This document shows positions 1 to 64,000 of a stretch of DNA of 64,000 bases, piece after piece; the first letter of the stretch is position 1, and the number at the start of each line of letters is the position of its first letter. Where the stretch lies: assembly GCF_017654485.1 (NCBI RefSeq), contig NZ_CP061091.1, positions 1,811,501 through 1,875,500 on the forward strand, in the 5' to 3' direction. A model generated the notes under the pieces. That model searched no databases and was not told the DNA's origin. It saw only the letters and a list, made by a program, of their open reading frames with translations. This DNA is from Roseomonas marmotae. Lineage in GTDB: Bacteria; Pseudomonadota; Alphaproteobacteria; Acetobacterales; Acetobacteraceae. The translations under genes were made by a program, and so were the position numbers.

Positions 1-370
1 CGCCGATCAGCCGGGCATTGCCATCATTCGAATCGAAGATGGTGCACTGGTGCAGATCCTCGGTGAGATGCGTGCAGAAATGATGCGCCTCCACCGGACG
101 TCCCATGTCGTCGGCATAGAAATGGAAGCCGTTGAGATAGAGATCCATCGCGTTCAGCGGCGCCTTGCTCTGCAACAGCGCCGCGCCCGCACCCAGCGCG
201 CGGCTGCGGAGCGAGGGGGGATCGCCGGCCGCCGCCGGGCCGCCTGGTTGCGGGGAGGGGTGCTGTGCATGCGCCCGGCCGCAGACACAGGCCGCCATCG
301 CACCCGCTGCCGTGGCAACGAGGCCAGTGCCCAAACCGCGCCGGCCCAGTGACGGGTGCAGCCGCTTCAT
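1..370 (-). CDS. DUF1264 (oil-body-associated-protein-like) secreted protein, 3' truncated by window edge
   Basis: The reverse strand reads from ATG at 370 to the window edge for about 123 codons without a stop. The N-terminus carries a twin-arginine-like signal (GRRGLGTGLVATAAGA) and an AHAQ-type cleavage site. After it comes a segment with MDLYLNGFHFYADDMGRPVEAHHFC, HLTEDLHQCTIFDS and NARLIG. These match the core of DUF1264, the family of plant oil-body-associated proteins and their bacterial homologues. The biochemical role of the bacterial members is not known; export to the periplasm is inferred from the signal. The C-terminal part is outside the window. It lies downstream of the catabolic operon on the same strand, but a strong hairpin at 451-470 separates them, so it is probably a separate transcription unit. 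Confidence 0.75.
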   Translation of the reverse strand, partial: MKRLHPSLGRRGLGTGLVATAAGAMAACVCGRAHAQHPSPQPGGPAAAGDPPSLRSRALGAGAALLQSKAPLNAMDLYLNGFHFYADDMGRPVEAHHFCTHLTEDLHQCTIFDSNDGNARLIG

Positions 371-450
371 GGCGGAGTCCTTCCTGACAATGTCCTGGGC
401 CGTAGAACGGCGGATGCGCGAGGACGTTGCGCGGAAGGCATAAGAAGGGG

Positions 451-470
451 CGGCGGCCCGTGGGCCGCCG
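451..470 (-). terminator. Hairpin terminator of the LacI-controlled catabolic operon
   Basis: A 9-bp perfect GC inverted repeat (CGGCGGCCC / GGGCCGCCG) with a tiny loop lies 17 bases past the dapA-like stop codon. On the minus strand it is followed by CCCCTTCTTAT, a pyrimidine-rich rather than pure U tract. It is therefore a plausible, not ideal, intrinsic terminator. Confidence 0.6.
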
Positions 471-486
471 CGTCAGGCGCGCCTGG

Positions 487-1404
487 TCAGCGGCCCCAGC
501 GGAGCGCCAGCACGTCGAGGCGCCGCGCGATCTCCAGCAGGCCCGCGCGGGTGGCGGGGTGCAGCGGCGCCAGCGGATGCCGGCCCGCGTCGCAGGCGAT
601 GATGCCGCCTTCCTTCATCAGCGCCTTCGCCGCCAGGAGGCCGCACTGCCGGTTCTCATGGTTGATGAGGGGCAGCCAGCGCGCATAGGCGGCCGCGGCG
701 GCCTCCCGCTCCCCCGCCTGCCAAGGGTCCATGATCTGGCGGATGCCGTCGGGATAGCCGCCGCCGGTCATGGACCCGGTGGCGCCGGCTTCGAGGTCGG
801 CCATCAGGGTGATGGCCTCCTCGCCATCCCAGGGGCCGACAATGGCCTCGCCGCCCAGCGCGATCATCTCGCGCAGCTTGTTCGCGGCAAAGGGCACCTC
901 GATCTTGAAGTAGGAGAGGTTCTCGATCTCCTTCGCCATGCGCGCGAGGAAGGCGGCGGAGAGCGGCGTGCCCGCCACCGGCGCATCCTGCACCATGATC
1001 GGGATGCCGATGGCATCCGAGACCGTCTGGTAGAACTCGTGGATCTTCGGCTCGGCCACGCGGATGGTGGCGCCATGATAGGGCGGCATCACCATGACCA
1101 TGGCGGCGCCGGCATCCTGCGCGCGGCGGGAGCGTTCGGCGCAGAGGCGGGAGGAGAAATGGGTGGTGGTGACGATCACCGGCACCCGTCCCGCGACGTG
1201 CCGCAGGATCTCGTCCTGCAGCACTTCACGCTCATGGTCGGAGAGGACGAACTGCTCCGAGAAATTCGCCAGGATGCACAGCCCGTGCGATCCTGCGTCG
1301 ATCATGAAATCGACGCAGCGGCGCTGGCCTTCGAGGTCCAGCCCGCCACGCTCGTCGAAGATGGTCGGCACCACCGGGAAGACGCCCTGATAGGGTCCTG
1401 CCAT
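487..1404 (-). CDS. Dihydrodipicolinate synthase/N-acetylneuraminate lyase family protein
   Basis: A 305-residue TIM-barrel class I aldolase/dehydratase of the DapA superfamily, the family's usual length. The start at 1404 is preferred over an upstream in-frame ATG because GGGAG sits just before it and homology begins at MAGPYQGVFPVVPT. The Schiff-base lysine is visible as K167 in SYFKIEVP. The tyrosine that normally acts as catalytic acid/base (YNxP in DapA) is replaced: the equivalent segment reads MVQDAPVAGT with Gln139. A lysine-biosynthesis role is therefore unlikely. Family relatives cleave or dehydrate 2-keto acids, and a pathway-specific aldolase or dehydratase is the best guess. It is the last gene of the operon, 71 bases after the DUF4387 gene. 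Confidence 0.85.
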   Translation of the reverse strand: MAGPYQGVFPVVPTIFDERGGLDLEGQRRCVDFMIDAGSHGLCILANFSEQFVLSDHEREVLQDEILRHVAGRVPVIVTTTHFSSRLCAERSRRAQDAGAAMVMVMPPYHGATIRVAEPKIHEFYQTVSDAIGIPIMVQDAPVAGTPLSAAFLARMAKEIENLSYFKIEVPFAANKLREMIALGGEAIVGPWDGEEAITLMADLEAGATGSMTGGGYPDGIRQIMDPWQAGEREAAAAAYARWLPLINHENRQCGLLAAKALMKEGGIIACDAGRHPLAPLHPATRAGLLEIARRLDVLALRWGR

Positions 1405-1475
1405 GTCTCGCTCCCTTAGCCCCTCTGTTCCGTGGCTTCGGGGGGAGCTTGGCATGGCGGGCGGTGCCGGCCAAG

Positions 1476-1796
1476 TCAGGCCTCGTTCAGCGGGATCTCC
1501 ACCTCCAGCAGCGGCGCGTGCTGCTGGGCGCCATAGACGTCGGTGTCCCCGATATCCCCCGCCGGCACCAGCCGGGGCAGGGTGGCCTTGAAGGCGGAGG
1601 CGGCATCATAGGGCGTGAAGAGCACGTCCTTCTCGTCCACCCCATAGAGGCGGGCGAAGAGGGCGGGGCAGAGCACGCCCGTCGCCTTTACCTTCTGGTA
1701 AGTGCCGTGGTCCTCGAAGAGCACGTCGATGGTAACGGAGAAAGGGCCGGCGTTCTTGCTCTTGCAGATCTGCGCGATCTCACGGATGCGGGGCAT
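1476..1796 (-). CDS. DUF4387 domain-containing protein
   Basis: A 106-residue soluble protein without signal peptide or membrane segment. It is recognised from the conserved family pattern: start MPRIREIAQICKSKNAGPF, then TIDVLFED, and a C-terminal acidic PLLEVEIPL. Start 1796 has an AGGAG ribosome-binding site at the right distance. That site overlaps the end of the upstream AtuA-family gene (11-base gap), so the two are likely co-translated. DUF4387 proteins are known to be encoded next to, or fused with, DUF1446/AtuA proteins and probably form one enzyme or complex with them. The reaction is not known; I infer a small subunit of the AtuA-like enzyme. Confidence 0.85.
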   Translation of the reverse strand: MPRIREIAQICKSKNAGPFSVTIDVLFEDHGTYQKVKATGVLCPALFARLYGVDEKDVLFTPYDAASAFKATLPRLVPAGDIGDTDVYGAQQHAPLLEVEIPLNEA

Positions 1797-1807
1797 GGCC
1801 TGTCTCC

Positions 1808-3169
1808 TCACACCATCTCGTATTCGATGGGGAACATCTCGCACGGGTCCTTCGGCGCCACGGTATGGAAGACGCTGAAGCGGAACATCGGCCCCAGCTC
1901 GATATCCGAAGGGCTGAAGGGGAAGGCCATGTTGCCCTCCTTGCACAGGCGGCCCGGGAAGTCGGCATGCAGCATGGAGGTGCGCGCCATCGCCAGGACG
2001 GCATTGGCGATATCCTGCGTGCGGCCCAGCACCTCGATCACGAAGCCCAGCTCGTGCGAGGTGATCTCCTTCTGCGGCTCCCAGGCGGCCATGACGCCGT
2101 CCTTGCCATAGGTGCGGACCACCAGCTGGTAATCTTCCGGAGGCACGCCGAAGGCGGCGGCCTTGGCGGCGACCTTGTTCCGGTGCGTCTCCAGATAGCT
2201 GTCGATCTGGCCGATCAGCACGGGGTCGCGCGTGCCGCAGATGCTGATGGCACGGTAGCCCGCGCGCTCCACACCCTCGAGCTTGATCGTGTACTGCTCG
2301 GCCGGCGTCCAGGTCATGCCATCGACCTTCACCGCGCGGTCGCTGACCGCGGTGATGGTGACGGCGCTGGTATCCAGCAGCCCGCCCGGCTCCACATGGT
2401 GGATCGGGCTGGAATTCTCATGCAGCGCGAAATTCGCCACGGCCAGCGGGGTGGAGCGGCGGATCGGGTTCGGCGGCTCGCAGATGATGTGGTCGTCGCG
2501 CACCCGCAGGAAGATGCAGTCCGGCTCCTTCGGCACGGTCGGCTCGGCGCCGCATTCCAGCATCTTGCCGGCGTACCAGGAGGGAGCCGGGTTCATCCCG
2601 GCGCGGATGGCCGGGCCCGCCCATTGCGCGGGGTCGCTGCTGCGGCCCGCCAGGATGACCTGCGCGCCATTGTCCAGCGCGCGCATGAAGGGCTCGGGGC
2701 CCATCATGCCGACGATGCGCTCGGCGCGGCGGATGGTCGCCTCGTCCAGCGGCTTCATCTTGGCCAGCGGCTTGCTCAGGCCGGCATTCACCCGCTCGAT
2801 CAGCGATTCCTTGCTCTGCTCGGCATGGATCAGCGCCATCTTGAAGGAGAGGCCCTCCTCCCGCGCGATCTCCCGCACCAGGGCAGCGGTGTCCTGCAGA
2901 TGCGGCTCACCGCCCGCACCACCGGAAGTCCCGATGATGCAGGGGATCTTGGCAGCCGTCGCGGCCAGCAGCATGAGCCGCAGGTCGCGCTTGACCGAGA
3001 GGCGCGAGCAGAAGGACTTGCCCGCGCCCAGGTAGTAGGGCCCTGGATCGGTGCTGCCGCCGTCGCAGCCGATCACATGCGGCTCCCACGACATACCGAT
3101 CCGCAGCGATTCCTCGGCGTAGCCGTATCCGAGGATACCGCTCGTCGAGAGCATTCTGAACTCTTGCAC
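1808..3169 (-). CDS. Acyclic terpene utilization AtuA family protein (DUF1446)
   Basis: A 453-residue cytoplasmic protein matching the DUF1446/AtuA family throughout. Seen in order: MLSTSGILGYGY at the N-terminus, the glycine-rich CDGGSTDPGPYYLG, GTSGGAGGEPHL, AGRSSDPAQWAG and a C-terminal HELGFVIEV region. AtuA itself is needed for citronellol/geraniol catabolism in Pseudomonas, but most family members are not tied to terpenes and the reaction is unsettled. The start is GTG at 3169 with AAGGGA upstream; an internal ATG at 3154 is the alternative. The gene lies 11 bases after the TctC-like gene. Its partners (DUF4387, lyase, Bug binding protein, flavin monooxygenase) suggest degradation of an oxygenated or N-substituted carboxylic acid, which is inference only. 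Confidence 0.85.
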   Translation of the reverse strand: MQEFRMLSTSGILGYGYAEESLRIGMSWEPHVIGCDGGSTDPGPYYLGAGKSFCSRLSVKRDLRLMLLAATAAKIPCIIGTSGGAGGEPHLQDTAALVREIAREEGLSFKMALIHAEQSKESLIERVNAGLSKPLAKMKPLDEATIRRAERIVGMMGPEPFMRALDNGAQVILAGRSSDPAQWAGPAIRAGMNPAPSWYAGKMLECGAEPTVPKEPDCIFLRVRDDHIICEPPNPIRRSTPLAVANFALHENSSPIHHVEPGGLLDTSAVTITAVSDRAVKVDGMTWTPAEQYTIKLEGVERAGYRAISICGTRDPVLIGQIDSYLETHRNKVAAKAAAFGVPPEDYQLVVRTYGKDGVMAAWEPQKEITSHELGFVIEVLGRTQDIANAVLAMARTSMLHADFPGRLCKEGNMAFPFSPSDIELGPMFRFSVFHTVAPKDPCEMFPIEYEMV

Positions 3170-3180
3170 GATGTAATCCC

Positions 3181-4191
3181 TTAGCCCTTGGGCAGAAGCC
3201 CATCCTTGTCGGCCTGCTGCCAGCGACGGTCTTCCTCGACCAGCAGGCTGGTAAATTCGCTGCGCGACAGCGCCGCAGGGTCGACCGCCAACTGCCTCAG
3301 GCGCTCCTTCAGGACGGGCGTCTGCATGGCCTTCAGCACCTCGGCATTGAGCTTGTCGGCGATGGGCGCCGGCAGCTTGGCGGGGGCGAACATGCCGAAC
3401 CAGCCGACGAACTCGGCACCCTGCACGCCACCCTCGTTCACGGTCGGGACATCCGGCATCAGGCTGAAGCGCTCTGTGCTGCTGATGGCCAGGACCTTGA
3501 TGGTGCCGGCCGACAGCAGCGGCATGGCGGTGGCGGTGCTCCCCCAGGCCACCGGCAGGTGCCCGCCAGTCAGCTCGGCCAGATAGGCGCCGCTGCCGCG
3601 ATAGGGGATCTCGATCATCTCGACCCCGGCGCGCTTGGCGAACTGGTTGGCGGTGAAGGAGGACTGCGCGTCCGAGGTGCCCTGGGCGATGCTGCCGGGC
3701 TTGTCCTTCGCGGCCTTCACCAGGTCGGCCAGGCTCTTGTAGGGGCTGTTCGCCGCCGTCATCAGCACCAGCGGGTAACGCGCCGTCATGGCGATGGGGG
3801 TGAAGTCCTTCAGCGGGTCGAAGGGCAGCTGCGGCGTGATATAGCGCGTCATCACATGCGTGCTGGTGACGACCATCAGCGTGTAGCCGTCCGGCTGGCT
3901 GTGGGAGACGGCCTCGCTGCCGACGATGCCATTGGCACCCGCGCGGTTCTCCACCACGAAGCTCTGGCCCAGGCTCTGGCCCAACGCCTCGGCGATGGCG
4001 CGGGTGGTGATGTCGGTGCCGCCACCGGGGGCATAGGGCACGACGACGCGCACCGTCTTGTTGGGCCAGTTGTCCTGCGCCCAGGCCGGGCGGATGGCCG
4101 GCATGGCCAGCGTTGCGAGGCCGGCGCCAAGCAGGCCACGGCGCGTCGCGGTCAGGTGCCCGCCCGTGAGGGAGGCCATCACTTTCTTCAT
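3181..4191 (-). CDS. Tripartite tricarboxylate transporter substrate-binding protein (Bug/TctC family)
   Basis: A 336-residue periplasmic binding protein. The N-terminus TRRGLLGAGLATLAMPAIRPAWAQ is a twin-arginine-type signal. The mature part starts NWPNKTVRVVVPYAPGGGTDITTRAIAE, the hallmark ligand loop of Bug proteins (PGGGTD), followed by VENRAGANGIVGSEAV. Bug proteins capture carboxylates, amino acids or aromatic acids for TctAB permeases, but no tctA/tctB is in this window, as is common for orphan Bug genes. ATG at 4191 is preceded by GGGAAG. It is co-directional with the monooxygenase upstream (128-base gap with two hairpins) and with the AtuA gene downstream (11-base gap), so it probably supplies the operon's substrate. 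Confidence 0.9.
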   Translation of the reverse strand: MKKVMASLTGGHLTATRRGLLGAGLATLAMPAIRPAWAQDNWPNKTVRVVVPYAPGGGTDITTRAIAEALGQSLGQSFVVENRAGANGIVGSEAVSHSQPDGYTLMVVTSTHVMTRYITPQLPFDPLKDFTPIAMTARYPLVLMTAANSPYKSLADLVKAAKDKPGSIAQGTSDAQSSFTANQFAKRAGVEMIEIPYRGSGAYLAELTGGHLPVAWGSTATAMPLLSAGTIKVLAISSTERFSLMPDVPTVNEGGVQGAEFVGWFGMFAPAKLPAPIADKLNAEVLKAMQTPVLKERLRQLAVDPAALSRSEFTSLLVEEDRRWQQADKDGLLPKG

Positions 4192-4234
4192 CGTTGTCTT
4201 CCCTGTCAGTTTATTCTTGCCGGAGTAGCCATCG

Positions 4235-4258
4235 GCCCCCCGGTTTCCGACGGGGGGC
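4235..4258. repeat. GC-rich inverted repeat between monooxygenase and binding-protein genes
   Basis: An 8-bp perfect stem (GCCCCCCG / CGGGGGGC) with an 8-base loop. With the hairpin at 4284-4314 it forms a double stem-loop in the 128-base intercistronic space. It may attenuate or process the operon mRNA. Confidence 0.5.
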
Positions 4259-4283
4259 GAGGGAGAAGGCGCGGGGGAGGATG

Positions 4284-4314
4284 GCCGGTGCCCTATGCTG
4301 GTCAGGGCACCGGC
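4284..4314 (-). terminator. Intercistronic hairpin after the flavin monooxygenase gene
   Basis: An 11-bp perfect inverted repeat (GCCGGTGCCCT / AGGGCACCGGC) with a 9-base loop begins 6 bases past the monooxygenase stop codon. No U tract follows. It is a Rho-independent-like hairpin or an mRNA-stabilising 3' end that could make the distal operon genes differentially expressed. Confidence 0.5.
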
Positions 4315-4319
4315 GAGGC

Positions 4320-5699
4320 TCACGAGACCTGCTGCAGCGCCGGCTTCCGCCACGCGCCCAGCTCGGGACGGGGCAGGCCGAGGTTCTCGCGCAGAGTCTT
4401 GCCCGCGTAGTCCTTGTGGTAGAGGCCGCGGCGCTGCAACTCCGGCACCACGAAGCGGGAGAAATCCTCAAAGGCGCCGGACATATGCGTGGCCGCCAGC
4501 ACGAAGCCGTCGCAGGCGCGGGCGGTGAACCATTCCTCCATCTGGTCGGCCACCTGGGTGGGCGTGCCGCAGAAGATCGGGAATTCGCCGATGGTGCCGC
4601 GGCCGGAGAAGTGCACGAAGTCGCGTACCGTCGGGTTCGGCTTGCCGGACAGGGCGACGATACGGTCCTTGAAGCCGGTCCAGGACAGCTTCTTCAGTTC
4701 CTCGTCCGTGAACTCGGAATCGAGATCCTTGGAGCCGAAGTCGAAGTTCAGCGCTTCCGACAGCAGCACCAGCGCGTCGATCGGCTTGGCCAGGGCGCGG
4801 ATGTATTCGCGCTTTTCCTCGGCCATCGCCTGGGTCTCGGCGACGCAGACATAGCAGGCCGGGCAGACCGCCACGCTGTCCGGGTCGCGGCCGGCGGCGG
4901 CGACGGAAGCCTTCAGCTCGCCATACTGCTTCTGGCCCATGGCGATATTCGGGTAGACCACGAAGATCAACTCGCCCCAGCGGCCGGCGAACTGGCGGCC
5001 ACGGCCGCTCTGCCCCGCCTGGATCAGCACCGGGTGGCCTTGGGCCGAGCGCGGCACCGGCAGCGGCCCGGCCGACTTGAAATACTGGCCCTGGTGGTTG
5101 AGCTTATGGACCTTGCTGCCGTCGGCGAAGCGGCCGGAGATCTTGTCGCCGATGATGGCGTCATCCTCCCAGCTGTCCCACAGCCCCATGACGACTTCCA
5201 TGAACTCGTCGGCGCGCTCGTAGCGGGCGTCATGCGCCAGATGGCCGTCGCGGCCGAAATTGGCGGCTTCCGAGTTGTTCAGGGAGGTGACGACGTTCCA
5301 GGCGGCGCGACCGCCCGTCATCAGGTCCAGCGTCGCGAAGAGGCGTGCGACGTGGAAGGGCTCGTAATAGGTGGTGGAATAGGTGACGCCGAGGCCGAGC
5401 TTCTCCGTCGCCATGCCGATAGCGGTGATGATGGTGGCGGGGTCCATCTTCACCACGCGCACGCCATTCTCGACGGCGTCGCGATGGTCGTTGTTGTAGA
5501 TGTCCGGCATCGCCAGGCGGTCGTCGAAGAAGGCGAGATGGAACTTGCCGTCCTCCAGCGCGCGGCCGATGCGCTGGAAGTACTTCGCGCTCAGAAAATC
5601 CATGGGATTGGCGGGATGGCGCCAGGAGCCGGGGGCGATGGAGCAGTTCTGTGCCTGCAGGAAGCCCACCATCTTCATTTGCCGTTCCGGGGTGCTCAT
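4320..5699 (-). CDS. NtaA/DmoA/SnaA-family FMN-dependent monooxygenase
   Basis: A 459-residue luciferase-like flavin monooxygenase (family length about 450) of the two-component type that needs a separate flavin reductase. Visible signatures are MVGFLQAQNCSIAPGSWRHP at the start, YEPFHVARLFATLDLMTGGRAAWNVVTS (the classic ARxFATLDxLSxGRxxWNxVTS segment), GHPVLIQAGQSGRGRQFAG, and a C-terminal DGFVLAATH. The family includes nitrilotriacetate, dibenzothiophene-sulfone and dimethyl-sulfide monooxygenases, so C-N or C-S bond oxidation is likely; the substrate is unknown. Start 5699 follows GGAAGGAGAG. It is the first gene of the LacI-facing operon, and its leader contains an operator-like palindrome. 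No reductase gene is adjacent. Confidence 0.88.
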   Translation of the reverse strand: MSTPERQMKMVGFLQAQNCSIAPGSWRHPANPMDFLSAKYFQRIGRALEDGKFHLAFFDDRLAMPDIYNNDHRDAVENGVRVVKMDPATIITAIGMATEKLGLGVTYSTTYYEPFHVARLFATLDLMTGGRAAWNVVTSLNNSEAANFGRDGHLAHDARYERADEFMEVVMGLWDSWEDDAIIGDKISGRFADGSKVHKLNHQGQYFKSAGPLPVPRSAQGHPVLIQAGQSGRGRQFAGRWGELIFVVYPNIAMGQKQYGELKASVAAAGRDPDSVAVCPACYVCVAETQAMAEEKREYIRALAKPIDALVLLSEALNFDFGSKDLDSEFTDEELKKLSWTGFKDRIVALSGKPNPTVRDFVHFSGRGTIGEFPIFCGTPTQVADQMEEWFTARACDGFVLAATHMSGAFEDFSRFVVPELQRRGLYHKDYAGKTLRENLGLPRPELGAWRKPALQQVS

Positions 5700-5786
5700 C
5701 GGCTCAGCCTCTCCTTCCTGCCGGCAGGCATTGTCGGGCCCGGCCGGGAAATTTCCTCTGGAACACCAGCCTTTGTCAGCCGATGT

Positions 5787-5802
5787 GCGCGAACGTTTGC
5801 GC
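5787..5802. promoter_or_regulatory. LacI-family operator O1
   Basis: A 16-bp near-perfect palindrome GCGCGAACGTTTGCGC with a central CG (core AACGTT) and only one mismatched pair. This is the typical architecture of LacI/GalR operators. It lies 88 bases upstream of the monooxygenase start and 168 bases upstream of the divergent lacI-type gene, so the encoded repressor is the natural candidate ligand. Confidence 0.7.
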
Positions 5803-5929
5803 TTTCGTGCCGCAGTAAGAAGGTTGCAGAGCCGCGCGTCAACAGAAATTTCGGGAAGGATGATCATGACTCCGCGTACTTTCCTGAACAGGAGGCACCT
5901 CATGACCTAGTGACTTTGCTGAAACGGAT

Positions 5930-5945
5930 GCGCGAACGGTGGCGC
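5930..5945. promoter_or_regulatory. Second LacI-type operator-like half site O2
   Basis: GCGCGAACGGTGGCGC repeats the left half of O1 exactly (GCGCGAACG) and keeps GCGC at the far end, but the right half is imperfect. It lies 25 bases before the lacI-type start codon, where binding would autoregulate the regulator. The centres of O1 and O2 are 143 bp apart, which would allow DNA looping. Confidence 0.5.
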
Positions 5946-5970
5946 AGGAGATGCGTGCTACACTGCCGGC

Positions 5971-7023
5971 ATGAATGACGTCCCGCCGCCCGCCGCCTTT
6001 CGCCAGCGTGCCACCATCGTCACGCTCTCCCGCCTGGCGGGCGTGGCACCTTCCACCATCTCCCGCGCTTTGAAGGGGGACACCCGCATCTCGGCGGAAA
6101 CGCGGGCGCGGATCGCCACGCTGGCGCAGGAGCTGGGCTACACACCCAATGCCCTGGCACGCACACTCTCATCCGGCCGCAGTGGATTGATCGGGCTGGT
6201 GCTCGGGCCGTCCACCCATCCGATCTATACGGAGATCCTGCACGAGACGGTGGCCCAGGCCGGCGAGCGGGGGATGCGCATGTTGATGATCCATGCCGGC
6301 GCCGGGCCGATCGAGGACAAGACGGCGGAAGCCCTGCTGCAGTACAAGGTGGATGGCTGCCTGATCACCTCGGCCGAGCTTTCCTCCCGCGCCGCCCATA
6401 TCTGCTCGGCCAACGGGGTGCCGGTGGTGATGGTCAACCGCGTGGCGCGGGAACATTCCTCTGCGGTGGCCTGCGACAACCGTGCCGGTGGCGGGGAACT
6501 GGCGGCATTGCTGATCGCGCACGGGCATCGTCGCTTCGGCCTGGTCAATACCTCCAACCGCACTTCAACGGCGCTGGAACGCGAGCAGGGCTTCGTCGAG
6601 CATCTGGAGAAGGCGGGCCAGAAGCTGATGCTGCGGCTGGACGGGCAGTCCACCTATGACGGCGGCTTCGAGGCCGGGCGACAGATCGTCGCCCTGCCAG
6701 CGCGCCGCCGGCCGGATGCCATCTTCGCCGTCAGCGATATCATCGGCATGGGCGTGCTGGATGCGCTGCGGCTGGGGGGCGTGCGGGTGCCGCAGGATAT
6801 CTCGGTGGTGGCTTTCGACGATATTCCCCAGGCCGCATGGCCGATCTACGACCTGACCACCGTGGCGCAGCCGCTGGGGGCCATGGTGCGCCGGGGGCTG
6901 GATCTGCTGGCTGCCCGCATGACCGATCCCGGCCTGCCGGATGAAACCGTCACGCTGCGCGGCAAGCTGATCGTGCGCGGCTCGGTTCGCGTGATTGACC
7001 GGAATTCAGTTCCAATTGCGTAA
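5971..7023 (+). CDS. LacI family transcriptional regulator
   Basis: A 350-residue regulator of normal family length. The helix-turn-helix is at residues about 16-70 (VTLSRLAGVAPSTISRALKGDTRISAETRARI, then the minor-groove hinge TPNALARTLSSGRSG). A periplasmic-binding-protein-like effector domain follows (GLVLGPSTHPIYTEIL, DGCLITSAE, PDAIFAVSDIIGMGVLDALR, ISVVAFDDIP). It is transcribed divergently from the five-gene operon across 271 bases that contain two matching operator-like palindromes, so it very likely represses that operon and itself. The inducer is probably the operon's substrate or an intermediate; it cannot be named from sequence. The protein is somewhat diverged from sugar regulators, and LacI members controlling non-sugar catabolism are known. 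Confidence 0.92.
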   Translation: MNDVPPPAAFRQRATIVTLSRLAGVAPSTISRALKGDTRISAETRARIATLAQELGYTPNALARTLSSGRSGLIGLVLGPSTHPIYTEILHETVAQAGERGMRMLMIHAGAGPIEDKTAEALLQYKVDGCLITSAELSSRAAHICSANGVPVVMVNRVAREHSSAVACDNRAGGGELAALLIAHGHRRFGLVNTSNRTSTALEREQGFVEHLEKAGQKLMLRLDGQSTYDGGFEAGRQIVALPARRRPDAIFAVSDIIGMGVLDALRLGGVRVPQDISVVAFDDIPQAAWPIYDLTTVAQPLGAMVRRGLDLLAARMTDPGLPDETVTLRGKLIVRGSVRVIDRNSVPIA

Positions 7024-7077
7024 TTGTTAAGCTTATCGAATTAAATTAAAGGGCAGCTCCAACCCGGGAACCGCTCC

Positions 7078-7398
7078 ATGCGTCATGCCTTGATCGCCGC
7101 CGCTGCTCTGCTGGCTGCCCTTTCGGCCCCCTCCATCGCTCAGGCGGCCGACCGCCGGGTGGAGGTGGTGAATGCCTCCAAGCAGGAACTGCGCGAATTC
7201 TACGCTTCCAACGCCAAGCGCAGCTCCTGGGAAGAGGATATCCTGGGCGAGGATGTGCTGCCGCCGGGCGAGTCCATCGTCATCGATGACGGTTCCGGCG
7301 CCTGCAACTTCGACCTCCTGGCGGTGCTGGACGGTGGTCGCAAGGTCGAGCGGCGCAACGTCAATGTCTGCGAGATCAGCCGCTTTACCGTGCGCTGA
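7078..7398 (+). CDS. Small secreted protein of unknown function
   Basis: A 106-residue protein with a clear Sec signal peptide (residues 1-23, ending SIAQA before AD). The mature domain of about 83 residues is polar and contains exactly two cysteines (in GSGACNFDLL and VNVCEISRF), which could form a disulfide in the periplasm. It has a small beta-rich look with an acidic central loop (SSWEEDILGEDVLPPGESIVIDDG). The repeated pattern of polar strands and the C-terminal disulfide resemble short alphaproteobacterial periplasmic proteins, but I do not recognise a named family. It lies 54 bases after the lacI-type gene on the same strand and 6 bases from the end of the convergent SGNH gene. Confidence 0.7.
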   Translation: MRHALIAAAALLAALSAPSIAQAADRRVEVVNASKQELREFYASNAKRSSWEEDILGEDVLPPGESIVIDDGSGACNFDLLAVLDGGRKVERRNVNVCEISRFTVR

Positions 7399-7404
7399 AC
7401 CCGC

Positions 7405-8259
7405 TCATGGCCGGGCGGCGATGGTGTTGCGCATCAGGCGCTGCGCCATGCCGCCGGCCAGTGTCTCGGCCATGCAGAGATAGCCGAGATCGTTCATGTG
7501 GAAGCCATCGGCCGAGAGCATGGAAGCCTTCTGCGGCGCCGCGTCCCAGTAGCGCATGATGGCATAGCGCCGCATCAGCGGAACCTGCTTCTCGGCCGCC
7601 ACGCGCTCGATGGTCTGGACGATGAGGCGGTAGAGATCCTCGCCGCCCTGGCCCGCGTAGAATTGCGGGTCGATCAGCACGAGGTCCAGCCCGCGTTCCT
7701 GCACGAAGTCCACGCCCTGACGCATGGTTTCGGAAAACGCCTCAGGCGTGATGTGGCGCACGGCATCGTTGGTGCCGAGCTGCCAGAGCACCACGTCCGG
7801 CTTCCAGTCCTCTATAGCCTTCCGCATGCGGATCAGGGTCGTGGAAGCGACCTCGCCGCCGATGCCGTCGTTCCGCACCGTGATTTTCGCGCCCGGCAGC
7901 AGGCGAAGCAGCGCATCCTGCAGGCGTGACGGATAGGCATGGCCCGGCGCGGTGGCGCCCACCCCGGCGGTGGAGGATGAGCCGATGGCCAGGATCCGCA
8001 CGGCCTCGCCCTCCTGCACCAGGGTCGTCATGCGCGGCAGGGCGAAGCGCAGATTCTGCAATTCCTCCGGCACCATGCAGCCGGAGGGCAGTTCCGCTGC
8101 CGGACCGGGGCCGAAATGCGGTGTCGCCGGCACCAGCAGGGGGGCGGCCGCCGGAATCGGCATGGATGGCGGCGGGGGGGTGCGGACAGCGGTCTGCGCC
8201 CGGCCCAGCTTCGCCAGGCCCAGCGCCGCCACTCCGGAGAGGAGGAAGGCGCGCCGCAT
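7405..8259 (-). CDS. SGNH/GDSL-type hydrolase, exported
   Basis: A 284-residue protein. The start at 8259 is chosen because its ATG overlaps the stop of the upstream opgC-like gene (TGATG), giving translational coupling. The N-terminus RRAFLLSGVAALGLAKLGRAQ is an export signal. SGNH blocks are visible: block I ILAIGSSSTAGVGA (nucleophile Ser), a conserved Gly in GIGGEVAS, block III LWQLGTNDAVR (Asn), and block V SADGFHMNDLGY (Asp/His pair). Such enzymes are esterases, often de-acylating or acyl-transferring on polysaccharides. Coupling to an OpgC-type acyltransferase suggests that it edits the acyl groups the partner adds. The true substrate is unknown. Confidence 0.85.
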   Translation of the reverse strand: MRRAFLLSGVAALGLAKLGRAQTAVRTPPPPSMPIPAAAPLLVPATPHFGPGPAAELPSGCMVPEELQNLRFALPRMTTLVQEGEAVRILAIGSSSTAGVGATAPGHAYPSRLQDALLRLLPGAKITVRNDGIGGEVASTTLIRMRKAIEDWKPDVVLWQLGTNDAVRHITPEAFSETMRQGVDFVQERGLDLVLIDPQFYAGQGGEDLYRLIVQTIERVAAEKQVPLMRRYAIMRYWDAAPQKASMLSADGFHMNDLGYLCMAETLAGGMAQRLMRNTIAARP

Positions 8260-9443
8260 CAGGGACGCAGCGCCGCCGTGCCGGCGATCGCGGGAGCGCG
8301 GCTGCTCCGGCGCGTCTCCGCCAGGGTCAGCAGCCATGCGGCCAGGATCTGTACGGAAATGCCCATCGTGACGTAGACGATATCAAATCCCGCGCTCTCA
8401 TGGCCAGTCTGCTTCAGCGTCACGCCGGTCATGCTGATGACGAGACCCGTGCAGAAGATCGGCAAGGAATGCCGGCCCATCATGGCCAGGGGATGCGTGA
8501 GCGGGCGCGTCAGGGCCCAGGCCTGCAGGGGGGAGTAGGCGACGACATAAGCCAGCGCCAGGACATGCACGAGGCGAGGGATGGAGAGATACTGCTTCTC
8601 CGGCACCAGCAGGAAGTCGCGCAGGATCACGCCCTCCGCCTCCGGCGCCAGATGGAAACAGGTGATCACCATGGAGAAGATCAGGAACCCCAGCGCCAGC
8701 ATCCAGGCAGGGCGGTGATAGGGCATGGCGGCGCCCATGACCTCCCGCCTGCAGCCCAGCGCGAAGCCGATGGTGAACAGGAACTGCCAGCTGAGGGGAT
8801 TGAAGAACCAGCCGCCTTCCATCGGGTAGCTGGGCAGGTTGATGCGTTCCAGCCCCGCCAGGGCATAGATCATGGCGGAGATCATCAGCAGGGCCGAAAG
8901 GCTGCGCCGGCCGATCCAGAGCAGCAGCGGCAATATGGCAATCAGCACGAAATAGAGCGGCAGGATGTTCAGATAGCCCGGCTGGTACCGGAGCGTCACG
9001 GCCGAGACGAGGGCCTGCAACGGATCCAGCAGCAGAGGCTCCAACGCCACCACATTGAACAGCCCGGCATCGCCGGTACGCAGCACGGCCCAGGCGAAGA
9101 CGGCGCCGCCCAGCACCACCATGGCCAGATGCGTCGTGTAGAGCCCTGCCGCGCGGCTCATGACCCGCAGCGACACGTTGAAGCGGTCGCCCTCATCGCT
9201 GTTGTAGCGGCGTGAATAGGCACAGGCGGCGGCATAGCCGGCGAAGAGGACGAAGAGTTCCGCGGCGTCGGAGAAGCCGAAATTCTTGTGCGTCCAGTCC
9301 TCCAGCACATTGCCGGAGACGTGGTTGATGAAGATGGAAACCAGCGCGAAGCCACGCCAGACATCCAGCGCTGTATCCCGCCCCGGCGGGGCCGGGCGGG
9401 CCACGCCGCCTGCCAGCGCGGTGGGCGATACTGTCGGCGCCAT
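8259..9443 (-). CDS. OpgC-family membrane acyltransferase
   Basis: A 394-residue polytopic inner-membrane protein with about ten hydrophobic segments. It matches OpgC from DTALDVWRGFALVSIFINHVSGNVLEDWTHKNFGFSDAAELFVLFAGYA, including the conserved RG...INH motif and a downstream LYFVLIAILP segment. OpgC adds succinyl groups to osmoregulated periplasmic glucans in E. coli, and homologues acylate other glycans. No glucan synthase (opgG/opgH) or cyclic glucan gene is nearby, so the acceptor is unknown. Good Shine-Dalgarno sequence (GGAGGAGGAT) just before ATG 9443. The start of the downstream SGNH hydrolase gene overlaps its stop, so the pair is one unit. It lies 81 bases after the transglutaminase gene, also on the minus strand, and might extend that operon. 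Confidence 0.87.
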   Translation of the reverse strand: MAPTVSPTALAGGVARPAPPGRDTALDVWRGFALVSIFINHVSGNVLEDWTHKNFGFSDAAELFVLFAGYAAACAYSRRYNSDEGDRFNVSLRVMSRAAGLYTTHLAMVVLGGAVFAWAVLRTGDAGLFNVVALEPLLLDPLQALVSAVTLRYQPGYLNILPLYFVLIAILPLLLWIGRRSLSALLMISAMIYALAGLERINLPSYPMEGGWFFNPLSWQFLFTIGFALGCRREVMGAAMPYHRPAWMLALGFLIFSMVITCFHLAPEAEGVILRDFLLVPEKQYLSIPRLVHVLALAYVVAYSPLQAWALTRPLTHPLAMMGRHSLPIFCTGLVISMTGVTLKQTGHESAGFDIVYVTMGISVQILAAWLLTLAETRRSSRAPAIAGTAALRP

Positions 9444-9524
9444 GGTCGATCCTCCTCCTGCCGCGCCCGCCAGGGGCGGCGCCGCGAGGCAAAAACGAGG
9501 GCGGCGGGGAGGAGGTTGCCTTAC

Positions 9525-10379
9525 TCAGGCAGGGGTGAGGTCAACGCCGACATCCAGCCGATGCCGGCCACCTCCCAGGATGATCCCCCGCAGCGGCGAG
9601 ATGTCGCTGAAATCACGCCCCCAGCCGAGCACCACGTGCTCCCCGGCCACCACCAGGTTGTTGGTGGGGTCCAGTCCGACCCAGCCATGCGCCGGGCCGA
9701 GCCAGGCGCTGACCCAGGCATGGGACTGGTCGGCCCCTTGTCGCGCCACCCCGCCAGGGGATGGCCGGGTGCGGATATAACCTGAGACGTAGCGGGCGGC
9801 GAGGCCGAGGCCGCGCAGGCCGTTCAACATCAGGTGGGTGAAGTCCTGGCAGACCCCCGCCCGTTGCGCCAGCACCTGGGACACCGGCGTGGAGACGCCC
9901 GTGACGCCCGGCTGGAAGGTGAAATCCCGCCGGATGCGCGCATTCAGGTCGAGCAGTCCCGCCAGCACAGGCCGCCCCGGCGGGAAGGAGGCGCGCGCGT
10001 AATCCCGCGCCGCGGCGTTCTCCGGCAGCATGGGGGAGGGGAAGGTGAATTCCACCGCATCGGGCGCGGGGGCGGCGGCCAGTTGCTCCCAGGGCGGGGT
10101 CTCGGCTGCCGGCGGCGGTGGGGGGAAGGCGGCTTCCACCATGGCCTCGGCTACCACTTCGAAGCGCCTGTGCGGCTGGTCGATGAAGAGCCAGGTGACG
10201 GAATTGCCGAAATGGTCGAGGCCCCGCGTCATCCTTGCCGGGGTGGGGGTGCAGCGGATCTCCTCCGCAAGCATGCGCTGGCCGGGCAGGGCGCGCGGCG
10301 TCAGATGGAGCATGTGGGTCGCCAGGTCCACCGTCTCGGCGTAGCGGTAGGTGGTGACGTGGCGGACGCGCCAGTTCAT
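9525..10379 (-). CDS. Transglutaminase-like cysteine protease family protein
   Basis: A 284-residue protein with an N-terminal bacterial transglutaminase-like beta domain (RHVTTYRYAETVDLATHMLHLTPR, residues 5-30) and a core transglutaminase domain. The catalytic triad is visible: Cys177 (RAGVCQDFTH), His220 (DQSHAWV) and Asp237 (GLDPTNN). Most bacterial members of this fold are believed to act as peptidases or amidases rather than cross-linkers. ATG 10379 lies 7 bases past the stop of the ATP-grasp/alpha-E gene, so they share an mRNA. No signal peptide is seen, so it is likely cytoplasmic. It is the shorter of two transglutaminase-type proteins in this operon. Confidence 0.9.
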   Translation of the reverse strand: MNWRVRHVTTYRYAETVDLATHMLHLTPRALPGQRMLAEEIRCTPTPARMTRGLDHFGNSVTWLFIDQPHRRFEVVAEAMVEAAFPPPPPAAETPPWEQLAAAPAPDAVEFTFPSPMLPENAAARDYARASFPPGRPVLAGLLDLNARIRRDFTFQPGVTGVSTPVSQVLAQRAGVCQDFTHLMLNGLRGLGLAARYVSGYIRTRPSPGGVARQGADQSHAWVSAWLGPAHGWVGLDPTNNLVVAGEHVVLGWGRDFSDISPLRGIILGGGRHRLDVGVDLTPA

Positions 10380-10386
10380 GGAAACC

Positions 10387-12858
10387 TCAGAAGCCGCCGG
10401 CCAGGGCGGGCTCGCCGGCGGCGGGCTGCACGCCCAGCGCCTGCGTGGCCGGCAGCAGCGCGAAGTAGCGGCGGGTGATGGCGCCGGAGAGATTGGCGAT
10501 ATCCCCCTCGATCCGGCGCAGGACGGGCGCCAGGGCGGTGGTGGCCACGGCCTGCTCCGGGCTGGCCAGCACGCCGCCGGGCATCGCCTCCACCTCCGCC
10601 AGCAGCGCGGCGGCGGTGCCGGCGAGGGCGGGGTCGCCATCCGCCGCCAGTTCGGCCAGCAGGGCATGGATGGCGCGCAGCTGAAAGCCGAGGCCACGCG
10701 GGTTGCCGGGGTCGGCCAGCACCAGGTCCAGCGCTGGCGCCGGTTGCAGCACGCTCTGGTAGCGGCTGCGGTAGGTGATGACGGAATCGCAGAGTTCCAG
10801 CGCCAGCCGCAGCCCGCCTTCCACCCGTGTGGGCGGCTGTGCCAGCGCGAAATGCAGCTGCGCGGCGATGCTCTGCGCCCGCTCCACCCGGCGCCCGAGG
10901 TCCAGGAAGGTATAGCCGCCGGCACGGACCATGTTCTCCGCCGCCATGCCGGCCATCCCGGCGACATAGCGCAGCACGCCGCCCAGCAGCCGCTCCAGCT
11001 CCTGCAAGGGCCGGGCCGGCTCGCGCGGCTGCGCGGCCTCGGCCCGCAGGGTTCGCAGTGGCTGGGCGAAGGCGGCGTACATATCGGCGGTCAGCCGGTC
11101 CCGGAGGGCCTCCACCAGCCGCGACACCTGGCTGAGCAGCACCAGCACCTCGCCTTCCGGCTGGGTGGTGCGGAGCAGGGCATCGCGCAGCGTGGCGGTG
11201 GCGCCGCCGCTGGGCAGGTCCTCCGCGCCGACCAGCCTGGCATGGCGGAGGCAGAGGGCGAGGGCGGAGAGTTCCGCCACCTCGCGCGGCAGCAGCGGGC
11301 CGCGGTCCAGCCGGCCGAGAGTGGCGCGCATCAGCCGTGCCGCGCCTTCCAGCCGCTCGGCATAGCGGCCGAGCCAGAAGAGGTTGTCGGCCACGCGGGA
11401 AGGCAGCTCACCGGCCGCGCGGCGGATGGCCAGCGGCGGCTGCTGCTGCGCCGGCGGGCCGGCGATGCGGGCATCCTCCTGATGCAGCACCCAGACATCC
11501 TTGGTCAGGGTGGTTCCACCCGCCTCCACCCGCGCCAGGCCGCCGGGCAGGGCGTGCCAGCGGGCGCCGTCCTGCACCAGGAACATCCGCAGCCGCACCG
11601 GCAGGGGCTCCAGCCGCTCGCCTTGCAGGCAGGGCGCGACGGAGCCAGTCAGCACCCGGCTGGCCATGTACTCGCCCGGGCGGGCGGCGATGCGCGCGTC
11701 CAGCCCGGCGGCATCCGGCGGGCGGCCGGGATGCCCGCCGATGGCGGGGCGGATGGTCCAGCCCGGCCGCTCCGCCAGCACCATGGAGAGGGCGGCGGGA
11801 TCGGCCAGCCAGCGCGGCTCCGGCTGCGGCAGCAGCAGCTCCTCCCCCAGCAGCCGGCGGGCCAGGGCGGGCAGGAAGGCCATCAGGCCCGGCGTCTCGG
11901 CCAGCCCGGCGCCTGGCTCGTTGACGATCTTGACCGTGCCGTGCCGCGCGGCATCCAGCAGGCCCGGCACCCCCTGGCCCGGCCCGTCCATCTCCAGCGG
12001 GTCCAGGCCCCGGCCGGGCACGCGGCGCAGCAGCACATCCACGGGCCGCAGGCCCTTCAGCGTCTTGATGAAGACGGCGCCGCCGCGCACGGACAGGTCG
12101 CCCGGTTCCACCAGCGCGCAGGAGAGTTCGCGCGCCAGCAGCACATGCTCGAACCAGAGGCGGTGATGCACGCCGGGGGTCAGCAGCGCCACGCTGGGCC
12201 CATCCTGCCCCGGCGCGGCGCGCGGCGGGGCGAGGCGTTGCAGCGCGTCCTGCCACAGTTCGAAGAACGGGCGCAGCGGGCGCAGCGCATGGCCCCGGAA
12301 CAGGCCCGGCAGGGCACGGGCCAGGATCCGCCGGTTCTCCTGCGTCTGGCCGATGCCGCCGGCACGGCTGGTGCGGTCCGCCACCACATGCCAGCGGCCA
12401 TCCGGCGCGCGCAGCAGGTCCGCGGCATAACAGTGCAGGAAAGGGTGCCGCGTGGCGGCCGGGCCGGCATCCCGGCAGGGGCGCAGGAAGGCGGGGTTGG
12501 CATAGACCAGGGCGGGTGGGACCAGGCCTTCCGTCAGCAGATGCTGCGGGCCGTAGAGGTCGGCCAGGATGGCTTCCATCAGCCGCGCCCGCTGGGCCAG
12601 CCCGGCGGCGAGGTGGCTGAACTCCTCATCCGGCAGCACCAGGGGTATGGGATCGCAGCGCCATCCGGCCTGGGCGCTTGGCATCTCCCCGGGCAGCAGG
12701 GAGGTCATGCCCTCCTCGGCCACCCGCTCCACCCGCCGCGCAGCTTCTCCCATGCCCATGGCGGAAAGCTCCGCCAGCCCGGCCATGACACTCCGCCAAT
12801 GGGGGCGAAGATGGCCGCTGCCGTCGGCCATCTCATCGCGTGGGGGTTGAGTACTCAC
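10387..12858 (-). CDS. Circularly permuted type 2 ATP-grasp protein fused to alpha-E domain
   Basis: An 823-residue two-domain fusion. Residues about 60-480 match the circularly permuted ATP-grasp type 2 family (formerly DUF404/DUF407), with NRRILARALPGLFRGH, GVHHRLWFEHVLLARELS, FIKTLKGLRPVDVLLRR and a TIRPAIGGHPG stretch. Residues about 500-815 are the helical alpha-E domain (formerly DUF403): LPSRVADNLFWLGRYAERLEGAARLMRATLGRL. In many genomes these are two genes; here they are fused. Comparative work on amidoligases predicts that the ATP-grasp part forms an amide or peptide bond, with transglutaminase-like proteins as hydrolytic or transfer partners. It sits between two transglutaminase genes, 24 and 7 bases away. 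Product and substrate are not known. Confidence 0.9.
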   Translation of the reverse strand: MSTQPPRDEMADGSGHLRPHWRSVMAGLAELSAMGMGEAARRVERVAEEGMTSLLPGEMPSAQAGWRCDPIPLVLPDEEFSHLAAGLAQRARLMEAILADLYGPQHLLTEGLVPPALVYANPAFLRPCRDAGPAATRHPFLHCYAADLLRAPDGRWHVVADRTSRAGGIGQTQENRRILARALPGLFRGHALRPLRPFFELWQDALQRLAPPRAAPGQDGPSVALLTPGVHHRLWFEHVLLARELSCALVEPGDLSVRGGAVFIKTLKGLRPVDVLLRRVPGRGLDPLEMDGPGQGVPGLLDAARHGTVKIVNEPGAGLAETPGLMAFLPALARRLLGEELLLPQPEPRWLADPAALSMVLAERPGWTIRPAIGGHPGRPPDAAGLDARIAARPGEYMASRVLTGSVAPCLQGERLEPLPVRLRMFLVQDGARWHALPGGLARVEAGGTTLTKDVWVLHQEDARIAGPPAQQQPPLAIRRAAGELPSRVADNLFWLGRYAERLEGAARLMRATLGRLDRGPLLPREVAELSALALCLRHARLVGAEDLPSGGATATLRDALLRTTQPEGEVLVLLSQVSRLVEALRDRLTADMYAAFAQPLRTLRAEAAQPREPARPLQELERLLGGVLRYVAGMAGMAAENMVRAGGYTFLDLGRRVERAQSIAAQLHFALAQPPTRVEGGLRLALELCDSVITYRSRYQSVLQPAPALDLVLADPGNPRGLGFQLRAIHALLAELAADGDPALAGTAAALLAEVEAMPGGVLASPEQAVATTALAPVLRRIEGDIANLSGAITRRYFALLPATQALGVQPAAGEPALAGGF

Positions 12859-12882
12859 GGGCGTCTCACGCGGCGCCCGCTA

Positions 12883-15800
12883 TCACGCAAAGCGGCGCAG
12901 GTCGAGGGTGCGGCTGAGTTCCGTGCTTTCCACCCGGAGAGGCTCCGGCATCGGGCCGGGCGTATGTCCGAAGGGGAGGAAGCGGGCGCGGCGCCGGGCC
13001 TCGGCCTCATTGGCATTGACCGGGAAGTGCTCGTAGTTCCGGCCGCCGGGCTGCGCGACATGATGGGTGAAGCCGCCCAGGCTGCGGCCGGTCCACCTGT
13101 CCCAGAGGTCGAAGGTCAACGGGGCCTGGACCGGGATCATCGGGTGCAGGGCGGAGGGCGTCGCCCGGGCCTTGAAGCGAAGCCCCGCCACGAACTCGCC
13201 GGTGTTGCCGGTGGCCCACATCGGCAGCGCCTTGCCATTGGCGGCGAGGATGAAGCGTTCCGGCACGAAGCCCTGCGCCTTCACCTGCAACCGCTCGGTG
13301 CTGCTGTCGACGGAGCGGGCGGCGCCGGTGCCCGTTCTTTCCCCGCCCGGCACATGCCAGGGCTCCAGCGCCTGCCGCAGCTCCAGCCGGATGCCCTCCA
13401 GCGTCACCTCACCCACCTGGGGGAAGCGGAATTCGACATGGGGTTCGAACCATTCCACCCGCAGCGGGGCGCCGAGCTCGCGAAGTTCCCGGATGGCGTC
13501 GCGCAGGTCCTGCACGGCATAGTGGGGCAGCATGAAATCGTCATGCAGCCGGGTGCCCCAGCGCACCAGCCGCCGTTCGTAGGGCCGGTTCCAGAAGGCG
13601 GCGACGGCGGCACGCATCAGCAGCATCTGGGCAGCGGCCATGCGCGGGTTTGGCGGCATCTCGAAGGCACGGAACTCCACCAGCCCCAGCCGTCCGCTGC
13701 CGCTGTCCGGCGGATAGAGCCTGTCGATGGAGAATTCGGCGCGGTGGGTATCGCCGGTCATGTCCGCGAGGATGTTGCGGAAGAGCCGGTCGGTGACCCA
13801 GGGCGCCTTCTCCTCGAAGGGGCTGATCTGCTGGAAGGCGATCTCCAGCTCGTTCAGCACATCCTGCCGCCCCTCATCGATGCGCGGGTGCTGGCTGGCG
13901 GGGCCGATGAGCTGCCCGGCGAAGAGGAAGCTGAGGCTGGGATGGTTGTGCCAGAAGCCCAGCAGCGACTTCAGCAGATCCGGGCGCCGCAGGAAGGGGC
14001 TGTCGGCCGGCCTGGCCGCGCCCATCACCACATGGTTGCCGCCGCCCGTGCCGGCATGGCGGCCATCCAGCATGAACTTCTGGGCCGCCAGTCCTTCCTG
14101 GCGGGCGGCCTCGTAGAGCTGCTCCGTCCGCTCCACCTGCTGCTCCCAGTTGGTGGCGGGATGGAGAAGCACCTCGATCACGCCAGGGGCGGGGGTGATG
14201 GAGAAGCCTGGCACGCACGGGTCGCGCGGCGGGGCATAGCCTTCCAGCACCACGCGGCGGCCGGCCTGTGCGGCGGTGTCCTCAACGGCGGCGCAGAGTT
14301 CGAGCCAATGCCCGATCTCCGCCAGGGGCGGGAAGAAGACAGTCAGCTTCCCCTCCCGCGCCTCGACCGTCAGGGCCGTACGGATCGGATCGGGCGCCTC
14401 TCCCCGTGCTTCCGGCATCCGCTGGTGCCGCAGGAGGACGCCGTCACCGCCCCCCGTGGCGGCATGCAGACTCCCGCCGGGGAACAAGGCGCCGTGCGCG
14501 GCGGCGGGGTCGGCCCAGGGCAGGCTGTCCAACGGCAGGCGGAGGCCGATGGGGGAATCGCCGGGGACCAGGAACAGCGCGTCATCCCGGAAGAACCACC
14601 TGCCGGATTCCCAGCCATCCCGGCCATGGCGTAGCGGCAGCACCGAGCCGACGCTGGAACCCAGGCCCTGGGCGAAGATCCTGGCCAGCCTTGCCCGCTC
14701 CAGCGGGTCGCCCGGTCTGGCATCCTCGTCCGGCCCGGTTGCCGGCAGGCGCTTTTCCTTCCAGAGGTAGTAGTGGCTGTCCTCGAAAGCCGGGTTCACC
14801 AGCGCGGGGTCCACGCCCAGCCGCGCCGCCAGCGCGGCGGCGAAATCGGCGGCATCCCCGGCATCGGCGGTATCGGTATGGTCGTCGTCCGAAAGCAGGG
14901 CGGCATCCCGCCAGACCGGCTGCCCATCGGCGCGCCAATGGGCATTCAGCTGCCAGCGCGGCAGTTGCTCGCCCGGATAATGCCTGCCCATGGCGTATTG
15001 CACCACGCCGCCCGGTGCCCAAAGTGGCATCAGCCGCTTCAGCAGCCGGCCGGCGAGACTGCGCTTGGTGGGCCCCAGCGCGGCGGTATTCCATTCCGGC
15101 GCATCCTGGTCCCTGGCCGAGACGAAGGTCGGCTCCCCTCCCATGGTCAGGCGCACGGCGCCCGTTTCCAACTGCTGGTCCACCGCTTGTCCGGAGGCCA
15201 GAATCTCCTGCCAGGCGGCGTCCTCATAGGGCTTGGTGACGCGCGGTGTCTGGCGCACCCGCTGGATGGACATGCCGAAGTCGAACTCCACCCCGGCCTC
15301 GCTCATCCGCCCGCTGATCGGGGCGGCCGACTGCGGCTCGGGCGTCGCGGCCAGGGGGATATGGCCTTCGCCCACCAGGAGGCCTGAGGTGACGTCGAGC
15401 CCCACCCAGCCGGCGCCGGGCAGATAGACTTCCGCCCAGGCATGGAGGTCCGTGAAATCGGCGCCGGGGCCCTGCGGGCCTTCCAGCGGCTTCTCATCCG
15501 CCACCAGCTGGATCAGGTAGCCGGAGACGAAGCGCGCGGCGAAGCCGAGGTTCCGCAGCAGCTGCACCAGCAGCCAGGCGCTGTCGCGGCAGGAACCTTT
15601 CCCCTGCTCCAGCGTCTCCTCCGGCGACCAGACGCCCGGCTCCATCCGCACGACGTAGGGAATGCTGCGGTTCACCAGGGTGTTGATGTCCAGCAGCATG
15701 GACACCGTGCCCAGCCCACCCTCCGCCGGCGGCTTCGGCACCTGCTCCATCAGGCCGGAGAGCAGCGGTCCCGGCGGGTCGGCGCGGCGGAAGGGCGCCA

Positions 15801-16140
15801 GCTCATGTTCCAGCACGGGGTCGTAGCTGAAGGGCCAGGTCTCGGCCTCAGGTTCCAGGAAGAAGTCGAAGGGATTGATGGTGGCCATATCGGCCACGAG
15901 GTCCACGGTGATGTCGAAATGCGTCACAGGCCCGGGAAACACCACGCGGGCCTGGAAATTGCCCTGCGGGTCCTGCTGCCAGTTCAGGAAATGCGGGTGG
16001 GGATCGATCGTCAGCGTGTAGGCGAGGATCGGGGTGCGCGCATGTGGCGCGGGCCGGAGCCGGATGGTCTGCGGTCCCAGCGACACGGGCCGGTCGTATT
16101 GGTAGCGGGTATGATGCGTCACCGCGGCGTGAATCGACAT
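12883..16140 (-). CDS. Transglutaminase domain protein with C-terminal DUF2126
   Basis: A 1085-residue protein and the first gene of the trio. Residues 1-300 hold the N-terminal beta domain (THHTRYQYDRPVSLGPQTIRLRP) and a transglutaminase core with Cys184 (GKGSCRDSAWLL), His233 (DLHAWAEV) and Asp249 (GLDVTSG). Residues about 320-1085 are DUF2126, a large region that occurs almost only in this architecture. It shows conserved blocks such as TMGGEPTFVS, GRHYPGEQLPRWQ, DGRHAGTGGGNHVVMG, QHPRIDEGR and YEHFPVNANEAEARRRARF. The GGEPTF and GTGGGNH segments resemble glutamine-synthetase-like/amidoligase catalytic surfaces, and an amide-forming role for DUF2126 has been proposed; this remains unproven. 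The 15-bp palindrome upstream (16188-16230) may regulate it. Confidence 0.9.
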   Translation of the reverse strand: MSIHAAVTHHTRYQYDRPVSLGPQTIRLRPAPHARTPILAYTLTIDPHPHFLNWQQDPQGNFQARVVFPGPVTHFDITVDLVADMATINPFDFFLEPEAETWPFSYDPVLEHELAPFRRADPPGPLLSGLMEQVPKPPAEGGLGTVSMLLDINTLVNRSIPYVVRMEPGVWSPEETLEQGKGSCRDSAWLLVQLLRNLGFAARFVSGYLIQLVADEKPLEGPQGPGADFTDLHAWAEVYLPGAGWVGLDVTSGLLVGEGHIPLAATPEPQSAAPISGRMSEAGVEFDFGMSIQRVRQTPRVTKPYEDAAWQEILASGQAVDQQLETGAVRLTMGGEPTFVSARDQDAPEWNTAALGPTKRSLAGRLLKRLMPLWAPGGVVQYAMGRHYPGEQLPRWQLNAHWRADGQPVWRDAALLSDDDHTDTADAGDAADFAAALAARLGVDPALVNPAFEDSHYYLWKEKRLPATGPDEDARPGDPLERARLARIFAQGLGSSVGSVLPLRHGRDGWESGRWFFRDDALFLVPGDSPIGLRLPLDSLPWADPAAAHGALFPGGSLHAATGGGDGVLLRHQRMPEARGEAPDPIRTALTVEAREGKLTVFFPPLAEIGHWLELCAAVEDTAAQAGRRVVLEGYAPPRDPCVPGFSITPAPGVIEVLLHPATNWEQQVERTEQLYEAARQEGLAAQKFMLDGRHAGTGGGNHVVMGAARPADSPFLRRPDLLKSLLGFWHNHPSLSFLFAGQLIGPASQHPRIDEGRQDVLNELEIAFQQISPFEEKAPWVTDRLFRNILADMTGDTHRAEFSIDRLYPPDSGSGRLGLVEFRAFEMPPNPRMAAAQMLLMRAAVAAFWNRPYERRLVRWGTRLHDDFMLPHYAVQDLRDAIRELRELGAPLRVEWFEPHVEFRFPQVGEVTLEGIRLELRQALEPWHVPGGERTGTGAARSVDSSTERLQVKAQGFVPERFILAANGKALPMWATGNTGEFVAGLRFKARATPSALHPMIPVQAPLTFDLWDRWTGRSLGGFTHHVAQPGGRNYEHFPVNANEAEARRRARFLPFGHTPGPMPEPLRVESTELSRTLDLRRFA

Positions 16141-16187
16141 GCGGGTTCCCGACGACCTCGTTCGGGGAGCAGCATAGCCTCCGCATG

Positions 16188-16230
16188 CCGTGGCGCGATA
16201 CGCCCTGCCTCAGGACGTATCGCGCCACGG
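16188..16230. promoter_or_regulatory. 15-bp perfect inverted repeat between lipoprotein gene and transglutaminase operon
   Basis: CCGTGGCGCGATACG (16188-16202) and its exact complement (16216-16230) are separated by 13 bases. No T tract follows on either strand, so it is not a standard terminator. The loop (CTGCCT) can also pair with AGGCAG at 16233-16238, allowing an alternative, mutually exclusive hairpin. It lies 48 bases upstream of the transglutaminase-DUF2126 start and 15 bases past the lipoprotein stop. It could terminate one unit or control the other. Confidence 0.6.
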
Positions 16231-16244
16231 TCAGGCAGTCTGGC

Positions 16245-16850
16245 TCAGCGTATGAAAGGCGCGCCGCTGGGCTGCTGGAAGCCGCTGTCGTCCATCACGT
16301 TGTTATTGATGGCTCCGGCCGCTGCCTGGACCTGCAGGAGCGGGGAGGGTGGGTTGGACAGCCGTCGCAGCGTCTCGGCACCCCCCAGCGGGAAATCGGG
16401 GCCCGAGAGCGCGGCCTGGGCGGCGGCGGTGTTACCCCTCTGGAGCTCCCGCGCGGCGCGCTGCAGCGCGTCCATGACCTGCGGCGCTGGCGCATTGGGG
16501 GCAATGCCGAAGGCGCGCCGCGCCTCCGCCCGGCCGGCCTGCAATTGAAGCAGGGTGGTGCCGGGGAAGTTGCTCGCGCGTCCGGGGTCATTCTCCAGGC
16601 GCCAGGTCAGGTATTCCAGCTGCGCGAGGGAGAGGGCAACCCGCGCGGGCTGGCCGCGCTGGGCGTTCAGGTCGCCGAAGGTGAAGGGGGCCTCCAGCGC
16701 GGCGGCACGCAGGGGGTCCCCGGCGCCGGCCAGATAGGGCTGCTGCCCGATATAGCCGTCCCACATGCCCGTGTTCGTGCCGGGCTGGTTGCAGCCCGCC
16801 AGCACCGGCAGGGCGACCAGGGCGGAGAGGAGGAATAAGCGCTTTGTCAT
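16245..16850 (-). CDS. Lipoprotein of unknown function
   Basis: A 201-residue protein. ATG at 16850 is chosen because it starts a clean lipoprotein signal (MTKRLFLLSALVALPVLAGC) ending in a lipobox LAGC with Cys20; an upstream in-frame start would add 24 non-signal residues. The mature part begins with a Gly/Tyr-rich linker and then an Ala/Leu-rich helical region (VALSLAQLEYLTWRLENDPGR, AQVMDALQRAARELQRGNTAAAQAAL-like), suggesting a small helical-repeat domain. I recognise no named family. It is divergent from hisZ (171 bases apart) and probably monocistronic, ended by the hairpin at 16188-16230. Confidence 0.75.
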   Translation of the reverse strand: MTKRLFLLSALVALPVLAGCNQPGTNTGMWDGYIGQQPYLAGAGDPLRAAALEAPFTFGDLNAQRGQPARVALSLAQLEYLTWRLENDPGRASNFPGTTLLQLQAGRAEARRAFGIAPNAPAPQVMDALQRAARELQRGNTAAAQAALSGPDFPLGGAETLRRLSNPPSPLLQVQAAAGAINNNVMDDSGFQQPSGAPFIR

Positions 16851-17021
16851 GGCTCGCACCAGAAAGCTGATATGGAGCATCTGGGTTGTGACGGTGTCGA
16901 TACAAGCGCCCGTCCGGACCACGAAGGGGTGCTATGAAGGACAGCATAGCGCGATCCGCCCTTGCCCCCGCCGCCTCGCGCTGCCACACAGCCGCCGCCA
17001 CGTGCCTCTTTGCCTGGGATC

Positions 17022-18167
17022 ATGACCGAAGATCTGCCAAGCCCCGCCCTGTTGCCCTCCGGCCTGAGCGACCTGCTGCCCCCCGAGGCAGCGCAGGAGG
17101 CTGCGCTGGTCGAGGCGATGCATGCCGTCTTCGCCGCGCATGGCTATGAGCGCGTGAAGCCGCCGCTGCTGGAATTCGAGGATTCGCTGCTGGCGGGTTC
17201 CGGCGCCGCCGTGGCGGAGCAGACCTTCCGGCTGATGGACCCCGACAGCCAGCGCATGATGGGCCTGCGCGCCGACATCACCCCCCAGGTGGCGCGCATC
17301 GCCGCGACCCGGCTGGGCGCCGTGCCGCGCCCGCTGCGGCTTTCCTATTCCGGGCAGGTGCTGCGGGTGCGCGGCACCCAGCTGGCGCCGGAGCGGCAGA
17401 TCCCGCAGGTCGGCATCGAGTTGATCGGCACCGATTGCGCCGAAGCCGATGCCGAGGTGGCGCTGCTGGGCGTCGAGGCCCTGGCCGCCGCCGGCATCGC
17501 CGCGCCCAGCCTGGACATCACACTGCCGACCATGGCGCCCGCGCTGCTGGATGCCGCCGGGGTGGAAGGCGAGTTGCGTCGCAAGCTGGCCCGCGCGCTG
17601 GACCGCAAGGACGCCGCTGCCGTGACGGAGCTGGCCGCCATCGCCGGCCCGCCCGCCGTCGGGCTGACGGCGCTGCTGACCGCGGCCGGCCCGGCCGATG
17701 GCGCCCTGGCCGCGCTGAAGGCGGCCGACCTGCCGCAGGCCGCCCGTGCGATTGCCGACAATGCCGCCGCCATCATCGCCGCCATCCGCGCCCGCGCGCC
17801 GGGACTGCGTATTACGCTTGACCCCGTGGAGTTCCGGGGCCTGCAGTACCATGTTGGTGTGGCTTTCACGCTCTATGGTCCCGGCCATACCGGGGAGCTG
17901 GCACGCGGCGGCCGCTACATGAGCGGGGAGGAGCCGGCGACCGGCATGACCCTCTACCCCGATGCCGTAGGCCGCGCCGCGCCGGTGCGCCCGCTGCCCG
18001 CCCGGGTCTTCATCCCGCGCGGCGCCGATGCCGCCGCCGCCGCCGCGTTGCGGGCCCGGGGTTTCTTCACCGTGGCGGCGCTGTCCGCCACCGATACACC
18101 GCAGAGCCTGCGGTGCAGCCACATCCTGCGCGGGGCCGCAGCCGCGCCGATCGAGGAGAACGCGTAG
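17022..18167 (+). CDS. hisZ: ATP phosphoribosyltransferase regulatory subunit
   Basis: A 381-residue class II histidyl-tRNA-synthetase-like protein without the anticodon-binding domain, the expected HisZ layout. Visible parts are [20 protein letters not shown], the [16 protein letters not shown] motif, motif 2 [31 protein letters not shown], and motif 3 [21 protein letters not shown]. HisZ pairs with short-form HisG to catalyse and feedback-regulate the first step of histidine synthesis; hisG is not in the window. The start at 17022 ([15 protein letters not shown]) is chosen because the 20 extra upstream residues are proline/arginine junk. Its stop TAG is 2 bases before the purA start, so they form an operon, as is common in Acetobacteraceae and relatives. 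Confidence 0.93.
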
Positions 18168-18169
18168 CC

Positions 18170-19459
<1,290 letters not shown>

Positions 19460-19477
19460 GGCGGCCTGAAAAGAGAA

Positions 19478-19511
19478 GGGGCGCGGCCTTCGCAGGCCGC
19501 GCCCCTTTTTT
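19478..19511. terminator. Bidirectional intrinsic terminator between purA and rpoH
   Basis: A 12-bp perfect GC stem (GGGGCGCGGCCT / AGGCCGCGCCCC) with a TCGC tetraloop, followed by six T on the plus strand. On the minus strand the stem is followed by a T-rich stretch as well. It therefore ends both purA (plus) and rpoH (minus), which converge here. Confidence 0.92.
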
Positions 19512-19531
19512 CATGTCCGCGGCGCGGTGGG

Positions 19532-20422
19532 TCAGTCCACCGTCAGCCGGCGCTCGGCGATCTGCGCCTTCATGCTCTTCTGGAGCTTCTCGAAGGCGCG
19601 GACCTCGATCTGCCGCACACGCTCGCGGCTGATGTTGTACTGCTGGGAGAGTTCCTCCAGCGTCGTCGGCTCGTCCTTCAGGCGGCGCTCGATCAGGATG
19701 TGGCGCTCACGCTCATTGAGCGTCTTTAGCGCCTCACCGAGCAGCTCACGGCGGTTGGACATGTCCTGCCGCTCGGCGATCTCGGTTTCCTGGCTCTCGC
19801 TCTCATCCACCAGCCAGTCCTGCCACTCACCCTCGCTGTCGGCGCGAACAGGCGCGTTCAGCGAATTGTCGGGCGAGGCGAGGCGACGGTTCATGGACAC
19901 GACGTCCTGTTCCGGCACCTGCAGCACATGGGCGATCTTTTGCACCTGCTCAGGCTGCAGGTCGCCCTCCTCGAGGGCGGCCATCTGGCCCTTCAGCCGG
20001 CGCAGGTTGAAGAACAGCTTCTTCTGCGCCGCCGTGGTGCCCATCTTTACCAGGGACCAGGAATGCAGAATGTACTCTTGGATCGCGGCGCGGATCCACC
20101 ACATGGCGTATGTGGCCAGGCGGAAGCCCCGGTCGGGATCAAAGCGGCGCACTGCCTGCATCATGCCGACATTGCCCTCGCTGATCAGCTCGCCCACCGG
20201 CAGGCCGTAGCCGCGGTAGCCCATGGCGATCTTGGCAACGAGGCGCAGGTGAGATGTAACAAGGCGGTGGGCGGCCTTCTGGTCGCCGGCATCCTTCCAT
20301 GCCTTGGCAAGCCGGAACTCCTCCTCCGGCGTCAACATGGGGAATTTACGAATCTCCTGCAGGTAGCGGGAGAGATTGCCCTCCGGGGCAATCGGGATCA
20401 TCGAAGACGTAGTGGAAGCCAT
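19532..20422 (-). CDS. rpoH: RNA polymerase heat-shock sigma factor RpoH (sigma-32)
   Basis: A 296-residue sigma-70-family group 3 factor. Region 2 is visible (SHLRLVAKIAMGYRGYGLPVGELISEGNVGMMQAVRRFDPDRGFRLATYAMWWIRAAIQEYIL), then the RpoH box-like SLVKMGTTAAQKKLFFNLRR (QKKLFFNLR is diagnostic of RpoH) and region 4 (TLEELSQQYNISRERVRQIEVRAFEKLQ). Start 20422 follows CAGGAGG at ideal spacing. It directs heat-shock and stress genes. The minus strand CCTTGATAAC at 20601-20610 resembles a sigma-32 -35 element, which would fit autoregulation, but the -10 is weak. It follows rluD on the same strand, a conserved alphaproteobacterial order, with a hairpin between them. Confidence 0.96.
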   Translation of the reverse strand: MASTTSSMIPIAPEGNLSRYLQEIRKFPMLTPEEEFRLAKAWKDAGDQKAAHRLVTSHLRLVAKIAMGYRGYGLPVGELISEGNVGMMQAVRRFDPDRGFRLATYAMWWIRAAIQEYILHSWSLVKMGTTAAQKKLFFNLRRLKGQMAALEEGDLQPEQVQKIAHVLQVPEQDVVSMNRRLASPDNSLNAPVRADSEGEWQDWLVDESESQETEIAERQDMSNRRELLGEALKTLNERERHILIERRLKDEPTTLEELSQQYNISRERVRQIEVRAFEKLQKSMKAQIAERRLTVD

Positions 20423-20633
20423 GGTCGCATCTGCCTCCTGCACCTTCCGGGCGCCCCTGTGACGGCGAGCCCCGGACGGCCAAACGGTCCGGGTCGCCCC
20501 CCGCACGGGCCCTGACGCGCCACCCGCCCCGCCGTCACGACAGGACGGTCTGGGTGGCTGCGCCGTTGCTGTGGCACCCGGCGTTGGCGACTGAACCAAC
20601 GTTATCAAGGGGCGCGGAGTTGCGCAAGGAAAT

Positions 20634-20652
20634 CCCGACTGTAATAGTCGGG
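20634..20652 (-). terminator. Hairpin terminator directly after rluD
   Basis: A 7-bp perfect stem (CCCGACT / AGTCGGG) with a 5-base loop starts immediately after the rluD TAA stop and is followed on the minus strand by ATTTCCTT. It is a plausible intrinsic terminator separating rluD from rpoH. Confidence 0.65.
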
Positions 20653-21684
20653 TTACCTCCCGTTACCGTCGAGCAACCCAAGAAGCATCCTGAAATCCTC
20701 CGGCAACGGCGCGGTGAAACGCAATATTTCTCCCGTGACGGGGTGGGGGAAGCCGAGCGATTCGGCATGTAGCGCCTGTCTGGGGAAGGCCAGCAATGCA
20801 TCCCGCGCAAGGGTCGGCAGGGATCGCGCGCTGGCAGGCATGCGTTTCAGGTAAACCGGATCGCCCACGATCGGATGCCCGATATGCGCCAGATGCACGC
20901 GGATCTGATGCGTCCGGCCGGTGGCGAGGCGGCAGCGCAGGAGGGCGCAGGCGGTGCCCCAGGCACGCTCGGTACCATAGCGGGTCAGCGCATCCTTGCC
21001 GTTGCGGGTGACGACGGCCATGCGCTTGCGGTCGGTCGGATGCCGGCCGATGGCGGCCGAGATCTCGCCGCGGGGGGGGCTTGGCACGCCCCAGGCGAGG
21101 GCGAGGTAGGAGCGTTCCAGCGCTTCCCGGCTGGCGAAGGTCGCGGAGAGGGCCTGATGAGCCCGCTCCGTCTTGGCCACAACCATGACGCCGGAGGTGT
21201 CCTTGTCCAGCCGGTGGACGATGCCGGGGCGCTTCTCGCCGCCGATGCCGGCCAGGTCGTCCCCCGCATGGGCCAGCAGGGCATTGACCAGCGTGCCGTC
21301 CTGGTTGCCCGGCGCGGGATGGACCACCAGCCCGGCGGGCTTGTCGAGCACGATCAGGTGCTTGTCCTCGAAGAGGATGGTCAACGGAATATCCTGCGCG
21401 ACCGGCGTGGCGGGCACGGCCTGCGGTACCTCCACCCGGTAGGTGGCGCCGGCACGCACGGTCTCCGACGGGTCGGCGACCGGCGCTGCGTCCCGCCAGA
21501 CCCGCCCGGTCTCGATCAGCGCCTTGACGCGGGAGCGGGAGAGCGTGCCTATCGCCGCCGCCAGGAACCGATCCACCCGCTGCCCCGCCTCGGCCGGGCC
21601 GGCGGGCAGGGTGAAGGTCTCGGCTGGTAACTGATTTGCTTCGGAGGTGTCGGTGCGCGCGCTCAAGATCCTGGTGTCCGTCAT
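20653..21684 (-). CDS. rluD: RluA-family 23S rRNA pseudouridine synthase (RluD-like)
   Basis: A 343-residue enzyme. Residues about 25-80 form an S4 RNA-binding domain (QRVDRFLAAAIGTLSRSRVKALIETGRVWRD). The catalytic domain has KPAGLVVHPAPGNQDGTLVNALLAH and the RluA-family active site GIVHRLDKDTSGVMVVAK with the catalytic aspartate in HRLD, then CRLATGRTHQIRVHLAHIGHPIVGDPVY. RluD modifies helix 69 uridines of 23S rRNA; assignment to RluD rather than RluC rests on the S4 domain and on its place before rpoH. The ATG at 21684 lies inside the 5' end of the divergent DUF6476-type gene, so the two starts overlap by 32 bases; a later TTG at 21666 would only partly remove the overlap. Confidence 0.9.
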   Translation of the reverse strand: MTDTRILSARTDTSEANQLPAETFTLPAGPAEAGQRVDRFLAAAIGTLSRSRVKALIETGRVWRDAAPVADPSETVRAGATYRVEVPQAVPATPVAQDIPLTILFEDKHLIVLDKPAGLVVHPAPGNQDGTLVNALLAHAGDDLAGIGGEKRPGIVHRLDKDTSGVMVVAKTERAHQALSATFASREALERSYLALAWGVPSPPRGEISAAIGRHPTDRKRMAVVTRNGKDALTRYGTERAWGTACALLRCRLATGRTHQIRVHLAHIGHPIVGDPVYLKRMPASARSLPTLARDALLAFPRQALHAESLGFPHPVTGEILRFTAPLPEDFRMLLGLLDGNGR

Positions 21685-21937
21685 GGGCGCGCTCATCGTG
21701 GTGGCCACGGTGGCGCTGGTGGTGCTGTTGATCCAGCGCATGGGGGAAGCCGCCCAGGGTGTGGCGGTTGCTAACACGGAAATGGTGCTGACGCAGCCCG
21801 CCGGCAGCCGCATCGCCGGCATCGCTGCGTTGAACGGTCAGCTGGCCGTCTGGGTGGAGCGGCCCGATGGTGGCCGCGTGCTGCTGCTGGACCCCCGCAA
21901 CCTGCGCCAGACCGGAGAGCTGCGCCTGGGCCAGTAG
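21653..21937 (+). CDS. DUF6476-type small single-span membrane protein
   Basis: A 94-residue protein with one N-terminal transmembrane helix (residues about 4-27, LKILVSVMGALIVVATVALVVLLI) and a short exported domain (GSRIAGIAALNGQLAVWVERPDGGRVLLLDPRNLR). It resembles the alphaproteobacterial DUF6476 family from the MRALKILV start and the single-TM plus IAGIA...G.LAV...DGGRV..LDP pattern; no function is known. The GTG at 21653 is chosen because GGAGG at 21643-21647 is five bases upstream; a GTG at 21647 would overlap that site. The 5' end overlaps that of the divergent rluD. The tRNA-Glu gene lies 109 bases downstream. Confidence 0.75.
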   Translation: MRALKILVSVMGALIVVATVALVVLLIQRMGEAAQGVAVANTEMVLTQPAGSRIAGIAALNGQLAVWVERPDGGRVLLLDPRNLRQTGELRLGQ

Positions 21938-21999
21938 GCCCCTGAGGGCGGGCAGGAGAAGCAAAATGAAATTTTCTTCTCTAACCTGCCAAAGGTGCC

Positions 22000-22028
22000 T
22001 TGATCGGCGGAGGCAGCGCGGTTAGAAG
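22000..22028 (+). promoter_or_regulatory. Sigma-70 promoter of tRNA-Glu
   Basis: TTGATC (22000-22005) and TAGAAG (22023-22028) are separated by exactly 17 bases. The -10 ends 18 bases before the mature tRNA 5' end. Both boxes are reasonable matches for a housekeeping promoter in a GC-rich alphaproteobacterium. Confidence 0.6.
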
Positions 22029-22046
22029 CCCGCCACGCCCAACGAA

Positions 22047-22122
22047 GTCCCCTTCGTCTAGAGGCCTAGGACACCGCCCTCTCACGGCGGTAACAGGGGT
22101 TCGAATCCCCTAGGGGACGCCA
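22047..22122 (+). tRNA. tRNA-Glu (anticodon CTC)
   Basis: A 76-base cloverleaf: acceptor GTCCCCT pairs with AGGGGAC, the anticodon stem CCGCC/GGCGG encloses loop CTCTCAC with anticodon CTC, and the T arm is AGGGG-TTCGAAT-CCCCT. The discriminator is G and CCA is encoded. It reads GAG codons, abundant in this genome. The tRNA sits at the left edge of the insertion-sequence-rich accessory region. Confidence 0.97.
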
Positions 22123-22127
22123 TTGGA

Positions 22128-22147
22128 CTGAAAGCGAACGCTTTCAG
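22128..22147. repeat. Perfect 9-bp palindrome after tRNA-Glu
   Basis: CTGAAAGCG and CGCTTTCAG flank two bases (alternatively an 8-bp stem with a GAAC loop), starting 6 bases past the tRNA 3' end. No T tract follows. It may act in 3' end formation of the tRNA transcript. Confidence 0.55.
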
Positions 22148-22244
22148 CACGTTGGATGCGTCCCAGACAGGCTGATCGTGGCAGTATTACGAGGCGGAAA
22201 AGACCCGCTCTGGCTGCCCTGCTTCTGATCAGAAGCGCCCTATG

Positions 22245-22600
22245 GGGCGTCCACCTTCAGCCCAAGCTCCAGGCCAGCAATAAGCCAGCCGGCTGCGGTT
22301 ATTGCGGCCGTGGCGGCGTTCTCTGCTGAGGTGAGGAGAACCGGCCCGTCGTGCATTGGGGGCGCAAAACCCCGCAGTTTGCGAACTTTTCTTCCGTGGC
22401 CTGCGTGATGATGCTCGCTTCGAGGAACATCAGCCGGCGCCCATGGCCGTCCTGCGACAGCTTGTGGCGGGTGGCCGAGGAATGCGTGGCGGCCCACTCG
22501 CCCTGGTCCATGAAGCGGACGGCTCTGCCGCCGACGATGTTGCCGGCGTGGCCGGCGTCATACCGGAAGGCGAATTTCTTGCCCTGGCTGAGCACGGTAA
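22245..22600 (-). pseudogene. Degraded gene of unknown function, frameshifted
   Basis: On the minus strand a stretch with coding-like third positions reads LTVLSQGKKFAFRYDAGHAG ... FMDQGEWAATHSSATRHKL ... MFLEASIITQATEEK. It then continues in another frame as RGFAPPMHDGPVLLTSAENAATAAI ... WLIAGLELGLKVDAP to a stop near 22241. The switch, near 22370-22380, looks like a single frameshift within one former C-terminal domain. The 5' end is lost where the transposase remnant begins. I do not recognise the family. Confidence 0.4.
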
Positions 22601-22845
22601 GCGGCGTGGCTGCGAAAGGGAGGTGTGGCGGTTGGCCCGAACCCGACGGACCGCGACAGGCCCGGCACGAAGCGAGATCTCGCCACGGATGTGCAAGGCC
22701 CGCCGCTTGGCCTGACGCTGAGCGGAGCCAATTGCCCTGACAGCCGCCTGCTCCTTCCGATGTCCGACGCTTTGCCGAATGTGCGGGCCAAGCATCAAGC
22801 GCGGCCACACCGCGGACCAGGCAAGCTGCACGCCGACAAAGCCTA
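22601..22845 (+). pseudogene. Left fragment of an old IS5-family transposase
   Basis: In one frame from 22601 the sequence reads GGVAVGPNPTDRDRPGTKRD, LATDVQGPPLGLTLSGANCP, then DSRLLLPMSDALPNVR and PGKLHADKA. This is the internal DDE region of IS5-group transposases (GPNPTDRGKPGSK..., LTLSxANxHDS, KLHADKxYD). The frame is cut at the TA of the KAY codon by the IS630 element at 22846. The N-terminal part is missing, with a stop at 22598-22600. The matching C-terminal part resumes at 26278. Confidence 0.75.
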
Positions 22846-23998
22846 GTATCCTGATCGCGAAATTCCTACGATCATGCAGGTAATCGTAGGGAGAGCCGCG
22901 ATGGGCAAACCGGCGGTGACGATTAGGCTGAGTGAGGCCGAACGTCGGGAACTGGAATCCCTGGCTCGGGCTCACAAGACCGGACAGGCGATGGCGCGCC
23001 GGGCCCGCATTGTGTTGGCCGCCGCCGCGGGTCTGGAGAACAAGGCGATCAGCGCTGAGGTCGGCGCGGACGCCAACACGGTTTCAAAGTGGCGTCGGCG
23101 CTTCGCCGTGCATCGCCTGGACGGGTTGCTCGATGAGCCCAGACCAGGCACGCCGCGCACGATCGGCGATGACGCGATCGCCGATACCATCCGGCTGACG
23201 CTGGAAACAACGCCGCCAGGTGCGACGCATTGGTCGCTGCGCTCCATGGCCCGGACCGTCGGGTATGCGCCATCGACCATCCACCGCATCTGGCGGGCCT
23301 TCGGGCTGCAGCCGCACCGGAGCGAGACCTTCAAGCTCTCCAATGACCCGCTCTTTGTCGAGAAGGTGCGCGACATCGTCGGGCTCTACCTGGCACCGCC
23401 GGACCGCGCGCTGGTGCTGTGCGTGGATGAGAAGTCCCAGATCCAGGCGCTCGACCGCACCCAGCCCCTGCTGCCGATGCGTCCCGGCCAGGCGGAGCGG
23501 CGCACGCACGACTATACCCGCCACGGCACTACCTCGCTGTTCGCAGCGCTCGACATCGCGACCGGGACAGTGATCGGCCACTGCTACCCTAAGCACCGCT
23601 CCACCGAGTTCCGGAAGTTCCTGGATCAGGTGGAGAAAGCCGTGCCCCAGGATCTCGACGTCCATCTCGTGATGGACAACTACGCCACCCACAAGACCAA
23701 GCCGATCCGCGACTGGCTGCTCAAGCGCCCGCGCTGGCATGTCCATTTCACGCCCACCGGCGCCTCCTGGATCAACCAGGTCGAACGCTTCTTCGCCCTC
23801 ATCACCGACAAGCAGATCCGGCGCGGCATCCATCGTTCCACCCAGGCGCTCGAGCGCGACATCCGTGCCTTCATCGAAGCCCATAACGTCGATCCCAGAC
23901 CGTTCCGCTGGACCAAGTCCGCCGACGACATCCTCGGTGCCATACAGCGCTTCTGCCAGCGCACCCAGCAGATCGGAGGAACTACAGAATCAGGACAA
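22846..23998 (+). mobile_element. IS630-family insertion sequence, copy 1
   Basis: A 1153-bp element with imperfect 10-bp ends (GTATCCTGAT left; GTGTCCTGAT-type right, here with a final A instead of C). It is flanked by TA on both sides (22844-22845 and 23999-24000), as expected for IS630 insertion into TA. Across the element it is identical to copy 2 (30756-31908) except the last base. It disrupts the old IS5-type transposase. Confidence 0.93.
22865..22890 (+). promoter_or_regulatory. Hairpin overlapping the IS630 transposase ribosome-binding site (copy 1)
   Basis: CCTACGAT (22865-22872) pairs with ATCGTAGG (22883-22890). The 3' arm overlaps the AGGGAGAG ribosome-binding site (22888-22895). 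The fold would reduce translation from read-through mRNA, a known protective device in insertion sequences. The same structure is at 30775-30800 in copy 2. Confidence 0.55.
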
Positions 23999-24001
23999 TA
24001 G
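22901..24001 (+). CDS. IS630-family transposase (copy 1)
   Basis: A 366-residue DDE transposase. The N-terminal helix-turn-helix ([38 protein letters not shown]) is followed by a second winged-helix segment and the catalytic domain with D176 ([10 protein letters not shown]), D259 ([11 protein letters not shown]) and E295 ([10 protein letters not shown]), a 35-residue D-E spacing. ATG 22901 follows GGGAGAG; an upstream ATG at 22874 would put the hairpin inside the frame. The stop codon TAG is made from the flanking TA plus the next G, so termination depends on the insertion site. It looks intact and potentially active. Confidence 0.95.
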
Positions 24002-24860
24002 AGGTTGTTATGGACCTGCGGCCAGTTGAGCAGCCTGCTTGAGCATGATGCACGTGAAGGCGACGAGGTGCAGGTCGGCAAGGGTGCTGGCATAGCGCTC
24101 ATAGTCCTTCACCAAACGGCGGAAGCGAGTAGCCCAAGCAAAGGAGCGTTCCACCACCCAGCGTCGCGGCAGCAGCACAAAGCCGCGCTTGGCCTCCGGC
24201 AGCTTGATCACCTCCAACTCGATGCCATGCGCCTTGGCAGCGTCGGCCGCCTTCTGGCCGGTATAGCCCTGGTCGACATAGGCCAGATCGACGCTCTGGC
24301 CCGTCGAGGCCTGCACGGCTTGGGCAAGCCGCCCAACCTCAGCGCGGTCGTCGGCACTGGCAGGCGTAACGTGCAGCGCCAGCAGATGCCCCAGCGTGTC
24401 CACCGCCAGGTGCAGCTTGGAACCCTTCTTGCGCTTGGCGCCATCGTAGCCCGCCCGCTCGCCGCTCTCTGGCGTGGAGCGCAAGGTCCGGCTGTCCAGG
24501 ATGGCAGCGGTGGGCTGCGCCTTCCGTCCGGCAGCTAGCCGCAGCACGGTGCGGAGGTCCTCGGCCAGTGCCTCGAAGCAGCCTGCCGTCAGCCAGCGCT
24601 GCGTCTGCTGGTACACCGCCGCCCAGGGTGGCAGGTCATTCGGCATCCAGCGCCAGGGCGCGCCGGTCTTCACCACGTAGCGCAAGCCGTTGAACACTTC
24701 GCGCAGGGGATGCTCCCGCTGCCCAGCCTGCTCCGGCAAGAGCGTCAGATAGGGCGCGACCAGCGCCCATTCTTCATCAGATACATCGGATGGATACGGC
24801 TTGCGGGAACTCATGCCCCGCAACCTGGTCGTTACCAGCCCAGAGGTCCATAACAACCTC
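24001..24860 (-). mobile_element. IS5-family insertion sequence
   Basis: An 860-bp element bounded by 17-bp perfect terminal inverted repeats (GAGGTTGTTATGGACCT), with TA on both sides (23999-24000 and 24861-24862). It sits exactly between the IS630 copy and the IS701 element. The ends and target fit the IS5 subgroups that duplicate TA-containing sites. Confidence 0.93.
24008..24814 (-). CDS. IS5-family transposase
   Basis: A 268-residue intact DDE transposase. DUF4096-type N-terminus (MSSRKPYPSDVSDEEWALVAPYL, LREVFNGLRYVVKTGAPWRWMP) and catalytic residues in AAILDSRTLRS (D), AYVDQGYTGQKAAD (D) and RWVVERSFAWATRFRRLVKDYE (E). ATG 24814 is preferred to an upstream in-frame ATG at 24856 because MSSRKPYPS is the usual start; the ribosome-binding site is weak (GCGGGG). 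This element differs in sequence from the older IS5-type remnant that it lies inside. Confidence 0.95.
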   Translation of the reverse strand: MSSRKPYPSDVSDEEWALVAPYLTLLPEQAGQREHPLREVFNGLRYVVKTGAPWRWMPNDLPPWAAVYQQTQRWLTAGCFEALAEDLRTVLRLAAGRKAQPTAAILDSRTLRSTPESGERAGYDGAKRKKGSKLHLAVDTLGHLLALHVTPASADDRAEVGRLAQAVQASTGQSVDLAYVDQGYTGQKAADAAKAHGIELEVIKLPEAKRGFVLLPRRWVVERSFAWATRFRRLVKDYERYASTLADLHLVAFTCIMLKQAAQLAAGP

Positions 24861-24907
24861 TATCACTACCTGGGCATTTTGTTTGCGTATGATCTGATGG
24901 TGTGCGA

Positions 24908-24925
24908 CGCCTCCTGCTGGAGGCG
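24908..24925 (+). promoter_or_regulatory. Hairpin that buries the IS701 transposase ribosome-binding site
   Basis: CGCCTCC (24908-24914) pairs with GGAGGCG (24919-24925) across a TGCT loop. The GGAGG inside the 3' arm is the only ribosome-binding site for the ATG at 24929. Translation from mRNA that includes the stem would be low. Confidence 0.55.
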
Positions 24926-24928
24926 ACG

Positions 24929-26261
24929 ATGATGACGAGCATCCTTGGTGGTGGAGCAGATCTGGATCGCTGGCTAGCGCCGTTCCTGGAGGTTCTGGGG
25001 CGCAAGACCCGCCGCACCTGGGCACCGCTCTACCTGCGGGGTCTGCTCGGACCCGGCGAGCGCAAGAGCCTGCAGCCGATGGCCGCCCGGCTTGGCTTGG
25101 GCGGCCACGACCAGCTGCAGCACTTCATCGCCAGCCCCGCCTGGGATGATGCGCCGCTGTGGTCGGTGCTGGCGCAGCAGGCCGACAAGCTGGTCGGCGG
25201 TCCGCAGGCTTGGCTGGTGATCGATGACACGGCGCTGCCTAAGAAAGGCACGATGTCAGTCGGCGTGCTGCCGCAGTACTGCGGCCAACTCGGCAAGAAG
25301 GCCAATTGCCAATCGCTGGTGTCGCTCACCCTGGCACAGGGCGAGGTGCCTGTTCCGGTCGGTCTACGGCTGTTCCTGCCGGAGAAGTGGACCGATGACC
25401 CTGCACGCTGTGCCCAGGCAGGCGTGCCGGAGGCGGCGATGGCGCCGCGAACCAAGGCCGAAATCGCACTGGACGAACTCGACCGTGAGGGCGGCGGGCG
25501 TGCGGTTCGGCACTGTGCTGGCCGATGCGGGCTATGGCGCAAGTGCGGCGTTCCGGCAGGGCCTGGATGCTCGGGATCTGCGCTGGGCGGTGGGCATCCC
25601 GCGCAACCAGAAGGTCTACAGCGCCGCCGTGCAGCTGGTGCCGCCGCAGGGACGGGCTCGTAAGCCAGTGCCGAACGAAGAGCCAGCAGAGGCGGAGAGG
25701 GTGTTGGCCTCGCAAACCTGGCGCCGCATCGCCTGGCGGCAGGGTACCAAGGGCGCATTGGCGGCCCGGTTCGCCGCGGCGCGCATCCGGGTGGGCGACG
25801 GCGCGGTTTGGGGCAACAACCGGCATCTGCCGGGTGATGAAGCCTGGCTGGTCGGCGAATGGCGCTCTAGCGGCGAGCGGAAGTACTATCTGAGCAACCT
25901 GTCCGCCGACACACCGCTGCGGGCGCTGGCGGCCACCATCAAAGGACGCTGGATCTGCGAACAGGCGCACCAGCAGCTGAAGCAGGAACTCGGGCTCGGC
26001 CACTTCGAGGGACGGTCCTGGACAGGCCTGCACCGACACGCGTTGATGAGCTGCATCGCCTGTGCCTACCTGCAGCACCTCCGCCTCGCCGCGCACCGCC
26101 GGACGAGGCGGGGGGAAAATGCGGCCCCCAATGCCGGGCCCGCCACCCTCACCAAGCCTGCCCGCCGTGCGACGCGCCATTCTCGACCGCCTGTTCAGCC
26201 ATCTCGTCACGCCGATCCGATGTCCGCACTGCCGACGCAGGTTCCTGTCACCTCATCATAA
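24929..26261 (+). pseudogene. IS701-family transposase, frameshifted
   Basis: Frame 1 from ATG 24929 encodes the N-terminal half (LDRWLAPFLEVLGRKTRRTWAP, GHDQLQHFIASPAWDD, then WLVIDDTALPKKGTMSVGV with the first catalytic Asp and QYCGQLGKKANCQSL). After about 25490 (ALDELDR) homology continues in another frame as VRAAGVRFGTVLADAGYGAS (second Asp), the AWAVGIPR-like block RWAVGIPRNQKVY, and EQAHQQLKQELGLGHFEGRSW (Glu). The shift equals loss of two bases or gain of one. All three catalytic residues survive in the split frames. IS701 transposases are normally a single frame, so this copy is most likely inactive. Confidence 0.85.
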
Positions 26262-26277
26262 AATGCCCAGGTAGTGA

Positions 26278-26462
26278 TAGGATCATCGCTGCTGCCGAAG
26301 TGAGCGTCGTGCGCGCATCCCACGTATTGCTCGGCGAGGTATTGAGAGCAGTGCACCGCTGGGCCGTCTTCGCTGGGTTGTGGAGCGCAGCTTCGCCAGG
26401 TTGAACCAGTCCGGCGCCTGACCATCCGCTATGAACGTCTTGCTGACCTCAACCCCGCCTGA
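26278..26462 (+). pseudogene. Right fragment of the old IS5-family transposase
   Basis: From 26281 the frame reads DHRCCRSERRARIPRIARRGIESS, then RLRWVVERSFARLNQS, the C-terminal catalytic block of IS5-group transposases (RGIESSERLGRHRWVVER...). A one-base deletion near 26411 shifts it; in the next frame it continues LTIRYERLADLN to a stop. It is the sequel of the fragment ending KLHADKA at 22845. Joining the two gives KAY-DH, the usual family order, so the intervening 3.4 kb are later insertions. Confidence 0.75.
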
Positions 26463-26652
26463 CAACACTCGCTGATACCGTCATCTTCCCGCGCCGGATC
26501 AGAAAGTTGTCGTCACTGGTTTTAATGCAAAGCTTAAGTAGACGTCGTGTATTATGCCTCTGAAACTATCTTGATCTTTCTTGATTTCCATGACGAAACC
26601 TTTTCCTTTCTTTAGCGTCACAATCAGGCGGTTGTCAACGAAAGAGGCGGTC

Positions 26653-28119
26653 ATGGAAAGAGCAGCTACAGCCGAAACCTATCGCGGTAATGACCGGCTG
26701 TTGTTCGGGATTATTCTGGGGGTCCTGGCGTTCTGGCTATTTGCCATGACGACACTGAACATCGCGCCAACCATGGCCGCCGATCTTCAGGTCGAACAGA
26801 CCTTCATGAATATCGCCGTGTCAATCACGGCGCTGTTTTCCGGCATCTTCATCGTCGTCATCGGCGGCCTGGCTGATCGGGTCGGGCGGGTGAAGATCAT
26901 GATGTTCGGCTTCGTGTTCTCCATTGTGGGGTCGCTGCTGATCGGGCTGGCCCCTGCAGGGGGCAATGGCGGCTTGTTCCTGATTCTGGGCCGCATCTGC
27001 CAGGGTCTTTCGGCGGCCTTCATCATGCCGTCCTCGCTGGCTCTGGTGAAAGCCTATTGGGAGGGCGCCGGGCGTCAGCGGGCGATCTCGCTGTGGTCCA
27101 TGGGCTCCTGGGGCGGTTCGGGTTTCGCGGCGTTATTCGGTGGGCTGATGGCCCAGAACGTCGGCTGGCGCTCGATCTTCATTATCGCCGCGGTGGTTTC
27201 GTTCATCGGCATGATGCTGGTGCGCGGCACCCCGGAGAGCAAGGCTCCGCCAAGGCCCGGCTACAGGTTCGACCTCGCGGGCGTGCTGACCTTCATGATC
27301 GCCATGGTCGCCTTGCAGATCTTCGCGACCCAGGGATCCAAGATGGGCTGGACCAGCCTGCCCTCGCTGGTGCTGCTGGCAGTGGCGGTGGTCTTCGGCT
27401 TCATCTTCTATCGGCTGGAAAGCAACAACCCGAACGCCTTCGTTCAGTTCCGGCTGTTCAGGAACCTGACCTTCACCGGAGCAACGATCTCGAACCTGCT
27501 GCTGAACGGCACGGCGGGGATCATCATGGTCGCCATGCTGGTGCTGCAGCAGGGCGGCAACATGACGGCGCAGAGAGCCGGCCTTCTGACCATCGGCTAT
27601 GCCGTTACCATCCTTGCCTTCATCCGGGTGGGCGAGAAGCTGCTGCAACGCTTCGGCCCGCGCAAGCCGATGATCTGGGGCTGCCTTATTGTCGGGCTGT
27701 CCATCCTGCTGCTGATGCCCACCAACCTCCTGCTGGGCACCTATACGGTGCTGACCGTGATCGCCTTCTCGCTGTTCGGGATCGGGCTGGCCTTCTATGC
27801 CACGCCTTCGACCGATGCGGCGCTGTCGAACCTGCCCGAAGATCAGGCCGGTGCGGGCGCGGGGATTTACAAGATGGCCTCGTCCCTGGGCGGGTCCTTC
27901 GGCATCGCGATTTCCGCCACGATCTATACGGCGATCGCGGGTACCGCCGGCGGCGTGGAATGGATCGCGGGCGTGATCACCTTCATCGGCAATCAGGAAA
28001 ACCTTGCCACACGCCAGGCGGCCCTGGTCGCCTTCATGGCCAATCTGGTGATGGTGGCGGTCGCCATCCTGTCCATCGTCATGACGGTCCCTAAGGGCAA
28101 GCAGACCGGCGACCGTTGA
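26653..28119 (+). CDS. MFS transporter, DHA2-like drug/metabolite exporter
   Basis: A 488-residue polytopic protein with about 14 predicted transmembrane segments. Motif A is visible between helices 2 and 3 (GGLADRVGRVKIMMFG) and a motif-C-like region in AAFIMPSSLALVKAYW / GSWGGSGFAALFGG. This fits the 14-helix DHA2 family of proton antiporters; the substrate is unknown. The start is uncertain: 26653 (MERAATAETYRGNDRL) is preferred, with AAAGAGG upstream, over ATG 26590. It is followed after 63 bases by an M20D amidohydrolase, so export or uptake of an N-acyl amino acid or its product is plausible. The upstream 190 bases and the gene are AT-richer than the chromosome, consistent with acquisition. 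Confidence 0.88.
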   Translation: MERAATAETYRGNDRLLFGIILGVLAFWLFAMTTLNIAPTMAADLQVEQTFMNIAVSITALFSGIFIVVIGGLADRVGRVKIMMFGFVFSIVGSLLIGLAPAGGNGGLFLILGRICQGLSAAFIMPSSLALVKAYWEGAGRQRAISLWSMGSWGGSGFAALFGGLMAQNVGWRSIFIIAAVVSFIGMMLVRGTPESKAPPRPGYRFDLAGVLTFMIAMVALQIFATQGSKMGWTSLPSLVLLAVAVVFGFIFYRLESNNPNAFVQFRLFRNLTFTGATISNLLLNGTAGIIMVAMLVLQQGGNMTAQRAGLLTIGYAVTILAFIRVGEKLLQRFGPRKPMIWGCLIVGLSILLLMPTNLLLGTYTVLTVIAFSLFGIGLAFYATPSTDAALSNLPEDQAGAGAGIYKMASSLGGSFGIAISATIYTAIAGTAGGVEWIAGVITFIGNQENLATRQAALVAFMANLVMVAVAILSIVMTVPKGKQTGDR

Positions 28120-28182
28120 CTTTGGCGGCTACCGCCCTGCCACATGGCGGGGCGGCATCCATTGATCCTCAGGAGAAATGAC

Positions 28183-29337
28183 ATGAACGCCATCGTGAAG
28201 CATGTGGATAGCATCGCGATGAAGGGATGGTTCGAGCATATGCATCGCCACCCCGAACTGTCCATGCACGAGGAACGCACCGCCCAGTACATCGCCGAGC
28301 AGCTTCGCGCCATCGGCGGCTTTGAGATCGCGACCGGCATCGGCAAGCATGGGATCGTCGCCACGCTCAAGGTGGGTGACGGAGACAAGGTGATCGGCCT
28401 GCGCGCCGATTTCGACGCCCTGCCGATCCAGGAAGAAAACAACCTGCCCTATAAATCCACGGTCAAGGGGGTTGCGCATCTGTGCGGGCATGATGGCCAT
28501 ACCGCCATGCTGCTTGGCGCGGCAAAGTATCTGGCGGAAACCCGGAATTTCAATGGCACCGTCCGGCTGATCTTCCAGCCCGCCGAGGAAACCATGGAGG
28601 GCGGTCCGGCGATGATCAAGGATGGCCTGTTCGAGCGCTTCCCCGTCGATGCCGTCTTTGGCATGCACAACCTCCCCGGTCTCGAGAAGGGCAAGTTCTA
28701 TTTCCACTCGGGTGAGATGATGTCGGCCGTCGATAACTGGGAAGTCGAGATCATCGGCAAGGGTGGCCATGGCGGAATCCCCGAACTTACCATTGACCCA
28801 GTGGTGGCGGGCTCGTCCGTCGTCATGGCGATTCAGTCGATCATATCGCGCAATGTCGCCCCAGCCCATCGCGCGGTGGTGACCATCGGCGCCTTCCTAT
28901 CGGGCAACGCAGGCAATGTGGTGGCTGAAAAGGCTATCTTGCGCTTTTCCATTCGCTCGACCACGCCTGAGGACCGCGAGATGATCCTGGGCAACATCCG
29001 TCGCATCGTCAGCCACCAGGCAGAGTCCTTCGGCTGCACTTCGGAAATCCGCGAGGGCATTCCCGGCGCGGTGCTGGTAAATGACGCGGGTGAGACCGAC
29101 AAGGCCGCGAAGATTGCGCAAGCAGCCTTCGGCGAGGATCAGGTTGTCAATCCCGGCCCGTCCCTCCTTGCGTCTGAGGATTTCGCATTCATGCTGCAGA
29201 AGAAGAAGGGCACCTATTGCTTCCTTGGTAGCGGTCCCGGCAAGATGGTGCACCATCCCGAATATGCCTTCGACGAGGAAATCTTGCCCGTCGGTGCGGC
29301 CTATTGGGTCGCGCTGGTGGAAGGCTATCTGCGCTGA
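28183..29337 (+). CDS. M20D-family amidohydrolase (aminoacylase/hippurate-hydrolase type)
   Basis: A 384-residue di-metal peptidase-family enzyme. The start MNAIVKHVDSIAMKGWFEHMHRHPELSMHEERTA contains the usual HPELSxxExxT motif. Metal ligands are visible: Cys and His in LCGHDGHTAMLLG, the acidic pair in FQPAEETMEGG, His in FGMHNLPG and the C-terminal His in MVHHPEYAFDE. A dimerisation domain lies between (GKGGHGGIPELTIDPV). M20D enzymes remove acyl groups from N-acyl amino acids or conjugates such as hippurate or auxin conjugates. ATG 28183 follows AGGAG at ideal distance. It is co-transcribed with the MFS gene. Confidence 0.9.
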   Translation: MNAIVKHVDSIAMKGWFEHMHRHPELSMHEERTAQYIAEQLRAIGGFEIATGIGKHGIVATLKVGDGDKVIGLRADFDALPIQEENNLPYKSTVKGVAHLCGHDGHTAMLLGAAKYLAETRNFNGTVRLIFQPAEETMEGGPAMIKDGLFERFPVDAVFGMHNLPGLEKGKFYFHSGEMMSAVDNWEVEIIGKGGHGGIPELTIDPVVAGSSVVMAIQSIISRNVAPAHRAVVTIGAFLSGNAGNVVAEKAILRFSIRSTTPEDREMILGNIRRIVSHQAESFGCTSEIREGIPGAVLVNDAGETDKAAKIAQAAFGEDQVVNPGPSLLASEDFAFMLQKKKGTYCFLGSGPGKMVHHPEYAFDEEILPVGAAYWVALVEGYLR

Positions 29338-29700
29338 CCCGCCAAATGTGAGCGGGACCGGGCGGGCAAGCCGCGCGGCTGGCGGTATTCTTGGGATCCA
29401 GAAGGGCCTGACAGCTGCGGCTATCGTGCTGGACAGCATCGGTAGCCGTTCACCGCCTTCGGATGACGAAGCGACGATCAGAATCTCGGTCGGCGAGTTG
29501 CTTGCCATGCTTGCGGTGGAGCGGGGCGATGAGGATACCGCGGCGTAGTCCACCAGAAGCCAGGATCAACGCAGTCGCCGAGTGGGTGCGCGGGCGCATC
29601 CTGACAGCTCACCTGGATCGGACCCTCCTGCCGGGACGTCGGTGCAGGCCGCTGCTGCCCGGCGGGATGACTGTCCGCGGGACAAGGGTCACCTGCCACC
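29338..29700. other. Gene-poor spacer with a possible LysR C-terminal remnant
   Basis: No intact gene is supported in these 363 bases. In one plus frame near 29548-29610 the sequence reads SPPEARINAVAEWVRGRILTA, which resembles the end of LysR-type regulators (PPxAxxxxRVxAFxxWL). The preceding frame ILGIQKGLTAAAIVLDSI ... ISVGELLAMLAVERGDEDTAA may also be decayed coding sequence. Both are weak; the stretch looks like eroded DNA behind the MFS-M20D cassette. Confidence 0.25.
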
Positions 29701-30342
29701 CTATTCCCAGTGCTGCCCGTAGGAGAAGGTCGGCAGCTTCCATTCTCTCCAGATAGCCAGCAGGCGCAGCATCAGGCCGGCCGTGAAACTGACCGCGGTA
29801 TTCAGGTCGGCATCGATGCCAAGCGCGCGCAGGCTGAGGAAAAGGGCGCAGACGGCTAATGAGACGCTCGCATAGAGTTCTCGGCGGAACACCACAGGCG
29901 CCTGGTTGCAGAGCACATCACGCAGGATGCCGCCGCAGATTCCCGTGATCATGCCGGACATGATGACGACGATGGTCGGGTAATCCATCGTCAATGCGAC
30001 GCTGCAGCCGATCAGCGAGAAGGCGACCAGCCCCATGGCGTCGAGCACGAGGAAAAGCCGCTTCAGATTATGCAGGAACGGCGCGATCACCGTGGTCAGC
30101 AGCCCGGCGGAGATCACGAGGTAGACGTATTCCGGGTGTTGGGTCCAGCCGATGGGAAAACGGCCGAGGGTCAGGTCCCGGATGGTGCCACCACCCAGCG
30201 CGGTGACGAAGGCAATGACGACCACGCCGAAAATATCCATGTTGCGGCGACCGGCCGCGAGCGCACCGGACATCGCCTCGGCGGTGATAGCGATCAGATA
30301 GATGACGAACAGCAGGGATTCCGAAGGCAGGAACGGGTACAT
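29701..30342 (-). CDS. TRIC-type/UPF0126 (YicG-like) membrane protein under glycine riboswitch control
   Basis: A 213-residue protein with seven hydrophobic segments and the internal duplication typical of the trimeric intracellular cation channel (TRIC)/UPF0126 family. Each half carries a glycine-rich kink followed by Arg-Asp: ALGGGTIRDLTLGRFPI in the first and GICGGILRDVLCNQAP in the second. Bacterial members are often preceded by glycine riboswitches, and a tandem one is present here (30404-30590), so a role in glycine handling or related ion flux is suggested; transport of glycine itself is not proven. ATG 30342 follows GGAG in the leader. The gene is transcribed away from the riboswitch on the minus strand. 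Confidence 0.92.
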   Translation of the reverse strand: MYPFLPSESLLFVIYLIAITAEAMSGALAAGRRNMDIFGVVVIAFVTALGGGTIRDLTLGRFPIGWTQHPEYVYLVISAGLLTTVIAPFLHNLKRLFLVLDAMGLVAFSLIGCSVALTMDYPTIVVIMSGMITGICGGILRDVLCNQAPVVFRRELYASVSLAVCALFLSLRALGIDADLNTAVSFTAGLMLRLLAIWREWKLPTFSYGQHWE

Positions 30343-30403
30343 GGGAGATGCTCCGGTTAAAGCCAGAACACGCTCCCTTGCGGATCCTGGTGTGCCTCTC
30401 CCG

Positions 30404-30590
30404 CTGTCCTTTTACCTGAGAGTTTCGGCCCCGGCAGGAGCCTGCCCCTTCGGTGGACCTGAACGCGCGAAGCAGGCGCTCCGGTCTCTCTCCAGACGGC
30501 ACACAATTTCCCTGCGGTTCAGTATGCCTGAGCGATTATGGGAGTTTGCGCCTTCGGCGGAGGCAGGTGCCTCTCTCTCCCGCAGAGGAG
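30404..30590 (-). ncRNA. Tandem glycine riboswitch
   Basis: On the minus strand two adjacent aptamers share the glycine-riboswitch pattern. The first has GCGGGAGAGAG, GCCGAAGGCGCAAACTCCC, TCGCTCAGGCA and ACTGAACCGC. The second has CTGGAGAGAG, CACCGAAGGGG, CCGAAACTCTCAGG and a terminal AAAGGACAG. The second aptamer ends about 60 bases before the TRIC start codon, leaving room for an expression platform (stem GGAGcatCTCC near the start). Glycine-binding tandem riboswitches of this form act on glycine catabolism or transport genes; here the target is the TRIC gene. Confidence 0.93.
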
Positions 30591-30648
30591 GGTATTTATC
30601 GGTTGGTGCTCGCCGGCCTGTCAACCGCCGGCCGGCGCGGCCCAGGGC

Positions 30649-30756
30649 CTAGAGCAGATCCCGATCAGGTGGAATCACCTGATCGGGTGAAGATGCTCAC
30701 AAAAACAAAAGCCTAGAGCAGTTGAAGTGAGCCAGGGCGAACGGAAATTGCTCTAG
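30649..30756. repeat. Palindromic intergenic repeat (MITE-like)
   Basis: CCTAGAGCA occurs at 30648-30656 and again at 30712-30720, and its complement TGCTCTAG closes the unit at 30749-30756. Inside lies a 12-bp perfect stem-loop, CCCGATCAGGTG / CACCTGATCGGG with GAAT loop (30660-30687). This looks like one or two small non-coding palindromic repeat units. The IS630 copy 2 is inserted at the terminal CTAG. Confidence 0.6.
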
Positions 30757-31908
30757 TATCCTGATCGCGAAATTCCTACGATCATGCAGGTAATCGTAGG
30801 GAGAGCCGCGATGGGCAAACCGGCGGTGACGATTAGGCTGAGTGAGGCCGAACGTCGGGAACTGGAATCCCTGGCTCGGGCTCACAAGACCGGACAGGCG
30901 ATGGCGCGCCGGGCCCGCATTGTGTTGGCCGCCGCCGCGGGTCTGGAGAACAAGGCGATCAGCGCTGAGGTCGGCGCGGACGCCAACACGGTTTCAAAGT
31001 GGCGTCGGCGCTTCGCCGTGCATCGCCTGGACGGGTTGCTCGATGAGCCCAGACCAGGCACGCCGCGCACGATCGGCGATGACGCGATCGCCGATACCAT
31101 CCGGCTGACGCTGGAAACAACGCCGCCAGGTGCGACGCATTGGTCGCTGCGCTCCATGGCCCGGACCGTCGGGTATGCGCCATCGACCATCCACCGCATC
31201 TGGCGGGCCTTCGGGCTGCAGCCGCACCGGAGCGAGACCTTCAAGCTCTCCAATGACCCGCTCTTTGTCGAGAAGGTGCGCGACATCGTCGGGCTCTACC
31301 TGGCACCGCCGGACCGCGCGCTGGTGCTGTGCGTGGATGAGAAGTCCCAGATCCAGGCGCTCGACCGCACCCAGCCCCTGCTGCCGATGCGTCCCGGCCA
31401 GGCGGAGCGGCGCACGCACGACTATACCCGCCACGGCACTACCTCGCTGTTCGCAGCGCTCGACATCGCGACCGGGACAGTGATCGGCCACTGCTACCCT
31501 AAGCACCGCTCCACCGAGTTCCGGAAGTTCCTGGATCAGGTGGAGAAAGCCGTGCCCCAGGATCTCGACGTCCATCTCGTGATGGACAACTACGCCACCC
31601 ACAAGACCAAGCCGATCCGCGACTGGCTGCTCAAGCGCCCGCGCTGGCATGTCCATTTCACGCCCACCGGCGCCTCCTGGATCAACCAGGTCGAACGCTT
31701 CTTCGCCCTCATCACCGACAAGCAGATCCGGCGCGGCATCCATCGTTCCACCCAGGCGCTCGAGCGCGACATCCGTGCCTTCATCGAAGCCCATAACGTC
31801 GATCCCAGACCGTTCCGCTGGACCAAGTCCGCCGACGACATCCTCGGTGCCATACAGCGCTTCTGCCAGCGCACCCAGCAGATCGGAGGAACTACAGAAT
31901 CAGGACAC
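30756..31908 (+). mobile_element. IS630-family insertion sequence, copy 2
   Basis: A 1153-bp element identical to copy 1 (22846-23998) except the last base. It is flanked by TA (30754-30755 and 31909-31910), within CTAG on both sides. It is inserted between the palindromic repeat and the very last codon of a convergent MFS gene. Confidence 0.93.
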
Positions 31909-31911
31909 TAG
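30811..31911 (+). CDS. IS630-family transposase (copy 2)
   Basis: A 366-residue transposase identical to copy 1 apart from the final residue (His instead of Gln), which is encoded by the last element base next to the target TA. Same catalytic residues (D176, D259, E295) and the same ribosome-binding-site hairpin at 30775-30800. The TAG stop at 31909-31911 is supplied by the target TA plus the next base. Near-identity of the two copies implies recent transposition. Confidence 0.95.
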
Positions 31912-33167
31912 CGCCGGTTCGCTGCCGTATGCGCCGGCCACAGATGGTCACGCCAGTGAAGCAGGATCAGCAGCGTGCCGCCCACGCCCACCAGGCCGAA
32001 GGCCGTCGCCGTGGCGGTGAAGCCGATGACGTCGATCATGCTGCCGGAGATCAGCAGGCCCAGCGGCAGGCCATAGATGGCCATGCTGCGGAGGCCCATG
32101 ATCCGGCCGCGCAGGGCGGCCGGGGCGTTCCGCAGTTGCAGGACGGACATGGGGACGATGCACAGCCCCTGCGACAGGCCCGCCACCACCAGGATGGCCA
32201 TGCCGCTGGCCACGAACCCGCTATGGGCCAGCAGCAGGATCATCAGGTGCCAGACCAGGCTGGCGCCGATCATCACGCGCGCGGGCAGCATCCGGGCGCC
32301 GAGGCGGCTGAGCAGCAGGGAGGCCGCGATGCAGCCCGATGCCGCCCCGGCCACCAGATAGCCCAGGCCCGTCTGGTCGGTGTGGTAGACGTCCCGTGCC
32401 AGGTAGGGCAGCAGCCCCGTGATGAAGGGATAGCCAGTCAGGTTGATCAGGAAGGCCAGGCTCAGCGCCGCCATCTGCTCCGGCATCGTCCAGACCGCCG
32501 AGGCAGCCTCGCGCAGCTCCTGCCAGGGGGTGGCGCGGCGGGTACCGGGGGCCATGGCCTCCACCGGCCGCTGCGCGATCCCGAGGCTCAGCAGGCAGCT
32601 GACGGCGTAAAGGCCGAGGATGACGAGATAGGCCCAGCCGATGCCCAGCACCGCCACCACGCCTGCGCCAGCCAGCGCGCCGGCGGCGCGGGCCGTATCC
32701 GCGGTGATGCGGGAGAGGCTGATGGCGCCGAGCAGCCGGCTGGGCGCCATCATCTCGCTGATCAGCACGTTGCGGAGTTGCAGGTCGGAGGGCTTCACGA
32801 TCCCGGCCACCGCGGCGATGCCGAACACAGCCACCGGGCTGAGCGTATCCGTCATGGCCAGCAGCATCAGCAGCGCGGCCAGCACGATATAGGAGGCCCG
32901 CATCACGCAGAGCGTGTTGCGGTGCCCGATCCGGTCGCCGATCAGCCCGAAGACGGGCGCGACCAGGGTGCCGAGATATTGCAGGGATGCGACCAGGGTC
33001 AGCAGCAGGACCGACTGCGTCTCGATCAGGATGTACCAGCTGAGGACCAGGGTCTCCATCTCGAAGGCCCAGGAGGTCGCGAGGTCGGCTGGCCATTGGA
33101 AGCGGTAGCTGCGGCTCTGGAAGGGTGCCAGCATCGGCACGCGCGCAGGATCACTCGCCTTAGCCAT
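31908..33167 (-). CDS. MFS transporter (enterobactin-exporter-like, MFS_3 type)
   Basis: A 419-residue protein with about 12 transmembrane segments and an N-terminus [32 protein letters not shown], typical of EntS-like MFS_3 proteins. Motif A appears as [18 protein letters not shown]. Members export siderophores, drugs or metabolites; the substrate here is unknown. The C-terminus (HTAANRR) looks natural. Its TAG stop occupies the complement of the CTA that forms the IS630 target, so the insertion left the coding sequence apparently intact but replaced its 3' untranslated region. Start 33167 has no close ribosome-binding site (AGGGG is about 18 bases upstream); ATG 33134 is an alternative. Confidence 0.85.
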
Positions 33168-33252
33168 GGCTCTGGCGGGCCATGTCCCCTCCCGGTTTCA
33201 CCGTAGCCTTATGCCTGGGAAGGTAGCGGCCAGGGTCAAGCCCGGCAAGGCA

Positions 33253-33288
33253 GCGCCCCCTGACCCTCGGGGGAAGATCAGGGGGCGC
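33253..33288 (-). terminator. Hairpin downstream of hemH
   Basis: An 11-bp perfect GC stem (GCGCCCCCTGA / TCAGGGGGCGC) with a 14-base loop, 20 bases beyond the hemH stop. No T tract follows, so it may work as a transcript 3' end stabiliser or a Rho-assisted terminator that separates hemH from the MFS gene. Confidence 0.55.
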
Positions 33289-33308
33289 GTACGGGCCGCG
33301 CTCAGGGA

Positions 33309-34379
33309 TCAGCGCGCGGCGCCGTCCAGCCAGCCGGCCAGTTCCTCGCGGAGGATCTGGTCCAGCAAATTCGTTATCCCCGCGCTGTCGTTCAGACAGG
33401 GGATGAGGTGGAAGTGCTTGCCCCCGGCCTTCAGGAACTGCTCTCGCAGCTGGCTGCCCAGTTCCTCCAGCGTCTCCACGCAGTCGGAGAGGAAGCCTGG
33501 CGCCACCACGGCGATCCCTTCCACGCCCTGCTGGGCCAGGGCGGTCACGTATTCGTCCGTATAGGGCTCCAGCCATGGTTCGCTGCCGAAGCGGGACTGG
33601 AAGGTCATGCGGAAGTCCGGCTCGGTCAGGCCGAGTTCCCGCCGCAGGGCCGCCATGCTGCGCTCGCATTCACGCGGATAGGGGTCACCGGCCTCCACAT
33701 AGCGGCGCGGCAGGCCGTGGAAGGAGCCGATGAGCAGGTCCGGCCGCCAGCCGAGGCCGGAGAGCGAGTCGCGGATCTGCCCCGCCATGGCGCGGATATA
33801 GGCCAGGTGGTCCGGGAAGCTCGGCACGGTGCGGATCGCGGGCTGGCGGCGCATCCGCATCAGCGCGCGGAATGCGGCGTCATTGACCGTGGCCGTGGTG
33901 GTGGCGCTGTATTGCGGATAGAGCGGCACCACCAGGATGCGGTCGCAGCCACGGTCCGCCAGCGCCTGCATCCGCTCCGCGATGGAGGGGCGGCCGTAGC
34001 GCATGGCCCAGTCCACCACCACGCCCGTTTCCGCCTCGGGCCAGAGGGTGCTGAGGTTCTCCGACTGGGCGCGCGTATAGGTGCGCAGCGGCGATTCATC
34101 CTCCTCGCGATTCCAGATCTCGCGATAGGCCGCGCCGGTGCGGAAGGGGCGCCTGGTCAGGATCACGCCCTGCAGCAATGGCTGCCACCAGAGCGGGTTG
34201 CTCTCGATGACCCGGCGGTCCGAGAGGAATTCCGAGAGATAGCGGCGGATGGCCCGGTAGCCCGTGCCATCCGGCGTGCCCAGATTCACCAGCAGCACGC
34301 CGATGCGCTGCTCCTTTCGTTGCGGGGCGGACCAGTTCCTCTCCGCCGGCCGCTCGCTCTCGCGGTTCACGCGGCTCAT
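33309..34379 (-). CDS. hemH: Ferrochelatase
   Basis: A 356-residue enzyme that inserts Fe2+ into protoporphyrin IX in the last step of haem synthesis. Visible: QRIGVLLVNLGTPDGT at the N-terminus, YPQYSATTTATV (ferrochelatase signature), LLIGSFHGLPRRYVEAGDPYPREC with the metal-binding His in SFHGLP, FRMTFQSRFGSEPWLEPYT, and VAPGFLSDCVETLEEL. Start ATG 34379 overlaps the hemC stop by 4 bases (ATGA), so the two haem genes are translationally coupled. Lineages such as this usually also have a separate protoporphyrinogen oxidase, not seen here. Confidence 0.96.
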   Translation of the reverse strand: MSRVNRESERPAERNWSAPQRKEQRIGVLLVNLGTPDGTGYRAIRRYLSEFLSDRRVIESNPLWWQPLLQGVILTRRPFRTGAAYREIWNREEDESPLRTYTRAQSENLSTLWPEAETGVVVDWAMRYGRPSIAERMQALADRGCDRILVVPLYPQYSATTTATVNDAAFRALMRMRRQPAIRTVPSFPDHLAYIRAMAGQIRDSLSGLGWRPDLLIGSFHGLPRRYVEAGDPYPRECERSMAALRRELGLTEPDFRMTFQSRFGSEPWLEPYTDEYVTALAQQGVEGIAVVAPGFLSDCVETLEELGSQLREQFLKAGGKHFHLIPCLNDSAGITNLLDQILREELAGWLDGAAR

Positions 34380-35359
34380 GACAGGATGTCCCGGGGGGTG
34401 TCGGCGCGCAGGGCCGCGCCCAGTTCCGCGCCGAGCCGGCCCGCATCGGTGCGCGCCCCGCGAAGCTGGCGACGCAGCACGAAGGCGCCGTCGCCGCGCG
34501 CGACCATGCCGGTCAGCAGAAGCTCGTTGCCCGGCAGCATGCGCGCGAAGGCGCCGATCGGCGTGTGGCAAGAACCATCCAGCGCGCGCAGCACGGCACG
34601 CTCGGCCTCGGCTGCGACACGGGCGGCGGGGTCGTCCAGTTGCGCCAGCAGCGCGCGCATGCGGTGATCGCCGCTGCGCGCGGTAACGGCAAGGATGCCC
34701 TGGCCAGCCGCGGGCAGCATGACCTCCGGCTCCAGCACCATGGCGATGCGCTCCGTCAGCCCCAGCCGCTTCAATCCTGCGACGGCCAGGAGCGTGGCGA
34801 CGAAATCGCCGCTCTCCAGCCGTTGCAGCCGCGTGCGGAGATTGCCGCGCATCAACCCCATGCGCAGATCCGGCCGCGCGTGGAGAAGCTGCGCCTGACG
34901 GCGCGCGGAGGCGGTGCCGATGCGTCCGGCTTCAGGCAGGACCGGGAAGGGCAGGGCGCGCTCGGCCAGAGGGCAGCAGGGGGCGAGCACGAGGGCATCG
35001 CGCGGGTCCTCGCGCGGCAGGACGCAGGCGATGGAAATGCCGGCGGGAAGCTCGGTCTCCAGATCCTTCAGGCTATGGACGGCGAGATCGACGCGCCCAT
35101 CCAGCAGCGCCTCGTGGATTTCCTTGGCGAAGAGGCCTTTGCCCCCGAAATCGGCCAGGAGGCGGTCCTGCACCTGGTCGCCGGCGGTGGCGATGACGGT
35201 CTCGCGCAGGGGGACGTCCGGGCGCAATCCTGCCAGCGCCGCCGCCGCCATCCCCGCCTGCACCCGCGCCAGGGCGGAGCCGCGCGTGCCCAGGCGCAGC
35301 GCGGCGGGCCGCGCCGCCGGATGGCGGGGGAGGGGTGGTGGCGACAGGACGGCGGACAT
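34376..35359 (-). CDS. hemC: Hydroxymethylbilane synthase (porphobilinogen deaminase)
   Basis: A 327-residue enzyme that polymerises four porphobilinogen units. Family motifs: LRLGTRGSALARVQA, VIATAGDQVQDRLL, FGGKGLFAKEIHEALLDGRVDLAVHSLKDLETELP, and the dipyrromethane-cofactor cysteine C264 in DGSCHTPIGAFA. It is slightly longer at the N-terminus than average (proline-rich PPPLPRHPAARPAALRLG). First gene of the hemC-hemH pair. A GC hairpin at 35389-35410, the 3' end of katA, separates it from katA on the same strand. Confidence 0.96.
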   Translation of the reverse strand: MSAVLSPPPLPRHPAARPAALRLGTRGSALARVQAGMAAAALAGLRPDVPLRETVIATAGDQVQDRLLADFGGKGLFAKEIHEALLDGRVDLAVHSLKDLETELPAGISIACVLPREDPRDALVLAPCCPLAERALPFPVLPEAGRIGTASARRQAQLLHARPDLRMGLMRGNLRTRLQRLESGDFVATLLAVAGLKRLGLTERIAMVLEPEVMLPAAGQGILAVTARSGDHRMRALLAQLDDPAARVAAEAERAVLRALDGSCHTPIGAFARMLPGNELLLTGMVARGDGAFVLRRQLRGARTDAGRLGAELGAALRADTPRDILS

Positions 35360-35388
35360 CGTTGAACTTTCCCTCTGCGAGTGGTGGC

Positions 35389-35410
35389 GGGGCCGGCCTG
35401 CACCGGCCCC
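35389..35410 (-). terminator. Hairpin terminator after katA
   Basis: GGGGCCGG and CCGGCCCC form an 8-bp perfect stem with a 6-base loop, starting 10 bases after the katA stop codon. No T run follows, so termination strength is uncertain. Confidence 0.5.
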
Positions 35411-35419
35411 GTCCCGTCG

Positions 35420-36919
35420 TTATTCCGCCGCGGGCGCGACGTCGGCGGCCGTGGTGGGCGCCGAGGCCGGTGCGGTATGGATGCGCCGGATCGCGGCCTC
35501 CACGCCGGCGGCATAGGCTGGGTCAGCCCGGCGGAAGTGCTCCAGCTGCCGGTCGATGATGAAGCGCGGCACGCCCTGCATGGCACCGGCGATGTTCTCG
35601 AACAGCCGGTTCTGCTGGTCCGGCGTCATCAGCCGGAACAGGTCGCCGGGCTGGCGGTAGTCGTCGTTGCCGTCGCGGTGGCTGTAATGGTCCGCGTCAC
35701 CACTGATGCGCAGCGGCGGCTCCTTGGCGAAGGAGGCTTCCACCGGGCCGTTGAAGGAATTCGGCTCGTAATAGGCATCCGTGCCGCGCGGCGCGTCGAA
35801 GCGCATGGCGCCATCGGCGTGGTAGTGGTTCACCGGGCAGCGCGGGCGGTTCACCGGCAGCACCTCGTAATGCGTGCCGACGCGGTAGCGATGCGCGTCC
35901 GCATAGGCGAACAACCGGCCCTGCAGCACCTTGTCCGGCGAATAGCCGATGCCCGGCACGACGTTGGACGGCGAGAAGGATGCCTGCTCGATCTCCGCGA
36001 AGTAATGCTCGGGGTTCCGGTTCAGCTCCAGCACGCCCACTTCGATCAGCGGATAGTCGCCATGCGGCCAGACCTTGGTCAGGTCGAAGGGGTTGTACCA
36101 GTGCTTGTCGGCATCGGCCTCCGGCATGATCTGCACGCAGACGCGCCACTTCGGGCATTCGCCGCGCTCGATGGCTTCGTAAAGATCGCGCTGGGCGCTC
36201 TCGCGATCCCCGGCGATCACGGCATTCGCTTCCGCGTTCGTCCAGGTCCTGATGCCCTGCATGGACTTGAAGTGGAACTTCACCCAGTAGCGCTCGCCGG
36301 CATCGTTCCACAGCGAATAGGTGTGGCTGCCATAGCCGTTCATGAAGCGGTAGCCCTGTGGCAGGCCACGGTCGCTCATCAGGATCGTTACCTGATGCAG
36401 GCTCTCGGGGGAGAGCGACCAGAAGTCCCACATGGCCGTCGCGCTGCGCATATTGGTGCGCGGGTGGCGCTTCTGGGTGCGGATGAAATCAGGGAACTTC
36501 ATGGGATCGCGGATGAAGAAGACGGGCGTGTTGTTGCCCACCAGGTCCCAGTTGCCTTCTTCCGTGTAGAACTTCAGCGCGAAGCCGCGCACGTCGCGCT
36601 CGGCATCGGCCGCGCCACGCTCACCGGCCACGGTGGAGAAGCGCAGCAGCGTCTCCGTCACCTTGCCGGGCTGGAAGACCTTGGCGCGGGTATACTTGGT
36701 GATGTCGCCGGTGATGGTCAGCGTGCCATAGGCGCCGGAGCCCTTGGCATGCACCACGCGCTCGGGGATGCGCTCGCGGTTCTGGTGCGCCAGCTTCTCG
36801 ATCAGCTGGAAATCCTGCAGCAGGACCGGCCCGCGCGGCCCTGCCGTCACGCTGTTCTGGTTATCCGCGACCGGCGCGCCCGCCGTGCTGGTCAGTACCG
36901 GACGTATGGTCTCTGCCAT
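35420..36919 (-). CDS. katA: Monofunctional haem catalase
   Basis: A 499-residue small-subunit (clade 3) catalase that dismutates H2O2. Catalytic His in [12 protein letters not shown], the Asn in [11 protein letters not shown] (preceded by VGNNTPVFF), and the proximal haem Tyr in [14 protein letters not shown] are all present, as is the NADPH-type small-subunit region [16 protein letters not shown]. Start 36919 follows GAGGA at good distance; an ATG at 36940 is less likely. It is divergent from oxyR, its likely activator, with 114 bases between the starts. Confidence 0.97.
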
Positions 36920-37033
36920 CGGTTCCTCATCACTCTGCATCCGCCCCGAAGGGCACAGCCGGAACTTGGCCTATTGGGCGCCTAAGGTTAAATCGATCTT
37001 TTCGGGAAGATTATTCGACCCTACCTATCAAAC
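36920..37033. promoter_or_regulatory. katA-oxyR divergent promoter region
   Basis: This 114-base AT-enriched spacer must hold both promoters. ATCGAT at 36992-36997 is a small palindrome near its middle, and CTAT-N7-CTAA is seen at 36971-36985, a partial match to the ATAG-N7-CTAT spacing of OxyR sites. The match is imperfect, so the operator is not assigned precisely. Confidence 0.45.
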
Positions 37034-37978
37034 ATGATCCCCAACAGCCTCGCGGGCCTCTCCCTTCGTGACCTGGAATATGCCGTCGCCGTCGCCGAGC
37101 TTGGCCATTTCGGCCGCGCGGCGGAGCGCTGCGGCGTCAGCCAGGCCGGATTGTCGGAGCAGGTGCGGAAACTGGAGAGCCTGCTGGGCACCGCGCTTTT
37201 CGAGCGCACCACGCGCCGTATCACCGTGACCCCGGCAGGAGAGGTGCTGCTGCGGCAGGCGAGGGAGGTGCTGGCCGGGGCGCGCCTGCTGCTGGCCATG
37301 GCCCGCAGCCGCGCCGAGCCCCTGGCCGGGCCGCTGCGCCTGGGGGTGATCGCCACGCTCGGCCCCTATTACCTGCCCGGCCTGCTCTGGGAGGTGCGGA
37401 CGCGCTACCCAAAGCTGGAGCTGCGCTTGCAGGAAGGGCAGACGGACGCGCTGACAGCCGCTCTCCGCGCCGGGGAGCTGGACCTGCTGCTGCTGGCCCT
37501 GCCGCTGCCGGCCGAGGGCCTGGTGGCGGAGCCGCTGTTCTTCGAACCCTTCCGCGTCGTCCTGCCAGCCGACCATCCGCTGGCGCGGCAACCGGAACTC
37601 AGCCTGCAGGACCTGGCCGGGGAGGGGTTGCTGCTGCTGGAGGAGGGGCATTGCCTGCGCGACCAGGCCCTGTCCCTGTGCAGTGCCGCGCGCCCTGGGC
37701 GGGACGCCCGCTTCGCCAGCAGCCTGGAGATGCTCCGGCACATGATAGCCGCCGGGGAAGGCTATTCGCTGCTGCCGCTGCTGGCCACGCAGGAGCGGGC
37801 GGAGCTGGACGGGCTGGTGCGGGTGCGTGACCTCTCCCATGCCGAGGATGTCGGGCGCCGCATCGGCCTGGCCTGGCGCCGTACCGATGCGCGGGCGCCG
37901 GCCTTCCGGGAGCTGGCGGAGTTCCTGCGCGGCGCCACGCCTCCGGGAACACGTGCCGTCACGGCCGATCCCGCCTAG
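37034..37978 (+). CDS. oxyR: Hydrogen peroxide-responsive LysR regulator OxyR
   Basis: A 314-residue LysR-family activator. The DNA-binding domain covers residues about 10-70 (LRDLEYAVAVAELGHFGRAAERCGVSQAGLSEQVRKLE). The peroxide-sensing pair is visible as Cys207 and Cys216 in GHCLRDQALSLC, with the same nine-residue spacing as E. coli Cys199/Cys208, the redox switch. Position divergent to katA fits direct control of the catalase; OxyR often autorepresses. The start at 37034 begins MIPNSLAGLSLRDLEY. Confidence 0.96.
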   Translation: MIPNSLAGLSLRDLEYAVAVAELGHFGRAAERCGVSQAGLSEQVRKLESLLGTALFERTTRRITVTPAGEVLLRQAREVLAGARLLLAMARSRAEPLAGPLRLGVIATLGPYYLPGLLWEVRTRYPKLELRLQEGQTDALTAALRAGELDLLLLALPLPAEGLVAEPLFFEPFRVVLPADHPLARQPELSLQDLAGEGLLLLEEGHCLRDQALSLCSAARPGRDARFASSLEMLRHMIAAGEGYSLLPLLATQERAELDGLVRVRDLSHAEDVGRRIGLAWRRTDARAPAFRELAEFLRGATPPGTRAVTADPA

Positions 37979-38013
37979 GATGGCGCGCCCGGAGGCTTGA
38001 AGCGGAGAGGATA

Positions 38014-38940
38014 TTGGGCACCACCCGGGCCACGAAGCCGGCGCAGATACCGCTCTTCCCCAGCGGCATTCCCGCCTATGACCTCTACGGCGAGGCGCAG
38101 GCGCGTGCCCGACTGGACCCGGTGCATCTGGAAGCGCTCTTCACGCGCAGCCAGCGGCATGACTGGACTATCCGCCCGCACCGCCACCGCACCCTGCACC
38201 AGGTCTTCTGGGTCCAGCAGGGCAGCGGCCAGATGCAGGTGGAGCGGCGGGAATTCTCTTTCGAGGCGCCTTTCCTGCTGCTGATGCCGGCCGGCACGGT
38301 GCATGGCTTCCGCTACGCCTCACCCAGCAGCGGCTATGTGCTGACGTTGACCGATGCCTTCCTGGACAGCTGCCGGAAGCTGACGCAGGAGGCCTGGCAT
38401 CCGCGCGATGGCCTGGAACTCAGCCTTCGGCGGCGGGAGCCGCTGTGCAAGGCGCTGGATATGGTCTTCACGCAGTTGGAGCGGGAATTCCGCTGGAGCG
38501 GCGCGGGCCGCAACACGGCCATCACCGGCCATGTCCTGCTCATCCTCTCGCTGCTCCAGCGCGGCGCGGCGGCCGAGGCTTCCGCCCGCCGTCCGCATTC
38601 CCCGCAGGCGGAGCTGGTGGCCCGCTTCCGCCGGCATCTGGAGGATCGCTTCACCGAGCATGGCAGCCTGCGGATGCATTGCCAGCATCTGGGCGTCGCG
38701 CCCAGCACCCTGGCGCGGGCCTGCCGTGCCGTGACCGGCAGCTCGCCCCTGGAGCTGGCGCATGAACGGCTGATGCTGGAGGCGCGGCGGATGCTCAGCT
38801 ACAGCTCGATGAGCATCTCCCAGGTTGCCTATGCCCTGGGCTTCGAGCCCGCCTATTTCTCCCGCTTCTTCACGAAGCGGGAGGGCGTCTCCCCCATCGC
38901 CTTCCGCCGCGCCATGCATGGGGAGGAGGGGGAGCCATGA
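38014..38940 (+). CDS. pobR: AraC-family regulator, PobR-like (4-hydroxybenzoate)
   Basis: A 308-residue regulator. The N-terminal cupin-like sensor domain has IPAYDLYGE and HDWTIRPHRHRTLHQVFWVQQGSGQMQVE, matching PobR activators of pobA (IPVFKLYGE, HDWEIRPHRH). The C-terminal AraC DNA-binding domain covers about residues 205-300 (LGVAPSTLARACRAVTGSSPLELAHERLMLEARRML, ISQVAYALGFEPAYFSRFFTKREGVSP). TTG 38014 is used as start because GGAGAGG lies just upstream and no ATG is near. It sits 35 bases from the convergent TRAP genes, with pobA 3 kb away, consistent with control of pobA by 4-hydroxybenzoate. Confidence 0.85.
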   Translation: MGTTRATKPAQIPLFPSGIPAYDLYGEAQARARLDPVHLEALFTRSQRHDWTIRPHRHRTLHQVFWVQQGSGQMQVERREFSFEAPFLLLMPAGTVHGFRYASPSSGYVLTLTDAFLDSCRKLTQEAWHPRDGLELSLRRREPLCKALDMVFTQLEREFRWSGAGRNTAITGHVLLILSLLQRGAAAEASARRPHSPQAELVARFRRHLEDRFTEHGSLRMHCQHLGVAPSTLARACRAVTGSSPLELAHERLMLEARRMLSYSSMSISQVAYALGFEPAYFSRFFTKREGVSPIAFRRAMHGEEGEP

Positions 38941-38976
38941 ACGGGATTTTTGCCGCCGGGTTGATGCGCCTCAGCC

Positions 38977-40299
38977 TTAGCTCAACAGCCGCACCAGCCA
39001 GAGACTGATGCCGGGGAAGGCCATGCACAGGGCCAGCCGCACCAGATCCGTCGCCAGGAAGGGCATGACTCCGCGATAGGTGCGGGCGATGGGCGTATCG
39101 GGCGCGAGGGAGGAGACCACGAAGACATTCAGCCCGATCGGCGGCGCCGTCAGGCCGATGCCGACGACGATCAGCACGAGGATGCCGAACCAGATCGCCG
39201 TCTCCGTGCTGTCCAGCCCGAAATCCAGCGCCGTGACAACGGGGAAGAAGACCGGCAGGGTCAGCAGGATCATCGCCAGCTCATCCATCACCGCACCCAG
39301 GGCGATATAGGCCAGCAGCATCGCCGCCAGCACGCCGTAGGGCGGGAAGCCCTGGTCGGTGATCCACATCGCCAGCAGGTCCGGCGCCTGGGACAGGGCG
39401 AGGAAGGCATTGAAGACCTCGGCCCCCAGCAGGATGACGAAGATCATCGCGCTGGTCTCGGCGCTGGCGCGGATGCTCTCGCCGATGGCGCGCAGGTTCA
39501 GCGTGCCGCGCGCGAGGCCGACGGCGAGGGTGGCGATGACACCCACGGCGGCGCTTTCCGTGGGCGTGAAGACGCCGCCATAGATGCCGCCGATCACCAC
39601 CACCGCGATCAGCAGCACCGGCAGGACGGAGATCAGCGCCGCCCGCCGATCGGCCGCCGGGGCCGGCGGATGCAGCGGTGCCAGGGCGGGCCACAGCCGC
39701 GTGGTGACCGCCACCGCCAGCAGATAGAGTCCGACCGCGATCAGCCCCGGCAGCAAGGCCGCCATGAAGAGCTTCGCGATATTCTGCTCCGTGCTGATGC
39801 CATAGACGACGAGGATGACGCTGGGCGGGATCAGCACGCCCAGCGTGCCGCCCACGGCGATGGCCCCGGTGGCGAAGCCGGGCTCGTAGCCGAAGCGCCG
39901 CAGCTCCGGCAGGGCGGCGCGGCCCATGGTGGCGGTGGTGGCGACCGAGGAACCGCAGACTGCGCCGAAGGCCGCGCAGGCGCCGATCACCGCCATGGCC
40001 AGTCCGCCGCGCCGCTGCCCCACCACCGCATTGGCGGCGGCGAAGAGGTCGCGCGCCAGCCCGCCGCGCTCCGCCAGGCTGCCCATGAGGATGAAGAGCG
40101 GAATGACGGAGAGCGTGTAATTGGCGAAGAGATGCCAGGGCGTGGTCTTGAGGTAGTTCAGCAGCGGCGACAGGCCGACGATGGAGTAATAGCCGCCCGC
40201 GCCCGTCAGCAGCATGGCGATGCCGATCGGCGCCCGCAGCGCGATCAGCCCAAGCATGATGAGGAAGCCGGTGCCGGCGAGGAGGAACTCCGGCGCCAT
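38977..40299 (-). CDS. TRAP transporter large permease subunit (DctM)
   Basis: A 440-residue protein with about 12 transmembrane helices, the DctM fold: FLIMLGLIALRAPIGIAMLLTGAGGYY, VIPLFILMGSLAERGGLARDLF, GACAAFGAVCGSSVATTATMGRAALPEL, GTLGVLIPPSVILVVYGI and a C-terminal TAPPIGLNVFVVSSLAPDTPI. It is the Na+-coupled permease of a TRAP transporter. ATG 40299 overlaps the dctQ-type stop (TGATG). Last gene of the dctP-dctQ-dctM unit. Confidence 0.95.
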   Translation of the reverse strand: MAPEFLLAGTGFLIMLGLIALRAPIGIAMLLTGAGGYYSIVGLSPLLNYLKTTPWHLFANYTLSVIPLFILMGSLAERGGLARDLFAAANAVVGQRRGGLAMAVIGACAAFGAVCGSSVATTATMGRAALPELRRFGYEPGFATGAIAVGGTLGVLIPPSVILVVYGISTEQNIAKLFMAALLPGLIAVGLYLLAVAVTTRLWPALAPLHPPAPAADRRAALISVLPVLLIAVVVIGGIYGGVFTPTESAAVGVIATLAVGLARGTLNLRAIGESIRASAETSAMIFVILLGAEVFNAFLALSQAPDLLAMWITDQGFPPYGVLAAMLLAYIALGAVMDELAMILLTLPVFFPVVTALDFGLDSTETAIWFGILVLIVVGIGLTAPPIGLNVFVVSSLAPDTPIARTYRGVMPFLATDLVRLALCMAFPGISLWLVRLLS

Positions 40300-40832
40300 C
40301 AGCCCTGGCCCCGCCAGAGCCAGCCCACCCAGCGCAGCGCCACCAGCGCCGTGGCACCCAGGCAGGCGGCGCCGATGCCGATGGCCCACCAGGTGGAAAG
40401 GCCCAGCACCATGGTGGTGGTGCCGGAGCGCAGGGTCTCCAGCGCGCCCTGCGCCATGCGCTCGGCCAGTACCAGCAGCACCACGGCCCAGATGAGTGTC
40501 CAGAAGCCGTCGATGGCGCGGTTGACGCGCCGGGGCAGCCAGGTTGTGGCGGTATCGACCAGGATGTTGGAGCGCGCCAGCGTGCCATAGGCCAGGAAGC
40601 CGAAGGCGCCGAGGCCGGAGCCGATGGAGATCAGCTCGAAATCTCCTGGAATCGACTGGCTCGTCAGCCAGCGCCGGAGCACGCTGGCCGTGCTGAGCCC
40701 GGCGGCCAGCAGCAGGATGACGCCGCCGGCCATCGCCAGCGCGGTGGCCAGGTGGACCACCGCGCCACGCGGCACCGGCTGGCCGGATGGAAGCGCGGAC
40801 CCGGGAGGTTCCGGATGCGGCGCCGCCGTCAC
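40299..40832 (-). CDS. TRAP transporter small permease subunit (DctQ)
   Basis: A 177-residue membrane protein with four hydrophobic segments. Characteristic QxxFExxxIxxGxxxxFLxxxxLxRxxILVD-like stretch: FELISIGSGLGAFGFLAYGTLARSNILVD, then RRVNRAIDGFWTLIWAVVLLVLAER. Start 40832 overlaps the upstream dctP-type stop by 4 bases (ATGA), and its own stop overlaps dctM. The small subunit bridges the binding protein and permease. Confidence 0.9.
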   Translation of the reverse strand: MTAAPHPEPPGSALPSGQPVPRGAVVHLATALAMAGGVILLLAAGLSTASVLRRWLTSQSIPGDFELISIGSGLGAFGFLAYGTLARSNILVDTATTWLPRRVNRAIDGFWTLIWAVVLLVLAERMAQGALETLRSGTTTMVLGLSTWWAIGIGAACLGATALVALRWVGWLWRGQG

Positions 40833-41881
40833 CCGAGCGCCGCGGCGTGCTTGGCGATGAGGGCGCGGGCCGAGGCCAACAGCGCCGCGCCGTCGATGCC
40901 ACGCGCGTCCATGCCCTTGATCCAGGAATCGGTGACGGGCTGCGTGGCCTCCATCCAGCGCTTCTTCTCCGCCTCGCTGATGGTGCCGATCTGATTGCCG
41001 CGCTTGCGGGCCATCTCCTCCACGCTGCGCGCCTGCTCGTCATAGGGCAGTGCGGCGGCGGCGGCGGCCTCGATGCCGCTGTTCCGGTCGATCACCTGAC
41101 GCAGCTCGGCGGGCAGGGATTCATATCTGGCCCGGTTCATCGCCAGGATGTTGGTGGCGCTGTAGAAGGTGGGGCTGCCGGGGATGGCGGTGTGATAGCG
41201 CACCAGCTCCTGCAGCTTGATGCTCGGCACCACTTCCCAGGGCACCACGGCACCATCCAGCACGCGTTGGCTCAACGCCTCCGGCACCTGCGGCACGGGC
41301 ATGCCGATGGGGGAGGCACCCAGCGCCGTCAGCGCCTCGCCGGCCATGCGGGTCGGGAAGCGCAGCTTCAACCCGCGCAGATCCTCCATGGTCGCCACGG
41401 GGCGGTTGGCATGGATCAACCCGCCGTCATGCGCCCAGACGGCGATGGGACGCACCTCGCGCAGCTCCTCGGCCAGATGCGCCTCGGCGAATTCCTGGGC
41501 GGCGCGGGCATTCACCGCCGCGCGGGAATCAGCCACGAAAGGCAGCTCGAAGGCTTCCAGGCGGGGGAAGCGGTTGGGCGTATAGCCGGGCAGGGTCCAG
41601 ATCAGGTCCGCCACGCCATCCCGCGCCTGGTCGTAGAGCTGCGGCGGCGCGCCGCCGAGCTGCATGGAGGGGAAGATCTGCACGCGGATGCGGTTGTCCG
41701 AATCCTTCTCCACCTTCCGCGCCCAGGGCGTCAGGAAATGGCGCGGCACATTCGCCATCGGCGGCAGGAAGTGGTGCAGCCGCAGGGTCACCTCCTGCGC
41801 GCGCGCCGTTGATGGGCGCAGCAGGGCTGGCGCGGCCAGCAGGCCGGGGCTGGCCTGGAGCAGGCGACGTCGTGCGATCAT
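40829..41881 (-). CDS. TRAP transporter substrate-binding protein (DctP)
   Basis: A 350-residue periplasmic protein. Twin-arginine-type signal RRRLLQASPGLLAAPALLRPSTARAQ, then VTLRLHHFLPPMANVPRHFLTPWARKVEKDSDNRIRVQIFPSMQLGGAPPQLYDQARDG, the standard DctP opening. The carboxylate-binding Arg lies in the GLKLRFPTRMAGEAL segment. Position directly after pobA (56-base gap, same strand) and a PobR-like regulator at the other side suggest that the ligand is 4-hydroxybenzoate or a related aromatic acid; family membership alone does not define it. Confidence 0.92.
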   Translation of the reverse strand: MIARRRLLQASPGLLAAPALLRPSTARAQEVTLRLHHFLPPMANVPRHFLTPWARKVEKDSDNRIRVQIFPSMQLGGAPPQLYDQARDGVADLIWTLPGYTPNRFPRLEAFELPFVADSRAAVNARAAQEFAEAHLAEELREVRPIAVWAHDGGLIHANRPVATMEDLRGLKLRFPTRMAGEALTALGASPIGMPVPQVPEALSQRVLDGAVVPWEVVPSIKLQELVRYHTAIPGSPTFYSATNILAMNRARYESLPAELRQVIDRNSGIEAAAAAALPYDEQARSVEEMARKRGNQIGTISEAEKKRWMEATQPVTDSWIKGMDARGIDGAALLASARALIAKHAAALG

Positions 41882-41936
41882 GGACCTTCTCTCCCTGTGT
41901 TCGTATCGTCGCCGGGCCGGGCGGAAGCGCGGCTCC

Positions 41937-43160
41937 TCATGACGCCGCCGCGGGCGGGGCGCCATACCCGTGGCCGGCTGCGGCCATGGGCAGGCCGGCA
42001 TAGTTCTCGGCCAGCACGGTCTGCGCGGCGCGCGATTCGCGAAGATAGATCATCTCGCTGATCTGCATCCGCAGGGCGAAGCCGTCCATATTGGGGAGGC
42101 GGTGCGTCAGGTGGGTGAACCACCAGGAGAAGCGCTCCGCCTTCCAGACGCGCGCCAGTGCCCGTTCGGAGTAGTGATCCAGCCCGCTGTCCCCGTGACC
42201 GGCGTAATGCTCGGCCAGTGCCTCGGCCAGCAGGCCGACATCGGCGGCGGCGAGGTTGAGGCCCTTGGCCCCCGTGGGCGGCACGATATGCGCGGCATCC
42301 CCGGCGAGGAAAAGCCGCCCATGGCGCATCGGCTCCGACACGAAGGAGCGCAGCGGGGCGATGCTCTTCTCGATCGCCGGGCCGCGGGTCATGCGCGCGG
42401 CGGCGGCAGGCCCCAGGCGGATGGCCAGCTCGTCCCAGAGCCGCTCATCCGGCCATTCCTCCAGCCGCTCCTGCATGGAAACCTGGATATAGTAGCGGCT
42501 GCGCTGGGGCGAGCGCATCGAGGCCAGCGCGAAGCCGCGCGCGTGGTTGGAATAGATCAGCTCATGGTCGCAGGGCGGCGTATCGGCCAGGATGCCGAGC
42601 CAGCCGAAGGGATAGACACGCTGGAATTCCTGCCGCCGTTCTTCCGGGATGGCACTGCGGCTGACACCGAGGAAGCCGTCGCAGCCGGCGATGAAGTCGC
42701 AGGCCAGTTCCCGCGCCTGACCCTGGTGGCGGTAGGTGACGCTCGGCTGGCTGCCGGTGACGCCATGCAGGGCGACATCCTCAGCCTCGAAGATCAGCGG
42801 CGCACCGCGGGCGACATGCAGGCCGATCAGGTCGGCAGTGACCTCCGTCTGGCCATAGACGGTGATGGTGCGGCCGCCCGTCAGGGCACGAACGTCGATG
42901 CGGAAGGTCTCGCCATCCAGCGCCAGGCTGAAACCGTCATGGGGCAGGCCCTCGCGGTGCAGCCGCTCGGCGGCGCCGGCCTGCTCCAGCAATGCCACCG
43001 TGCCATGCTCCAGCACCCCGGCCCGGATGCGGCTCTCCACATAGGCGCGGCTGCGCCGTTCCAGCACCACGCAGTCGATGCCGGCGCGATGGAGAAGCTG
43101 GGACAGGAGCAACCCGGCCGGTCCCGCGCCGATGATGACGACCTGCGTGCGATGCAGCAT
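41937..43160 (-). CDS. pobA: 4-hydroxybenzoate 3-monooxygenase
   Basis: A 407-residue class A FAD monooxygenase that hydroxylates 4-hydroxybenzoate to protocatechuate using NADPH. FAD fingerprint VVIIGAGPAGLLLSQLLHRAGIDCVVLE at the N-terminus; RIRAGVLEHGTVALLEQAG, TVYGQTEVTADL, DFIAGCDGFLGVSR (DG motif), RVYPFGWLGILADTPPCDHELIYSNHARGFAL, and GRLFLAGDAAHIVPPTGAKGLNLAAADV (GD motif) are nearly as in Pseudomonas PobA. It is the first gene of a unit that continues into the TRAP genes. The protocatechuate ring-cleavage genes are not in the window. Confidence 0.97.
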   Translation of the reverse strand: MLHRTQVVIIGAGPAGLLLSQLLHRAGIDCVVLERRSRAYVESRIRAGVLEHGTVALLEQAGAAERLHREGLPHDGFSLALDGETFRIDVRALTGGRTITVYGQTEVTADLIGLHVARGAPLIFEAEDVALHGVTGSQPSVTYRHQGQARELACDFIAGCDGFLGVSRSAIPEERRQEFQRVYPFGWLGILADTPPCDHELIYSNHARGFALASMRSPQRSRYYIQVSMQERLEEWPDERLWDELAIRLGPAAAARMTRGPAIEKSIAPLRSFVSEPMRHGRLFLAGDAAHIVPPTGAKGLNLAAADVGLLAEALAEHYAGHGDSGLDHYSERALARVWKAERFSWWFTHLTHRLPNMDGFALRMQISEMIYLRESRAAQTVLAENYAGLPMAAAGHGYGAPPAAAS

Positions 43161-43273
43161 GAGAGCGTATCTTCACTTGGACATTTCCGGGCATCAGACC
43201 ACGCAGAAATTCCTGACCTCAATAGACAAACAGCGCAGAGTTCTGGACTTTTCGCCCGGTGGCGCCTGCGGCG

Positions 43274-43307
43274 GGGGTGCCGGGCCAGCCTTGCGGCCCG
43301 GCACCCC
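43274..43307 (-). terminator. Strong hairpin after the ketoglutarate-semialdehyde dehydrogenase gene
   Basis: A 13-bp perfect stem (GGGGTGCCGGGCC / GGCCCGGCACCCC) with an 8-base loop begins 11 bases past the stop codon. No T run follows. It separates this gene from pobA, which lies downstream on the same strand. Confidence 0.6.
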
Positions 43308-43317
43308 AAGGCCCGCC

Positions 43318-44898
43318 TCAGTTCCGGCCGAGCTGCCCATCCGTCCGCCGCCAGAGGCCGAGCGGATTGCCGTCGCGCAGCGCCTCCGGCAGCAGTTCCT
43401 GCGGGAAGTCCTGGTAGCAGACAGGGCGCAGGAAACGGCGGATGGCGAGGCTGCCGACCGAGGTGGTGCGACTGTCCGAGGTGGAGGGATAGGGGCCGCC
43501 ATGCACCATTGCATGCCCGACCTCCACGCCCGTCGGATAGCCGTTCACCAGGATGCGCCCGACCTTGCGCTCCAGCACCGGCACCAGTTGCCGCGCCATC
43601 TCCAGGTCGTCAGGCTCCATCTGGATGGTGGCGGTCAGCTGGCCTTCCAGCCGCTCGGCCACCGCCAGCATGGTCTGCACGTCCGGGCAGCGCACCACCA
43701 GGGAGGAGGCACCGAAGACTTCCTCGAGAAGCGTCTCGTCCTCGGCGAAATGCGCGGCGGTGGTGGTGAAGAGGGCGGGGCGGCCCTGATATGGGCCCGG
43801 GCCGGTCTGGCCTTGCGCCACCGTCTCCACCCGGTTGTTGTTGGCGAGGCGGGAGACGCCCTGGGTATAGGCGTCATAGATGCCGGGGGTCAGCATGGTC
43901 TGTGCCCCACTGGCCTCCAGCGCCGCCTTGGCGGAGGAGAGGAAGGCATCGAGTTGCGCGCCCTCCACACCCAGCACCAGGCCGGGATTGGTGCAGAACT
44001 GTCCCGCGCCCATGGTGAGGGAGCCGACGAAGCCCTTGCCGATGCCCTCTGCCCGCCTGGCCATGGCGCCCGGCAGCAGGAAGACGGGGTTGATGCTGCT
44101 CATCTCCGCATGGACGGGGATCGGCTCCGGCCGGTTCGCCGCGATCTTCATCAGCGCCGTGCCGCCGCTGCGGGACCCGGTGAAGCCCACCGCCTTGATG
44201 CGGGGGTCCGCCACCAGCGCGCTGCCGACCGTGCCGCCGCTGCCGAAGAGCATGCTGAACACGCCTTCATGCAGCCCGCATGTCCTGACGGCCGACTGGA
44301 TGGCGCGGCCTACCAGTTCGGAGGTGCCGGGATGCGCGGAATGCGCCTTCACCACCACCGGGCAGCCCGCCGCGAAGGCCGAGGCCGTGTCGCCGCCGCC
44401 CACCGAGAAGGCGAGGGGGAAGTTGCTGGCGCCGAAGACCGCGACAGGTCCAAGGGCGATATGGCGCTGCCGCAGGTCGGAGCGCGGCAGCGGCTGGCGC
44501 TCCGGCATGGCGGGGTCGATCCGCGCCTCCAGCCAGCTTCCCTCCCGCACCACGCCGGCGAAGAGGCGGAGCTGGCCGACGGTGCGGCCGCGCTCGCCCT
44601 CGACCCGGCCGCGTGGCAGGCCACTTTCGGCGCAGGCGCGCTCGATCAGCTCGTCTCCGATATCCATGATGGCCTGGGCGCAGGCCTCCAGGAAGCCGGC
44701 GCGCTGCTCGGGCGTGGTTTCGCGATAGCTGTCGAAGGCCTCGGCGGCCAGGGCGCAGGCGCGGTCCACCTCAGCGGCGCCGCCCCCGGCATAGCCGGGC
44801 TCCATCTTCTCCCCGGTCGCGGGATTGACGGCGCGGATCTCGCGCTCACTGCCCCGCAGCGCGGAGGCGCCGATCAGCATCTCGCCTGAAATGGTCAT
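43318..44898 (-). CDS. Aldehyde dehydrogenase, 2,5-dioxovalerate/alpha-ketoglutaric semialdehyde type
   Basis: A 526-residue NADP-type aldehyde dehydrogenase of the KGSADH subgroup. Features are [54 protein letters not shown], the catalytic Glu265 ([12 protein letters not shown]) and Cys302 ([11 protein letters not shown]), and a long C-terminus ending in [16 protein letters not shown], typical of KGSADH. The enzyme oxidises 2,5-dioxopentanoate to 2-oxoglutarate in pentose, glucarate or hydroxyproline catabolism. ATG 44898 follows AGGAAA. No pathway partner is adjacent; a palindromic site 80-103 bases upstream may be its operator. Confidence 0.88.
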
Positions 44899-44977
44899 GC
44901 GTGTTTCCTCAAGGCGTTATTGTTGCGGCAGCCACCGTCGCGCCGCCTGACCGGGAGCCAGGGGCGGCCGGTCAGCA

Positions 44978-45001
44978 TGATACGGTTCTCCCACCGTATC
45001 A
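44978..45001. promoter_or_regulatory. Operator-like interrupted palindrome
   Basis: TGATACGGT and ACCGTATCA, exact inverted copies, are separated by six bases. The symmetry and 24-bp span fit a dimeric regulator site, for example of the GntR type, but no regulator gene is adjacent. It lies 80 bases upstream of the aldehyde dehydrogenase start. Confidence 0.5.
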
Positions 45002-45097
45002 ACATCGGCCCGGAAGACCGGGGTGGCCGACATCGCAGCGTCGCATGCGAAGCCGGGGAGCGAGGATCAAGGGATCGTCAGCATGACGCGCATCCAC

Positions 45098-45130
45098 GGT
45101 GCCAGCCGGAATGGCCTTCCGGCTGGCACC
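45098..45130. repeat. 14-bp perfect hairpin upstream of the EamA transporter gene
   Basis: GGTGCCAGCCGGAA pairs with its exact complement across a 5-base loop. No T tract follows on either strand. It is long for a chance repeat even in GC-rich DNA and could be part of a leader RNA or a terminator for a lost or unrecognised transcript. Confidence 0.6.
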
Positions 45131-45209
45131 GGAGCATCGCGGCTGCCACGCGGATTGCGGCTGCCGCCGTGGTATCTGACAATCGGGCCGTCCGGCGCGG
45201 CCGCCAGGC

Positions 45210-46217
45210 ATGCGGGGGTTCCCAGCGGCCGGCCATGATGCACCCGTGCCCGGCAAAGAGGAGGCGAAGACGCGGACAAGGCAGCCGACCCCCTCAGTCC
45301 AGATTCCTGAGGAGCGCCGCGCGCCCCTGGCCGGGCGGCTGCGGGCCATCCTCGCCGGCTTCGCCTGGGCGGCCCTGGCGGTGGCGATCTTTTCCGGCTG
45401 GTTCGTCGTCACGCGGTTCAGCGTGACCCGCGTGCTCACCGTCTGGGATGTCGCGCTGCTGCGCTTCGGCGTCGGCGCCGTGCTGCTCTCCCCCATCCTG
45501 TTCCTGCCGGGCTCCCGGCCGCGTGCCAGGGCCTGGAGGGAAGGGCTGCTGTTCAGCCTGCTCTGGGGGCTGCCCTTCGTCCTGCTGGTGGCGCTGGGCC
45601 TGCAACTGACCTCGGCGGCGCAGGCGGCCTCGATCACGCCGACCATGATGCCGGTTTTCGCCGGTGCCTTCGCAGCCCTTTTCCTGCGGCAAAGACAGGG
45701 GCGGATGCGCTGGGCGGGCTATCTGTTCATCGTCGCCGGCCTCTGCGCCCTGGTGGCGGCCGGCGCCGCCACGCATGGCACGGCCAGCCCGCTGGGCGTC
45801 GGCGCCCTGATCCTCGCGGCGGCCATGTGGGCCGTCTATACGCTGCTGTTCCGCCGTGGCGGGCTGACCCCGCTGCAATCCGCGGCGCTCATCTGCGCCT
45901 GGTCGGCGATACTCTTCCTGCCCGCCTACCTGCTGCTGGGGCTCGGCCGCCTTGCCCAGGCGCCACCGGCCGAGATTGCCATCCAGGCCGTCTACCAGGG
46001 TGCGCTGATGAGCGGCGTCGCCCTCATCGCCTTCAACCGCTCCGTGTCCCTGCTCGGCCCGGGCGCGGCGACGGCCATGATCGCCCTGGTGCCGGCCGCC
46101 GCATCGCTGCTGGCCATTCCCGCTCTCGGCGAATGGCCTTCGCCCACGGAGGCCCTGGCCATCGGGGGCATCGTCCTCGGGCTCCTCCTGGCGGCGCGCC
46201 CCGCGCCGTCATCATGA
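45210..46217 (+). CDS. EamA-family (DMT) metabolite transporter
   Basis: A 335-residue (from the first ATG) protein with ten transmembrane segments in two EamA repeats: AILAGFAWAALAVAIFSGWFVVTRF ... GLQLTSAAQAASITPTMMPVFAGAFAALFL and GALILAAAMWAVYTLLFRRG ... GALMSGVALIAFNRSVSLLGPGAATAMIALVPAAASLLAIPALGEWPS. Typical exporters of amino acids or other small metabolites. The start is uncertain: no good ribosome-binding site precedes ATG 45210, and GTG 45246 (MPGKEEAK) would remove a dubious tail. It converges on putA with a hairpin between. Confidence 0.88.
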   Translation: MRGFPAAGHDAPVPGKEEAKTRTRQPTPSVQIPEERRAPLAGRLRAILAGFAWAALAVAIFSGWFVVTRFSVTRVLTVWDVALLRFGVGAVLLSPILFLPGSRPRARAWREGLLFSLLWGLPFVLLVALGLQLTSAAQAASITPTMMPVFAGAFAALFLRQRQGRMRWAGYLFIVAGLCALVAAGAATHGTASPLGVGALILAAAMWAVYTLLFRRGGLTPLQSAALICAWSAILFLPAYLLLGLGRLAQAPPAEIAIQAVYQGALMSGVALIAFNRSVSLLGPGAATAMIALVPAAASLLAIPALGEWPSPTEALAIGGIVLGLLLAARPAPSS

Positions 46218-46254
46218 AGGGCTGCTTCATGATCCGCCCGCCAGCGCCGTGAAC

Positions 46255-46292
46255 GGGATGCGGGTCCGTCCTGCCGGATGGCCCCGCATCCC
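46255..46292. terminator. Bidirectional hairpin between the EamA gene and putA
   Basis: GGGATGCGGG and CCCGCATCCC form a 10-bp perfect stem with an 18-base loop between two convergent genes. No long T run is present, so function as a shared terminator is likely but unproven. Confidence 0.6.
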
Positions 46293-46298
46293 TGGCGG

Positions 46299-49200
46299 TC
46301 AGAGGCTCATCAGGCTGGCATTGCCGCCCGCGGCGGCGGTGTTGATGCTGATGGAACGCTCGGCCATCAGCATGTCGGGCGGATAGAGGCCCTCCTGCGT
46401 CGTGATGGCCGGGCGGATCGGGCCTTCCGAAGCCGCGAGCGACCGCGCCAGTTGCAACAGTGCTTCCCGGGAGCCGTGAAACAGCGCCGCGTCGCAGTCA
46501 TCGATGCCCTTGCCGCCGGCAATCCGGGCCGTCACCGTGGGCGGCAGCCCCTCCGGCAGCATGGCGGGACCCTGGACACAGGCCATGTTCCCCGTCGCCA
46601 GGCAGGCCGCGACCTGCACCAGCAACTCTTCCGCCGTATCCGCGCGGCACAGCACCGTACCGCGGGAGTGCAGGCTGTATCGGTTCAACTCGCCCACCGG
46701 CCCCGGCAGGTCGATCTCCAGCCCCACGCGCCCGGCCTTGGCTTGTGCGGCGCAACGTTCTGCCAGTTCGGTGCTGCCCTGCGCGCGCAGCCAGTCCACC
46801 AGGGCCTGCGCGGCGGGATCGAGCGGCTGGGCAGGCAACGGCGGTTCGGCGGGGGAGACGGAGAGGAGGCGCCGCAGATAGAGCGGGCCGCCCGCCTTGG
46901 GGCCGGTGCCGGAGAGGCCATGGCCGCCGAAGGGCTGCACGCCCACCACCGCGCCGATCAGGTTGCGGTTGACGTAGATGTTGCCGGCCCCGGACAGGGC
47001 CGCCAGGCGGTCGATGGTCTCGTCGATGCGTGAATGGACGCCGAAGGTCAGGCCATAGCCGGTGGCATCGATGTCGCGCATCAGGGCTTCCAGCGCCTCG
47101 CGGCGGAAGCGCAGCACATGCAGGACGGGCCCGAAGACCTCCTGCTTCAACTCCGCGACGCTCTGGATCTCGATGATGGTGGGCGCGACGAAGCTGCCAT
47201 GGCGGCAGGCTGCGGGCAGGGGCAGGGCATGCACCGGGCGGCCCGCCGCGCGCATGGCCTCGATATGGCGCTGGATGCCGGCCGCGGCTTCCTCCGTGAT
47301 GACGGGGCCGATATCCGTGGAAAGCCGGTCCGGGTTGCCCACGGAGAGTTCCGCCAGCGCGCCCCGGAGCATGGTGAGCACCCGCTCCGCCACATCCTCC
47401 TGCAGGCAGAGCAGCCGCAGCGCAGAGCAGCGCTGGCCCGCGCTGTCGAAGGCGGAGGCGATGACATCCGCGACCACCTGTTCCGCCAGCGCGGAACTAT
47501 CCACCACCAGCGCATTCTGCCCGCCCGTCTCCGCGACCAGCGGGATGGGCCTGCCCGCAGGGCTGAGGCGCCCCGCGAGCTGCCGCTGGATCAGCTGCGC
47601 CACCTCGGTGGAGCCGGTGAACATCACGCCCTGGCTGCGCGCGTCGCCCACCAGCCGCGCGCCCACCGTGCCGTCGCCGGGCAGAAGCCGGAGAACGGCG
47701 GCCGGCACCCCGGCCTCGTGCAGCAGCGCCACGGCCTGCGCGGCGATCAGCGGCACTTCCTCGGCCGGCTTGGCCAGCACGGTATTGCCGGCCGCCAGCG
47801 CGGCCGCCACCTGGCCGGTGAAGATGGCCAGCGGGAAGTTCCAGGGGGAGATGCAGACCACGGGGCCGAGCGGCCGGTGCGCGGCGGTGAAGCCGCGCGC
47901 CTGGGTGGCGTAGTAGCGCAGGAAGTCCACGGCCTCCCGCACCTCGCCGACCGCATTGGGCAGGGACTTGCCCGCCTCCCGCACGATGCCGCCCAGCAGC
48001 GCATCCATGCGTGCTTCCATCAGGTCGGCGGCGCGCTCCAGCATGGCGGCACGTTCGGCAGGGGCAACGGCGGCCCATCCCGGCGCGGCGGCCTCGGCCC
48101 CGGCGAGCGCCTCGTCCACCGCCGCCTCGCTGGCCTCGACCACATGACCGGCGAGGTCGCGGCGGTCGGCGGGGTTACGGATCTCGCGCGCGGCGGCAGC
48201 GCCCGGCAGCGGCGCGCTGCCCTCACGCAACGTCCCGGCCAGCGAGGCGAGGCGGTTCTCGTCCGTCAGGTCGAGCCCGGCGGAATTCGGCCGCTCGCCG
48301 CCGAACATCGCGCGCGGCCGGGCGATGGCGTCATGCGGCCGGCCAAGCGGGGAAAGGGCGCGCGCCTCCGCCACGGGGTCGCGTACCAGCTCCTCCACCG
48401 GCACGTCGGGGTCGTTGATGCGATTGACGAAGGAGGAATTCGCGCCGTTCTCCAGCAGACGGCGGACCAGATAGGCCAGCAGCGTCTCATGCGTGCCCAC
48501 GGGCGCGTAGATGCGGCAGGGGCGGTCAAGCCGGTCGGGGCCGACGACTTCCTCATACAGCGGCTCGCCCATGCCGTGCAGGCACTGGAACTCATACTGG
48601 CCAGGCGCCCAGGTGGCCGGATCGGCCATGGCGTGGATGGAAGCCAGGCTTCGCGCATTATGCGTGGCGAATTGCGGAAAGATCGCATCCGGCGCCGCCA
48701 GCAGCTTCCGCGCGCAGGCGAGGTAGGAGACATCCGTGTGGATCTTGCGGGTGAAGACCGGGAAGTCCGGCAGGCCGTCCATCTGGGCGCGCTTGATCTC
48801 GCTGTCCCAATAGGCACCCTTCACCAGCCGCACCATCATGCGCCGGCGCGTGCGGCGGGCGAGGTCGATCACGAAGTCGATCACGAAAGGCGCACGGCGC
48901 TGATAGGCCTGCACGACGAAGCCGACACCATCCCAGCCCGCCAGGCGCCCGTCATGGCAAAGCGCTTCCAGCAGGTCGAGGGAGAGTTCCAGCCTGTCCG
49001 CTTCCTCGGCATCGATGTTCAGGCCGATGTCGTAGCGACGGGCAAGGGCGGCGAGTTCCACCAGGCGCGGCAGCAGCTCCGCCATTACCCGCTCCCGCTG
49101 CGCGCGGGCGTAGCGGGGATGCAGGGCGGAAAGCTTGATGGAAATTCCCGGGCCGTTGAGGATTCCCCGGCCGGCGGCGGCGCGGCCGATGGCATGGATG

Positions 49201-49919
49201 GCCGCCTCATAGTCGCGCAGGTAGCGCGCGGCATCCTCGGCCGTGGCCGCCGCCTCGCCCAGCATGTCGTAGGAATAGCGGAAGCCCTTGGCCTCCATCA
49301 CCCGGCTGCGCGCCAGGGCTTTCTCGATCGTCTCGCCCATGACGAACTGCTCGCCCAGCATCCGCATGGCCAGGTCCACGCCGCGACGGATCACCGGCTC
49401 CCCCACGCGGGCGATCAGCCGCGTCAGCGCGGCGCTCAGGCCGGCCTCGCTACGGGTGGAGGAGAGCCGGCCCGTGACCACCAGCCCCCAAGTCGCGGCA
49501 TTGGCGAAGAGGGAGGGCGACTGGCCGAGATGCGCGCGCCAGTCGCTGCCGCCGATCTTGTCGCGGATCAGCGCGTCGCGCGTCGCGCGGTCGGGGATCC
49601 GCAGCAGGGCCTCGGCCAAGCACATCAGGGCCACGCCCTCCTGGCTGGAGAGGGAGAATTCCTGCACCAGCGCCTCCACCCCACCGCCGGCACGCTTGCC
49701 CCGCAGGGCGGTGATCAGGCGGCGGGCGAGGGCGGTGGCGGCCTCATCCTCCCGCGGTGCCGGCGTCGCGGCCTCGAGCAGGGGCGGGAGGCATTCCTCT
49801 TCCGGCCGGCGATAGGCCGCGGTGACGGCGGCGCGCAGCGGCGACTGCGGATGCAGGCTGTCGGCGAAGGCCTGGAATGGCTGCGGCATGGTTGCGGCGG
49901 GAAGGGTATCGAGGCTCAT
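46299..49919 (-). CDS. putA: Bifunctional proline dehydrogenase / L-glutamate gamma-semialdehyde dehydrogenase
   Basis: A 1206-residue PutA that oxidises proline to glutamate. The FAD-binding proline dehydrogenase barrel covers about residues 180-480 (GRGILNGPGISIKLSALHPRY, LNIDAEEADRLELSLDL, VRLVKGAYWDSEIKRAQMDGLPDFPVFTRK, YAPVGTHETLLAYLVRRLLENGANSSF). The aldehyde dehydrogenase domain is at about 550-1010 (SPWNFPLAIFTGQVAAALAAGNTVLAKPAEE, VAETGGQNALVVDSSAL, AFDSAGQRCSALR with the catalytic Cys, and GHGLSGTGPKAGGP). An additional C-terminal conserved domain follows, as in longer PutAs. The N-terminal ribbon-helix-helix repressor of E. coli PutA is absent, so regulation must come from elsewhere, most likely the divergent Lrp-type gene. 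Confidence 0.97.
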   Translation of the reverse strand: MSLDTLPAATMPQPFQAFADSLHPQSPLRAAVTAAYRRPEEECLPPLLEAATPAPREDEAATALARRLITALRGKRAGGGVEALVQEFSLSSQEGVALMCLAEALLRIPDRATRDALIRDKIGGSDWRAHLGQSPSLFANAATWGLVVTGRLSSTRSEAGLSAALTRLIARVGEPVIRRGVDLAMRMLGEQFVMGETIEKALARSRVMEAKGFRYSYDMLGEAAATAEDAARYLRDYEAAIHAIGRAAAGRGILNGPGISIKLSALHPRYARAQRERVMAELLPRLVELAALARRYDIGLNIDAEEADRLELSLDLLEALCHDGRLAGWDGVGFVVQAYQRRAPFVIDFVIDLARRTRRRMMVRLVKGAYWDSEIKRAQMDGLPDFPVFTRKIHTDVSYLACARKLLAAPDAIFPQFATHNARSLASIHAMADPATWAPGQYEFQCLHGMGEPLYEEVVGPDRLDRPCRIYAPVGTHETLLAYLVRRLLENGANSSFVNRINDPDVPVEELVRDPVAEARALSPLGRPHDAIARPRAMFGGERPNSAGLDLTDENRLASLAGTLREGSAPLPGAAAAREIRNPADRRDLAGHVVEASEAAVDEALAGAEAAAPGWAAVAPAERAAMLERAADLMEARMDALLGGIVREAGKSLPNAVGEVREAVDFLRYYATQARGFTAAHRPLGPVVCISPWNFPLAIFTGQVAAALAAGNTVLAKPAEEVPLIAAQAVALLHEAGVPAAVLRLLPGDGTVGARLVGDARSQGVMFTGSTEVAQLIQRQLAGRLSPAGRPIPLVAETGGQNALVVDSSALAEQVVADVIASAFDSAGQRCSALRLLCLQEDVAERVLTMLRGALAELSVGNPDRLSTDIGPVITEEAAAGIQRHIEAMRAAGRPVHALPLPAACRHGSFVAPTIIEIQSVAELKQEVFGPVLHVLRFRREALEALMRDIDATGYGLTFGVHSRIDETIDRLAALSGAGNIYVNRNLIGAVVGVQPFGGHGLSGTGPKAGGPLYLRRLLSVSPAEPPLPAQPLDPAAQALVDWLRAQGSTELAERCAAQAKAGRVGLEIDLPGPVGELNRYSLHSRGTVLCRADTAEELLVQVAACLATGNMACVQGPAMLPEGLPPTVTARIAGGKGIDDCDAALFHGSREALLQLARSLAASEGPIRPAITTQEGLYPPDMLMAERSISINTAAAGGNASLMSL

Positions 49920-50051
49920 CGTGGCAGGTTCCGGGCGGGGACGGCATCAGGGCCGGTTAACCGGAATCTAGGGATGGGCCTGGGCGATGAGTATAGGCTA
50001 TTCCGGCCGGGTTGCCGTGGAAAACCCGGCGGAATGCAGGCTGGATAGTGA

Positions 50052-50552
50052 ATGATGCAGGGTATAGACCAGTTAGACCGGATGATCCTGGCCATTCTCC
50101 AGCGCGAGGGGCGGATTACCAACCTGGAACTCGCCGATCGCATCGGCCTTTCCCCCACCGCCACCAGCGAGCGGATGCGGCGGCTGCTGAAGGAAGGGCT
50201 GGTCACGGGGTTCGGGGCCCGGCTGGACCCGCATCGGCTGGGTTTCGGCCTGATGGTCTTCGTGGAGGTGCTGCTGGACAAGACCACCCCCGATGTCTTC
50301 GACCGCTTCGCCGAGGCCGTGAGCCGGGCGCCCGAGGTGCTGGAATGCTACATGGTGGCGGGTGGCTTCGACTATCTGGTCAAGACCCGTGTCCAGGACA
50401 TGGCGGCCTATCGCCGCTTCCTCGGTGACGTGCTGCTCGGCCTGCCCGGGGTGCGGGAGACGCGCACCTACGCGGTCATGGAAGAGGTGAAGACGGACGG
50501 GCTCCTGCCGATCCATGGTGCCAGGCTCCGGTCAGACCCGAAGCGGGCCTGA
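50052..50552 (+). CDS. putR: Lrp/AsnC-family regulator, PutR-like
   Basis: A 166-residue regulator. Helix-turn-helix at residues about 5-60 (IDQLDRMILAILQREGRITNLELADRIGLSPTATSERMRRLLKEGLVTGF) and an RAM ligand-binding domain (LMVFVEVLLDKTTPDVFDRFAEAVSRAPEVLECYMVAGGFDYLVKTRVQDMAAYRRFLGDVL). It is divergent from putA with 132 bases between the starts. PutR of Rhodobacter and Agrobacterium, an Lrp-type activator of putA in the presence of proline, has the same arrangement. It lies 13 bases from the convergent dienelactone-hydrolase gene. Confidence 0.9.
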   Translation: MMQGIDQLDRMILAILQREGRITNLELADRIGLSPTATSERMRRLLKEGLVTGFGARLDPHRLGFGLMVFVEVLLDKTTPDVFDRFAEAVSRAPEVLECYMVAGGFDYLVKTRVQDMAAYRRFLGDVLLGLPGVRETRTYAVMEEVKTDGLLPIHGARLRSDPKRA

Positions 50553-50565
50553 CCGGGAATGGCGG

Positions 50566-51486
50566 TCATGAGATATTCTGTCTGAAGAAAGCGACGCTCC
50601 GGTCCCAGGCTTCCTTCGCGGCGGCTTCGTTGTAGCGCGGCGTGGAATTGTTGTGGAACCCGTGCTGCGTGTCGGGATAGCGGCGCATCTCGTAGGGAAC
50701 GCCAGCGGCTTTCAGGGCCGCTTCATAGCCCGGCCACATGGCGTTGATCCGCTCGTCATTATCGGCGTAATGAACCAGCAGCGGCGCCTTGATGGCGGGC
50801 ACCGAGGCCGTCTCCGCCGCCGCGCCGTAGAAGGGCACCGCCGCGTTCAGATCGGCTCCCATGGCCGTGGCGAGGAAGTTCGTGGTGCCGCCGCCCCAGC
50901 AGAAGCCCGTGACCCCCAGCTTGCCGGTGGAAAGCGGATGCGCCTTCAGATAGCGGGCGCTGTTGAGCATATCCGTCCGGAGCTTGGCCTGGTCCAGCTT
51001 CGCCTGAAGCTCCCGCCCGTCATCGTCATTGCCGGGATAGCCGCCGGCGGGGAAGAGCCCGTCGGGCGCCAGTGCCAGGAAGCCTGCGATGGCGAGGCGC
51101 CGGGCGACATCCTCGATATAGGGGTTGAGGCCCCGGTTCTCATGGATGACGAGCACCGCCGGGAAGGGCCCGGCCCCGCTCGGCTGCACGAGATAACCCC
51201 GCATCGTGCCGGAATTGCCGCCGGGCGAGGGGTAGGTCACATAATTGGCCTTGATCCGCTCATCCGTGAAGGAAACGGTCTGCGCCTGCACGTAGCGTGG
51301 CAGCAGCGCCTGGGCCATGGCGAGCCCGCCGGCGGTGACCACGGTGGCCCTTTGCAGGAAGGTGCGGCGGTCGATCCGGCCATGACAATATTCGTCGTAG
51401 AGATCGAAGACCCGCTGGTCGATCTCGATCTGCGTCAGCACCCCGTGCTCAGGGGGCGGCGTCCCGGCATCCTGGAGATCAGACAT
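50566..51486 (-). CDS. Exported dienelactone hydrolase family protein (YghX-like)
   Basis: A 306-residue alpha/beta hydrolase. An unusual internal twin-arginine signal occurs after a 35-residue N-terminal extension (HGRIDRRTFLQRATVVTAGGLAMAQALLPRYVQA), as in YghX-type proteins. DLH domain: AVLVIHENRGLNPYIEDVARRLA, then the nucleophile Cys196 in GFCWGGGTT, Asp242 in VHYADNDERI and His275 in TQHGFHNN, the C-D-H triad. It probably hydrolyses a lactone or ester in the periplasm; the natural substrate is not known. ATG 51486 is used because AGGG lies about 10 bases upstream; an ATG three codons earlier has none at a proper distance. Confidence 0.88.
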   Translation of the reverse strand: MSDLQDAGTPPPEHGVLTQIEIDQRVFDLYDEYCHGRIDRRTFLQRATVVTAGGLAMAQALLPRYVQAQTVSFTDERIKANYVTYPSPGGNSGTMRGYLVQPSGAGPFPAVLVIHENRGLNPYIEDVARRLAIAGFLALAPDGLFPAGGYPGNDDDGRELQAKLDQAKLRTDMLNSARYLKAHPLSTGKLGVTGFCWGGGTTNFLATAMGADLNAAVPFYGAAAETASVPAIKAPLLVHYADNDERINAMWPGYEAALKAAGVPYEMRRYPDTQHGFHNNSTPRYNEAAAKEAWDRSVAFFRQNIS

Positions 51487-51648
51487 CCTCGGCATCCCTC
51501 GCTGGAGCTGCGTTCATCCGACTTGGCAGCGCATCATCACCGGATCCGGCCGGCCGTCGGTTACCTGCCTGATGAGGTGAGACTATCCAGCGATCCGCCC
51601 CATGGGCAATTGTCGCATGGGCCAGGGCTGCCGATGCCGTGGCGGCGC

Positions 51649-52386
51649 TCAGGCCGGGGCGCTCTCCGCCAGCCGGAGCACGGCCTCCAGCCGGGCCAGG
51701 GTGCCGGAATCGGCCCGGCCATCCACCCGTTCCTGGCGGAAGCGGCGCTGGAAGGCGACCAGCGCCAGATCCGGCCGCGCCGGGTCCACCGGATAGCCGA
51801 TTCGCGCCATCAACGCGGCGGCGCGTTCCATGCCGCCGGGCGGGCAGTCATTGTCGCTGCCGTCCACGTCCCTGGGCCAGAAGCCGATGCCATTGGCCGC
51901 CAGGCCTTCCCAATCGAACAACTCGCCCGGGTCCTGCTTGCGGTCGGGCGCGATGTCGCTATGCGCCACGATGTTGCGGGCCGGAATCGGGTGCCGCGCC
52001 AGGATCTCCAGGCAGAGATCGGCCACGGCGGCCATCTGCAGCGCGGGGAAGGGGCGGTAGCCCCATTCATGCCCGGGATTGACGATCTCGATGCCGATGC
52101 TGCGGCCGTTCAGCGTCTCATGCCCCCGCCAGCAGGAGATGCCGGCATGCCAGGCGCGCTTCTCCTCCGGCACCAGGCGCCAGACCCGCCCATCCTCCTC
52201 CACCAGGTAGTGGCAGGAGACGCGGGGCAGGGGCGCGGGCGGGGCGATGTCGCACAGCCGGTCCAGCGCCGCCCCGGCGGACTGCATGCCCGTGTAATGC
52301 AGCACCAGCATGTCGATGGGCGTGCCGGCCGGGCGCTCATCCAGGTTGGGGCTCAGGCGCTCCCGGATGCCGGGGGGCGCCCTCAC
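51649..52386 (-). CDS. N-acetylmuramoyl-L-alanine amidase (AmpD/AmiD type)
   Basis: A 245-residue zinc amidase_2 enzyme with a C-terminal peptidoglycan-binding helical domain (PDLALVAFQRRFRQERVDGRADSGTLARLEAVL). Zinc ligands are His30 (LVLHYTGM), His142 (IVAHSDIAP) and Asp152 (DRKQDPGELF); Glu100 (IGIEIVNPG) is the likely catalytic residue. It cleaves the bond between MurNAc and L-Ala, in cell-wall recycling or turnover. No signal peptide is seen, favouring a cytoplasmic AmpD-like role, although AmiD-type family members have a similar domain order. Its GTG start at 52386 overlaps the stop of the J-domain protein gene (GTGA), so they are coupled. Confidence 0.9.
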   Translation of the reverse strand: MRAPPGIRERLSPNLDERPAGTPIDMLVLHYTGMQSAGAALDRLCDIAPPAPLPRVSCHYLVEEDGRVWRLVPEEKRAWHAGISCWRGHETLNGRSIGIEIVNPGHEWGYRPFPALQMAAVADLCLEILARHPIPARNIVAHSDIAPDRKQDPGELFDWEGLAANGIGFWPRDVDGSDNDCPPGGMERAAALMARIGYPVDPARPDLALVAFQRRFRQERVDGRADSGTLARLEAVLRLAESAPA

Positions 52387-53138
52387 AGGTTGCGGGCCCG
52401 CTTGATGCGGTCCCAGGCGGCATTGATCTCCGCCACCTTGCGGGTCGCGCCGCGCATCAGCTCCTCCGGCACGCCGCGGGCGGCCAGGCTGTCGGGGTGG
52501 TGCTCCCGCATCAGCTTACGCCAGGCCAGGCGCACCTCCTCATCGCTGGAGCCCTCGGGCACGCCCAGCACGGAATAGGGGTCCACCCCGATCGGCTCGG
52601 CGGTGCGGGGGCGTCCGGCGCTGGCACGCTCGGCCGCGGCTTCGTCCAGCCGGAAGGCGCTCCGCACGCGGGCGAGGAAATTGGCCTCGCCCCGCGTCAG
52701 AGGCCCGTCGGCCCTGGCGATATGGTGCAGGGCGGCCAGCACTTCCTCCAGCATCTGCGGCTGGTCGGCGAAGACCGCGCCCATCCGCGCGGCGAAGGGC
52801 TCGTAGCCGCCCACTTCCTCCCGCGCCCGGTCGAAGAGCAGGCCGACATCGCGCATATTCTCATCGGGGATGCGGAAGACGCGCTTGAAGGCGTCGATCT
52901 CCACTCGCTTCACCGGCCCATCGCTCTTGGCCAGCTTCGCGGAGAGCACGATGACGCCGATGGAGAAGAGCTGGTCCTTGTTGCGGATCTGCGCCGCCAG
53001 CTCCGGCCGCGGGTCCAGATCCGGGGCGCGGCTGCTGGTCTCGGCCGCATGGCCCAGCGCCGCCCCCATGACCGCCCCGAAAGGCCCGCCCATCGCGAAG
53101 CCCGCCACGCCGCCGATGATCTTGCCCCAGAGGCTCAA
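52383..53138 (-). CDS. TerB/J-domain protein (DjlA-like co-chaperone)
   Basis: A 251-residue protein. The start is TTG at 53138 ([30 protein letters not shown]), which matches DjlA-type proteins and has GGGAG upstream; longer reading frames would extend into the divergent gene. The N-terminal glycine-rich hydrophobic segment could anchor to the membrane. A TerB-like helical region follows ([50 protein letters not shown]), and residues about 185-250 form a J domain ([39 protein letters not shown] with HPD). It stimulates DnaK ATPase at the membrane. Coupled by GTGA overlap to the amidase gene. Confidence 0.88.
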
Positions 53139-53313
53139 GCCCGCACCGCTCCCTGCCGCGTCATTCCCAAGCCCCCTACCATGCCGCGTGCCCGCCTGCC
53201 ATGGCGGGCTGTGCCGCGCTGCTCGCAAAGCCGTGCATACGCTCCACGGAAACGGGTTGCATGCCGGGCGGGGCGGCGCCACACCCGCAGCACCGAGACG
53301 GCGGGAGATGACG

Positions 53314-56966
<3,653 letters not shown>

Positions 56967-56967
<1 letters not shown>

Positions 56968-59864
56968 TGTCCTGGCTTCGCCGCATCGCGCTCGGGCTTC
57001 TGCTGGCACTGCCGCTGCTGCTGGCGGCGGCGCTGTGGTTCGTGCCCCGCATGACCGACTGGAACGAGCACCGCGACCGGCTGGCCATCCTGGCTGCCGG
57101 CCGGCTGGGCCAGCCGGTGATGCTGACCGGCCCGGTCAAGCTGACCCTGCTGCCGCAGCCCATGCTGGAAGCCGGCGGCGTGACGATCGGCGGCGCGCAG
57201 GGCAGCGCGCCGGATGGCGGCATCTCCATCCAGGCGGAGGCGTTGCGGCTGCGGCTGGACCTGGGCGCGCTGCTGCGGCTGCAACTGGAGCCGCGCGAGG
57301 TGGTGCTGGTCGGCGCCGAGATCCGGCTGCCCTGGCCTCCTACCTCCGGCCAGTCCTTCCGTCCGCCGCCCTGGCTGACCGAGTTGCGCGGCCGGATCGA
57401 GGACAGCCGCATCGCCATCGGCTCCGTGATGCTGGACGACGTGACGGCGGAACTGGCCGCCGGCAGCGCCACCGATGCGCTGAATATCGACGGCCGCTTC
57501 CGCTGGCGCGGGCTGGATACCAGTTTCCGCACCACCATCGGCCGTCCGGGCTGGGATGACGCGGCGCCGCTGAACCTGACGGTCTCGGCCGCCAGTGCCT
57601 CCCTCTCGGCCAGCGGCGTGCTGCTGCCGGAGGGCGGCTTCGAGGGCAGCATCCAGGGCGGCGGCAGTGATCTGGCGGCGCTGCTGCCAGGGCCGGGCGG
57701 CAGCTTCCGGCTGCGCGGCAAGCTCTCCGCCACCGCCGACCTGCTGACGGCCAGCGAACTCACCATGGACCTCGGCGGCAGCCCGGTGCGCGGCGCGGCC
57801 ACGCTGCGGCTGGCCCCGGTGCCGCGGCTGGACGTGGCGCTGGTCACGGGGCGGGTGGTGCTGGACCCCTGGGTGGCGGCGCTCCGCAATGCCTCGGCAC
57901 CCCGGCTGCCCTTCGGCATCGACCTCTCGGCCGAGGCCGCGACGCTGCATGGCATCACCCTCCGCCGGCTGCGCGCCGCCGCCTTCGTCGAGGGCGAAAG
58001 GCTGACGCTGTCCGATATCAGCGCCATCCTGCCCGGCGATACCGAGGTCGAGATGTCCGGCGTCACCACGGTGGGATTGCCTGCTGCTGGCGGTGCGGGA
58101 CGCAAGCTGGAGATGGCCATCCGCTTCCACGGCACGGCGCTGCGCGCCACGCTGCTGGCGCTGGGCCTGCGGCTGGATGCCACCGATCCGACGCTGCTGC
58201 GGCAGGGCGAGGGGCGGATGCGGCTGGTGCTGGAGGAAAGCCAGGCCGCCATGCCCGAGTTCGTCGCCACCATCGATGGCGCGCGTGTCTCCGGCGCGGG
58301 CGTGCTGCGCTTCGGCGCGAGGCCGGCCCTGGGCCTGGGGCTGAATTTCGACCACCTGGACCTGGATGGCTGGCTGCCGGAGCAGGTGAACCTGCTGTCC
58401 CTGGCCACCGGCAACCCTGGCTGGGACGCGAATCTGCGGCTGGCCGCCGAACAGGCCCAGTGGCGCGGCGTCTCCATGGAGCGGCTGTCCGTCGATGCGG
58501 CACTGGAGGGTGGGCGGCTGACGGCGCGCCGTGTCGCGGCGCGGATCGCGGGCGCCGATCTGGCATTGAGCGGCACGATGGCCCCCGGCGCCTCCGGCGC
58601 GCCCGCCCGCCTGACCGACATGGCGCTGGAGGCGACGGCCCCGGTGGCGCGGCCGCTGCTGGCCTTCATGCCCGGCACCTGGGACGAGACGGCCCCCATC
58701 ACGAACCAGCCGCTGGCGCTGCGCGTCTCCGCCAACGGTCCCTTGAACGCCCTGGCGCTGCGGACGGGGCTGGACCTGGGCGAGGCCCGGCTGGAAGCCA
58801 ATGGCACGCTGGATGCGCTGGCGCCGCGCTATGCCGGCTCCCTGACCCTGCGCCACCCAGGCGCGCAGCGCCTGATTTCGGAGATGCTGGGCCTGCCGCT
58901 GCCGCTCTGGCTGGGGGAGGGTTCCTTCTCCGTCATCTCCGGCATCAGTATTGGCAGGGGCGGCGCGCAGGCCGATCATTTCGACATGGTGGCCGGCGAG
59001 GCGCGGCTGGGCGGGCAGCTGACACTGGCCCTGGCCCCCGCCGCCCGCCCGCGCCTGACCGGGCGGTTGCAGGCGGAGCGGCTGCCCCTGCCGGCCCCGA
59101 AGGGCGGGGAGGAGCCGCTGCCCCTCTGGCCGCTGAGCTGGGTGGACGCCGACCTGACCGTGACCGCGGCGCAGCTGCTGGCGCCGTGGTTGCCGCCGAT
59201 GCAGCAGTTCACCGGCAGCCTGCGGCTGAATGGCGGCGTGCTGCAACTGGACCAGGCACAGGCCATGCTGCGGGGCGGCCAATGGGAAGGGGCGGCCACG
59301 CTGGACAGTACGGCGGTGCCCCCCATGCTGGACCTGCAATCGCGGCTGGGAGGCATCGGCCTTGGCGGACCGCTGGCCGGGACGCCGCTGGATATCAGCA
59401 CCGGCCAGCTGGAGGGTGACGTTTCCCTGAAGGCCACCGGACATAGCCCGGCGGCCATGCTCTCCACGCTGGAAGGCGCGGCGCGGCTGGGGGTGCGGAA
59501 TGGCGTGATGACCGGGGCTGACCTGGCCTCGGCGCTGAGGGTGGCCTCCCAGCCCGATGCCGCCGAGAAGGAGCTGCGCCACGCCTTGCTGAACGGCGCC
59601 ACGGGCTTCGACCGGCTGGAGGCCATGCTGCGCCTGCGCGCCGGCCGGGCTGAAGTGGAACAAGGCAGCCTGATGCTGAACGATCAGGCAGCGGCCGGTG
59701 TCGCGGGCGAGATCGACCTGGCCCATGGCGGCGTCGACCTCGTGCTGACGCTGATGCCGCCGGAGGGGCCGCCCTTCGGCCTGCGCATGGCCGGGCCGCT
59801 GCGCCAGCCCCGGCTGGTGCCGGACCTCGCGGACTGGCTGCGCTGGCGGGCGGAGCGGCCTTAG
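56967..59864 (+). CDS. AsmA-family protein
   Basis: A 965-residue protein with one N-terminal transmembrane helix (residues about 5-24, LRRIALGLLLALPLLLAAALW) followed by a very long beta-rich region facing the periplasm, the AsmA/AsmA2 organisation. Motifs are FVPRMTDWNEHRDRLAILAAGRLGQPVMLTGPVKLTLLPQPMLEAGGVTIGG at the start and a C-terminal AsmA2 domain with [41 protein letters not shown]. AsmA proteins are thought to help phospholipid or outer-membrane assembly (AsmA/TamB superfamily of lipid-bridge proteins). ATG overlaps the 5-oxoprolinase stop (TGATG). Its own TAG overlaps the stop codon of convergent larB. Confidence 0.88.
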
Positions 59865-60541
59865 GGGGCCTGCGGCTGCGGCGCCGGCCCGCCGGCCCGC
59901 AGCACCAGGATGGCGGCGCAGGCGGCGCCGAAGCCGTTGTCGATATTCACCGCCACCACGCCGGGCGCACAGGTGGACAGCGCCGAATCCAGCGCCGCGC
60001 GCCCGCCGGCCGAGACGCCGTAGCCGACCGAGCTGGGCACCGCGATGACCGGCGCCGCCAGCAGCCCGCCCAGCACGCTGAACAGCGCGCCCTCCATGCC
60101 GGCGATGGCGATGACCACGCGGAAGCGGCGGATCTCCTCGATCCGCTCCATCAGGCGCCAGAGCCCGGCCACGCCGATGTCGGCGATGACGGGGGCGTCG
60201 AAGCCATGGAAGCGCAGCGTCCGCGCTGCTTCCCCAGCCACGGCGAGGTCCGAGGTGCCGGCGGTGACGATGCCGATGCCCGGCTGCGGGACGGCGGGTG
60301 CCGCCGGCTCGTCGAGCACGGCGGTACGCGACAGCGGGTCGTAGGAAAGCCGCGCATGGTGCGCGGGGTCGAGTGCCGAGAAGCAGGCTGGGTCCAGCCG
60401 CGTCAGCAGCACAGATTGCCCGGCCTGAGCGGCGGCGGCGAGAATGGCGTCGATCTGCGCCGGTGTCTTGTGGCCGCAGAGGATAGCCTCCGCCGTGCCG
60501 GTCCGGGCGCGCCGCCCGAAATCGAGCACGAAATCAGGCAT
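59861..60541 (-). CDS. larB: Nickel-pincer cofactor biosynthesis protein LarB
   Basis: A 226-residue NCAIR-mutase (PurE)-like carboxylase. LarB carboxylates and hydrolyses nicotinic acid adenine dinucleotide to start synthesis of the nickel-pincer nucleotide. Seen are DFGRRARTGTAEAILCGHKTPAQIDAIL, GIGIVTAGTSDLAVAGEAARTL, ADIGVAGLWRLMERIEEIRRFRVVIAIAGMEGALFSVLGGLLAAPVIAVPSSVGYGVSAGGRAALDSALSTCAPGVVAVNIDNGFGAAC-type PurE motifs. Start 60541 overlaps the larE end by 8 bases. Stop TAA at 59861-59863 shares bases with the TAG of the convergent AsmA-like gene. Last gene in larA-larC-larE-larB. Confidence 0.93.
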   Translation of the reverse strand: MPDFVLDFGRRARTGTAEAILCGHKTPAQIDAILAAAAQAGQSVLLTRLDPACFSALDPAHHARLSYDPLSRTAVLDEPAAPAVPQPGIGIVTAGTSDLAVAGEAARTLRFHGFDAPVIADIGVAGLWRLMERIEEIRRFRVVIAIAGMEGALFSVLGGLLAAPVIAVPSSVGYGVSAGGRAALDSALSTCAPGVVAVNIDNGFGAACAAILVLRAGGPAPQPQAP

Positions 60542-61334
60542 GCAGCACGGCCGGCTTGCCGATGAAGGCGGAGCCCCGCTCATAAGGCCGCAACCCCGCG
60601 AAGACGCGCCCGGCCTCGGCGCAGGCATGTTCCGCCCGCGTCCGCAATCCAGGCAGGGCCAGATGCGCCGCATCCACCTCGACCACGATGCCCTCGCGCA
60701 GCACGCGGCAGCGCAGCGTGGCGCCCGGCGGCAGCAGGCGGGCCAGCATGGCCTCGGCCAGCTCGACGAAGGCCAGGTCCCCGGCGTCGATGGCGATGCC
60801 GGTCTCGATCCGGCTGGAGAGGCAGGGCTGGGCCGGCAGTTCCGCCAGATCCTCCAGCCCGTGCCGCCGCGCCAGGGCCCGGACATCGGCCTTGCCGATC
60901 CCCGCCTCGATGAAGGGATGCACGATCCGCCGCTCCGCCGCCGCCTTCAGCCCAGGGCGGTAGTCGCCGAGGTCGTCGAGATTGGCGCCGGAGGCGATGG
61001 TGCCCGCGACCATGCCGCGGATGCGGTCATAGAGATTGGTCTTGCAGAAATAGCAGCGGTCCACCGGGTTGGCGCGGTAGCGGCCATCCTGGAACTCGCC
61101 GGCATCCCCGACCTCCAGCACCCAGCCATGGCGCGCGGCATGACGCCGCACCCGCTCGGTGGCCGAGGCCGGAACGGCGGGGGAGACGGCATGGAACATG
61201 GAGATGCCCGCCGGATTCCAGCGATGCGCCAGGAAGGCCAGCGTCATGCTGTCCACCCCGCCGGAGATGGCGATGGTCAGCCGGGGATAGGCGCCCAGTG
61301 CCTCGCGCAGCCGGTCCTCGGGCGGCGGTGTCAT
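60534..61334 (-). CDS. larE: ATP-dependent sacrificial sulfur transferase LarE
   Basis: A 266-residue PP-loop ATP pyrophosphatase. Motif SGGVDSM at about residues 24-30; a CYFCK motif at about 94-98; and PCLSSRIETG with Cys171, equivalent to the sacrificial Cys176 of Lactobacillus LarE. It adenylates the pincer intermediate and donates the cysteine sulfur, becoming dehydroalanine. ATG 61334 overlaps the larC stop by 4 bases (ATGA). The retained cysteine argues for the single-use type rather than an iron-sulfur-cluster LarE with extra cysteines. Confidence 0.94.
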   Translation of the reverse strand: MTPPPEDRLREALGAYPRLTIAISGGVDSMTLAFLAHRWNPAGISMFHAVSPAVPASATERVRRHAARHGWVLEVGDAGEFQDGRYRANPVDRCYFCKTNLYDRIRGMVAGTIASGANLDDLGDYRPGLKAAAERRIVHPFIEAGIGKADVRALARRHGLEDLAELPAQPCLSSRIETGIAIDAGDLAFVELAEAMLARLLPPGATLRCRVLREGIVVEVDAAHLALPGLRTRAEHACAEAGRVFAGLRPYERGSAFIGKPAVLHA

Positions 61335-62509
61335 TCCGGCGCCTCCTCCAGCCGCCGCCCCGCCGCTCGGCGCTCGCGGAAGCTGCCGAGGCCGGCGAGG
61401 TCGTCGCTCTCCACCTTGGCCGTGGCACCACCGGGGCGGGCGGCATATTTCACGCGCAGGGTCCGCCCGCCGTCGCGCCGTTCCGCGCCGTGGCGGTCCA
61501 GCACCTCGCGTTCCTCCAGGTGCCAGCGCAAGCCGATGGTGGAGGTTTCCATGAGGCAGCGGGTCTTCACCGCCTCCAGCGCCTGCGGCTCCACCAGCAG
61601 GCGGAAGCCCTGCATGGGGCGGCCCTTCTTGCCCATCAGCGTGGCGATGGCGAGGTCACGCACGCCCGGCATCTCCCGGAGACGCTCGGCGGCGATGCCG
61701 ATCTCCTCGCCCGTCATGTCGTCCACGTCGAAGGAGAGCGCGGCGATCCGCTCGCGCCCCTGATGCGCGGTCTCGAAGGCCAGCACGCGCAGGATATTCG
61801 GCATGCCCTTCAGCTCCCGCGTCCCGGCCCCGGTTCCGGAGGCGAGGAGGCGGCCCTCCGCCTTCGCATCCTGCGTCACCAGGTGCTTCAGGATGGCGGC
61901 GCCGGTCGGCGTCACGCGCTCCCCGCCGATTCCGTCGTCGCGCCAGGAAAAACCTTGCAGGATCTCGACGGTGGCGGGCGCGGGCACCGGCAGCATTCCA
62001 TGCTCGGTGCGGAGCAGCCCATGGCCACGGGGCAGGGGCGCGACGCTCCAGCCCGCGCCGGGCAGGGCGGCGGCGATGGAGCCGGCTGCTACCACATCCA
62101 TCAGCGAATCCCAGTCCGCGATCTCGTGGAAATGCACCTCGTCCAGCGGCACGTCATGGATGCGCGCCTCGGCACGGGCGAGATGCGTGAGGATGGCGGC
62201 GGCATGTTCCGCCGTGCTTTCGCTGAGCCCGGCGGCGCCGATCCGCTCCACCATCTCCCGGTAGCTGCCATGGGCGTGATGATGGCGATGCGCGGAAGGC
62301 GGCGGCTCCAGCCTGAGGCGCAGCGCCCGCACCGCGCCGCTGCGGCCTTCGCTCAGGCGCGGCTGCCCGGCCTCGGGCGGCAGGATGCGGGCCAGATCGG
62401 CCAGCACGCGGTCCCGGATCTCCGGGAAGGCATCCAGCATCGCGGCGACGAACATGTCCCCGGCGATGCCCCCGACGGGGTCGAGATGGATATGCCCCGG
62501 CACCGTCAT
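61331..62509 (-). CDS. larC: Nickel-pincer nucleotide cyclometallase LarC, single continuous frame
   Basis: A 392-residue CTP-dependent nickel insertase that forms the final Ni-C bond of the cofactor. N-terminal HIHLDPVGGIAGDMFVAAMLDAFP, a His-rich loop SAHRHHHAHG, VHFHEIADWDSLMDVVAA, then the C-terminal part (ELKGMPNILRVLAFE, LSFDVDDMTGEEIG, TLMGKKGRPMQGFRLLVEP). In Lactobacillus plantarum larC is split and joined by a programmed frameshift; here it is one uninterrupted frame. Start 62509 overlaps the larA stop by four bases. The His cluster fits nickel handling. Confidence 0.94.
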   Translation of the reverse strand: MTVPGHIHLDPVGGIAGDMFVAAMLDAFPEIRDRVLADLARILPPEAGQPRLSEGRSGAVRALRLRLEPPPSAHRHHHAHGSYREMVERIGAAGLSESTAEHAAAILTHLARAEARIHDVPLDEVHFHEIADWDSLMDVVAAGSIAAALPGAGWSVAPLPRGHGLLRTEHGMLPVPAPATVEILQGFSWRDDGIGGERVTPTGAAILKHLVTQDAKAEGRLLASGTGAGTRELKGMPNILRVLAFETAHQGRERIAALSFDVDDMTGEEIGIAAERLREMPGVRDLAIATLMGKKGRPMQGFRLLVEPQALEAVKTRCLMETSTIGLRWHLEEREVLDRHGAERRDGGRTLRVKYAARPGGATAKVESDDLAGLGSFRERRAAGRRLEEAPE

Positions 62510-63804
62510 GCCGGCTGGTAGACCGGCACGACATAGGGACCTTCCGGGATCACCGCGACGGCGCCATCGCCGCCACGGCGCAGGCTTTCGGCGATGCTGG
62601 CATCAATGGATGTCGAAATCTCGACGCCCGTGATCTCACGCTCCCGCGTGTCCAGCCCGGTGGTGTAGAGCACGACCTTGCCGACCCGCATGGGCTTCAG
62701 CTGCATCTCCGTCTGCCACTCGTCCACGTCGGCCAGGGTCTTGGCGCTGATCATGGCCAGGAACTTCTGCGGCCCCATCTCCACCAGCCGCGTCTGCGCC
62801 TCGCGGAACTCGGGCGAGCCGAAGCCCTCAGAGCATTCGGAGGCGATGATCAGCGTGCCGCCGGGCTCCAGGATATCCAGCGGCGTCACCATGCCCTTGA
62901 TGGTCTGGTAGTAAGTCTTGTCCAGCGGATAACCGGCGGAGGAGGTGACGACAGTGCTGAAGCGGCGCGGCACCGGGATGCGCGTGGCGCCGCTGATGAA
63001 ATCCACCGCCGCCAGATGGCTTCCGATGATCTCGCCGAAGGTGACATGGACGAGGTCGCGGTCCTCATCCAGCACGGTGTTCAGCGCGTGGATCTCGCCG
63101 ATCATCCGCACGATCTCCAGCTGCTCCTCATGCAGCGGGTTGCCGACGAGGTTGCACTGCACCGCCAGCGGATCTTCCATGAAGCGCGCGGAGTGGAAGG
63201 TGCGGATGGTCTCATGCCCAGCCACGCCCGGTGCCACCACCTTTCGCCCGCCGGACCAGCCGGCCATGAAATGCGGCTCCACCAGGCCGGTGGCGATGCG
63301 GAGATCAGCCTCGACGAAGCGGCGGTCGATCTTCACCGGCGTGCCGCGCGTAGGGGTATGGCCGAGATCGACATGCGCGGCGTCGTCGCGGGCGAAGTGG
63401 TTCTCCACCCGCACCTCCGCCAGCACCCAGGAGTCGCCGATCAGCTCGGCCAGTTCCTCGCCCTCATTCGGGCGGTGCAGGCCGGTCGCGACCAGCACGG
63501 TGATGCGGTCCAGCGGGATGCCGCCCTCCACCAGCGTCTCGATCATCGGCCGCAGGAAGAGCCGGTTCGGCACGGGGCGGGTGATGTCGCAGATCAGGAT
63601 GCAGGCGCTGCGCCTGCCCTTCGCCAGCTCGGCCAGCGGCGCGGCGCCGACGGGGTTCCGGAAGGCCTGGAGGATGGCCGCCTTCTGGTCCGGCAGCTTG
63701 GGCAGCACGGCCTTGCGGATGACCGTCACGTCACGCGCCTCGTCAAGCCGGAGGGGCAGGTGGCCGCGGCCGAATGCGACGCTGATGGATTCGCCCGACA
63801 TCAT
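62506..63804 (-). CDS. larA: LarA-family nickel-dependent racemase/epimerase
   Basis: A 432-residue LarA homologue, the enzyme that uses the nickel-pincer cofactor. Key residues are visible with correct spacing: His110 (ATGLHRP), His178 (VEPHFMAGWSGGRK), Lys188, which anchors the pincer cofactor (GGRKVVAPG), and His204, the nickel ligand (K+16, IRTFHSARF). The founding enzyme racemises lactate, but the family includes malate and other 2-hydroxyacid racemases and epimerases, so the substrate here is not assigned. It is the first gene of the operon. Two adjacent ATGs (63804, 63801) are possible starts. No lactate dehydrogenase or permease is nearby. Confidence 0.9.
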   Translation of the reverse strand: MMSGESISVAFGRGHLPLRLDEARDVTVIRKAVLPKLPDQKAAILQAFRNPVGAAPLAELAKGRRSACILICDITRPVPNRLFLRPMIETLVEGGIPLDRITVLVATGLHRPNEGEELAELIGDSWVLAEVRVENHFARDDAAHVDLGHTPTRGTPVKIDRRFVEADLRIATGLVEPHFMAGWSGGRKVVAPGVAGHETIRTFHSARFMEDPLAVQCNLVGNPLHEEQLEIVRMIGEIHALNTVLDEDRDLVHVTFGEIIGSHLAAVDFISGATRIPVPRRFSTVVTSSAGYPLDKTYYQTIKGMVTPLDILEPGGTLIIASECSEGFGSPEFREAQTRLVEMGPQKFLAMISAKTLADVDEWQTEMQLKPMRVGKVVLYTTGLDTREREITGVEISTSIDASIAESLRRGGDGAVAVIPEGPYVVPVYQPA

Positions 63805-63870
63805 TCCGCCTTTCGTTTCCTCGCCAGCGAATCTTATAGCCCGCTTTGGTGGCGCCTCCAGCCCTGGGGG

Positions 63871-64000
63871 CTAGCCCGGCCGGTGTTCCAGCGCATGCAC
63901 CCGCAGCGCGCTGGCCAGCGGCATCTCCGCCTCCAGCCTCGCCCCGTCCACCGCCTGCACCAGCGCGGCCAGGCTGCGGCCCTCGGCACTGGCCAGGGCT
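63871..64000 (-). CDS. C-terminal end of an unidentified gene
   Basis: The minus strand is open from the window edge to TAG at 63871-63873. The last codons read ALASAEGRSLAALVQAVDGARLEAEMPLASALRVHALEHRPG, with GC-rich third positions typical of this genome. I do not recognise the family from 42 residues. It is upstream of larA on the same strand (66-base gap), so it could be part of the lar transcription unit. Confidence 0.5.
   Translation of the reverse strand, partial: ALASAEGRSLAALVQAVDGARLEAEMPLASALRVHALEHRPG

What the first reader, a model, noticed from the sequence alone, without database searches (positions are those of the whole stretch)
487..7023. LacI-controlled operon joining a flavin monooxygenase, Bug binding protein, AtuA/DUF4387 pair and an altered DapA-type lyase
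The five co-directional genes and the divergent LacI regulator share operator-like palindromes. AtuA-DUF4387 enzymes have no settled reaction. The DapA-superfamily lyase keeps its Schiff-base Lys167 but carries Gln139 where the catalytic Tyr is expected, so it belongs to a specialised subgroup. Together the genes look like a pathway for an N-, S- or O-substituted carboxylic acid that is oxidised, modified by AtuA/DUF4387, then cleaved to a keto acid.
Basis: partly seen in the sequence, partly recalled or inferred. Interest (0 to 1): 0.72.

Follow-up and report, generated by a model that had tools for sequence, protein, structure and literature searches.

The report
Oxygenase plus citramalate-lyase-like catabolic cassette
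A switchable bacterial gene set seems to pair a flavin oxygenase with a relative of citramalate lyase to break down an unidentified organic acid, while the 'altered lyase' beside it looks like an ordinary sugar-acid dehydratase that lies there by position.

Summary
Genes, coordinates and the Gln139/Lys167 residues are as described; the pathway is not. (1) The 'altered DapA lyase' is an L-2-keto-3-deoxyarabonate (L-KDA) dehydratase: about 70% identical to 3fkk, with Lys, Gln and both catalytic Glu in 145 of 145 aligned rows; 10 of 20 fetched relatives adjoin an L-arabinonate-dehydratase-like gene. It is not a core member: two same-genus genomes have its neighbourhood without the cassette, one has the cassette without it. 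(2) AtuA/DUF4387 match both subunits of citramalate lyase (PDB 9erq/9evf; 42% and 47%; model TM 0.87), whose E. coli form (91%) lies in a methylaspartate operon. (3) The real unit is LacI, LLM monooxygenase, binding protein, AtuA, DUF4387: LLM and DUF4387 accompany AtuA in 41 of 41 close loci, and the conserved operator TGCGCAAACGTTTGCGCA has only two places in the genome within 3 mismatches, both here. Best reading: oxygenation yields a citramalate-type hydroxy acid that AtuA/DUF4387 splits to acetate and a 2-oxo acid. Substrate unknown.

The parts
5971..7023 (+). LacI-family repressor, divergent from the operon
   Evidence: Pfam LacI + Peripla_BP_3; a LacI at 55% identity or more lies near AtuA in 26 of 41 close loci
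5929..5946 (.). operator O2 (TGCGCGAACGGTGGCGCA), about 25 bp before the lacI start
   Evidence: similar second sites in L073, L074, L075
5786..5803 (.). operator O1 (TGCGCGAACGTTTGCGCT), about 87 bp before the LLM start; 143 bp from O2
   Evidence: consensus in relatives TGCGCAAACGTTTGCGCA
4320..5699 (-). LLM-class FMN-dependent monooxygenase, NtaA/DmoA subfamily, nearest solved relative DszA (5tlc)
   Evidence: TIGR03860 503 bits, cut-off 279.7; 5tlc 408 bits; tree
3181..4194 (-). Bug/TctC periplasmic binding protein
   Evidence: PF03401 210 bits; Bug27 2qpq nearest
1808..3169 (-). AtuA-family protein, relative of citramalate lyase large subunit CmlA
   Evidence: PF07287; 9erq_A 353 bits, 42% identity; 9evf TM 0.87
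1476..1796 (-). DUF4387 protein, relative of citramalate lyase small subunit CmlB
   Evidence: PF14330 112 bits; 9erq_B 87 bits, 47% identity; 11 bp after AtuA
487..1404 (-). L-2-keto-3-deoxyarabonate dehydratase (DHDPS superfamily); adjacent but not a core member of the cassette
   Evidence: 3fkk/7c0c 468 bits; catalytic residues; separability
450..471 (-). terminator-like hairpin after the DapA-like gene; none was found between DUF4387 and the DapA-like gene
   Evidence: 3 such sites found in the region against a mean of 3.6 in shuffles, so weak

Best explanation
The functional unit is a cassette of five genes (lacI, LLM monooxygenase, Bug binding protein, AtuA, DUF4387; 1476-7023) that occurs at different genomic places. 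A periplasmic protein collects an organic acid and LacI lifts from two operators. The two-component LLM enzyme (FMNH2 supplied by a reductase, here encoded elsewhere) oxygenates or oxidatively cleaves it. The resulting citramalate-type 2-hydroxy acid is split by the two-subunit AtuA/DUF4387 lyase, without a CoA thioester, into acetate and a 2-oxo acid such as pyruvate. The neighbouring DapA-like protein is an L-KDA dehydratase of the L-arabinonate route, joined by position. Shown by sequence: families, operator, conservation of LLM+AtuA+DUF4387, residues and separability of the dehydratase. Inferred: order of steps, nature of the hydroxy acid, uptake role, LacI binding. Not known: the substrate.
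For: AtuA and DUF4387 each match one chain of the same solved two-subunit enzyme, citramalate lyase (42% and 47% identity). An AF2 model of AtuA superposes on 9evf (citramalate lyase-ADP-pyruvate) with TM 0.87; no other chain has E below 0.001. The solved CmlA is 91% identical to the AtuA protein that lies between methylaspartate ammonia-lyase and class I fumarase in an E. coli plasmid record, and a 54% relative has the same company in Prevotella. 90 positions are shared between 81 AtuAs of the window's kind (80 named loci plus the window; 69 of the 80 have LLM within 3 kb) and 3 AtuAs of methylaspartate/fumarase clusters. DUF4387 adjoins AtuA in 80 of 80 loci; LLM within 3 kb in 41 of 41 close and 28 of 39 more distant ones. 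In the LLM tree one side of a branch (46 rows) has AtuA and/or CaiB/CitE-type genes in 41 rows, the other (45 rows) in none at my thresholds. Flavin reductase genes adjoin LLM in relatives.
Against: In 13 of 32 fetched LLM loci with AtuA, CaiB and CitE-type genes are also present, so AtuA/DUF4387 may do a step in series with acyl-CoA cleavage. 22 positions differ consistently between the window's kind and the three citramalate-context AtuAs (only 3 in that set), so the substrate need not be citramalate. No methylaspartate or fumarase gene is among the neighbours annotated. No flavin reductase remains in the window operon. 11 of 39 more distant AtuA loci show no LLM within 3 kb (some contigs end). 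Activity, substrate and inducer are untested.
Confidence: 0.5

Rival explanations
1. One reading: all five genes form one linear pathway in which the DapA-type protein performs the final cleavage to a keto acid.
For: 71 bp gap after DUF4387, same strand, no terminator-like site between and one after it; the pair is kept in 4 genomes including this one.
Against: The protein has all four catalytic residues of L-KDA dehydratase; 10 of 20 fetched relatives lie within 90 bp of an L-arabinonate-dehydratase-like gene; its tree clade has AtuA-adjacent and non-adjacent members; cassette without DapA and DapA site without cassette both exist in the genus.
Confidence: 0.05
2. AtuA/DUF4387 of this cassette is a divergent member that catalyses a different reaction (for example hydration, isomerisation or a nucleotide-linked step), upstream of hydroxyacyl-CoA cleavage where CaiB/CitE-type enzymes are present.
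For: Co-presence with CaiB and CitE-type genes in 13 of 32 AtuA-containing LLM loci; 22 group-specific positions; the solved relative is titled an ADP-pyruvate complex, so nucleotide chemistry is possible.
Against: CaiB/CitE were not both seen within 6 kb in 19 of 32 AtuA loci (some contigs end) and gave no hit in the 15.5 kb beside the window cassette on the dapA side; the closest enzyme with a name is a lyase.
Confidence: 0.25
3. The L-KDA dehydratase has been recruited: the LLM/AtuA pathway yields, or is co-induced with, a sugar-acid intermediate that it dehydrates.
For: It is the only match at E 1e-60 in the genome, read-through from the LacI-controlled promoter is possible, and the pairing is kept in 4 genomes.
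Against: The genome has a 78% relative of the L-arabinonate-dehydratase-like protein on another contig that it could serve in trans; it was not seen near AtuA in 77 of 80 named loci (some contigs end).
Confidence: 0.12
4. LLM acts as a Baeyer-Villiger type enzyme making an ester or lactone that a lactonase opens before AtuA/DUF4387 acts.
For: Metallo-beta-lactamase-fold, alcohol dehydrogenase and flavin reductase genes follow the cassette in several rhizobial, Halomonadaceae and Methylobacterium loci.
Against: Nearest named solved LLM relatives are DszA, YtnJ and nitrilotriacetate monooxygenase types; the window operon has no lactonase or ADH gene.
Confidence: 0.08

Closest known systems
Citramalate lyase CmlA/CmlB (PDB 9erq, 9evf)
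   Same: Two adjacent genes, each matching its own chain (353 and 87 bits; 42% and 47%); TM 0.87; 90 conserved positions shared with pathway-placed relatives
   Different: 22 group-specific substitutions; genomic partner is an LLM oxygenase, not methylaspartate genes; substrate unproven
L-2-keto-3-deoxyarabonate dehydratase (3fkk, 7c0c; Azospirillum brasilense)
   Same: 468 bits, about 70% identity; equivalents of Gln143, Glu173, Glu200 and the Schiff-base Lys all present
   Different: Gene lies beside the LLM cassette instead of an L-arabinonate-dehydratase-like gene
NtaA/DmoA/DszA LLM monooxygenases
   Same: TIGR03860 far above cut-off; DszA 5tlc 408 bits
   Different: Own branch of the tree, marked by hydroxy-acid lyase partners; substrate unknown; no reductase gene in the operon
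CaiB CoA-transferase + CitE-type lyase modules
   Same: Accompany the same LLM branch
   Different: CoA-dependent, unrelated proteins; not found in the window operon

Membership tests
L-KDA dehydratase | Gln in place of catalytic Tyr, Schiff-base Lys, Glu173 and Glu200 (A. brasilense numbering) | tested here: met
   Q139, K167, E169, E196 in 145 of 145 aligned rows, window included; residue roles from passages of PMC9795676
L-KDA dehydratase | closest to characterised members rather than to DapA/NanA/KdgD | tested here: met
   468 bits to 3fkk/7c0c against 87 bits for the next chain; NCBIfam dapA, NanA, KdgD all far below cut-off
L-KDA dehydratase | relatives placed with L-arabinonate dehydratase | tested here: met
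   10 of 20 fetched relatives; the neighbour scores 849 bits to NF009559, below its cut-off of 882, and 934 to the wider subfamily NF004784, so 'like'; the window copy itself is not so placed
L-KDA dehydratase | enzyme activity | not testable with these tools
   needs assay
Citramalate lyase CmlAB | two adjacent genes matching both subunits | tested here: met
Citramalate lyase CmlAB | fold of CmlA | tested here: met
   TM 0.87 to 9evf from a model of mean pLDDT 76.5 built on 15 sequences
Citramalate lyase CmlAB | company of citramalate-forming genes (mesaconase, methylaspartate genes) | tested here: not met
   none among window neighbours annotated; met for E. coli and Prevotella relatives; rest of the genome not searched
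Citramalate lyase CmlAB | substrate-specific residues | tested here: inconclusive
   22 consistent differences, comparison set of only 3; ligand contacts of 9evf not seen
Citramalate lyase CmlAB | lyase activity | not testable with these tools
   needs assay; hence called a relative, not a member
NtaA/DmoA LLM monooxygenase | family score above curated cut-off | tested here: met
   503.2 against 279.7 bits
NtaA/DmoA LLM monooxygenase | flavin reductase gene beside it | tested here: not met
   none in the window; of 18 other loci listed (14 without repeats of one contig) 13 (9) have it, L074 a shortened remnant, 4 no hit there; two distant reductases elsewhere in the genome (36%, 28%)
LacI-family local repressor | HTH and ligand-binding domains plus conserved palindromic operator at its own promoter | tested here: met
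   binding itself not tested
HpsN (sulfopropanediol dehydrogenase), for a neighbour gene in other loci | G-R-Y-A/S-H motif | tested here: not met
   absent in 12 of 12 cluster members; motif from passages of PMC11382572

The most novel reading that the evidence does not exclude
An undescribed oxygen-dependent catabolic module: an LLM monooxygenase branch that delivers citramalate-type hydroxy acids to a CoA-free, possibly nucleotide-linked lyase subfamily (AtuA/DUF4387), spread as a LacI-controlled cassette across Alphaproteobacteria and Halomonadaceae, with interchangeable transporters and with CaiB/CitE as an alternative or additional cleavage module.
Probability: 0.35. Interest if true: 0.6.

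Novelty: new variant of a known kind. Interest (0 to 1): 0.4.

Why it matters
AtuA (PF07287) and DUF4387 (PF14330) are widespread: a capped search gave 4829 relatives of this AtuA at E 1e-40 among 7998 candidates. My searches of the open library gave no paper on their function (listings). Tying the pair to the solved citramalate lyase gives a testable reaction for them. The solved CmlA is 91% identical to the E. coli methylaspartate-cluster protein, so its depositors have probably closed the gap in citramalate cleavage that Kronen and Berg 2015 left open (PMC4682846, passages); I claim no discovery there. What looks new is the coupling of this lyase family to an LLM oxygenase in aerobic bacteria. 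The correction matters too: the 'altered lyase' should not be used to infer the pathway.

Tried and rejected
Five-gene pathway with DapA as last step: rejected after residue, synteny and tree tests. HpsN/sulfonate link: a HisD-family gene recurs near the cassette (nearest solved for L086: DHPS dehydrogenases); of the twelve cluster members L125 proved nearest to histidinol dehydrogenase (L129 has the same stretch), and the HpsN motif is absent in all twelve. Such a gene occurs in 111 of 299 family genomes, and in 15 of the 20 whose AtuA is 72% or more identical (counted by hand, kinship not corrected), so I do not use it. Simple replacement of AtuA/DUF4387 by CaiB/CitE: weakened because 13 loci have both. 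Operator: the matrix was built from sites of other loci, not the window's, but 23 of 26 intergenic regions with a score of 18 or more are partly circular, and 2 of the 26 (L102, L111) have no site (scores 1.9, 2.0). In the genome search the reversed control pattern also matched once on each strand against two places for the real one, so the weight lies on where the two places are, not on their number. Random 300-base controls gave 11 of 520 at 18 or more, not checked for overlap with true sites. The sigma-70 scan gave 1 site, 1.0 expected, not in the LacI/LLM gap. Paper searches for DUF4387, DUF1446, AtuA family, citramalate lyase and combinations gave no paper on this module.

Limits: gene maps of relatives come from a home-made GC-position ORF caller that missed some DUF4387 genes, so counts rest on tblastn. 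'Close' and 'more distant' loci are identity bands (72% cut), not clades of an AtuA tree. Named loci are the best 80 of 196; part of them are the same contigs as G-handle loci. LLM neighbours: 100 fetched loci gave 90 LLM hits; some contigs end within 6 kb, AtuA-bearing loci were fetched because they had AtuA, CaiB counted from 40% and CitE-type from 35% identity, and two rows of the other branch (L209, L213) have CaiB at 34%. The LLM tree was rooted at the midpoint. Bacterial order names are recalled except those.
Full report
Observation. The window carries six genes at the stated place: a LacI-family regulator on the plus strand (5971-7023) and, on the minus strand, an LLM-class monooxygenase (4320-5699), a Bug/TctC binding protein (3181-4194), AtuA (1808-3169), DUF4387 (1476-1796) and a DHDPS-superfamily protein (487-1404). 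Bug to AtuA and AtuA to DUF4387 are 11 bp apart; DUF4387 to the DHDPS-type gene 71 bp (from the coordinates and the ATG at 1404).

The DHDPS-type protein. Its nearest solved relatives are L-2-keto-3-deoxyarabonate dehydratases (3fkk, 7c0c: 468 bits; the next chain 87 bits; about 70% identity). A review (PMC9795676, passages seen) says that in the Azospirillum enzyme Gln143 replaces the aldolase Tyr, a conserved Lys forms the Schiff base, and Glu173 and Glu200 are the catalytic bases. With the offset of four the window has Gln139, Lys167, Glu169 and Glu196, and 145 of 145 aligned rows keep them. Of 20 fetched homologues outside the cassette, 10 lie within 90 bp of an L-arabinonate-dehydratase-like gene; that neighbour scores 849 bits to the L-arabinonate dehydratase model, just under its cut-off of 882, and is well inside the wider dehydratase subfamily. 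In the window's genome this is the only such protein at E 1e-60, and a 78% relative of the arabinonate-dehydratase-like protein lies on another contig.

It is also separable. Two genomes of the genus (L153, L154) have the dehydratase, homologues of the 106-aa ORF, a GDSL-type hydrolase and OpgC in a row with nothing of the cassette between; in the window the cassette lies exactly between the dehydratase and these same genes. Another genome (L247) has the cassette with 92% identical AtuA and no dehydratase in the 19.5 kb taken. Of nine genus genomes with AtuA at 86% or more, four have the dehydratase beside it (this one, L033, L248, L249), four do not (L035, L036, L247, L250), and in one the contig ends (L251). 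Over 80 named loci it is beside AtuA in 3. In the tree the window's dehydratase lies in a 26-row group with both AtuA-adjacent and non-adjacent members. Whether the cassette came in or dropped out is not decided; either way it occurs without the dehydratase. Co-transcription by read-through remains possible: no terminator-like site was found between them and one follows (no more sites than chance).

AtuA and DUF4387. Each matches one chain of PDB 9erq, named citramalate lyase subunits A and B (353 and 87 bits), at 42% and 47% identity. An AF2 model from 15 sequences (mean pLDDT 76.5) finds 9evf, 'Citramalate lyase - ADP - pyruvate complex', with TM 0.87 and E 1e-48, and no other chain under E 0.001. 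AtuA/DUF4387 pairs also lie in methylaspartate operons of an E. coli record (between methylaspartate ammonia-lyase and class I fumarase) and of Prevotella nigrescens. The E. coli protein is 91% identical to the solved CmlA, so that case is the solved enzyme itself and not independent support; the Prevotella one (54%) is more so. Kronen and Berg 2015 (PMC4682846, passages) noted this gene as DUF1446 of unknown function and left the fate of citramalate open. Comparing 81 AtuAs of the window's kind (80 named loci, 69 of them with LLM near, plus the window) with these two and a Klebsiella fumarase-cluster member, 90 positions are constant in both groups and 22 differ consistently: same fold, probably same catalytic core, perhaps another substrate.

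The cassette. In the 80 named loci DUF4387 adjoins AtuA in 80. LLM lies within 3 kb in 41 of 41 loci with AtuA at 72% or more and in 28 of 39 below; a LacI at 55% or more in 26 of 41 and 0 of 39; Bug adjacent in 24 of 41 and 0 of 39. Carriers of the close form include Acetobacteraceae, Rhizobium, Phyllobacterium, Methylobacterium, Roseovarius, Salipiger and Vreelandella of the Halomonadaceae. In rhizobial loci the transporter is a TRAP system and an MFS protein, and flavin reductase, metallo-beta-lactamase-fold and alcohol dehydrogenase genes follow; Methylobacterium aquaticum has a similar set. A flavin reductase stands between LLM and the next gene in 13 of 18 other loci examined (9 of 14 without repeats of one contig), is a shortened remnant in L074, gave no hit there in 4, and in the window that gap is 129 bp without a hit; only distant reductases were found elsewhere in the genome.

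Regulation. The LacI/LLM intergenic regions share the palindrome TGCGCAAACGTTTGCGCA. The window has two copies, 5786-5803 and 5929-5946, 143 bp apart. They are the only two places in the 4.83 Mb genome within three mismatches of the pattern; the reversed control pattern also matched once on each strand, so the argument rests on their position, not their number. This fits a local regulator. Of 26 divergent LacI/LLM gaps in named loci 23 score 18 or more, one 14.3 and two have no site (the matrix came from some of these loci). In several rhizobial and rhodobacterial loci a further copy precedes the TRAP genes, which suggests one regulon of uptake and breakdown; but a second LacI (38-40% identical) stands there in some of them and could own that site.

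What the oxygenase feeds. Among 90 LLM homologues in 100 fetched loci, 32 have AtuA (13 of them with CaiB- and CitE-type genes too), 8 have CaiB and/or CitE types alone, 50 neither. In the tree these are hardly mixed: one side of a branch (46 rows, window included) holds all 41 positives and 5 negatives, the other 45 rows hold none. One CitE-type protein tested is nearest to malyl-CoA lyase and acyl-CoA lyase beta chains, and one CaiB type to a CaiB/BaiF protein and succinate-hydroxymethylglutarate CoA-transferase. Both modules therefore point to a hydroxy-dicarboxylate after the oxygenase. This is inference: AtuA loci were partly fetched because of AtuA, and co-presence of both modules argues that they may act in series.

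Mechanism. Committed reading: uptake by the Bug-type protein; FMNH2-dependent oxygenation or oxidative cleavage by LLM; cleavage of a citramalate-type hydroxy acid by AtuA/DUF4387 to acetate plus a 2-oxo acid; de-repression by an unknown inducer. Confidence 0.5 overall; about 0.9 for the dehydratase identity and about 0.85 for LacI and operator. The substrate cannot be named from sequence.

Verdict. A dehydratase was taken for a specialised lyase, and a protein pair thought to have no reaction has a named, solved relative.

Noticed in passing
L201:7995-9679 (E. coli plasmid record), L206:8001-9722 (Prevotella nigrescens): AtuA/DUF4387 follow methylaspartate ammonia-lyase and precede fumarase-type genes; the E. 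coli protein is 91% identical to the solved citramalate lyase CmlA, which fits the step that PMC4682846 left open.
   Followed up: partly
window 4195-4319; L074 7002-7379: The flavin reductase gene found between LLM and the next gene in many relatives is missing in the window and a shortened remnant in Pseudoroseomonas ludipueritiae (38% over residues 38-175).
   Followed up: yes
L076, L081, L084, L085, L086, L088, L091, L094, L115, L117; own genome contig C5 (L257:7988-12112): A HisD-family dehydrogenase (in some loci with a 3HCDH-type dehydrogenase, an SDR and a second LacI) recurs near the cassette in different orders; in the window's own genome a similar set is present on another contig. 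The L086 protein is nearest to DHPS dehydrogenases but all lack the HpsN motif.
   Followed up: partly
L199:8021-10685 (Halomarina plasmid): An archaeal plasmid carries a shorter LLM gene, AtuA and DUF4387 in a row amid isochorismatase-family, amidohydrolase, CoA transferase, CoA ester lyase and isopropylmalate-dehydratase-like genes.
   Followed up: no
L200:7986-16045 (Klebsiella plasmid): AtuA/DUF4387 with aldehyde and alcohol dehydrogenases and a fumarase gene on a plasmid typed as conjugative; other Klebsiella plasmid records show an AtuA match of the same score.
   Followed up: no
window 7078-7398; L154 7540-8912: A 106-aa ORF with a signal-like start beside lacI has three homologous stretches in a row at the cassette-free site of L154.
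   Followed up: no
L182-L192 in part and most of L207-L246: A second LLM branch of 45 rows (about 56-65% identical to the window's) shows none of the lyase partners at my thresholds; several members adjoin a Bug gene.
   Followed up: no
L001 (own genome C1:1317088-1318425): The genome has a second AtuA-family gene (464 bits to PF07287, 25% identical to the window's), not studied further.
   Followed up: no
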